DNA from: Sulfurimonas sp.
Lineage (GTDB): Bacteria; Campylobacterota; Campylobacteria; Campylobacterales; Sulfurimonadaceae
DNA length: 32,287 bases
NCBI GenBank assembly: GCA_013791885.1
Contig: VMSZ01000045.1
Coordinates: 1 to 32,287, forward strand
Direction of reading: 5' to 3'
Shown here: one piece after another, positions 1-32,287 of the stretch
Position numbering within the stretch: the stretch's first letter is position 1
Layout: every line of letters begins with the position of its first letter
The notes under the pieces: generated by a model
What the model was told of the DNA's origin: nothing
The model's input: the letters and a program-made list of their open reading frames with translations, nothing else
The model's database searches: none
Translations under genes and position numbers: made by a program

Positions 1-1
1 T

Positions 2-955
2 CTGTTTTTATATCTGCAACAAGAGCTGAATGAGACAAGTAAGATAATCATAATAACTACAAAACAAAACTTCTCTACTGTTGGTAAACTTATTTCTACA
101 GTTACGGGTGATAACCAAATTTTAAAAGAGAATATGCTTATTCCTTCAAACGCAACTGTTTTTGAAGACGGAAGTTATCTTTTAGAGTATAAACACTCAA
201 TAGCAAACGTTTTACATCTTGATGAAATGCAGGATATGCCGGAGATTTTAATTAGTAATACCCATTCAAACGCAATTATTCATATTTTTGAAGAAGATAA
301 AGAGAGCGCAATTGCAATGCTCACTCCAATAGCACAGATGTACGACATCTCTTTGGATGTTGTCAATCTGATTGACGGCTGGCTGAGAGTAGATGTCTCA
401 AGTAGCAAATATGGAAATATATCTAAGTTTATTCAAGCCGCAAAACAACTTTTGCCGCATAAACTCATCGCTGCATCAAATATTATTTTATATATCATAG
501 AGGTACTTTCAAAAAACCAAAAGAAAATTACATTTGCAGAGAGTTGTACGGGCGGCCTTTTGAGTTATTATTTCACCTCGCAAAACGGAGCTTCTAAAAT
601 CCTTGACGGTTCTTTGGTTACTTACTCAAATGAGCTAAAAGAAAACTGGCTTGGAATTGATGATGCAGTCATTAATACTCATGGAGCTGTAAGTTTTGAA
701 GTAGTCCAAGAGATGAGTGAGGGCGCTATGAATGTGAGTCATGCAGACTATGCACTCTCCATTAGCGGCATTGCCGGTGACACGGGTGGTACACAAGCGA
801 AACCTGTCGGAACAGTTTACATAGGTGTCAGAAGCCAGACAGAGCACTCAGAAGTCCATCTTCAGCTCAGTGGAGATAGAAATTACATACAGTATCAAAG
901 TGTTCTTTATGCCGTCAAAATGCTACTTCAAATTGATAGGGAAATGTTTTTTTAA
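2..955 (+). CDS. cinA: CinA-like protein, C-terminal part (cut by window start)
   Basis: The frame is open from base 2 without a stop, so the gene begins upstream of the window. The ATG at 134 is an internal Met, not a convincing start. The visible 317 residues hold a divergent N-terminal/middle part and a full C-terminal CinA (nicotinamide-nucleotide amidase type) domain. Motifs seen there are F-A-E-S-C-T-G-G with the expected catalytic Ser, V-T-Y-S-N, I-S-G-I-A-G and K-P-V-G-T-V. CinA C-terminal domains deamidate NMN in pyridine nucleotide salvage, and full-length proteins also carry a molybdopterin-binding-like domain. Campylobacterota versions have a poorly conserved N-terminus, and the residues before 134 (T-V-T-G-D-N...) fit one. 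Amidase activity is inferred from family. The tRNA operon promoter starts 18 bp after the stop. Confidence 0.85.
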   Translation: MFLYLQQELNETSKIIIITTKQNFSTVGKLISTVTGDNQILKENMLIPSNATVFEDGSYLLEYKHSIANVLHLDEMQDMPEILISNTHSNAIIHIFEEDKESAIAMLTPIAQMYDISLDVVNLIDGWLRVDVSSSKYGNISKFIQAAKQLLPHKLIAASNIILYIIEVLSKNQKKITFAESCTGGLLSYYFTSQNGASKILDGSLVTYSNELKENWLGIDDAVINTHGAVSFEVVQEMSEGAMNVSHADYALSISGIAGDTGGTQAKPVGTVYIGVRSQTEHSEVHLQLSGDRNYIQYQSVLYAVKMLLQIDREMFF

Positions 956-972
956 ATTTGTGTGAAAAAATC

Positions 973-1001
973 TTGACATTTGAAATCGATTTGCCTATAA
1001 T
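973..1001 (+). promoter_or_regulatory. Consensus sigma70-type promoter of the tRNA array
   Basis: TTGACA (973-978), a 17-nt spacer and TATAAT (996-1001) form a perfect match to the bacterial housekeeping consensus. A GC-rich discriminator (ttcggcc) follows. It lies 27 bp before tRNA-Lys. A full -35 box is rare in Campylobacterota, so this is probably a very strong stable-RNA promoter. The discriminator is of the kind associated with growth-rate or stringent control, which is inference. Confidence 0.9.
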
Positions 1002-1028
1002 TTCGGCCTCTTAAGCATAAGAGAAAAT

Positions 1029-1104
1029 GTCTTGTTAGCTCAGCTGGTAGAGCACGTCACTTTTAATGATGTGGCCGATGGTTCGAATCCATCACAGGAC
1101 ACCA
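1029..1104 (+). tRNA. tRNA-Lys (TTT)
   Basis: The cloverleaf is visible. Acceptor gtcttgt pairs with acaggac, with one T-G wobble. The anticodon loop is C-T-TTT-A-A, the T arm is gatgg/ccatc, and CCA is encoded. It is the first gene of the array, directly behind the consensus promoter. Confidence 0.95.
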
Positions 1105-1144
1105 TTTTTTAAACTAGAAACAGAATTAATTCTTCGGAATTTAT

Positions 1145-1221
1145 GCGGTGGTAGTTCAGTTGGTTAGAATACTTGCCTGTCACGCAGGGGGTCGCCGGTT
1201 CGAGCCCGGTCCACCGCGCCA
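1145..1221 (+). tRNA. tRNA-Asp (GTC), copy 1
   Basis: Acceptor gcggtgg pairs with ccaccgc, the anticodon loop is C-T-GTC-A-C, and GCCA ends the gene. It is 77 nt and identical by eye to the copy at 1652-1728. Confidence 0.95.
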
Positions 1222-1240
1222 CTGTTTTTAGATTATTTAT

Positions 1241-1316
1241 GGGCGTTTAGCTCAGTTGGTAGAGCGCTACCCTTACAAGGTAGATGTCACAAGTTCGAGT
1301 CTTGTAATGCCCACCA
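1241..1316 (+). tRNA. tRNA-Val (TAC), copy 1
   Basis: Acceptor gggcgtt pairs with aatgccc. The anticodon stem ctacc/ggtag encloses loop C-T-TAC-A-A, and CCA is encoded. It is identical by eye to the copy at 1479-1554. Confidence 0.95.
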
Positions 1317-1373
1317 TTTTGTTTTAATAGAGCAAAATACATTGTTGACAAGCTTTTGTTTGTGAATGAAAGT

Positions 1374-1449
1374 GACCCTTTCGTCTAGTGGCCAAGGACA
1401 CTATCACTTCATGGTAGGAACAGAGGTTCAAATCCTTTAGGGGTCGCCA
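1374..1449 (+). tRNA. tRNA-Glu (TTC)
   Basis: Acceptor gaccctt pairs with aggggtc, with one T-G wobble. The anticodon stem is ctatc/ggtag with anticodon TTC, and GCCA is encoded. A TTGACA at 1345-1350 lies upstream but has no -10 at the right distance, so read-through from the main promoter is more likely. Confidence 0.94.
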
Positions 1450-1478
1450 ATTAATTGGTGTTTTAGAAATTTAAAAAT

Positions 1479-1554
1479 GGGCGTTTAGCTCAGTTGGTAG
1501 AGCGCTACCCTTACAAGGTAGATGTCACAAGTTCGAGTCTTGTAATGCCCACCA
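1479..1554 (+). tRNA. tRNA-Val (TAC), copy 2
   Basis: This has the same 76-nt sequence as the first tRNA-Val, while the spacers before the two copies differ. That points to a duplicated gene kept identical, or a recent copy. Confidence 0.95.
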
Positions 1555-1573
1555 TTTTTTCGATATACGCACG

Positions 1574-1616
1574 AAGTTTTTGACTCACGTACCTAAGTAC
1601 GCTTCGCCAAAACCTT
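1574..1616 (+). repeat. Imperfect palindrome inside the tRNA array
   Basis: The core cgtac-ctaa-gtacg (1588-1601) is a perfect 5-bp stem with a 4-nt loop. It is flanked by a second pairing block, 1574-1582 with 1608-1616, having one mismatch. The spacer between Val copy 2 and Asp copy 2 is much longer than the other spacers and consists largely of this element. It could be an RNA processing or termination structure, or a small intergenic repeat. Confidence 0.55.
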
Positions 1617-1651
1617 AGCACGCCTATCAAAAAAACCATTTTTATATATGC

Positions 1652-1728
1652 GCGGTGGTAGTTCAGTTGGTTAGAATACTTGCCTGTCACGCAGGGGGTC
1701 GCCGGTTCGAGCCCGGTCCACCGCGCCA
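1652..1728 (+). tRNA. tRNA-Asp (GTC), copy 2
   Basis: This has the same 77-nt sequence as the first tRNA-Asp. The order Asp-Val-Glu-Val-Asp is mirrored around Glu, but every gene is on the plus strand, so it is not an inverted duplication. Confidence 0.95.
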
Positions 1729-1800
1729 CTCTTTCTTTATCAAAATCAATTTAATCTTAACATTGCAAATGCATTTTTAGACTTTTATTGTATTTTATTT

Positions 1801-1877
1801 GCCGACATAGCTCAGTTGGCTAGAGCAGCTGATTTGTAATCAGCAGGCCCGGGGTTCAAATCCTCGTGTCGGCACCA
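1801..1877 (+). tRNA. tRNA-Thr (TGT)
   Basis: Acceptor gccgaca pairs with tgtcggc. The anticodon stem gctga/tcagc carries TGT, and CCA is encoded. It is the last gene of the array. Only 4 bp separate its 3' end from the stop codon of the histidine kinase gene coming the other way, leaving no space for a separate terminator. Confidence 0.95.
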
Positions 1878-1881
1878 TCAC

Positions 1882-3924
1882 TTAAATTTTTTTCACTATT
1901 TTAAATATAACTGTTGTCCCAAGACCCAAACCATCACTTTGAAGTTCAATATCCCCATCTAAAATATTCGCCATTTTTTTACTTAAAGAAAGACCTAGCC
2001 CTGTTCCCTTATGCGTTTTTTGCATAACATTTTCAACTTGGGTAAAATCATTGAAAAGAGCATTGATATTTTCATGCGCTATTCCGATGCCGTCATCTTT
2101 TACTTTGATATAGATATATTTATTATCATTGGTGAGTTCTAGTAATATCTTTCCCTTCTGTGTGAATTTTATAGCATTGGAAAGAAGATTCAGCACAATC
2201 TGTTGAAACATTTTGGGATCACTTATGTAATTGTCATTTGTGAAATTATCATAATGAAATTCAAAATCCAAGTTTTTATCGGAAGCTAGAGGATTGAGCA
2301 TGTCGTAGCAATTTTGAACCAACACTACCATATTGACAACTTCTGGATGTGCTTCCATCTTTCCGGCTTCTATTTTTGCTATGTCTAAGATTTCATTTAT
2401 CATTTCTAAAAGATATTGTGCTGACTTTTCAATATTTGCTACGGTGTCTATCTGATCATCTGTCAACTCTTCGTAAGTAATCATATACTGTGCAAAGCCG
2501 ATGATTGCGTTTAACGGTGTACGAAGCTCGTGAGACATATTTGATATAAACGCAGACTTTGCGTTTGATGCGGAAAGTGTGCGTTTAATAAGGCGAATCT
2601 TGTCAAGCTGCAGAGCAATCATTGACGCAATGGAATTATAGAAATCTTTCTCATTTTTATCTTCTAAATTTTCTATACTCAGAGCGATGGAACCGAAATA
2701 AACTTTCGTATCATTTTCAAAATCGCTGACATAAATTTCTGTAAATTTTTTGCCTGAAATTGTGTCATGTTCCTCTTGAATAAAATAGAGGTCTTTTTTG
2801 CCTGTGAGTTTTGATATTTCCTTCATGGAAACTTTCACACACTCATCTTCATTCTTTGTTTGAATAATGGTATTAAAGATATCTATGAGTTGTGTAAATC
2901 TTTTTAAACGCAGTCTGTTCTCTTCTTCCAATGTCTCTAAAGCGATAGACGTCGTTCGAATCATTTTATTAAAGGAGTGGGTAAGTGTAGCAATCTCATC
3001 TTTGGAATTTATGTCCAATTTAGCAGAGTAGTTTTGCGTTTTTGTTATCTCATTAGTTATGGCTGTCAGTTCTTCTATAGGCTTTACGATACCTTTAGAG
3101 TAGCGAATAGATACATAAATAATAAACGCAAAGATAAAGACTGATACATAGAGCATGAAGCGGATAAAATCATATAAAAATGCGAAGGCTACACTTTTGT
3201 TGACTGCATAGACAATATACCAATCTTGCATAAAGGATGAAATTTGTTTGTAAACAATAACATGTTCAGAATTAATGACACTGTGTTCATCTTTGATAAA
3301 ATTAAGATGAAAAGGCAAATTTTCACCTATTGTAAGAAAGCTTTTACTATTGATTATATAAGAATGTATGCTTTCTTGATGGGTAAGATATACATCGAGA
3401 TTATCTAGATTATATTCCAGAACAAGATAGCCGAGTTCTTTACTCTCATCAAAAGAGGTTTGTATGCTTGCGTAGACATAGAGATTTTTACCTTCAATAT
3501 ATTTTCCGTGATGGGAGGAGAGTTGTTGCATATTGAATTTTTGAAGTAAATTGTCTGTATGAGAAGAAGCTGTGATAAAGCCTTTTTCGTTGACAGTCAT
3601 GAGTTTTACATCGAGATTGAAGTCACTTGCTTTTTGAGTAAGCAGTCTTGAGACTCTTTTGTCAATATCATCAGCCAAAAGATCATCCATTAAATCCAGA
3701 GAGCTTATAAAATTCACCTCTTTGCTGAGTGAGGTTAAGTGATTGTTGATGAGTTTTAGTACAGACTGCGTTCTCTCAAGCTGTTCGACGACAGTCTTGT
3801 CTACAATTCTGCTCTCACTTAAAAAAATTGTGTAAACCAAAAGCGTGATGAAGGGCAAAAAGCCTATAGCAATAAAAACTACAAGAAGTTTATTTCGTAA
3901 AGATCTTTGAAAATAATCAAGCAT
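1882..3924 (-). CDS. Membrane sensor histidine kinase with GAF-like domain
   Basis: The 680-residue protein has TM1 (about 12-34), a periplasmic sensor region (about 35-250, Cache-like in size), TM2 (about 252-272) and HAMP (about 273-325). A GAF-like region follows (about 340-445), then HisKA and HATPase_c. The phospho-accepting His is His465 in S-H-E-L-R-T-P. N box N-L-L-S-N-A-I-K-F (about 580), G1 D-D-G-I-G-I and G2 G-T-G-L-G-L are all present, so it should be catalytically competent. There is no receiver on this protein. It overlaps the upstream REC/HD-GYP gene by 8 bp and is the last gene of the operon starting at 6375, so that regulator is its probable partner. The signal sensed cannot be read from the sequence. 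Confidence 0.9.
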   Translation of the reverse strand: MLDYFQRSLRNKLLVVFIAIGFLPFITLLVYTIFLSESRIVDKTVVEQLERTQSVLKLINNHLTSLSKEVNFISSLDLMDDLLADDIDKRVSRLLTQKASDFNLDVKLMTVNEKGFITASSHTDNLLQKFNMQQLSSHHGKYIEGKNLYVYASIQTSFDESKELGYLVLEYNLDNLDVYLTHQESIHSYIINSKSFLTIGENLPFHLNFIKDEHSVINSEHVIVYKQISSFMQDWYIVYAVNKSVAFAFLYDFIRFMLYVSVFIFAFIIYVSIRYSKGIVKPIEELTAITNEITKTQNYSAKLDINSKDEIATLTHSFNKMIRTTSIALETLEEENRLRLKRFTQLIDIFNTIIQTKNEDECVKVSMKEISKLTGKKDLYFIQEEHDTISGKKFTEIYVSDFENDTKVYFGSIALSIENLEDKNEKDFYNSIASMIALQLDKIRLIKRTLSASNAKSAFISNMSHELRTPLNAIIGFAQYMITYEELTDDQIDTVANIEKSAQYLLEMINEILDIAKIEAGKMEAHPEVVNMVVLVQNCYDMLNPLASDKNLDFEFHYDNFTNDNYISDPKMFQQIVLNLLSNAIKFTQKGKILLELTNDNKYIYIKVKDDGIGIAHENINALFNDFTQVENVMQKTHKGTGLGLSLSKKMANILDGDIELQSDGLGLGTTVIFKIVKKI

Positions 3925-4972
3925 CGCTTAGTCTCTTTCTAATCTTTATTACTTCATCCAAATTTTCTAAAAAGAGTGCTACAAGCTCAGGATTAAAGTG
4001 GGAGTTCGAGCCACTTTTTATAATTTCTAGTGTTTGTTCCAGAGAAAAAGGTTTTTTGTAAGGTCTTACACTGAGTAGAGCATCAAAAACATCAACCAGA
4101 GCCACTATGGCACCGCTTAGAGGAATATTGTCTGCGTTTAATCCTCTTGGGTAACCGCTTCCATCATATTTTTCATGATGTGTATAGGCAATTTCAGCCG
4201 CTAATTTTAAAAGAGGCGTCTCTTTTTGTGAAAGAATAGAATGGCCAATAAGTGCATGCTTTTTCATAATGCTAAACTCTTCTTCATCTAATTTTCCAGG
4301 TTTGAGAAGAATGTTGTCAGCAATGCCGACTTTTCCCATGTCATGCATGGGTGCTGCAAGCCTCATCAGTTCCACACTTTCTTCATCCCAACCATATTTC
4401 GATGCCATGAGTGCAGCCATATCCCCAACTCTTACCGTATGTGCAGAAGTCTCATTATCTCGAAATTCTGCTGTTTTACTCAAGATATTAATAATGTCTT
4501 TTTCGTTATTTTGAACTTCTATTAGGGCATCTTGAAGCTTTTTCGTTTTTTCATTCACTTCAAACTCTAAAAGAGCTTTTTTGTCTTTGAGCATATTTTG
4601 AAATGAACCCATTTTAATTGCGTTTTTGACACGAAGTCTAAAGTCTGTAAGGTCAAACGGCTTTGTCAAATAATCATCAGCGCCAAGTTCTAAAGCTTTT
4701 ATAATGGCTTCTTTATCTGAAAGAGCAGAAATAACGATAAGTGGAATTGCAGAAGTTTCATTATTGGATTTTATAATGCTTGTTGCTTCATATCCGTCCA
4801 TCACCGGCATCATCAGGTCCATTAAAATCATGTCAATTTTCGTGTTTTGTAGAATTTTAATTGCTTCCTGTCCATTGTGTGCCTCTACAACCTCAAAACC
4901 TTCTGTATTTAAAATTTTTGAAGCGACTTTTCTATTCATAAGTTCATCATCACATAAGAGTACAGTTGCCAA
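3917..4972 (-). CDS. Response regulator with HD-GYP c-di-GMP phosphodiesterase output
   Basis: 351 residues. The N-terminal receiver has acid pocket D8-D9, phospho-Asp52 in L-M-D-L-M-M-P and Lys in T-K-P-F. A coiled linker (about 125-160) leads to an HD-GYP domain with H210-D211 (H-D-M-G-K) and H-H-E-K-Y-D-G-S-G-Y-P near 262-272, the full signature of active c-di-GMP phosphodiesterases. The start is TTG at 4972, with GGAG 8 bases upstream on the minus strand. It follows directly after the TAA of the PstS-like gene, so translational coupling is likely. It is paired with the histidine kinase downstream by an 8-bp overlap. The output is expected to lower c-di-GMP when the kinase is active or inactive; the direction is unknown. 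Confidence 0.92.
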   Translation of the reverse strand: MATVLLCDDELMNRKVASKILNTEGFEVVEAHNGQEAIKILQNTKIDMILMDLMMPVMDGYEATSIIKSNNETSAIPLIVISALSDKEAIIKALELGADDYLTKPFDLTDFRLRVKNAIKMGSFQNMLKDKKALLEFEVNEKTKKLQDALIEVQNNEKDIINILSKTAEFRDNETSAHTVRVGDMAALMASKYGWDEESVELMRLAAPMHDMGKVGIADNILLKPGKLDEEEFSIMKKHALIGHSILSQKETPLLKLAAEIAYTHHEKYDGSGYPRGLNADNIPLSGAIVALVDVFDALLSVRPYKKPFSLEQTLEIIKSGSNSHFNPELVALFLENLDEVIKIRKRLSDA

Positions 4973-5386
4973 TTAGTCACTCCACTTATATATTATTTTC
5001 ATATTTTGTTCAACATTTTCTATATTAACATAGCCAATAGAGCCATCGACATTATTTATGAAAGCTTTGATGCTCTCTTGAGACTTCATACTTATTGGAG
5101 GTCTGTGACCAAGATAATGTTCTTTAGTCCAATATGTTTTAAGTCTTGAAAAGCTCATATTGAGGACTTTTTCCTCAAATTTTAAGCGTAAGTCATCTCT
5201 TGCTTCTAAATTAATAGGAACAATTTTAACATCATCTATAAGTGTTATTTTTTTTAAAAAGATTGCTTTTATTTCAATCAAAGTCAAATCTTTCATGTTT
5301 TGATTGGATACTACTGCATATTCACCGGCTATAGCAGGAAGTGATATAAAGAGAAGCGGTAAGAGTATCTGATGTGTCTTTTTCAT
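4973..5386 (-). CDS. Small periplasmic PstS-like (PBP-fold) protein
   Basis: 137 residues beginning with a clear Sec signal peptide (K-K followed by a hydrophobic stretch to about residue 20, ending A-I-A-G). The mature part resembles one half of the phosphate-binding PstS-like fold. Typical elements are L-T-L-I-E-I-K-A-I-F-L-K-K, S-R-L-K-T-Y-W and V-D-G-S-I-G-Y-V near the C-terminus. At this length it has only about half of a normal two-lobed binding protein, and no ABC transporter genes are nearby. It is encoded between an outer-membrane barrel and the two-component genes, overlapping the barrel stop by one base (TAATG). A role as periplasmic ligand binder feeding the histidine kinase is inference. 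The ligand is unknown; phosphate or another oxyanion is only a guess from the fold. Confidence 0.75.
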   Translation of the reverse strand: MKKTHQILLPLLFISLPAIAGEYAVVSNQNMKDLTLIEIKAIFLKKITLIDDVKIVPINLEARDDLRLKFEEKVLNMSFSRLKTYWTKEHYLGHRPPISMKSQESIKAFINNVDGSIGYVNIENVEQNMKIIYKWSD

Positions 5387-6375
5387 TAGAATAGCACCGA
5401 AAAAGAAAACAAAAATTGGTTTTGAGAACTCAGAGAATGAAACTGATATTCGGATTTAATGGCCACAGGATAGAGAGGTCTGTAGGTATAAGCAACAATA
5501 GCTATCTCATCTTGTTCATTGATTATTCTATCTTCGTAAGATTCAACTCTTATACTTCCTATGTGTTGTTCTGTAAAACGGTACAAACCTTGTATATAAC
5601 CTGCATAAGGAGTTGTGGTTTTTTCCTCTGAATATTGAGAACCAAGTTCAGCTAAAAATTGGTATTTTTCCGTGTCATATTTGGCAGATAAAAGATAGTA
5701 ATAAAGATTGTCAGGTTCATTAATGGTGTCTATTTTATGGAAATAGCCTGCGTTTACTTTGAGGGCGTATTCATCTTTTTCGTATAAAACATTGACTCCA
5801 TAATGTTCGTCTATTTTATAGTTGTTGTATTTGTTGTCCAAATCCTCATTGTTTTGTGCCATAAGCTCAAGATGAAGCTCACCTTCACCATAAGAGGTGT
5901 AGGAGCCGCCTAAACCAGTGGTAAATTTAGGGAAAATAATATCTGTACTTACAGGACTTGAAGTAGTCTGTCTGAGTACATTGACGGGGAGAAGATTCCA
6001 AAAACCTATAGGAGAGTTATATTTACCGATTCGAAGTACACAGTTGTCATCGTAATTATAGTCGAGGTAGAGTCTTTCCGTGTGAAGAGTAGTATCTTTT
6101 TCTAGTCTGTCATTTTGTGGCGTTTTTGTCTGAACATAAAAACTTTTGTATTCAAACTCAGCCATGTAAGAAAATTTTTCATAACTTCCATATCCAAGAA
6201 GAGCTAAATCGTCTAGTCTGTATCTCTCTTGCTCATCCATGTGTCGATAATCTAGTGAAAAATAGCCACCCAAGTAGAGAGGTAAAGAGGCAACTTGAAC
6301 CCCTTTACCAAGTTCGTAATCACTCTCCGCCCGAAGAGAAAGTGCCAACAGCAGTAAAATAACAATTTTATACAA
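5386..6375 (-). CDS. Outer-membrane beta-barrel (porin-like) protein
   Basis: 329 residues with a signal peptide (about 1-16, ending L-R-A-E). The rest is dominated by alternating aromatic/polar beta-strand segments and ends in Phe (F-S-V-L-F), the usual BAM recognition end. No family name is certain. It looks like the phosphate-selective porin/short barrel type often seen beside PstS-like proteins. The start is TTG at 6375, preceded by GGGAG at good spacing. It is the first gene of a tight operon barrel/PstS-like/REC-HD-GYP/kinase (1-bp overlap, adjacency, 8-bp overlap). A channel or ligand-presenting role in the same sensory pathway is inferred from this arrangement. Confidence 0.75.
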   Translation of the reverse strand: MYKIVILLLLALSLRAESDYELGKGVQVASLPLYLGGYFSLDYRHMDEQERYRLDDLALLGYGSYEKFSYMAEFEYKSFYVQTKTPQNDRLEKDTTLHTERLYLDYNYDDNCVLRIGKYNSPIGFWNLLPVNVLRQTTSSPVSTDIIFPKFTTGLGGSYTSYGEGELHLELMAQNNEDLDNKYNNYKIDEHYGVNVLYEKDEYALKVNAGYFHKIDTINEPDNLYYYLLSAKYDTEKYQFLAELGSQYSEEKTTTPYAGYIQGLYRFTEQHIGSIRVESYEDRIINEQDEIAIVAYTYRPLYPVAIKSEYQFHSLSSQNQFLFSFSVLF

Positions 6376-6399
6376 AAAGACTCCCTTTTTTAAACGTCT

Positions 6400-6408
6400 A
6401 GTATAATA
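6400..6408 (-). promoter_or_regulatory. Probable -10 region of the barrel/PstS-like/HD-GYP/kinase operon
   Basis: On the minus strand this reads TATTATACT, holding two overlapping -10-like hexamers 25-33 bp before the TTG start of the barrel gene. No good -35 box is visible, which is normal for Campylobacterota. Confidence 0.45.
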
Positions 6409-6440
6409 TCATCTAATGTTTTAAGTCTCTATTATCTTCT

Positions 6441-8678
6441 TTACCACTCCTTATCGTGGCAGTCATAACAGCCAACTACAGCACCTTTTGCATAGGCTTT
6501 TGTTTTACCGTCCGCATTGAAACTTCTGGCGGTAAAAGTTTTAGATAAAACAGAGCCTCTGTAATCGCTTCCATGACAAGTTGTACATTGAACCGCATTG
6601 TTGTCTGCTACATCTTCGTGAGCACTAACCCAAGATTGACCTACCGTATGCATTCCGTGTGGTCCGCCGGTTGTTGTTGTTGGAACAGTTGTATGACATG
6701 AAGTACATTCCGCTACAGTTCCACTGTGTCCTTGAAGGTTTTCGCTGTAGAGATTGTCTGCCGCATGACTTGTTGGAAAAATCGCATGTGTTGAACCGTG
6801 ACACGATGAACATTGTAAATCTCCATGCCCTGTACTGAATCTATAAAGGCTTTTTCCCGGAGCAGGTGTGTTTGGTTTTGTTGCGAATCTATCATCAAGC
6901 ACTGATCTGAGACTTCCGTTAACTAAAGCAGATTCGTGTCTTTGCCCATCTTGGTGACAGACCTGACAATTTGGCTGATCCAGCCATCCTGTACGAGCTT
7001 GGTTTCCTACATCACTCATATTCCCATGACAGCTTTGGCACTGCATTGTTTGATTGCCGTTTGCATCTTTGGCACTGCCCATAGCTCCACGCAGACACTC
7101 TGTTTCAGCTCCAGGGTGACAGCTGTAACAAGCTCCACGGTTCGTAGAGTCATTGAGTTTTAATCCATTACTTGGATCTAGTGCGTTTGCGTGTTTAGAG
7201 TGAATAGAAGCTGTAAGCGGTTTCGCATCCCCTATGCCTGTTGTACCCAGTGCATTTGAACTGTGGCAAGAAGCACATAAAATAGGTGTACCGGCTTTAG
7301 CCGTTTCATATAAACTTGTGTTGTAATCGAATCCTTTTGCTTGCACGCTAGAGAGGTCATTTGCACCTATTGGGTGTTTTTCATCATGAAGTTTCAAAAT
7401 ATTGTATTTGTAATCTTTCAAAATATCTGAATCATTTTCCCAACCGGCTACCGGTTTTGCATCTGTTGATATAACTGTGCTTGCATGGCATTTTGCACAA
7501 TCCATTTCATCACTGACAGGAAGTACTACATCTGCCGTAGCCAAGGTTGTGCCTGTAGTGTTTTTTGCAACGACACGTACCATTGGGTAGTAGTTTGTTG
7601 CATTGTTATCATCGCGGCTGACAATAGGAATTCCGTCTGCTTCCCACCAGCTGTGGGTTGTGTTGTAAGTCATGGCTTGAGGTGTGGCTGATGGTGTTTT
7701 GTTGCCAGTGAGTCCAACATCAGGAGTGCTTGTTGCTCCCGGAAAGAGTGATGGCAAATAGTCCCAAAAGTTTGTTTTTGTACTGCTTATTGTATTTGTA
7801 TGTCCAGCATAAGTCAAAGATTCATAAGTAAGTGTGACTCCGTTTGTGACATGTTTGTTTGATGTTCCATCTTTGAGAATAAGGTGGGCGTTAAGGTTAT
7901 TGTATGGGGGTAAAATTGAGAAAACTGAAAAATCGCTTCCGTCAAAACAGTGCATACCTAAGTCGTTCCATGCCAAGAGCGTATAGCTTCCAGATGTGCT
8001 TGGAGTTGTTGTACCTCCGCTATTTGTGTTGCTATCTGAATCTGAGTCTGAGTCTGAGTCATGTTCGTCATCATCATCTGAATCATTGCTTGATTGATTA
8101 TTCGTATGGGTTTCAATCTCTGTTTCATACTCTGCTGTATGTGTTAAAGAGTCATTGAAATGAGATACAGCTGCTCCTTCTGAGATGAGCTCAGTCGTAT
8201 CTTTAGACATCAAAGAAGCCAGCTCGGAATCGTTCAGAGCTGTATGTTCTTGAGAGAGATCGATAGCTGTTGGTGTTGTGACAGTCGAAGGGAGCGTAAT
8301 GATTGTGTCCGTTTTGTTTGTATCTAAGCTTTGTAAAATCCTTAAAATTTCAACAACTCTATGGTCATTTACTGTACCGCCTGCAACCAGTCCAAGAGGT
8401 GTTGTAAGAGAGTCCGCCGTTGTAACAGTGCGTTTGCCTAAAGTAATATTTCCGACCTTAAAAGTCACCTCTTCACCTGAACGAAAATAAAAAAAGCCTC
8501 GTGGGTCTGTAGATCCGCTATGTGACTTTGAGCTATATTCTAAACCGTGAACAGGAGCATCTACAAACATACCTGCATTGGTACTTGCAGTCTGTGTTGT
8601 GCCATCAGAAGATGAAGAACCTCCTCCACACCCGCTAAAGAGCAGCATAACTGCTATGAATAAGAAAAGCGATTTCAT
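6441..8678 (-). CDS. Nine-heme c-type cytochrome, probable surface lipoprotein
   Basis: 745 residues. There is a lipobox at L-F-S-G-C17, followed by a Gly/Ser-rich tether of the sort seen in exported outer-membrane lipoproteins. An N-terminal beta-rich domain without hemes runs to about 180, then an acidic Ser-Asp repeat linker (about 194-218). A conserved block W-N-D-L-G-M-H-C recalls many multiheme proteins of metal- and sulfur-cycling bacteria. Nine C-x-x-C-H heme sites lie between 394 and 741: C-A-K-C-H, C-A-S-C-H, C-Y-S-C-H, C-Q-S-C-H, C-Q-V-C-H, C-S-S-C-H, C-T-S-C-H, C-T-T-C-H and C-Y-D-C-H. The start ATG has AAGGGG upstream. The regulator gene just upstream and the phased repeats between them suggest specific control. 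The substrate is unknown; extracellular electron transfer or an oxidoreductase role is possible. Confidence 0.88.
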   Translation of the reverse strand: MKSLFLFIAVMLLFSGCGGGSSSSDGTTQTASTNAGMFVDAPVHGLEYSSKSHSGSTDPRGFFYFRSGEEVTFKVGNITLGKRTVTTADSLTTPLGLVAGGTVNDHRVVEILRILQSLDTNKTDTIITLPSTVTTPTAIDLSQEHTALNDSELASLMSKDTTELISEGAAVSHFNDSLTHTAEYETEIETHTNNQSSNDSDDDDEHDSDSDSDSDSNTNSGGTTTPSTSGSYTLLAWNDLGMHCFDGSDFSVFSILPPYNNLNAHLILKDGTSNKHVTNGVTLTYESLTYAGHTNTISSTKTNFWDYLPSLFPGATSTPDVGLTGNKTPSATPQAMTYNTTHSWWEADGIPIVSRDDNNATNYYPMVRVVAKNTTGTTLATADVVLPVSDEMDCAKCHASTVISTDAKPVAGWENDSDILKDYKYNILKLHDEKHPIGANDLSSVQAKGFDYNTSLYETAKAGTPILCASCHSSNALGTTGIGDAKPLTASIHSKHANALDPSNGLKLNDSTNRGACYSCHPGAETECLRGAMGSAKDANGNQTMQCQSCHGNMSDVGNQARTGWLDQPNCQVCHQDGQRHESALVNGSLRSVLDDRFATKPNTPAPGKSLYRFSTGHGDLQCSSCHGSTHAIFPTSHAADNLYSENLQGHSGTVAECTSCHTTVPTTTTGGPHGMHTVGQSWVSAHEDVADNNAVQCTTCHGSDYRGSVLSKTFTARSFNADGKTKAYAKGAVVGCYDCHDKEW
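8035..8060. repeat. Hexanucleotide tandem repeat encoding Ser-Asp linker
   Basis: About four copies of tctgag (the first is tctgaa) encode the Ser-Asp repeat of the cytochrome linker. Because the unit is 6 bp, slippage would change linker length without breaking the frame. Confidence 0.8.
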
Positions 8679-8697
8679 GGAATCCCCTTAAAATGAA

Positions 8698-8703
8698 ATA
8701 ATA
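8698..8703 (-). promoter_or_regulatory. Candidate -10 box of the cytochrome gene
   Basis: The minus strand reads TATTAT (5 of 6 matches to consensus), 20 bp before the ATG. Nine bases separate it from the nearest 11-bp-phased repeat, the spacing expected where a PhoB-type activator replaces the -35 box. Confidence 0.45.
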
Positions 8704-8712
8704 TGTAATCGT

Positions 8713-8741
8713 ATGAAAAGAAAATGAAGATTTTATGAAGA
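8713..8741 (-). promoter_or_regulatory. Three 11-bp-phased direct repeats, putative PhoB/OmpR-type operator
   Basis: On the plus strand ATGAAAA (8713), ATGAAGA (8724) and ATGAAGA (8735) start exactly 11 bp apart. Read toward the cytochrome gene they are TCTTCAT, TCTTCAT and TTTTCAT, each separated by 4 bp. This has the geometry of a Pho box (7-bp repeat, 4-bp AT-rich spacer). The first repeat overlaps the stop codon of the regulator gene. Binding by that regulator is inferred. Confidence 0.6.
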
Positions 8742-9401
8742 TTTGTTAATTTTGTACCCGACACCTCTGACATTTTGTATGAAATCTTTTCTGCCAAGTT
8801 TTTGTCTGAGATTTTTTATATGCACATCGACCAAATTACTATGTTTAATGGAATAGTTATCTTTGTTTATGTGCTCGCTGAGCTGGTACCTTGTAAGAAC
8901 AATATTTTGATTTTGCATAAATAACTCAAGCAAGTCAAATTCTGCCGCTGTTAATTTGACAGATAATTCATTGACAAATACTTCACGTGTAGTCAAGTCT
9001 AACGTCACATCATTAACTTTGATTATAGAAGATTTTTCTTTTGAACCTTTTCTGAGTAAAACACGTATTCTGGCAAGTAATTCAATATTTGAGTAAGGTT
9101 TGCAAAGGTAATCATCTGCACCTGCATCGAGCACTGCAACCTTATCGCATGTCTCTGAATTTGCAGAGAGCATAAGTACGGGAAGCTCCATTTGAAGTTC
9201 TCGCACTTCTTTAAGTAGCTCCAAACCATCTCCATCTCCCAAATTCCAGTCTAAGAGCATGACAGAGTAGCTGTTTTTGTCAAGGAACTCTTTGGCTTGC
9301 ACGTAACCATAGGCAATATCTGAACTGTATTTTTCACTTTTGAGAAGTTTTGATAGCTGATTGGCAACTTCTATATTGTCTTCTATAATTAAAATATTCA
9401 T
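8733..9401 (-). CDS. OmpR/PhoB-family response regulator
   Basis: 222 residues. The receiver (about 1-118) has E7-D8, phospho-Asp51 in L-L-D-W-N-L and Lys in C-K-P-Y. A winged-helix DNA-binding domain (about 125-220) has L-T-A-A-E-F-D-L-L, V-D-V-H-I-K-N-L-R-Q-K-L and V-R-G-V-G-Y. No histidine kinase is next to it in this window, so it is an orphan here. It lies 15 bp after rodA and may be transcribed from there. AAGAAGG provides a ribosome site before the ATG. The phased repeats at its 3' end point to the multiheme cytochrome gene as its likely target. Confidence 0.92.
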   Translation of the reverse strand: MNILIIEDNIEVANQLSKLLKSEKYSSDIAYGYVQAKEFLDKNSYSVMLLDWNLGDGDGLELLKEVRELQMELPVLMLSANSETCDKVAVLDAGADDYLCKPYSNIELLARIRVLLRKGSKEKSSIIKVNDVTLDLTTREVFVNELSVKLTAAEFDLLELFMQNQNIVLTRYQLSEHINKDNYSIKHSNLVDVHIKNLRQKLGRKDFIQNVRGVGYKINKSS

Positions 9402-9416
9402 GAATTCCTTCTTTGA

Positions 9417-10529
9417 TTAAACAAAACTTTTTGTTCCCCGCCCGTCATACATGTCTTTGTATCTAAAGGAGATAAGATTTTGCATTATGGCAAACAGAAT
9501 AATGAAGTTCAAAAAACTGCTGCCCCCATAACTAAACATAGGAAGGGGAACACCGACTACGGGAGCAAAACCTATGGTCATGGCAATATTTACACCCATA
9601 TAAATAAAAATCATAAAAGAGATACCCACGGTGACTACTTTGATGTAATAATCTTTGTTAAAAACACTTACGCTCAACAGATGCAAAATAAGCATGACAT
9701 AAATCAAAATGACAGCTAAAGCACCCAAAAAACCGGTACGTTCAACTAAAAACGCAAAGATAAAATCGCTTGTTGCAATAGGCAGAAATTTCATCTGCGT
9801 TTGTGTTGCATCGTCTTTGTCCTTTCCTGTAAAGCCTCCGGAACCTATAGCAATAAGAGATTGCTGAACGTGGTAAGACGGCTTTTCGCTCAAAAAGTCT
9901 GTAATTCTCACTTTTTGATAATCATGAAGCATAAATTTGTAAGCTAATGGAGAAAGAATCAATATAACAGTAAAAATTGTAGCCCAAATTTTCCAATAAA
10001 CGCCGACAAAAAATAAAATTCCATAACCTATAAGCAGTAAAACAAGAGCAGTTCCAAGGTCGGGTTCTTTGGCTATAAGGATAAAAGGAAGCAGAATAAA
10101 AAAACTTATTCTTAAAAAATCTTTTATTCTGTAACCGCTTTTTGGTGGAGGACTTCTGCTGATAAGGTAAGCGAGCATCAGAATAAGTGTCGGTTTTACA
10201 AACTCCGAGGGTTGAATAGTTGCGTTTATGAAAGGAATATCAATCCATCTTTGCGCACCGAGTCTTGCATGTCCAAAAAATTCAACTCCCAAAAGAAGGA
10301 GGATGGTTATCCAATAGACAAGGGGAATGAGCCAGCTCATACGACGGATTGGAAGTAAAAATACTCCCAAAAATACTAAAGCAGCAACACCAATGTAGGC
10401 CAGCTGTTTTTGTGCCAAAGCAGGAACGGCTTCGCTAATGAGCCAATTTGAAGTTATAACAAGTGGAATGATAAGTAAAATAGAAAGAAAGTCAAATTGT
10501 GCTAAAATGCTTTTATCAAATCTCCACAA
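9417..10529 (-). CDS. rodA: Rod-shape peptidoglycan polymerase RodA (SEDS family)
   Basis: A polytopic membrane protein with about ten hydrophobic segments. It polymerises lipid II glycan strands during elongation together with a class B PBP. Family motifs seen are R-W-I-D-I-P, Q-P-S-E-F-V-K, K-E-P-D-L-G-T-A, S-Y-H-V-Q-Q-S, A-T-S-D-F-I-F-A (with the conserved essential Asp) and V-P-L-P-M-F-S-Y-G-G-S-S. The longest frame reaches 10628, overlapping the divergent rluD start. I chose TTG at 10529 because AGGAG sits 8 bases upstream and the resulting N-terminus (W-R-F-D-K-S) matches relatives, giving 370 residues. The neighbour order with rluD-flpA-trmB-ftsEX-envC matches the C. jejuni mrdB region. 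Confidence 0.9.
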   Translation of the reverse strand: MWRFDKSILAQFDFLSILLIIPLVITSNWLISEAVPALAQKQLAYIGVAALVFLGVFLLPIRRMSWLIPLVYWITILLLLGVEFFGHARLGAQRWIDIPFINATIQPSEFVKPTLILMLAYLISRSPPPKSGYRIKDFLRISFFILLPFILIAKEPDLGTALVLLLIGYGILFFVGVYWKIWATIFTVILILSPLAYKFMLHDYQKVRITDFLSEKPSYHVQQSLIAIGSGGFTGKDKDDATQTQMKFLPIATSDFIFAFLVERTGFLGALAVILIYVMLILHLLSVSVFNKDYYIKVVTVGISFMIFIYMGVNIAMTIGFAPVVGVPLPMFSYGGSSFLNFIILFAIMQNLISFRYKDMYDGRGTKSFV

Positions 10530-10578
10530 ACTTATAACTCCTAAAATAATTGTAAGAATTGTATCATAAAGGTTAAAA

Positions 10579-11550
10579 ATGAATAGAGAAGAAACATATG
10601 TTTGTGAAAATGCGGAGCGTTTAGACACTTTTTTAGCATCTCAGATAGAGCAGACACGCTCACAAATTGCACAATTAATAAAACAAGATGCTGTATATAT
10701 AGACGAAAAACTTGTAACGCGTCCGGGTGTAAAACTTAAACCGGGGCAAAAGATTAGAGTTGCTTTCCCAGAAGCCAAACAAGAAAGAGCCCAAAAAGTG
10801 AATTTTGATGTTGAGGTTTTATATGAAGATGATGATGTTTTAGTCATTAATAAACCAAGCGGTGTAACAGTTCACCCGGCACCAAGTGTAAAAGAACCTA
10901 CGCTAGTGGACTGGCTGAAGCACAAGGGCATCAGACTCTCAACAATCAGCGGCGAAGAGCGTCACGGCATAGTTCACAGACTTGACAAAGGTACAAGCGG
11001 CGCTATGGTTATTGCCAAAAATAACAAAGCACATGAGTTTTTATCTCTGCAGCTTCAAGACAAAACTATGGGAAGATATTATTTGGCAGTTGTAACTCCG
11101 CCTCTTAAAGATGAGTTGACTACAGTTGAGAAAAATATAGGCAGAAGTTCACATAACCGTTTAAAAATGACGGTTACAGAAGGCGGAAAGTATGCAAAAA
11201 CTATGTTTAAAAATTTACTTCTTTCTGAAGATGAAAAAAGCCAATTGGTTGCATGTAAACTTTTTACCGGCAGAACGCATCAGATACGTGTGCATTTAGA
11301 GAGTTTGAGTCGCCATATTGTTGGTGATCATATCTATGCAACCAGCCCAAAAGCGGACAAATCGGAACGAATTTTGCTACATGCATACTTGATATATTTT
11401 ACTCATCCAACGAGTAAAGAAACACTTCATTTCGTTGCTAAAATAGATGGTGATGTCTTAGAATATGTTGAGAAAAAATTTAATACGGAGAATTTGAATG
11501 AAATTATTGACCCTGGCAACATTACTCAGTGCTTCACTTCTGATTTTTAG
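10579..11550 (+). CDS. rluD: RluA/RluD-family 23S rRNA pseudouridine synthase
   Basis: 323 residues. An S4 RNA-binding domain (about 12-60) is followed by the pseudouridine synthase domain, with catalytic Asp136 in V-H-R-L-D-K-G-T-S-G. Other family features are I-N-K-P-S-G-V-T-V-H-P and G-R-T-H-Q-I-R-V-H. It probably isomerises uridines of 23S rRNA; the exact target (RluD versus RluC type) is not certain. It is divergent from rodA with a 49-bp gap and has AAGG before the ATG. The last 18 codons overlap the start of the next gene by 53 bp in another frame, which is unusually long, though total length is normal for the family. Confidence 0.9.
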   Translation: MNREETYVCENAERLDTFLASQIEQTRSQIAQLIKQDAVYIDEKLVTRPGVKLKPGQKIRVAFPEAKQERAQKVNFDVEVLYEDDDVLVINKPSGVTVHPAPSVKEPTLVDWLKHKGIRLSTISGEERHGIVHRLDKGTSGAMVIAKNNKAHEFLSLQLQDKTMGRYYLAVVTPPLKDELTTVEKNIGRSSHNRLKMTVTEGGKYAKTMFKNLLLSEDEKSQLVACKLFTGRTHQIRVHLESLSRHIVGDHIYATSPKADKSERILLHAYLIYFTHPTSKETLHFVAKIDGDVLEYVEKKFNTENLNEIIDPGNITQCFTSDF

Positions 11551-12886
11551 CGGATGTGCCAATAGCCCTAAACCTCAAAAAGATATACCTGTAGACGCAA
11601 CTCTTCCTATGGTAGAGCTTACGCAAAACGGAGTGGTTGCAGATATGAACGCAATTGCGTTTGAATGGAAAAGTATAAAAGATCCTAGAGTAGAGGGCAT
11701 TTATGTTTACAAAATAGACCCTAACTTTAAGAGTGACTCAGATGTGGGTGAGAGCTATTATGAGAAAATTGACGGCAGGTATTCGACACATTACACTGAC
11801 CACAAAGTACAGCCTAATACGGACTACAGATACTATTTTAGAACATACTCTAAAGATTCAAAATCTTCTCAAGGTCGTTTAATCGGCGTGAAGTCGTTGG
11901 ATGTTTTTGATTCTGTGTCATGGATTTACAGCGTGACAGATATGCCAAGAAGTGCGAAGATTATCTGGAGACCGCATGTCAATGAAAAGGTCGAGTATTA
12001 TATTATCGAACGTAAAGCAGTGGATGAAGACAAATTTATTGAAGTTGGAAAAGTAAAGGGAAGGCTGAGTGTTGAGTTTATCGACACTGATCTTAAAGAT
12101 AATCATATCTACACGTACAGACTTTTCGCACTTACATATGATGGTATTAAATCAAAATCATCTGAGATAGTAAAGGTTGTTACAAAACCTTTACCGGAGT
12201 CTGTTACAAACATTCAAGTTACAAGACATTTGCCTAAAAGTGTAAAAGTTACTTGGGATGAGTCACACGCAAGAGATTTTTATCAGTATTACCTATATAA
12301 ATCAGAGAGTTTTGATGGAAACTACGAATTAGTTGCCAAGTTATTTAAAAATACTCATTTAGATAAATTTGAAGAAGATGGCAAAAATTATTTTTACAGA
12401 GTAAGCGTTGTAGATAAAGACGGCTTAGAGAGTAAACATGATGATTATACAGCGCAAGGTTCTTCTTTGGGGAAACCAACTGCTCCCGCTATTGTTGCTT
12501 CAGGTTACAAAAACAACGCTATTGAATTTACCTGGAATAATCTTGACCCAAGAAATCAGAACTTTATAGTCACAAGAGAAGAGAGAGTAGGCTGGTTTGA
12601 AGAACTTCATGAAGACTACAGAGGCCTTAAGTCTCAGACATTTGTAGATAGAAATCTCAAACCAAATACAACGTATATTTATAAAGTGTACGGAGTAGAT
12701 AAATACAATATTATGTCCAAGCCAAGTGAGCCGCTGACTATCGTAACACCTGAAACGACAAAAGCAAATCCTGTTCAAAACAGACAAGTACCGCAAGAAG
12801 TTCAAATAACACCTGTTCAAAATGTTGAAATTCAAGGTGAAGATACTATAATTCCGGTCGAAAATTTAGACCTAAGTGAGATTTAA
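11498..12886 (+). CDS. flpA: FlpA-like fibronectin type III lipoprotein
   Basis: 462 residues with a lipoprotein signal (I-F-S-G-C20). About four FN3-like beta-sandwich repeats follow (roughly 40-130, 135-230, 232-325, 326-424), then a Gln/Val/Pro-rich tail. Synteny (rluD upstream, trmB-ftsE-ftsX-envC downstream) matches C. jejuni Cj1279c, the fibronectin-binding adhesin FlpA. W-R-P-H is present at 157-160, nearly the position of the W-R-P-H-P-D-F-R-V fibronectin-binding site reported for FlpA, but the following residues differ (V-N-E-K-V). The start ATG has GGAG upstream and lies inside the end of rluD; the stop shares one base with trmB. In a probably free-living organism an envelope or division role is more plausible than host adhesion; that is inference. 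Confidence 0.85.
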
Positions 12887-14058
12887 TGCCGCACCTGCAC
12901 ATAAAAGAGTTCAAAACTATTGATTTTCCAAAAATAAATAACGGAGTTCGCTTTAATTTTATGGCGAACAACGTAAATCATAGTGATGAAAAACTTATTT
13001 CCGTCAGCGTTGACGGAGATGAGTTCTTTTTGTTGGTTCAAGATGAAGAAAATAAGCATTTGCTCAAATCTGACAAGCTGACTAGACCGGCAGCTATTTT
13101 TAATGTCCATAAAGCACTCTTGGCGTATGCCGAGTTAGCCGGTCTTGAAGTCCTCGCTTCAAATGTCCCGCACAGTAAAAAAAATATGCATCTTCAAGAG
13201 ATAAGTGCACTTAAAAGCATTAACTATTTTGCATCTCATTTTCCAACAGATAAAGAGTTACGCATTGAAGTAGGTTTTGGCTCAGGTCGCCATCTTCTGC
13301 ATCAGGCGATTAACAACCCTGACTTGTTATTTATTGGAATAGAGATTCATGGCCCCTCAATTGAGCAGGTGCTAAAGCAGATAAGCATTCAAAAGATAGA
13401 AAATATTCTTATACTCAATTATGACGCAAGGCTTTTTATGGAACTTGTGCCATCAAATCTTGTAGATAAAATATATGTCCATTTTCCTGTTCCTTGGGAC
13501 AAAAAGCCGCATAGACGCGTTATTTCGACTACTTTTATTGAAGAAGCAAGACGCGTTTTGAAAGTTGAAGGCAGATTAGAGCTTCGTACAGACAGCGAAA
13601 ATTATTATGCTTATTCGTACGAGACTTTCATTGCGTTTCCTAAAACAATTTTACACATTAACAAAAACAGAGATATTGCAATCAGTTCCAAATATGAAGA
13701 CAGATGGAAGAAAATGCAAAAAAATATTTATGATGTCAGTATGATAAATGAAGAAGAGTCAGAACCCCTAACGATAGAAGGTGATTTTGATTTCAAAGAA
13801 GTAAGAATGCCCCATGATGCGATACTTGCGCTTCACGGGACTACAAATAAATTTGAAGATGGTTTTATCCATTTTGAGAGATCTTACAAGTTAGAAGATG
13901 GGGTTATGCTGCGTTTGTCTATGGGAAGTTTTGACAGACCCGAACATATGTATGTGCTTGTCAATGGAAATAAAGCTAGTTATTTTGACAACTTGCCGCT
14001 GCAATCAAGAAGTAATTTAAGAGCGCATAGTTATTTAAATGAGGTTTTACATGGATAA
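12886..14058 (+). CDS. trmB: tRNA (guanine-46-N7)-methyltransferase TrmB
   Basis: 390 residues, the long form typical of Campylobacterota, against about 220-240 in most bacteria. The methyltransferase core occupies about 120-270, with SAM motif E-V-G-F-G-S-G-R-H and the TrmB motif [12 protein letters not shown]. The N-terminal (about 1-115) and C-terminal (about 280-390) extensions have no function I can name. It makes m7G46 in the variable loop of tRNAs using S-adenosylmethionine. The start ATG overlaps the flpA-like stop by one base (TAATG), so the genes are probably translationally coupled. Confidence 0.92.
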
Positions 14059-14722
14059 AGTGATTATTGCCAGCAACCTTTCACTCTCTTATTCAAATGA
14101 TGAAACTATTATAAATAAAGCAAATTTTTCTGTTGATTCTGGAAGTTTTATTTTTATTACCGGAGCAAGCGGAAGCGGAAAATCTACGCTTTTGAAGTCA
14201 TTGTACGGAGCGCTGAGTCCTAAAGAGGGAAGTCTGATTGTCGGCGGTGTAGAACTTAGAAATGTTTCCGGGTCTAAACTCAATTTTTTACGCAGACATA
14301 TAGGTATAGTGTTTCAGGATTATAAACTTGTCAAAGAGTGGACTATCGAGAAAAATATTATGCTGCCTCTGATTATTAACGGCTATGAAAAAGGTGTGAC
14401 ACAAAATCAGGTAGACAGTCTTTTGAAACATGTAAGACTAAAGCACCAAGCGGGAAAATATCCGCAGGAACTTAGCGGTGGTGAACAACAACGTGTTGCA
14501 ATGGCAAGAGCACTTTCTCATAATCCTATACTCATTCTCGCAGATGAGCCTACAGGAAACTTGGATGACTACTCTTCACAACTCATCTGGAATCTTCTCG
14601 AAGGTGCCAATACTCAGCTAAAAACTACGGTTATTGTAGTAACACACCATATTCCAGAAGCTATGGGTGTTGCATATAAACATTTTCATATAGAGTTTGG
14701 GAGTATTCATGAAGTCAATTAG
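14051..14722 (+). CDS. ftsE: Cell-division ABC ATPase FtsE
   Basis: 223 residues from the ATG at 14051, chosen over 14039 because GAGG lies six bases before it. Walker A is G-A-S-G-S-G-K-S-T (38-46), the signature L-S-G-G-E-Q-Q starts at 141, and Walker B L-I-L-A-D-E-P ends near 167 (Asp165, Glu166). The Q-loop is in F-Q-D-Y-K-L. With FtsX it forms the FtsEX complex, which uses ATP to activate septal murein hydrolysis through EnvC-type proteins. It overlaps trmB by 8 bp and ftsX by 14 bp. The order ftsE-ftsX-envC supports the assignment over other ABC ATPases of the same type. Confidence 0.93.
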
Positions 14723-15521
14723 AAATCATCTCTCCCTTGTTATTGCGCTTTTAAGCATACTCTTTTCGATTCAGATTTTTAATATAGTAGACAGATCGGT
14801 GATGGCTTACAAAAAAAATCTATCTACAAACTACTCACTTGTCGTGGTAAGCAATATGACTCTTAACAACAAAGAAATTGCAGATGCGGACAGTAATATA
14901 GACTCCATGACAGAGTTGTCACCAGATAATGTCATTCAGAGATTAAACACCGGAATGAGTACAAAAAATATGGAACTGCTAAAGCATACGCTTCCAAAAT
15001 TCTACAAAGTAAAACTTAAGCATTATCCATCTCCAGGCGAGATAGAAAGTGTCACTAAAAACCTTCTTCAAAATAAGAATATTACGAAGGTCGAGAATTT
15101 TTCACAGTCCCATGATACTACGTATAAATTATTGCTATTGTTTAAAAATGTCGTGTCACTCTTTGCGGTTTCCATTTTTGTCATTACTACGCTTCTTATT
15201 TTTAAAGAACTTAGAATCTGGCAGTTTAAACATAGTGAAAGAATGAGTATTATGGCTCTTTTTGGAGCTCCGACCTGGCTGCGTTCAGCTGTTTTGTTTA
15301 GACTGGCAATTGTTGATGCGCTTATAACGAGCGTCATAGCCTTTGCTCTTTTTACCTATACAGCAGCATCTCCTTGGGTTCTTAAGCAGTTTAGTGATAT
15401 AGGGATTAGCATAGTCATATTTGATCCTATTTATGACTTTTTAATGCTTGCCGGTGTGGCTATGTTTTTATCAATACTCTTGGCGACCCTTATTGTTTTA
15501 GGGCATAAAGAAGAGGTATGA
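14709..15521 (+). CDS. ftsX: Cell-division membrane protein FtsX
   Basis: 270 residues from the ATG at 14709. GGGAG precedes it by five bases, while a TTG 12 bp earlier is a weaker start. Topology fits FtsX: a first TM helix (about 8-28), a periplasmic domain (about 30-145), then three TM helices (about 148-170, 197-222 and 240-265). The cytoplasmic loop R-I-W-Q-F-K-H-S-E-R carries the usual basic region. It couples FtsE ATP hydrolysis to the periplasmic activator. It overlaps ftsE upstream and envC downstream (ATGA), a tightly coupled operon. Confidence 0.88.
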   Translation: MKSIRNHLSLVIALLSILFSIQIFNIVDRSVMAYKKNLSTNYSLVVVSNMTLNNKEIADADSNIDSMTELSPDNVIQRLNTGMSTKNMELLKHTLPKFYKVKLKHYPSPGEIESVTKNLLQNKNITKVENFSQSHDTTYKLLLLFKNVVSLFAVSIFVITTLLIFKELRIWQFKHSERMSIMALFGAPTWLRSAVLFRLAIVDALITSVIAFALFTYTAASPWVLKQFSDIGISIVIFDPIYDFLMLAGVAMFLSILLATLIVLGHKEEV

Positions 15522-16738
15522 TACGAATATTTTTAATTTTCATTTTTGTAGTCGTTGGATTAAATGCCAAAAATGACATTGACAGCAAAATAAATAAGAC
15601 AAGCAGTGAACTGGATTCATATTCTAAAGACACGAGTGAACTCAATAAAAAAATGGATGAGACTGCAAAAGCAATCTTAATCCAAAAAAAAGAGCTTGAA
15701 AAACAGAATGAATATTTAAAAAAATTAAAAGATGAACTTACAGAAAAAGAGAGTAGTTACAGTGATAATTTAGGAGAGCTAAAAGCCCTCAAAGAATCGC
15801 AGGGAACACTTAAAAGTGAACAAGATACGATAGAAGAAGATTTGGTTTTTGTGATTGCACAAAGTGTCTCTTTATCTATCATACTTGAAGAAGAGTATGC
15901 ACTCAGTTCTGAGTCACTCATAGAATTTGAAGTTCTTAAAAAGATGCTTGATGCATCCAAGCTAAGAGTAAAAGAGTTAAACAGCCGTTATTTTGAGAAT
16001 TCAAAAGATATTGATGTTTTAAATAAATTTACAAGCAGTTTAGAGGCTTCCATCTCAAATATAGATAAAAAAAGAAAAGAGTTAATAAAAAAGCAAGAGG
16101 AAAATAAAAAATCTCTTGCTAAACTTGAAGTGGCAAAAAACTCCTATAAAGATGAACTCAAAAAATTATTGAAAAAACAGGATTCGCTTAAAAAGACTCT
16201 TTCTCAATTAAATATTATAAAAATAGATGAAGCAAATAGAGCAAAAGTAGATGCGAGCAGAGAGGAAGCGTTTCAAGATAGAGGAGTAAGAGATACAAGT
16301 CTTCCAAACGTTAAAAAGGTTGGAAGCAGCTATGAAGAGGTGCAAACGGCAAAATACAGTGGCGAAAAAACAATTGCTCCACTGGATTCGTATACTATCT
16401 CAAAGAAATACGGAACTTATACAGACCCTATTTACGGAATTAAAATATTTAACGAGTCTATATCTCTTAAGCCAACACAAAATGATGCAAAGGTTAAAAC
16501 TGTTTTTAACGGTAAGGTCATTTATGCTGATAAAACAGCTGTTTTAGATAATGTTGTTATTGTTGAACACTCTAATGGTCTTCATACAATCTACGCAAAT
16601 CTTTCTCAGATTTCACCTAATATTAAAAAGGGTAAAAAAATAAAGTTAGGCTATACAATCGGAAGAGTAAAAGACGAGCTTATTTTTGAAGTAACACAAA
16701 AGTCAGCACATATAAATCCAAGTAAACTTTTTGAATAA
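15518..16738 (+). CDS. envC: EnvC-like murein hydrolase activator (degenerate LytM)
   Basis: 406 residues: signal peptide (about 1-17, ending L-N-A-K), a long Lys/Glu-rich coiled coil (about 20-245) and a C-terminal M23/LytM domain (about 290-405). The zinc-ligand positions are all replaced. The usual H of the first motif is absent, Y-A-H is Y-A-N, and H-L-H-F-E is E-L-I-F-E. It is therefore expected to activate an amidase rather than cut peptidoglycan, as for EnvC and its relatives. The ATGA overlap with ftsX and the conserved order support the FtsEX-EnvC assignment. The corresponding C. jejuni gene is Cj1275c, annotated as a peptidase M23 protein. Confidence 0.9.
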   Translation: MIRIFLIFIFVVVGLNAKNDIDSKINKTSSELDSYSKDTSELNKKMDETAKAILIQKKELEKQNEYLKKLKDELTEKESSYSDNLGELKALKESQGTLKSEQDTIEEDLVFVIAQSVSLSIILEEEYALSSESLIEFEVLKKMLDASKLRVKELNSRYFENSKDIDVLNKFTSSLEASISNIDKKRKELIKKQEENKKSLAKLEVAKNSYKDELKKLLKKQDSLKKTLSQLNIIKIDEANRAKVDASREEAFQDRGVRDTSLPNVKKVGSSYEEVQTAKYSGEKTIAPLDSYTISKKYGTYTDPIYGIKIFNESISLKPTQNDAKVKTVFNGKVIYADKTAVLDNVVIVEHSNGLHTIYANLSQISPNIKKGKKIKLGYTIGRVKDELIFEVTQKSAHINPSKLFE

Positions 16739-16780
16739 AGAGTAGGCATATCGTGAGAGACTATCTAATATTTTTTGTGA

Positions 16781-16786
16781 TATAAT
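16781..16786 (+). promoter_or_regulatory. -10 box before the small membrane protein gene
   Basis: TATAAT in an extended context (gtgatataat), 29 bp before the ATG at 16816. No -35 match is evident. Confidence 0.6.
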
Positions 16787-16815
16787 ATTTTCACTTTTAT
16801 TGAAATGGAAAGAAA

Positions 16816-17250
16816 ATGAAAAAGCCTGCACATGAGAATGACAATAATAACTCTTCCTTATATTACAACAGCGTGCAGGATACGAAAAGCTATAGGGAAA
16901 AGATAAGCCAGGAGCGTAAAAAAAGAGAATCTTTCTCTTCACAAGAGATAGATATAAATAAATACGTTCTTTCGCCCGAAGGCTGGGAAGGTGTTGTTTT
17001 GACTCTTTATATAATATTCATTCCATATATTGTCGGTGTTTTATTTTTATTTGTTTTTATAGCTGAAGTTGCGTTTGATAAATTTTTACTTCTGGATATG
17101 AGCTCAGTTTTTATTGTTTGGGCGATAGGTTACGAAGTTATTGCCGTAACGCTTCTTTTTTTAATTTTTCTTTCATTTTTATCTTATCTCAGCAAAGCTA
17201 AAAAGAAGAATCATAACAAGATTAATAATCCTCATAGAGGTCGATATTAG
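16816..17250 (+). CDS. Small two-helix membrane protein, unknown function
   Basis: 144 residues. A charged, Asn/Ser/Lys-rich N-terminal half (1-50) contains a short basic helix-like stretch (R-E-K-I-S-Q-E-R-K-K-R). Two hydrophobic segments follow (about 57-85 and 97-125), then a basic tail, predicting an inner-membrane protein with cytoplasmic ends. I do not recognise the family. GGAAAG lies before the ATG and a good -10 box stands 29 bp upstream, so it is probably a real, separately transcribed gene. It sits between envC and thrC with no obvious functional link to either. Confidence 0.7.
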   Translation: MKKPAHENDNNNSSLYYNSVQDTKSYREKISQERKKRESFSSQEIDINKYVLSPEGWEGVVLTLYIIFIPYIVGVLFLFVFIAEVAFDKFLLLDMSSVFIVWAIGYEVIAVTLLFLIFLSFLSYLSKAKKKNHNKINNPHRGRY

Positions 17251-17278
17251 ATTAAAAACTATCATAGTTAACTTTTGA

Positions 17279-17284
17279 TATAAT
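17279..17284 (+). promoter_or_regulatory. -10 box of thrC
   Basis: TATAAT, 26 bp before the thrC ATG, in the context cttttgatataatttc. There is no -35 match, typical for this phylum. Confidence 0.6.
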
Positions 17285-17310
17285 TTCAAAAATTTATTTT
17301 TGGGCAAAAT

Positions 17311-18783
17311 ATGAACTTTATACAAACACGCGGAAATGACGCGAACAAACCAAAAACTGTTACTTTTTCTGAGGCAATTTTATCTCCTATTGCTTCCTTT
17401 GGCGGCCTTTATGTGCCTCAAGAACTTCCAGAACTCGGTGAGACTTTTTTAAACAAACATCTTCATTCATCTTATAAAACTTTGGCATTTGATATGTTGT
17501 CTCGTTTTGAGATTGATATTGATAAAGAGGTTATAGAAGAAGCACTCTCTTTATATGACAATTTTGATGATAGCAAAAATCCTGTTCCTGTGGTTAAGGT
17601 TAAAGAGAACCTATACGTCAGTGAATTGTATCATGGTCCGACCCGTGCTTTTAAGGATATGGCTCTGCAACCTTTTGGTGTAGTACTTTCTTCTATTGCG
17701 CAAAAACGTAATCATAATTATCTTATACTTGCTGCGACAAGCGGTGATACTGGACCAGCAGCATTAGAGACATTTAAAAACCGTGCTAATGTTCAAGTTG
17801 CTTGTCTTTATCCAGATGGCGGAACAAGTGATGTTCAGCGTTTACAAATGGTGACTGAAGATGCTAAAAACCTTAAAGTAATCGGAATTAATGGCGTTTT
17901 TGACGATGCACAAAATGCCCTCAAACGTCTTTTGGCATCGGAAGATTTTAAGAGCGCGCTCAAAGAGAAAAATATTTCTCTTTCAGCTGCAAACTCTGTA
18001 AACTTTGGACGTATTATTTTTCAAATTATCTATCATATTCATAGTTACTTAGAACTTGTTCGCCAAAACGCAGTGAAGATGGGCGAAAAAGTCTATTTGA
18101 ATGTTCCAAGCGGAAACTTTGGAAATGCTCTTGGTGGTTATTATGCATGGAAAATGGGACTTCCTGTTGAGAAAATTATTATTTCTTCAAATGAAAATAA
18201 TGTTTTAACACGTCTTATCAGAGATGGAAAATATGACCTAAGAGAGAGTAAAGTTGTCAATACAACTTCTCCTGCAATGGATATTTTAAAATCATCGAAC
18301 ATTGAAAGAGTGTTGTTTGACCTTTTTGGAGCAGAACGCACAAAAGAGTTGATGGAAGATTTGGAGAGTAAGAATTTTTATGAGCTTACTTCTTCGGAAC
18401 TTGCAACGCTTCGTGAGTGTTTTGATGCTGACTTTTGTAATGGTGATGAGGGTAAAAAGTATATTAAAGATACATTTGAGAATAATGGCTATTTGATGGA
18501 TCCGCATACTGCAACATGTTTTAAAGCCTATGAAACTTGTTCAAAACCGGAAATTATTAGCATTGTTTACTCAACTGCCGAGTGGACAAAATTTTCTCCT
18601 GTTATTGCTAACGCTCTTACAGGAGAAGTAGATGCACAAGACATTGTTGCACTTGAGTCTATTTCTAAAACTGCACATCTCGAAATTCCTGCAATGGTAA
18701 AAGGACTTTTTTCAAAGCCGATTACACAAAGTACGGTAATAGAAAAAGAAGATATAGAAAAAGAGATTTTAAAGTTTTTATAA
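17311..18783 (+). CDS. thrC: Threonine synthase
   Basis: 490 residues, normal length for the longer bacterial class. The PLP-binding lysine is Lys115 in T-R-A-F-K-D-M-A, a strong ThrC signature. The substrate/PLP loop A-A-T-S-G-D-T-G-P-A-A and the phosphate-binding glycine-rich stretch N-V-P-S-G-N-F-G-N-A are also visible. It converts O-phosphohomoserine to threonine and phosphate in the cytoplasm, the last step of threonine synthesis. It has its own -10 box. No attenuator-like leader peptide was seen in the 60 bp upstream, and a cluster of hairpins follows the stop. Confidence 0.96.
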   Translation: MNFIQTRGNDANKPKTVTFSEAILSPIASFGGLYVPQELPELGETFLNKHLHSSYKTLAFDMLSRFEIDIDKEVIEEALSLYDNFDDSKNPVPVVKVKENLYVSELYHGPTRAFKDMALQPFGVVLSSIAQKRNHNYLILAATSGDTGPAALETFKNRANVQVACLYPDGGTSDVQRLQMVTEDAKNLKVIGINGVFDDAQNALKRLLASEDFKSALKEKNISLSAANSVNFGRIIFQIIYHIHSYLELVRQNAVKMGEKVYLNVPSGNFGNALGGYYAWKMGLPVEKIIISSNENNVLTRLIRDGKYDLRESKVVNTTSPAMDILKSSNIERVLFDLFGAERTKELMEDLESKNFYELTSSELATLRECFDADFCNGDEGKKYIKDTFENNGYLMDPHTATCFKAYETCSKPEIISIVYSTAEWTKFSPVIANALTGEVDAQDIVALESISKTAHLEIPAMVKGLFSKPITQSTVIEKEDIEKEILKFL

Positions 18784-18790
18784 TATTACA

Positions 18791-18818
18791 CACTAAAACG
18801 AACATGTCCGTTTTAGTG
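18791..18818. terminator. 10-bp perfect hairpin after thrC
   Basis: cactaaaacg pairs with cgttttagtg around an 8-nt loop, 8 bp after the thrC stop. No T-run follows on the plus strand, so simple intrinsic termination of thrC is uncertain. It may instead be part of the composite repeat that continues to 18869. Confidence 0.5.
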
Positions 18819-18819
18819 G

Positions 18820-18869
18820 CAGGGACTGAAGTCCCTACAACCCCCTAAAGCTACGAAAACAAGTTTTCG
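18820..18869. repeat. Two further hairpins, REP-like intergenic element
   Basis: agggac-tgaa-gtccct (18821-18836) is a perfect 6-bp stem. cgaaaac-aa-gttttcg (18854-18869) is a perfect 7-bp stem. Read on the minus strand, GTAG overlaps the 5' base of the first stem, and another GTAG follows the second. The tetranucleotide GTAG at the stem base is typical of REP elements mobilised by IS200-like transposases. Copy number elsewhere cannot be seen here. Confidence 0.5.
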
Positions 18870-18905
18870 AGATTCACACGTATTTCTAAGATAAAAAACG
18901 GAAGT

Positions 18906-19667
18906 TTATAATTTTGTAGCCTTTTCATACGCTTTATTGATTGCGTTTATACAAGAATTTCTAACATTTCCCTCTTCAAGTGCAGCATAACCGGCAGCAG
19001 TTGTGCCACCTGGACTCATAACTCCATCTTTAAGTAATGCAGGGTGCACACCTTGAATAAGTTCTCCAAATCCACCAAAAAGACCACGCATAATAGCCAT
19101 GGCATCATCGCGTTTAAGTCCTTCTTTTACTGCTCCATCAGTCAGTGCTTCTGCAATGAGCGCTAAGTATGCTGGGCCGCTTCCCGCAAGTGCGGTGGCT
19201 ATATCTATCTCTTTTTCGCTTGCAAGCCATCTAGTACTCCCAATAGAGCCTAAAATTGCATGTGCCTCTTGCTCAAACTCAGCATCACCCGTGAGAGTTG
19301 TCATAGATTTTTTGACACTGGCCGCAAGGTTTGGCATTGTTCTTACCACTGCGTTTGAGTTGATATTTTTACGGAGTTTTTCCAAAGAAGTTCCGGCTAA
19401 AACAGAAAAAACAACTCTCGCTTTGCCTTTTAACTTAGCTCCGACTTCTTCTACATTTGCAGGTTTGACACAAAAAAGTATAGTTTTATTTTCGATGTTA
19501 AAATTGTTAATAAGATTTTTTTCTATGCTAACGCCGAGCTCTTTTTCAAATTTTTCAAGTTTTTCTAAACTTCTTCCTACTACCTCAATTTTGTAGTCAG
19601 ATTTAAGTCCTTTGGCGATGCTTAGCGCCATATTTCCGTTACCGATAAATGTTATTGTTTTTGACAT
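18906..19667 (-). CDS. proC: Pyrroline-5-carboxylate reductase
   Basis: 253 residues from the ATG at 19667, preferred over an upstream in-frame ATG at 19694 because AAAGGA precedes it and the N-terminus then begins M-S-K-T-I-T-F-I-G-N-G-N-M-A. The Rossmann motif is G-N-G-N-M-A. The ProC signature follows with A-L-A-G-S-G-P-A-Y and S-P-G-G-T-T-A. It reduces 1-pyrroline-5-carboxylate to proline with NAD(P)H, the last step of proline synthesis. It diverges from proB-proA, so the three enzymes of the pathway are clustered and may share the 67-bp intergenic region. Confidence 0.95.
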   Translation of the reverse strand: MSKTITFIGNGNMALSIAKGLKSDYKIEVVGRSLEKLEKFEKELGVSIEKNLINNFNIENKTILFCVKPANVEEVGAKLKGKARVVFSVLAGTSLEKLRKNINSNAVVRTMPNLAASVKKSMTTLTGDAEFEQEAHAILGSIGSTRWLASEKEIDIATALAGSGPAYLALIAEALTDGAVKEGLKRDDAMAIMRGLFGGFGELIQGVHPALLKDGVMSPGGTTAAGYAALEEGNVRNSCINAINKAYEKATKL

Positions 19668-19684
19668 GTAAATCCTTTTACTGT

Positions 19685-19690
19685 AGTATA
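19685..19690 (-). promoter_or_regulatory. Candidate -10 box of proC
   Basis: The minus strand reads TATACT, 18 bp before the proC ATG. A TTGACA occurs farther upstream but 23 bp away, too far for a standard promoter, so it may be chance. Confidence 0.4.
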
Positions 19691-19734
19691 GCATGAATGA
19701 ATTGAATGTTTTATGTCAAAAAAAAAGGATAATA

Positions 19735-20514
19735 TTGAAGAGAATAGTAATAAAAGTCGGGAGTGCAGTACTCACCGAGAAAAATAAAATTGCAAAAGAG
19801 AGGATGCTCAATCTTGTAAATCTCATTGCAAAACTTAGGAAAAAATATGATGTTGTTTTAGTGACTTCAGGTGCTGTTGCTGCAGGTTATTCAGCACTTA
19901 AAATGGATAAAACCAAGCAGATAGGAAAAAAAGCCATAGCAGCGGCAGGTCAGCCTATCCTTATGACAAGTTACAAAAAAAAGTTCGATATATTTGAAAT
20001 AGATACAGCACAGATACTCTTGACTGAGGACGATTTTGATTCTCGCAAAAGAACGAAAATGCTGCAAGAGATTTTAGACGCGCATTTAAACAACGACATT
20101 TTACCGATAGTCAATGAAAATGACATCACCTCCACTCCCGAACAGCTTTTTGGAGATAATGACCAGCTCTCAGCAAATGTCGCTCATGCAGCTAATGCAG
20201 ACTTGCTTGTTATTCTTAGCGATATTGACGGCTACTATGACAAAAACCCAAAAGAGTTTCCTGATGCAAAAATTTACAAAACAATGAATGAATTGCCAGA
20301 AGGTGTTTTGGATGAAGAGTCAACGCCAAACAATGCATTTGCAACAGGCGGAATTGTTACAAAATTAAAAGCGGCAGATTTTATGATGAAGCATGGAAGA
20401 AAAATGTTCTTGACGAATGGATTTGATTTAACCGCTGCAGAGTCATTTCTTTTACATGATACGCAAATTTCCGGTACGCTTTTTGAAGCGAAGCCAAATA
20501 AGGAAGAAAAATAA
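19735..20514 (+). CDS. proB: Glutamate 5-kinase (short form without PUA domain)
   Basis: 259 residues from TTG at 19735. AAAGGA lies just upstream and the protein then begins K-R-I-V-I-K-V-G-S, the conserved kinase N-terminus; an in-frame ATG 42 bp earlier has no ribosome site. The amino-acid-kinase domain shows V-K-V-G-S, V-T-S-G-A-V-A-A-G, N-E-N-D-I-T, F-G-D-N-D-Q-L-S-A and G-T-G-G-type A-T-G-G-I-V-T-K. It phosphorylates glutamate to glutamyl-5-phosphate. The C-terminal PUA domain of E. coli ProB is absent, as in the C. jejuni enzyme, so this is a normal short form and not a truncation. It overlaps proA by one base. Confidence 0.94.
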   Translation: MKRIVIKVGSAVLTEKNKIAKERMLNLVNLIAKLRKKYDVVLVTSGAVAAGYSALKMDKTKQIGKKAIAAAGQPILMTSYKKKFDIFEIDTAQILLTEDDFDSRKRTKMLQEILDAHLNNDILPIVNENDITSTPEQLFGDNDQLSANVAHAANADLLVILSDIDGYYDKNPKEFPDAKIYKTMNELPEGVLDEESTPNNAFATGGIVTKLKAADFMMKHGRKMFLTNGFDLTAAESFLLHDTQISGTLFEAKPNKEEK

Positions 20515-21749
20515 TGGAAAAATTTTTAGAAGAAGCAAAAAATGCAAGCAGAGTGTTATCTACACTCAGTGGAGCGCAAAAAAATAAGTTACTAAATGAA
20601 ATGGCAAATGCTTTAAGAAGCAATACTATGGATTTGCTTGAAGCCAATGCTCTTGACATGGCAGATGGAGTGAAAAATAATCTTACATCTGCGTTGATGG
20701 ACAGACTCTTTTTAGATGAAAAACGCATTGATGCAATGGCTGTTGCCATTGAAGAAATTGCAGCGCTCAAAGAACCTGTTGGCCGCGTTTTAGATGGCTG
20801 GGTAACAGAAGACGGACTTAAAATAGAAAAAGTAAGTATTCCAATAGGCGTTATCGGAATTATTTACGAGTCTCGTCCAAACGTAACTTCTGACACGGCG
20901 GCACTCTGTTTTAAAAGCTCCAATGTTGCAGTGCTTAAAGGCGGTAAAGAAGCGGAAAACTCTAACAAAGCCATAGCAAAAGTTCTTCAAGCAGTACTAG
21001 AGAAAAATGCTTTGCCAACAGCACTTATTTCGCTTATTCCCGACTCTTCACGTGAAGGTGTTGATAAACTCATAAAGATGGATAAATATGTAGATTTAAT
21101 CATTCCAAGAGGCGGAGCAGGACTCATTGCTCATGTGAGCAAAAACGCAACTGTAAGTGTTGTTAAACACGACAAAGGGCAGTGCCATACTTACATAGAT
21201 AAAGAAGCAAAGATAGATGACGCCATTGCTATTGCACTAAACGCAAAGGTTCAGCGTCCTGGCGTTTGTAATGCCATGGAGACACTTTTGGTTGACAGCG
21301 CCATAGCTAAAGAAACACTGCCTCTTATAAAAGCTGCGTTTGACAAAGCACATACAGAGCTAAAAGGCTGTATAAAAACGCAAGAAATTATTGAAGTTAC
21401 AAATGCAACGGATGAAGATTATGACACGGAGTATTTGGCAAATATTTTAAATATTAAGGTTGTAGATGGAGTTGAGGGTGCGGTAAATCACATTATCAGA
21501 TTTGGTTCGGGACACTCCGAAGCTATTATTACGCAAAACATAACTACAGCAGAGATATTCCTAAACGCAATAGATGCAGCGGTTGTATATGTCAATGCCT
21601 CAACTCGTTTTACAGATGGCGGAGCTTTTGGCTTTGGTGCTGAAGTTGGAATAAGTACAAACAAACTCCATGCACGAGGACCAATGGGAATAGAAGGTCT
21701 TACAACTTACAAATATAAAATTTACGGTAATGGACAGGTTAGAGGATAG
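20514..21749 (+). CDS. proA: Glutamate-5-semialdehyde dehydrogenase (gamma-glutamyl phosphate reductase)
   Basis: 411 residues of the aldehyde dehydrogenase superfamily. The catalytic Cys252 lies in R-P-G-V-C-N-A-M-E. Other ProA features are Y-E-S-R-P-N-V-T, P-R-G-G-A-G-L-I and R-F-T-D-G-G-A-F-G-F-G-A-E. It reduces glutamyl-5-phosphate with NADPH to glutamate semialdehyde, the direct product step after ProB. The ATG shares one base with the proB stop, so ProB and ProA are likely made together, as expected for enzymes that pass an unstable intermediate. Confidence 0.96.
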   Translation: MEKFLEEAKNASRVLSTLSGAQKNKLLNEMANALRSNTMDLLEANALDMADGVKNNLTSALMDRLFLDEKRIDAMAVAIEEIAALKEPVGRVLDGWVTEDGLKIEKVSIPIGVIGIIYESRPNVTSDTAALCFKSSNVAVLKGGKEAENSNKAIAKVLQAVLEKNALPTALISLIPDSSREGVDKLIKMDKYVDLIIPRGGAGLIAHVSKNATVSVVKHDKGQCHTYIDKEAKIDDAIAIALNAKVQRPGVCNAMETLLVDSAIAKETLPLIKAAFDKAHTELKGCIKTQEIIEVTNATDEDYDTEYLANILNIKVVDGVEGAVNHIIRFGSGHSEAIITQNITTAEIFLNAIDAAVVYVNASTRFTDGGAFGFGAEVGISTNKLHARGPMGIEGLTTYKYKIYGNGQVRG

Positions 21750-21751
21750 AA

Positions 21752-21778
21752 ATTCATGAGTTATTTATACTCATGAAT
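21752..21778. terminator. Hairpin between the converging proA and SPOR-REC genes
   Basis: attcatgagt pairs perfectly over 10 bp with actcatgaat around loop tatttat. It follows the proA stop and covers the last codons and stop of the opposite gene. T-runs are short on both sides, so termination is likely but weak. Confidence 0.5.
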
Positions 21779-23410
21779 ACTTTGCAATAGTTTTTGTAGA
21801 AGTTCGCTGTATTGGTCTGCAAGCGTGAGATAACTTTTTTCTTCTGTATCTTTCAGTGCTTCTTTGAGCTCTTTGGCAACTGCGTTTAACTTATCTGCCC
21901 CAATATGGGAAGTAACTCCGATTAAATCTAATAAATATTTATCTGCCGCTACAAAATTGTTCTCATTTAAATACTCAAATATTTTTGTATCAGAATCCGC
22001 ATATGTCATTAGAAATTCGTTAAGAATCTCACGATAAAACTCTTCATCCCCTGAGCAGGTTGCCAAACCTTTTTCAAAGTTTAATTCAGAATCGCCACCC
22101 ATTCCAGCGGATGGGTTTATGTCTTTAGCATCTGTGTAAACGTAAAGTATATCATACAGAGCGTCTATGCGCAGAGGTTTTTCTAAATGTTCATCCATGC
22201 CTGCAGCTAACATTTTTTTGATATCAGAATCAGCAATATCACCGCTTAAAGCAATGATAGCTATATGATTGTATCTTGGATTTTCTCTAATGAATTTCGT
22301 TGCTTCAAAGCCATTCATAATCGGCATGTGCACATCCATAAAAATAATGCTAAAGTTGTGGTCATACTCAAGAATATCAAGGGCTTCTTTCCCATTATTT
22401 GCAACAACAACTTCAATCCCGCTGTCTCCGAGCAGTCCAATGATAACTTTTTGGTTGATGAGATTATCTTCAGCTATTAAAACTCTTGTTCCTGCGAATT
22501 CTTTGAAGTCTTGTTTTACTATTTTTCCATGGAGCCTTGGCGTTCTTTTTTTGAGGTCTATAGCTATATCCTGAAGCTCTTCATCTTCAGATTCTTCTAG
22601 TCCGAAGTCACCTTCTTCTTCTCCTTTAAGTTCAAAAAAACTGTTTTCATAAGTTTCGCTTTCTTGAGTATCTTCGATTTTTATCTCTTGGAGAGGATTG
22701 TTTTCTTTAGAGCCTTCTTGCGTGTTATTTAAATCTTTTTTTTGCGATTTTTTAAGAAAAAAGTAGAGTAATAGAAGGATTAAAAATGTTAAAGAAGCAA
22801 GCAGTATAGTTTGGAAATCCATAGAATCCACTTCTTTTTCAGCGATTTTTTCTTTCATTAAGGGCTTTTCTTCGACTAAAGGCTCTTCTTTTATTGGAAT
22901 TATTTCTTGCGTTTTTATTTCTGTTTCTGTTTGTAAACTGGTGTTTTGTTCCGCAATAAGTGGTTGAATAATAAGAGTAGAATTTTCTTCTGTGAGGGTA
23001 TTGTTGGTATCAGGGGCGTCTGGAACTGAAACTTCAGCAGTCACAGTTTCTTTGTTCTCAACAGGAAGTGCGGTTTGAACAGCTAAAGTCGGGCTTGCTT
23101 CTATTGCTGTGGACGGTAATTTTAAAGCATATGCATGCTTATATGTTTTTTTTATTTTTTTAAGCGCAGCAGCAAGAATTTCTTCGTCTGTTATTGGTTC
23201 TAGAGTAACAAGATAATAGCTTTCGCTTTTTTTATGATTGGCTGTGATGAAGTTTTTTTCAAAAAAATCTTTATCTTTTTCAAGAAAATTTTGCAGCTTT
23301 ATTTCTTCTGCAACAGCAGTCCGTTCAAGGGAATAAGCACCTACGATTATCTGGGAGTTTATGCCAAAAGCAAGAGTGAAAAGGAAGGGAATGATCCAAA
23401 AAACTTTCAT
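21761..23410 (-). CDS. SPOR-like/membrane/receiver/HPt-like protein
   Basis: 549 residues from the ATG at 23410 (GGGCTC seven bases upstream). The frame extends upstream to 23521 but that part does not look coding. A signal-like helix (1-18) leads to a SPOR-like region (about 20-97: I-I-V-G-A-Y-S, then Y-Y-L-V-T-L-E-P-I). An acidic Pro/Glu/Thr linker (about 100-190), one TM helix (about 195-218) and an acidic cytoplasmic linker follow. The receiver (about 310-430) is intact, with E-D pocket, phospho-Asp359 in F-M-D-V-H-M-P and E-K-P. The C-terminal region (about 445-549) resembles HPt, but in L-L-D-L-I-G-V-T-S-H-I-G-A the phospho-His position is Leu494. SPOR domains bind denuded septal glycan; the combined role is unknown. 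It is divergent from rsmH-ftsL. Confidence 0.75.
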   Translation of the reverse strand: MKVFWIIPFLFTLAFGINSQIIVGAYSLERTAVAEEIKLQNFLEKDKDFFEKNFITANHKKSESYYLVTLEPITDEEILAAALKKIKKTYKHAYALKLPSTAIEASPTLAVQTALPVENKETVTAEVSVPDAPDTNNTLTEENSTLIIQPLIAEQNTSLQTETEIKTQEIIPIKEEPLVEEKPLMKEKIAEKEVDSMDFQTILLASLTFLILLLLYFFLKKSQKKDLNNTQEGSKENNPLQEIKIEDTQESETYENSFFELKGEEEGDFGLEESEDEELQDIAIDLKKRTPRLHGKIVKQDFKEFAGTRVLIAEDNLINQKVIIGLLGDSGIEVVVANNGKEALDILEYDHNFSIIFMDVHMPIMNGFEATKFIRENPRYNHIAIIALSGDIADSDIKKMLAAGMDEHLEKPLRIDALYDILYVYTDAKDINPSAGMGGDSELNFEKGLATCSGDEEFYREILNEFLMTYADSDTKIFEYLNENNFVAADKYLLDLIGVTSHIGADKLNAVAKELKEALKDTEEKSYLTLADQYSELLQKLLQSIHEYK

Positions 23411-23439
23411 GTAAGAGCCCTTTTTTTTGTTTATGATAC

Positions 23440-23445
23440 AGTATA
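23440..23445 (-). promoter_or_regulatory. -10 box of the SPOR-REC gene
   Basis: The minus strand reads TATACT, 30 bp before the ATG at 23410, in the context tttatactgtatc. Confidence 0.5.
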
Positions 23446-23471
23446 AAGATTTAAAATAGACAAAATTAATG

Positions 23472-23477
23472 TATAAT
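23472..23477 (+). promoter_or_regulatory. -10 box of the rsmH operon
   Basis: TATAAT, 28 bp before the TTG start of rsmH. The rsmH and SPOR-REC promoters are back to back within 38 bp, so regulators of one could affect the other. Confidence 0.55.
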
Positions 23478-23505
23478 TTAATAAAAAAACGCGTAAAGGT
23501 CTTTT

Positions 23506-24432
23506 TTGCAAAATATTCCACATGTTCCGGTTTTGTATCGAGAAGTAGTTGATGCTTTTAGTTCTGTAGAAACAGGAATTGTCATCGATTGTACTATGGG
23601 TTATGGCGGTCACTCTTCATTGATACTCGAATCTAATCCAAATATCAAACTGATTGCCATAGATCAGGATCAGACTGCTATCGATTTTTCAACAAAAAGA
23701 CTTCAGCCATTTCAAGATAGGGTTGAGATTAGAAAAGGCAGATTCTCATCTGTTATAAAAGAGATACTTCAAGAGTATGACAATATCAATATTAAAGGTA
23801 TTCTGGCAGATATTGGCGTTTCCTCACTTCAGCTTGACCAAAAAGAGAGAGGTTTTTCTTTTGAGAGCGATAATCTTGATATGAGAATGGATAAAGAGTC
23901 TGGGCTGAGTGCTTCTGAAGTTGTAAATGAGTACTCAAGAGATGAACTCGAAAGAGTCCTTTTTGAGTACGGCGAGCTTAGAAACTACAAAAAAATTGCT
24001 TCGGTCATTATTTCGAACCGTCCTTTTCATTCAGCAAAAGAACTGAGTGAGGCTGTAAAACCGCATATGCCTCATGGCAAAAAGATCCATCCTGCTACAC
24101 TTTTGATGCAGGCAATCCGCATAGAAGTGAATGATGAGTTAGGCGAGTTAAAATCGCTTCTTGCAAGTATTGAAAATGCAAAACTTCAAGATACAAAAGT
24201 TGCCATCATCTCTTTTCACTCCCTTGAAGACAGAATTGTCAAACAGGAGTTTAGCAGATGGGCTAAGTCCTGCATATGCCCGCCAGAAGCGATGCGTTGC
24301 GTTTGTGGAAACAATCATGCGCTTGGAAAAATAATAAGTAAGAAGCCAATTACCGCACAAGATGATGAATTAAAAGAAAACGCAAGAAGCAGAAGTGCAA
24401 AAATGAGACTGTTCCAAACGGATATAAGATGA
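23506..24432 (+). CDS. rsmH: 16S rRNA (cytosine-1402-N4)-methyltransferase RsmH
   Basis: 308 residues. The first conserved stretch H-V-P-V-L follows directly after the TTG start at 23506, which has AAGG five bases upstream. The SAM motif D-C-T-M-G-Y-G-G-H-S is at 28-37. Other RsmH (MraW) marks are L-A-D-I-G-V-S-S-L-Q-L-D, D-M-R-M-D, Q-A-I-R-I-E-V-N, I-S-F-H-S-L-E-D-R-I-V-K and the C-x-C-P/C-x-C cysteine region. It methylates N4 of C1402 in the ribosomal P site. As in mra operons elsewhere, it is followed by an ftsL-like gene with a 4-bp overlap. Confidence 0.95.
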   Translation: MQNIPHVPVLYREVVDAFSSVETGIVIDCTMGYGGHSSLILESNPNIKLIAIDQDQTAIDFSTKRLQPFQDRVEIRKGRFSSVIKEILQEYDNINIKGILADIGVSSLQLDQKERGFSFESDNLDMRMDKESGLSASEVVNEYSRDELERVLFEYGELRNYKKIASVIISNRPFHSAKELSEAVKPHMPHGKKIHPATLLMQAIRIEVNDELGELKSLLASIENAKLQDTKVAIISFHSLEDRIVKQEFSRWAKSCICPPEAMRCVCGNNHALGKIISKKPITAQDDELKENARSRSAKMRLFQTDIR

Positions 24433-24707
24433 GTGAAAAAAGTGAACTTTTAGATGAGGTAAGGGTTGTTCTTGCCCCTAAAAAATATCTTGATTTTGCC
24501 TATTTTTTAAATGTTTTTTTAGTTCTGACACTTGTTTGTATCTTTGCGTTTCCGGGTATTTACATCCATCAGCAAATCTATTTTAAAAGCAGAGATATCT
24601 CCAAACTAAAATCTGAACATGATACGCTCAAAGAGGAAAACAGACTCATTCGGGCTTCTGTTGAGTCCATAAAATTTAAAAATCAAATACTTGATACACT
24701 GTTCTAG
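24429..24707 (+). CDS. ftsL: FtsL-like bitopic division protein
   Basis: 92 residues. A short cytoplasmic N-terminus (about 1-23) leads to a single TM helix (about 24-45) and a periplasmic leucine-zipper-like coiled coil (about 55-90: L-K-S-E-H-D-T-L-K-E-E-N). Sequence alone is too short and variable to name. The topology, size and place right after rsmH (ATGA overlap) are those of FtsL, which forms the FtsQLB division complex. It could be another small coiled-coil membrane protein, but position makes FtsL the best call. Confidence 0.72.
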   Translation: MSEKSELLDEVRVVLAPKKYLDFAYFLNVFLVLTLVCIFAFPGIYIHQQIYFKSRDISKLKSEHDTLKEENRLIRASVESIKFKNQILDTLF

Positions 24708-24715
24708 GGGTAGAA

Positions 24716-27700
24716 ATGATTCGCAAATTTATTGAGTTCTCGATAGATAAACCACTTTTAAATCATATACTATTAATTTTTATATTTGTTATGTCCATCT
24801 TCGCATATATCAATATTCCAAAAGAGATATTTCCTCCTTTTGCTATGGATAAAATCTCTGTAAACGGTGGTTATGTCGGAACATCTGCAGATATTCTTGA
24901 CAAAATGGTTGTTCAAAGCATAGAAGACGATATGCAAAACATAGATGAGCTGGATATAATAAAAACCAGTATAAAAAACGGCTCTTTTTCCATCCTTGTG
25001 GATATCAAACCGGGTTCTGACAATATCGCTGTTTTAAATGATGTCAAGGACATTCTAAGCAATGTAAAAAAAGATTTGCCTGCGGATATGTCTGAGCCGA
25101 TTGCCAAAATTCATACAAATAATTTTCCTCTTGTTCTTATAGCCCTTGCCGGAGATGTTCCAAAAGAAGAGTTGCTGCGCAGAGCAGATGAACTAAAATC
25201 ACAGCTGAGCAGTTTTAAAGATTTGAGTGAAGTTGTAATTCGCGGTGATGCGGATGAAGAACTTGTAATAACTATCAATGAAAAAAAGCTTTTGGCTTAC
25301 AATCTTGAACCGTCTCTCGCAATCAATGCACTCAAAAATATAAGTTCAATTTTCCCTATTGGAACCATTAAAGAGAGAGGTTCACATCTTTATATCTCTA
25401 CGTACAATGGAGAAAAAGATAAAGAGAGTGTTGAAGATACTATTGTAAATATAGGCCAAACACGCTTACGAATCGGTGATATAGCAGATATTTCTTTTGA
25501 ATTGAGTGATGAAAGTGAACTTTCACATTACAATGGAGTGAGAAATATCTCTGTGAATGTTTCCAAGTCGAAACAGGGTAATGCGATAGCTTTGGTTAAA
25601 GATATTCGTGAAGTGCTCAAACAAAATGAAATCAAGTACCCGCATTTAAAATACAATGTTTACACAGATACTTCTGTTTGGATTAAAAATCGTCTCAATA
25701 CAGTTTTTGCAAACATAGCTTTTGGACTTATGCTTGTTTTTTTATCTATGCTTATATTTATTAACCGTGGCATTGCGTTTGTCGTTGCTATCGGTATTCC
25801 GGTGAGTTTTATGATTGGGCTTGTTTTTAGTGAACTCAGAGGAGACAGCCTTAATATGCTCTCGCTGCTTGGTGCGCTTATTGCCCTGGGTATGCTTGTG
25901 GATGAGGCTATTGTCGTCGCTGAAAATATTTATAGACACCTGGAAGAGGGAATGGAGAGACGCGAAGCCGCAATACGAGGAGCAACGGAGATGTTCCCGG
26001 CGGTTTTGACTGCAACACTGACGACAGTTTTCGCATTTTTGCCTATGCTGATGCTTACGGGGGATATGGGAACTTTTATTAAAATAATTCCTATCATGAT
26101 AACCGTGCTGCTTTTGTCTTCTCTTTTTGAGGCATTTTTCTTTTTACCCTTACATGCGCATGACTTTCTAAAAGTTTCAAAAGACAGTAATGTAGCCAAT
26201 AAAATATGGGATAAACTCTATTTTTGGTATGACAACATCCTCCATTTTGTTTTCAGAACAAAAATTATTTCACTCATTCTTATGGTTGTGACTATTTTGG
26301 CGCTCACTTTTGTATTTGTTAAAAACTCAAAATTTCAGCTTTTTCCAGATTTTGATACAACCCAAATATATGTCTCCGGAAAAGTAAATATTAACAATGA
26401 ACTTGAAGATACGGAAGAGATAGTTACAAAAATAGAAAAAATACTTTTAGAAAAAATCTCTCAAGAAGATATCTCATCCGTTACTTCTGTTATAGGTTTT
26501 AGAATGGATGCTAAAAATATTGCGGAGACGGGAGATCATCTTTTTCATATTTTCATAGATTTGTATGAAAGAGCACCATCAAATGTTTTTGATACTTATA
26601 TAAGTCCATATCTCTCTCTTGAGTACAACGCAGATGCTTTAAAAAGAGAGCGTGATGCTAAAGACATTAGTAAAGATGTTGAGCAGCTTATGGAGCCGCT
26701 TAGAAAGCTTCAAACAAAAGATGGCCCGATGTTTGAAGAGCTTGTTGTTAAAGTTCCGGGAGCCGGCGTTATAGCTCATGATATAGAAGTAAGTCTAAGT
26801 GGAAAAAATGAAGATGAAATACTTGAAGGTATCAAGTATTTAAAAGATGCTTTGACATCGATTGTCGGAGTTTATAATGCAGCAGATGATGCAGATATAG
26901 GAGAAAAAGAACTTAAACTCCGAGTCAACGCATATGGGCAAGAACTTGGGTTTAATGAAGAGATAATCTCAGCGGGACTAAGATCTTACTACCTCAAGGG
27001 CGAATATGGAAAAATGTTCAACGATAATGGACTTGTCCGTATTAAAATAGAGAGTAAAGCGAATGAGAATATAGAATCCATACAAACTATGGAACTGCAA
27101 GTCCCTTCGTCGGACAGATATGTTGCATTAAAAGATATTTGTGACTTTGTAATGGTTCAAGGCTTTGTTGCACTTAATAAGGAAGATGGCGTTCGAATAC
27201 GCAGCGTTTTTGCCAGTATAGATAAAAAGATTATTACTTCTTCTGAAGTTATGAAACAGATGCAGCCATCTTTTGACAAACTTACCTCTGATGGGTATAA
27301 AGTTGAGGTTAAAGGTGAAGAGCAAGAGAACAATAAAAACAAAAAAGAGATGATGCAAGCCGGAGTTATTGCTCTGTTTTTAATCTTTATAACACTGGTA
27401 TGGCTTTTTGATTCCGCAGTTAAATCACTCATTGTAATAAGTACTATTCCTCTTGTGCTGCTTGGTGTTTTGGCTGGGCATATGCTCATGGGTATTAATC
27501 TGACAATGCCTGGTATGATAGGAGTTGTAGGACTTGCAGGTGTTGTTGTGAATGATGGGCTTATTATGGTGAGTTTCATTAAGAATGCTAAAGACAGTGA
27601 AACACTGATGAAACAGGCAAAAACAAGGCTCAGACCTATTTTACTAACCTCACTTACAACAGTACTTGGTCTCTCAACACTTATCTTTTTTGCTTCAGGA

Positions 27701-27838
27701 CAGGCGATGATACTTCAACCAATGGCCATCTCTTTAGGTTTTGGTATAGCATGGGCAACGGTTTTAAATCTTGTTTATGTACCACTTCTGTATGCAGTTA
27801 TCTATAAAATAAATCCACCAAAAAGAGTAAAAATATGA
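24716..27838 (+). CDS. RND-family efflux permease (HAE-1/AcrB-like)
   Basis: 1040 residues, the standard length. TM1 is about 12-30, with large periplasmic domains after TM1 and TM7 and clusters of TM helices at about 330-485 and 900-1030. TM4 has the conserved proton-relay Asp in G-M-L-V-D-E-A-I-V-V. TM10 has G-V-V-V-N-D-G-L-I-M in place of the AcrB Lys-containing motif, a pattern known from several proteobacterial RND subgroups. It exports small molecules driven by the proton gradient; the substrate is unknown. No periplasmic adaptor or outer-membrane channel gene is adjacent, which is odd for a tripartite pump. It follows ftsL by 8 bp (AGGGG before the ATG) and overlaps the hemoglobin gene by 4 bp. 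Confidence 0.9.
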   Translation: MIRKFIEFSIDKPLLNHILLIFIFVMSIFAYINIPKEIFPPFAMDKISVNGGYVGTSADILDKMVVQSIEDDMQNIDELDIIKTSIKNGSFSILVDIKPGSDNIAVLNDVKDILSNVKKDLPADMSEPIAKIHTNNFPLVLIALAGDVPKEELLRRADELKSQLSSFKDLSEVVIRGDADEELVITINEKKLLAYNLEPSLAINALKNISSIFPIGTIKERGSHLYISTYNGEKDKESVEDTIVNIGQTRLRIGDIADISFELSDESELSHYNGVRNISVNVSKSKQGNAIALVKDIREVLKQNEIKYPHLKYNVYTDTSVWIKNRLNTVFANIAFGLMLVFLSMLIFINRGIAFVVAIGIPVSFMIGLVFSELRGDSLNMLSLLGALIALGMLVDEAIVVAENIYRHLEEGMERREAAIRGATEMFPAVLTATLTTVFAFLPMLMLTGDMGTFIKIIPIMITVLLLSSLFEAFFFLPLHAHDFLKVSKDSNVANKIWDKLYFWYDNILHFVFRTKIISLILMVVTILALTFVFVKNSKFQLFPDFDTTQIYVSGKVNINNELEDTEEIVTKIEKILLEKISQEDISSVTSVIGFRMDAKNIAETGDHLFHIFIDLYERAPSNVFDTYISPYLSLEYNADALKRERDAKDISKDVEQLMEPLRKLQTKDGPMFEELVVKVPGAGVIAHDIEVSLSGKNEDEILEGIKYLKDALTSIVGVYNAADDADIGEKELKLRVNAYGQELGFNEEIISAGLRSYYLKGEYGKMFNDNGLVRIKIESKANENIESIQTMELQVPSSDRYVALKDICDFVMVQGFVALNKEDGVRIRSVFASIDKKIITSSEVMKQMQPSFDKLTSDGYKVEVKGEEQENNKNKKEMMQAGVIALFLIFITLVWLFDSAVKSLIVISTIPLVLLGVLAGHMLMGINLTMPGMIGVVGLAGVVVNDGLIMVSFIKNAKDSETLMKQAKTRLRPILLTSLTTVLGLSTLIFFASGQAMILQPMAISLGFGIAWATVLNLVYVPLLYAVIYKINPPKRVKI

Positions 27839-28272
27839 ATTTAAATATTACAAAAGCACCTTTTGGAGTCAGACCTCCGGTTACAAAACCAATTCCTGAA
27901 TTTCTTATAGAGGTTGGCGAGCAGGGCATTCGTGACTTGATTAGTAACCATTATGACCTCATACGAGAGAGTAGTATTGCCCATCTTTTTCCACTAAACG
28001 CAGAAGATTTTGAAAAAGCAAAACAGCATTCAAGTGATTTTTTCATTCAAATTTGTGGAGGAAGAGCCTATTTTAATGAAAATCGCGGAGCACCGCAGAT
28101 GATAGGCAGACATGCTCCATTTCGTATCGACTCAAACGCAAGGCAAGTGTGGCTAGAACTCTATAAACCATTGCTCTTAGAATTGCAGGCAAAGGGTGTA
28201 ACAGAGACTTCTTTGAACTCTTTTTGGGCTTATTTAGATATATTTTCTTTATGGATGATAAATACAAAATAA
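27835..28272 (+). CDS. Truncated hemoglobin (group II-like)
   Basis: 145 residues with the 2-over-2 globin pattern. Tyr40 is a candidate B10 residue. The proximal His is His93 in G-R-H-A-P-F-R-I, followed by A-R-Q-V-W106-L, where Trp at G8 is the mark of group II/III truncated globins. The R-H-A-P-F form is closest to group II, whereas the characterised C. jejuni Ctb is group III. Such proteins bind O2 or NO and often serve in NO or oxygen handling. The ATG overlaps the RND permease stop (ATGA), so the two are probably co-translated. A link between the pump and nitrosative stress is inference only. Confidence 0.85.
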   Translation: MNLNITKAPFGVRPPVTKPIPEFLIEVGEQGIRDLISNHYDLIRESSIAHLFPLNAEDFEKAKQHSSDFFIQICGGRAYFNENRGAPQMIGRHAPFRIDSNARQVWLELYKPLLLELQAKGVTETSLNSFWAYLDIFSLWMINTK

Positions 28273-28309
28273 AACGTGATAAATCAGAAAAGTATAAGCA
28301 TAACTTGAT

Positions 28310-28315
28310 TATAAT
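28310..28315 (+). promoter_or_regulatory. -10 box of the CAT-anticodon tRNA gene
   Basis: TATAAT followed by ttcgccc, 37 bp before the tRNA. The -10/discriminator segment closely matches that of the tRNA array promoter at 996. No -35 match is visible. Confidence 0.6.
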
Positions 28316-28352
28316 TTCGCCCTACAAAGCGTTAGCTTCTTTAGAAAAAGTG

Positions 28353-28428
28353 GGTCTTTAGCTCAGTTGGTTAGAGCCCTCCGCTCATAACGGAGTGGTC
28401 GAGTGTTCGAGTCACTCAGGACCCACCA
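28353..28428 (+). tRNA. tRNA with CAT anticodon (Met elongator or Ile2)
   Basis: Acceptor gggtctt pairs with aggaccc. The anticodon stem ctccg/cggag carries loop C-T-CAT-A-A, and CCA is encoded. Base 1 pairs with 72 (G-C), which excludes initiator tRNA. Elongator Met and lysidine-modified Ile2 cannot be told apart with certainty by eye. Confidence 0.9.
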
Positions 28429-28455
28429 CTTACAAACTCCCTACAAAACGTACTT

Positions 28456-28648
28456 TCAAAGAATTTTAGAAATCAATTTATCGCTTAAGTTTTCACTGGG
28501 TAACCACTTAGGTAACCACTTTATATATCCTCATTACATATTTCGCCAATTCAAAAGCTCTAATTCAACGCTAGTATCTCTGGCAATATTAACTAAAACA
28601 ACAACACTTCTTCACGAAAAATATAGTTCTCGCCTTGATTCCCACTTT
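28456..28648 (-). pseudogene. Possible decayed tyrosine-recombinase tail
   Basis: One minus-strand frame (28648-28616) reads K-V-G-I-K-A-R-T-I-F, resembling the K-x-G-I-K-A-R-T region before the catalytic R-H in phage-type integrases. A second frame (28611-28456) carries two stops and ends L-S-D-K-L-I-S-K-I-L-stop. Integrases commonly sit beside tRNA 3' ends, as here. The match is short and shifted in frame, so this is a weak call. Confidence 0.25.
28499..28522. repeat. 12-bp tandem repeat
   Basis: ggtaaccactta (28499) is followed directly by ggtaaccacttt (28511), 11 of 12 identical. Confidence 0.75.
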
Positions 28649-28649
28649 T

Positions 28650-28690
28650 TTTTAGAATTGGCGAACTAAATCTGCTCGCCAATTCTAAAA
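28650..28690. repeat. 15-bp perfect palindrome with 11-nt loop
   Basis: ttttagaattggcga (28650-28664) pairs with tcgccaattctaaaa (28676-28690). On both strands the stem starts with T and ends with A, so it lacks the trailing T-run of an intrinsic terminator in either direction. A near-identical half-site tcgccaattcaaaa lies at 28543-28556. Confidence 0.7.
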
Positions 28691-28741
28691 TGTTTATCTT
28701 TTTTGTGATTTCGGTGGAGTTGACATAGATAAAAGTAAACT

Positions 28742-31078
28742 CTAAATTGATTCAAGTGGCATACTAAAAAAATATCCTTGAGAATAGTCAACGCCCAATT
28801 CTTTCACTTTTTGAAAAATAGCTTCGCTTTCTACAAATTCTGCTATGGTTTTCGCACCAAGCTGATTTGCCAAAGATACAATCGTCTTTACCATTAATTC
28901 TGAATTTTTATCTTCTAAAATATATTTTATAATAGAACCGTCTATTTTAATGATGTCGGCATTCATCTTAACCAAGTAGTTAAAATTGGAATAACCGGTT
29001 CCAAAATCATCAATCGAAATTTTAGAACCACATTCCTTTAAACGTGTTATAGCATCTAGCAGGTCTTTACTTTCTAACTCTTCAGACTCAACAATCTCAA
29101 AAACTATTCTTTTTGCAACTTTAGACGCTATCAATGTTTCATATATATAATCCATCAATTTGATGTTTTTGAAATCTGTCACGGTAAGATTTATAGAAAA
29201 ACTCTTCTCAACCTCTGCTGCAAGCTTCATAGTCTGATCAAATACCGTTCTTGTAAGTTTTTCATAGAGCTTTGTTTTTTTAGCCACATCTAAAAAGAAA
29301 AATGGCGAGATTGGTTTGCCACCTTCATCCATCATACGAACAAGCGCTTCATATTTTTCTATTTTGCCATCTTTATTGTTGACTATAGGCTGATAAAACG
29401 CTTTAATTCTATCTTCTTCTATAGCATGATGCAGTTTTTTAATCCAGTTGAGATTGTTCTGCTGAACAGCCTTTATATCTGGAAGATCATCGTAACTACA
29501 TATATCTTTATTCATTACTCTAGCCTGCTGCAGAGCAATATCAGCATTTACAAGATGATTTTTCTCACCAGAGTATGCACCTGTTGAGAAATGAAGATAA
29601 ATTTCATTCTCATCGATAATAAAACTATTTTTTCTAAGATATTCCAGTAAATCATTTAGAAATCTCTTTTCGCCTTGCTCTATAGTATTTTTACTAAGTA
29701 AGGCGAATTCATCAATCGGGAGTTTATAAAGTGAATGTGTTTTTTTAGTATACTCTTTCATTTTTTCAGCAACCGCAATCAATACTTTATCTCCGATTTC
29801 ATATCCGTAGAAGTTGTTAATCTCATTGAATGAATCTATATTGATTATCGCTAAACATGCCGAGTTAGCTGCTTCAAGATCGTTTATCAGTTTTTGCCTA
29901 TTAGGCAAGTTTGTGAGTGTATCTGTGTATTGCTTATGTATAATGATATTTTGCTCGACAACTTTTGTAATATCTTTATTGATAGACATAAACTCCTTAA
30001 TATTACCTCCAGCATCCAAAATCGGAATGACAGTTGTATCTACAAGATAATCTTCCCCGCTCTTTTTACGATTTTTCATCGTGCCGTGCCACATTTTTTT
30101 GTTTTTAATGACAGATAAGATTTCGTTGAAAGTTTCCTGCGGTGTTTCATGGTGTCTTATTATATTATACGTTGCACCAATCAGTTCTTCTCGCATATAT
30201 CCGGACGCTTCACAGAACATGTCATTAACATAGATTATTTTCCCATTTGTATCCGTCTTTGAAACTATATTCGTACTGTCAATAGCCTCTTTATATTGAT
30301 TCAGTAAAGTTTGTTGTTCTTGAATATCATGTACATATCCGCTGTTATGAAGATTCAGATAAAAGCGGCTAAAAAATTCTTGAGACTTATACGGTTTATG
30401 GAGATAGTCATTTGCACCGGCTTCGAGACAGTTTATAATTTTATTGCTGTCATCGTGAGTTGAAAGGACAATAATCGGAAGTTCAACAGATTTATATTTT
30501 TTACGTATATTGTGAATAAGTTCCAAACCATCCATCACGTCCATCTCGTAATCTGTAAGAAGCATTGAAATATCTGGAAACTGTTCCATCTTGACCAATG
30601 CATCTTTACCGTTTACAGCTTCAACAACAACAAACCCATGGCTACGCAAAAGACTATCCAAATGCATTCTATACGTCTTAGAGTCATCTACAATCAAAAT
30701 TCTTTTGGAACGGTTTAAACGTAACTGTTTGACAAAATCAACTACTTTTATTAAATCATCTTTACTCTCTTTTTGCATACAATCAACAATATTTTTTGAT
30801 ATCATCTGCTTACGAAGAACTTCATTCTTTGAATCAGTTAATACTAAAGTTGGAATATTACACTTTAGAGTATAGTCAACAAAAGTTCCATCTTCTGTAT
30901 CTGAGAGATTAATATTGATAATAGCAGTATGGACAACATTTTCATTCTCAATTAACTCTCTTGCTTTTTTTACGTCGCTTGCTATGAGAATATTAAATTC
31001 TTCTGGATTAATAAATTTAGTAAAATATGCTTGAACTACCTTGCTGTCATCTAAAACCAGTATTGTATCTTTAATCAT
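28742..31078 (-). CDS. REC-REC-PAS-GGDEF-EAL signalling protein
   Basis: 778 residues. REC1 (about 5-120) has D10-D11 but Asn55 where the phospho-Asp should be, so it is probably not phosphorylated. REC2 (about 124-245) is intact, with phospho-Asp in L-L-T-D-Y-E-M and H-K-P-Y. A PAS domain follows (about 265-375). The GGDEF domain (about 385-530) has P-I-D-E-F in place of G-G-D-E-F and is expected to be inactive as a cyclase. The EAL domain (about 550-775) keeps E577-A-L, N-L-T, E-I-V-E, D-D-F-G-T-G-Y-S, K-I-D-G and Q-G-Y-F, so c-di-GMP hydrolysis is likely. It lies 9 bp after cheB, which places it under the same chemosensory operon; a CheA-type kinase may phosphorylate REC2. Confidence 0.9.
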   Translation of the reverse strand: MIKDTILVLDDSKVVQAYFTKFINPEEFNILIASDVKKARELIENENVVHTAIININLSDTEDGTFVDYTLKCNIPTLVLTDSKNEVLRKQMISKNIVDCMQKESKDDLIKVVDFVKQLRLNRSKRILIVDDSKTYRMHLDSLLRSHGFVVVEAVNGKDALVKMEQFPDISMLLTDYEMDVMDGLELIHNIRKKYKSVELPIIVLSTHDDSNKIINCLEAGANDYLHKPYKSQEFFSRFYLNLHNSGYVHDIQEQQTLLNQYKEAIDSTNIVSKTDTNGKIIYVNDMFCEASGYMREELIGATYNIIRHHETPQETFNEILSVIKNKKMWHGTMKNRKKSGEDYLVDTTVIPILDAGGNIKEFMSINKDITKVVEQNIIIHKQYTDTLTNLPNRQKLINDLEAANSACLAIINIDSFNEINNFYGYEIGDKVLIAVAEKMKEYTKKTHSLYKLPIDEFALLSKNTIEQGEKRFLNDLLEYLRKNSFIIDENEIYLHFSTGAYSGEKNHLVNADIALQQARVMNKDICSYDDLPDIKAVQQNNLNWIKKLHHAIEEDRIKAFYQPIVNNKDGKIEKYEALVRMMDEGGKPISPFFFLDVAKKTKLYEKLTRTVFDQTMKLAAEVEKSFSINLTVTDFKNIKLMDYIYETLIASKVAKRIVFEIVESEELESKDLLDAITRLKECGSKISIDDFGTGYSNFNYLVKMNADIIKIDGSIIKYILEDKNSELMVKTIVSLANQLGAKTIAEFVESEAIFQKVKELGVDYSQGYFFSMPLESI

Positions 31079-31087
31079 GTTGGCACT

Positions 31088-32149
31088 TTATTTTAATATT
31101 GCAATTTTCTTTAATATTTGTGGAAAATCTAACTGTTCCATAACTCCACCTCTTTCATATGCTTCTTTTGGCATACCATAAACAACTGCTGTCCTTTCAC
31201 TTTCACCTAAAGTATAGGCTCCAGCTTTTCTAAGCTTAACCATGCCATCAGCACCATCATCTCCAATACCGGTTAAAAGAACGCCTATAATATTAGATGG
31301 GTTAAATATTTCCAAAGCACTATAGAACATTTCATCCACGCTAGGCTGAAAAAAATGTTCACCCTTGACTTTATCTTCTCTAATCACAACTTTGCCTGAT
31401 ACCTTTTTAGAAAAATTCATGTGAACTCCACCGCGAGCCACATAAATATTACCAGGCAACAACTCCATATTTTGTGCACTTTCATGTACATTAAGCGCGC
31501 TTGCGCGGTTAAGTCTCATAGCAAAAGCACTTGTAAATTGTGCCGGCATATGCTGCACAACGCAGACAGGATACTTATAATTTGATGGCAAAGAAGCACA
31601 AATCTGTTCTATTAAACCAGGACCACCCGTTGAAGCGCCTATAAGGACAACTTTGGTTATATCTTTACTGTCTAATGTTGGAGTATCTTTTTCAAAAGTT
31701 ACAGTTCTTTTTCTTTCTCTTAGAAGTGGTCTTGAAGATTGCCTTTTTAGTCTTCTTGGTGAAATACAACTAAGAGATTTTACTTTTTCTAATATATCTT
31801 CACGGTTCTCATCCCTACCAATATTCATAGTGCCAGGTTTAGATATATAATCAAGAGCACCAAGATCAAGAGCATCCATAGTAATACTCGCATCTTCTAC
31901 AGTCAATGAACTGACCATCAAGATAGGTGTTGGTTGTTGTTCCATGATTTGCTTTACAGCTTCAAGCCCATCCATAACAGGCATATTTATATCCATTGTG
32001 ATTACATCATATTGAATTGCAGTAGCTTTATCAACGGCCTCTTGTCCATTTTTTGCAAAATCAATATCAAAACCCAATGTAGCTATAATCTCACTCAATT
32101 GTTTTCTAACTAAGGCAGAATCATCAACTAAAAGAACTCTCTTACTCAT
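31088..32149 (-). CDS. cheB: Chemotaxis methylesterase/glutamine deamidase CheB
   Basis: 353 residues. The receiver (about 1-120) has D9-D10 and phospho-Asp53. A linker (about 125-160) leads to the CheB methylesterase domain, with catalytic Ser173 in G-A-S-T-G-G, His200 in V-Q-H-M-P and Asp298 in G-D-D-G-A-D-G. It removes methyl groups from chemoreceptors and deamidates glutamines, with activity raised by phosphorylation from CheA. The full-length form with receiver is notable because C. jejuni CheB lacks it. The ATG shares one base with the stop of the cheW-like gene, and the EAL protein follows. Confidence 0.94.
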   Translation of the reverse strand: MSKRVLLVDDSALVRKQLSEIIATLGFDIDFAKNGQEAVDKATAIQYDVITMDINMPVMDGLEAVKQIMEQQPTPILMVSSLTVEDASITMDALDLGALDYISKPGTMNIGRDENREDILEKVKSLSCISPRRLKRQSSRPLLRERKRTVTFEKDTPTLDSKDITKVVLIGASTGGPGLIEQICASLPSNYKYPVCVVQHMPAQFTSAFAMRLNRASALNVHESAQNMELLPGNIYVARGGVHMNFSKKVSGKVVIREDKVKGEHFFQPSVDEMFYSALEIFNPSNIIGVLLTGIGDDGADGMVKLRKAGAYTLGESERTAVVYGMPKEAYERGGVMEQLDFPQILKKIAILK

Positions 32150-32287
32150 TATTTTTCTTTACTAGACATTATCTCATCTATATCCATACATAAGACCAAT
32201 CTTTTCCCATTATCTAAATGTAATATATCTGTAAATAGAGGATCATCTTGCTCTCTGAGTTCAGTTTTACTTATGTTTAATATATCA
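32149..32287 (-). CDS. cheW: CheW-like protein, C-terminal end (cut by window edge)
   Basis: A minus-strand frame open from the window edge gives 45 residues ending R-L-V-L-C-M-D-I-D-E-I-M, then a short Lys-rich tail and TAA. The end strand (L-V-L-x-x-D-I-D) is typical of the last beta strand of CheW domains, and overlap with cheB by one base (TAATG) supports a chemosensory adaptor. The short visible part cannot exclude CheV-like or other CheW-domain proteins. Confidence 0.65.
   Translation of the reverse strand, partial: DILNISKTELREQDDPLFTDILHLDNGKRLVLCMDIDEIMSSKEK

Follow-up and report, generated by a model that had tools for sequence, protein, structure and literature searches.

A membrane receiver protein with a SPOR-type fold outside and a His-less HPt-type end, encoded beside rsmH in Sulfurimonas

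The locus and the domains of P0001

The window analysed in this work is a stretch of 32,287 nucleotides from Sulfurimonas sp. (contig G000:C37 of a 2.52 Mb assembly). It encodes a protein, P0001, that looks like a sensor kinase minus the kinase part, with a SPOR-type fold outside, a receiver inside and an HPt-type end that lacks its His. The features of the protein and its neighbours are collected in Table 1. A sequence-only reading of this DNA had described a SPOR-like region, a transmembrane (TM) helix, an intact receiver and an HPt-like domain without its His, and the follow-up confirms this architecture for the 549-residue protein. The supported start is the ATG at 23410, as the ortholog at L004 begins at the matching ATG. 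We dropped an alternative GTG start at 23521, which disagrees with that ortholog and would overlap rsmH, with its TTG start at 23506. The residue numbers of the earlier reading (Asp359, Leu494, Gly498 and His502) match the numbering from the ATG. A hydrophobic stretch like that of the TM helix was also seen, by eye, in the inspected orthologs with a complete N-terminus.

Table 1. Features of P0001 and the adjacent genes, in window coordinates
Feature	Position	Strand	Basis
P0001, entire reading frame (549 aa and stop codon)	21761..23410	-	start agrees with the L004 ortholog
Signal peptide, residues 1-17	23360..23410	-	judged by eye from the sequence
Predicted SPOR-fold domain, residues 18-100, presumed periplasmic	23111..23359	-	model, structural matches, ortholog Pfam matches
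Low-complexity linker, residues 101-197	22820..23110	-	sequence
Transmembrane helix, residues 201-219, basic residues after	22754..22810	-	sequence, by eye
Linker motif around EEGDFG, residues 263-270	22601..22624	-	pattern E[EQ]G.F
Receiver, residues 308-423, with Asp359 (codon 22334-22336) as phospho-acceptor	22142..22489	-	Pfam 1.9e-21
His-less HPt-type helical domain, residues 441-549, with Leu494 (codon 21929-21931) at the His site	21764..22090	-	hhalign, predicted helices
rsmH (name from the earlier reading), divergent neighbour	23506..24432	+	ORF listing
ftsL-like gene (name from the earlier reading), after rsmH	24429..24707	+	ORF listing

The N-terminal domain had been called SPOR-like from its pattern only. 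Taken alone, the window's domain matches the Pfam SPOR family (PF05036) with an E-value of 0.1 and 13.4 bits, below the cut-off of 21, and a SPOR scan of its own genome reported three other loci and not that of P0001. Across the orthologs, 9 of 11 N-domains (the window's included) match SPOR at E-values up to 1, the best at 2.8e-5. AlphaFold models, built from two sequences, reach a pLDDT of 93.7 for the best and 93.0, 91.4, 82.7 and 65.9 for the other four, and the model shows the strand and helix order of SPOR domains (the beta-alpha-beta-beta-alpha-beta RNP-type fold). The first three structural matches of the model are RlpA 6i05 (Z 10.0, rmsd 1.9, 71 residues aligned), RlpA 6i09 (Z 9.9, rmsd 2.1, 72 aligned) and CwlC 1x60 (Z 8.6, rmsd 1.9, 73 aligned). 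The fourth is a non-SPOR chain, 6ozd, at Z 7.8 and formally tied with CwlC, and the sixth is DedD (6ztg, Z 7.0). With Foldseek the top match is CwlC at 3.9e-3, followed by designed ferredoxin folds, with nothing below 0.001. FtsN and DamX are further SPOR-domain proteins; neither is among the matches listed for the N-domain by Foldseek or the Z-score comparison. A search of PDB sequences with the N-domain profile gave a single match, to an unrelated protein (E 0.79). Compared with 14 true SPOR domains of the same bacterial family, chosen from more than 30 matches with L214, L215 and L217 left out, the ortholog profile scored 25.8 (probability 46%, E 2e-4), while the best of 30 column shuffles reached 19.7. 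Together, the ortholog Pfam matches, the confident model and the first three structural matches carry the case that the N-domain has a SPOR fold, which bears out the earlier call.

The N-domain thus resembles the SPOR domains of RlpA, CwlC and DedD in fold, with weak sequence kinship. It differs from known SPOR domains in an additional helix that follows the first in the model, in the lack of the glycan-binding Gln (see below) and in its attachment to a phosphoreceiver. We know of no receiver in MzrA. For the MzrA structure 4pwu, comparison with the N-domain gives Z 6.5, within the range that the comparison tool calls common, so kinship with this modulator of EnvZ/OmpR two-component signalling, as the available text of PMC2727453 presents it, is unsupported.

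The receiver is intact, as the earlier reading had it: the Pfam family PF00072 is matched at 1.9e-21, and the five key residues are kept in 72/72 other family sequences, a count that leaves out the window and L005. The C-terminal domain is more divergent, with a median pairwise identity between orthologs of 41% vs 69% for the receiver, and the Pfam scan of P0001 did not call HPt (PF01627). A profile of the domain nevertheless matches eight His-bearing HPts in hhalign (98.2%, E 3.3e-14). The match around the site is gap-free and aligns Leu494 on the phospho-His, which confirms an alignment previously made by eye. The predicted helices also fit an HPt; a structure comparison of the receiver and C-domain together was filled by receivers. 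In the 73 family sequences readable at the site, the window included and the truncated row L119 excluded, the position is Leu in 70, Ile in two and His in one (L081). The usual Lys beside the phospho-site is not kept, and neighbouring residues have changed too.

Could His502 be the real phospho-site, displaced by a slip in the alignment? We reject this, given the gap-free match and the residues found at position 502: Asn in 69 of 73 sequences, His in three (the window and its nearest kin) and Ser in one. Homologs with a proper HPt His would have undercut the earlier proposal. L081 is the single one within the family; outside it the related kinase L156 keeps the His. The loss of the HPt His therefore looks real and derived.

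Distribution and genomic context

Matches at 1e-30, kinases included, occur in 82/100 genomes of the genus. By our own count from match positions and frame lengths, with larger frames set aside as kinases, the kinase-less family is present in 73 of the 100 (the window genome included, and G020 and G053 as gene pieces); G033 holds an additional fragment of a family gene. Only 10 of these 73 genomes show the SPOR domain; none is seen in 60, and the gene is cut at contig ends in three (L075, L091 and L121). The domain cannot therefore be the core of the function. A search for the same domain order across Campylobacterota had been proposed; close relatives share the inner part of the protein, but the outer domain belongs to a minority. 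At L116 and L117 a similar signal peptide is kept with no SPOR domain, which favours loss of the domain over gain.

Beyond the genus, 36 genomes in a class sample of 298 match the receiver and C-domain at 1e-30. Strong, ortholog-sized matches are confined to the window's own bacterial family (20 genomes), with weaker matches outside it of 395, 392 and 504 aa (G155, G331 and G222). The first of these, L188 in G155, combines a TM-like stretch with a receiver and an HPt-like end that lacks the His; in the tree described below it falls with HisKA-less kinases, on a long branch.

The position beside rsmH is conserved. Of the 68 loci whose upstream flank is 300 bases or longer, 65 have a divergent rsmH no more than 300 bases away; the window is left out of this count, L004 and L005 are included, and six loci without upstream flank are set aside. 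By comparison, a convergent proA lies no more than 150 bases away in 15/52 loci with enough downstream sequence. As for the three exceptions, a divergent rsmH lies about 1 kb away at L083, and no rsmH was seen at L116 and L117. It is also divergent at six further loci of the genus (L164, L168, L169, L170, L172 and L178) and at L179, from another genus; the flanks of L177, L181, L182 and L183 (genera g4 and g6), each shorter than 1.5 kb, contain no rsmH. Of the genus genomes, 18 gave no match; rsmH was sought in 9 of these and found in seven; the P0001 family is not beside it in six of those, and at L199 the contig ends there. The divergent arrangement with rsmH-ftsL proposed from the window alone is thus a conserved linkage. 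The back-to-back promoters proposed with it were not borne out, since the scanned region holds five promoter-like sites vs 6.1 expected, no more than chance. One of these sites, sigma-70-like (10/12) at 23450-23477, faces rsmH. Terminator-like sites number three vs 1.1 expected.

The SPOR-type domain and the division septum

The linkage to rsmH-ftsL raises the possibility that the SPOR domain binds to denuded glycan at the septum and relays the state of division to the receiver. The location fits such a septal sensor: the structural matches support the SPOR fold, and rsmH is divergent in 65/68 testable loci, in 6/6 further genus loci and at L179, in another genus of the family. However, several results argue against it. 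According to the available part of PMC6895207, Q270 of RlpA is the Gln that binds denuded glycan. In the alignment of 11 ortholog N-domains this column is Ile or Val in all 11, so that the conserved glycan Gln is missing throughout. Furthermore, no SPOR domain is seen in 60/73 genomes, no rsmH is found in the available flanks of L177, L181, L182 and L183, and the same domain is carried by secretin-like and CpsB-like proteins (named by eye). We consider this reading unlikely, and with the glycan Gln absent and most orthologs showing no SPOR domain we reject it as the default. For the earlier suggestion that wall or division state is linked to a phosphorelay, the SPOR fold, the receiver and the rsmH linkage all stand, while the functional step drawn from them is weakened by the missing Gln and by the presence of the domain in 10/73 genomes.

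A variant of this idea deserves mention. In the same source, as far as it is available, the basic patch for denuded glycan is built by different residues in different SPOR domains (PMC6895207). A Gln two residues upstream of the Q270 column is kept in 10 of the 11 ortholog N-domains, and this near-invariant Gln of beta-1, with a near-invariant Lys of beta-2, is the proposed variant glycan site. It is conceivable, although we regard it as a long shot, that the member linked to rsmH senses the condition of the dividing wall via this site and reports to the divisome through its phospho-receiver, in a lineage that repurposed SPOR-type domains as outer halves. If true, this would be a direct link from wall to phosphorelay in a Campylobacterota lineage, with SPOR-type domains as the outer half of the relay.

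The wider occurrence of the domain is instructive. Its profile (A7) matches 21/298 class genomes at 0.001 and 37/100 genus genomes at 1e-4, and the SPOR-like N-domain is a general module of the lineage and no mark of division. We selected 13 further loci from the profile matches in class and genus genomes; by eye, these hold kinases or pieces of kinases, tandem or single SPOR-TM proteins, secretin-like and CpsB-like proteins, and others. For example, the domain is joined to a CpsB-like phosphatase at L267:800-2173 and to a secretin-like protein at L268:825-3005. At L162:976-4937 a stand-alone protein of 291 aa with a SPOR-like domain lies directly upstream of an RND-type pump, which resembles the window gene at 24716-27838 (all by eye). 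At L260:898-2817 a SPOR-like domain is followed by a TM-like stretch and a kinase-like part; no receiver is seen by eye, and the HPt-like end carries Val in place of the phospho-His. The genome of this protein, G066, also holds L081, the ortholog with His at the site.

Kinase-bearing relatives and a possible receiver switch

The same N-domain occurs on full hybrid kinases. Ortholog and kinase N-domain profiles match in hhalign at 99.4% (E 2.5e-21), the second profile having 12 rows, of which eight are kinases and four stand-alone SPOR-TM proteins; against the true SPOR domains this kinase profile overlaps over 29 columns only, out of register. The window's own genome encodes such a paralog, P0002, with Pfam matches to HisKA (6.1e-19), HATPase (4.5e-26) and a receiver (1.6e-22), an HPt match of 0.22 that falls below the cut-off, and no SPOR match at E-values up to 1. 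In the region L120:3100-11727 it is flanked by a guaA-like gene on one side and by purD-like and lptD-like genes on the other, all named by eye.

A SHELR motif is found in the N-domain hybrid kinases P0002, L136, L138, L139, L146, L153, L155, L156 and L270, and by eye L157 has HHELK in its place. Their HPt His site is Met in each of the eight kinases read from the window's bacterial family (P0002, L136, L138, L139, L146, L153, L155 and L157) and Arg in the SPOR kinase L270. L156, from another bacterial family, has an HPt with its His over the Pfam cut-off (1.8e-7) and a SPOR match of 0.003, below the cut-off. A second set of kinases, of about 700 aa, has no HisKA motif; the single one tested, L140, matches HATPase at 0.0021, below the cut-off.

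In a quick tree of 71 rows the kinase-less family is one clade (SH-aLRT 97) that joins the HisKA-less group (91), with the SPOR kinases outside. The SPOR-labelled orthologs are scattered within the clade (six changes), with L091 so labelled from its long linker, its N-terminus being cut off. The tree omits L119, L121, L172, L186 and about two-thirds of the short orthologs. Since it was made without bootstrap, is rooted on the single row L156, itself on a long branch, and brings other long branches together, the direction of change is partly assumed. With this assumption, the sequences suggest a graded series: from L156 with its HPt His, through SPOR kinases with Met and kinases without HisKA, to the kinase-less family. 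SPOR kinases co-occur with short-form orthologs in G001, G009 and G019, and so the long form and a SPOR kinase need not pair.

How does P0001 compare with known systems? Its receiver and C-domain are colinear with the BarA model (4.7e-28, residues 296-527), and the NCBIfam LetS model matches residues 306-549 at 3.2e-22. Unlike BarA/LetS-type hybrid kinases, P0001 has no HisKA, HATPase or phospho-His and scores far below the curated cut-offs; Pfam finds no HisKA or HATPase in P0001, and the NCBIfam kinase-model matches shown start at residue 296. RcsD keeps a working HPt, whereas P0001 has an intact receiver and an HPt without its His. The two are alike in other respects: RcsD-type degenerate phosphorelay proteins (RcsD is treated in PMC3842833) also lie in the membrane, and their transmitter portion has no His yet stays in the relay. 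In the literature that we searched, mostly papers outside subscription, a SPOR domain joined to a histidine kinase or receiver is not described. The architecture had been put forward as without precedent; this stands as far as that search goes, but the N-domain is also found on complete hybrid kinases in this lineage. The single domains are known already, and what is new is their combination and history.

The most probable of the readings, and one we lean towards, is that P0001 descends from a SPOR-domain hybrid histidine kinase whose kinase part was lost, and works as a membrane-tethered receiver switch. A reduced hybrid kinase is the likeliest origin because the same N-domain is found on full hybrid kinases and the related L156 kinase keeps its HPt His. 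The kinase would have been lost, the receiver kept and the HPt turned into a non-phosphorylatable partner domain. With the SPOR domain predicted to be periplasmic and the receiver cytoplasmic, Asp359 would be phosphorylated by another protein, a histidine kinase that may be the SPOR hybrid kinase P0002. The pseudo-HPt may be a fixed docking partner of the receiver, since it cannot accept phosphate at the usual site, and phosphorylation might open or close a site at the membrane where another protein binds. The outer domain of the long forms would add place or signal; in most orthologs it would have been lost, leaving only the tethered switch. One point against this reading is L081, which has His at the HPt site (1/73).

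The same features permit two other roles, both of which we judge improbable. The tethered receiver could be a phosphate sink: it would take phosphate away from a hybrid kinase and weaken the kinase's signal, and would itself have no output. This agrees with the intact receiver (key residues 72/72), the lack of a Pfam-called effector domain in P0001 and of a phospho-His in the C-domain, and the presence of P0002 in the same genome, but a pure sink needs neither the TM segment nor the conserved C-domain, and both are kept. Alternatively, plant pseudo-HPts bind response regulators and, by analogy, the HPt-type domain, retained without its His, might bind a free response regulator and hold it at the membrane. 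This too is doubtful, as the residues beside the site are altered, the usual Lys is not kept and no partner is known.

P0001 is of interest on several counts. It is a membrane receiver, conserved beside rsmH-ftsL, for which the literature searched describes no function, and in none of that literature is a SPOR-type fold described as the outer domain of signalling proteins. Furthermore, the series from a hybrid kinase with a live HPt, via a dead HPt and a degenerate kinase, to a kinase-less receiver makes the roles of pseudo-HPts and pseudo-kinases directly testable.

Finally, an acidic motif, E[EQ]G.F, lies between the TM helix and the receiver in 24/74 family members (the window and 23 others) vs 0.3 expected by letter shuffling, for a pattern picked after inspection of the data and in members that are related. 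This part of the linker is a candidate binding motif.
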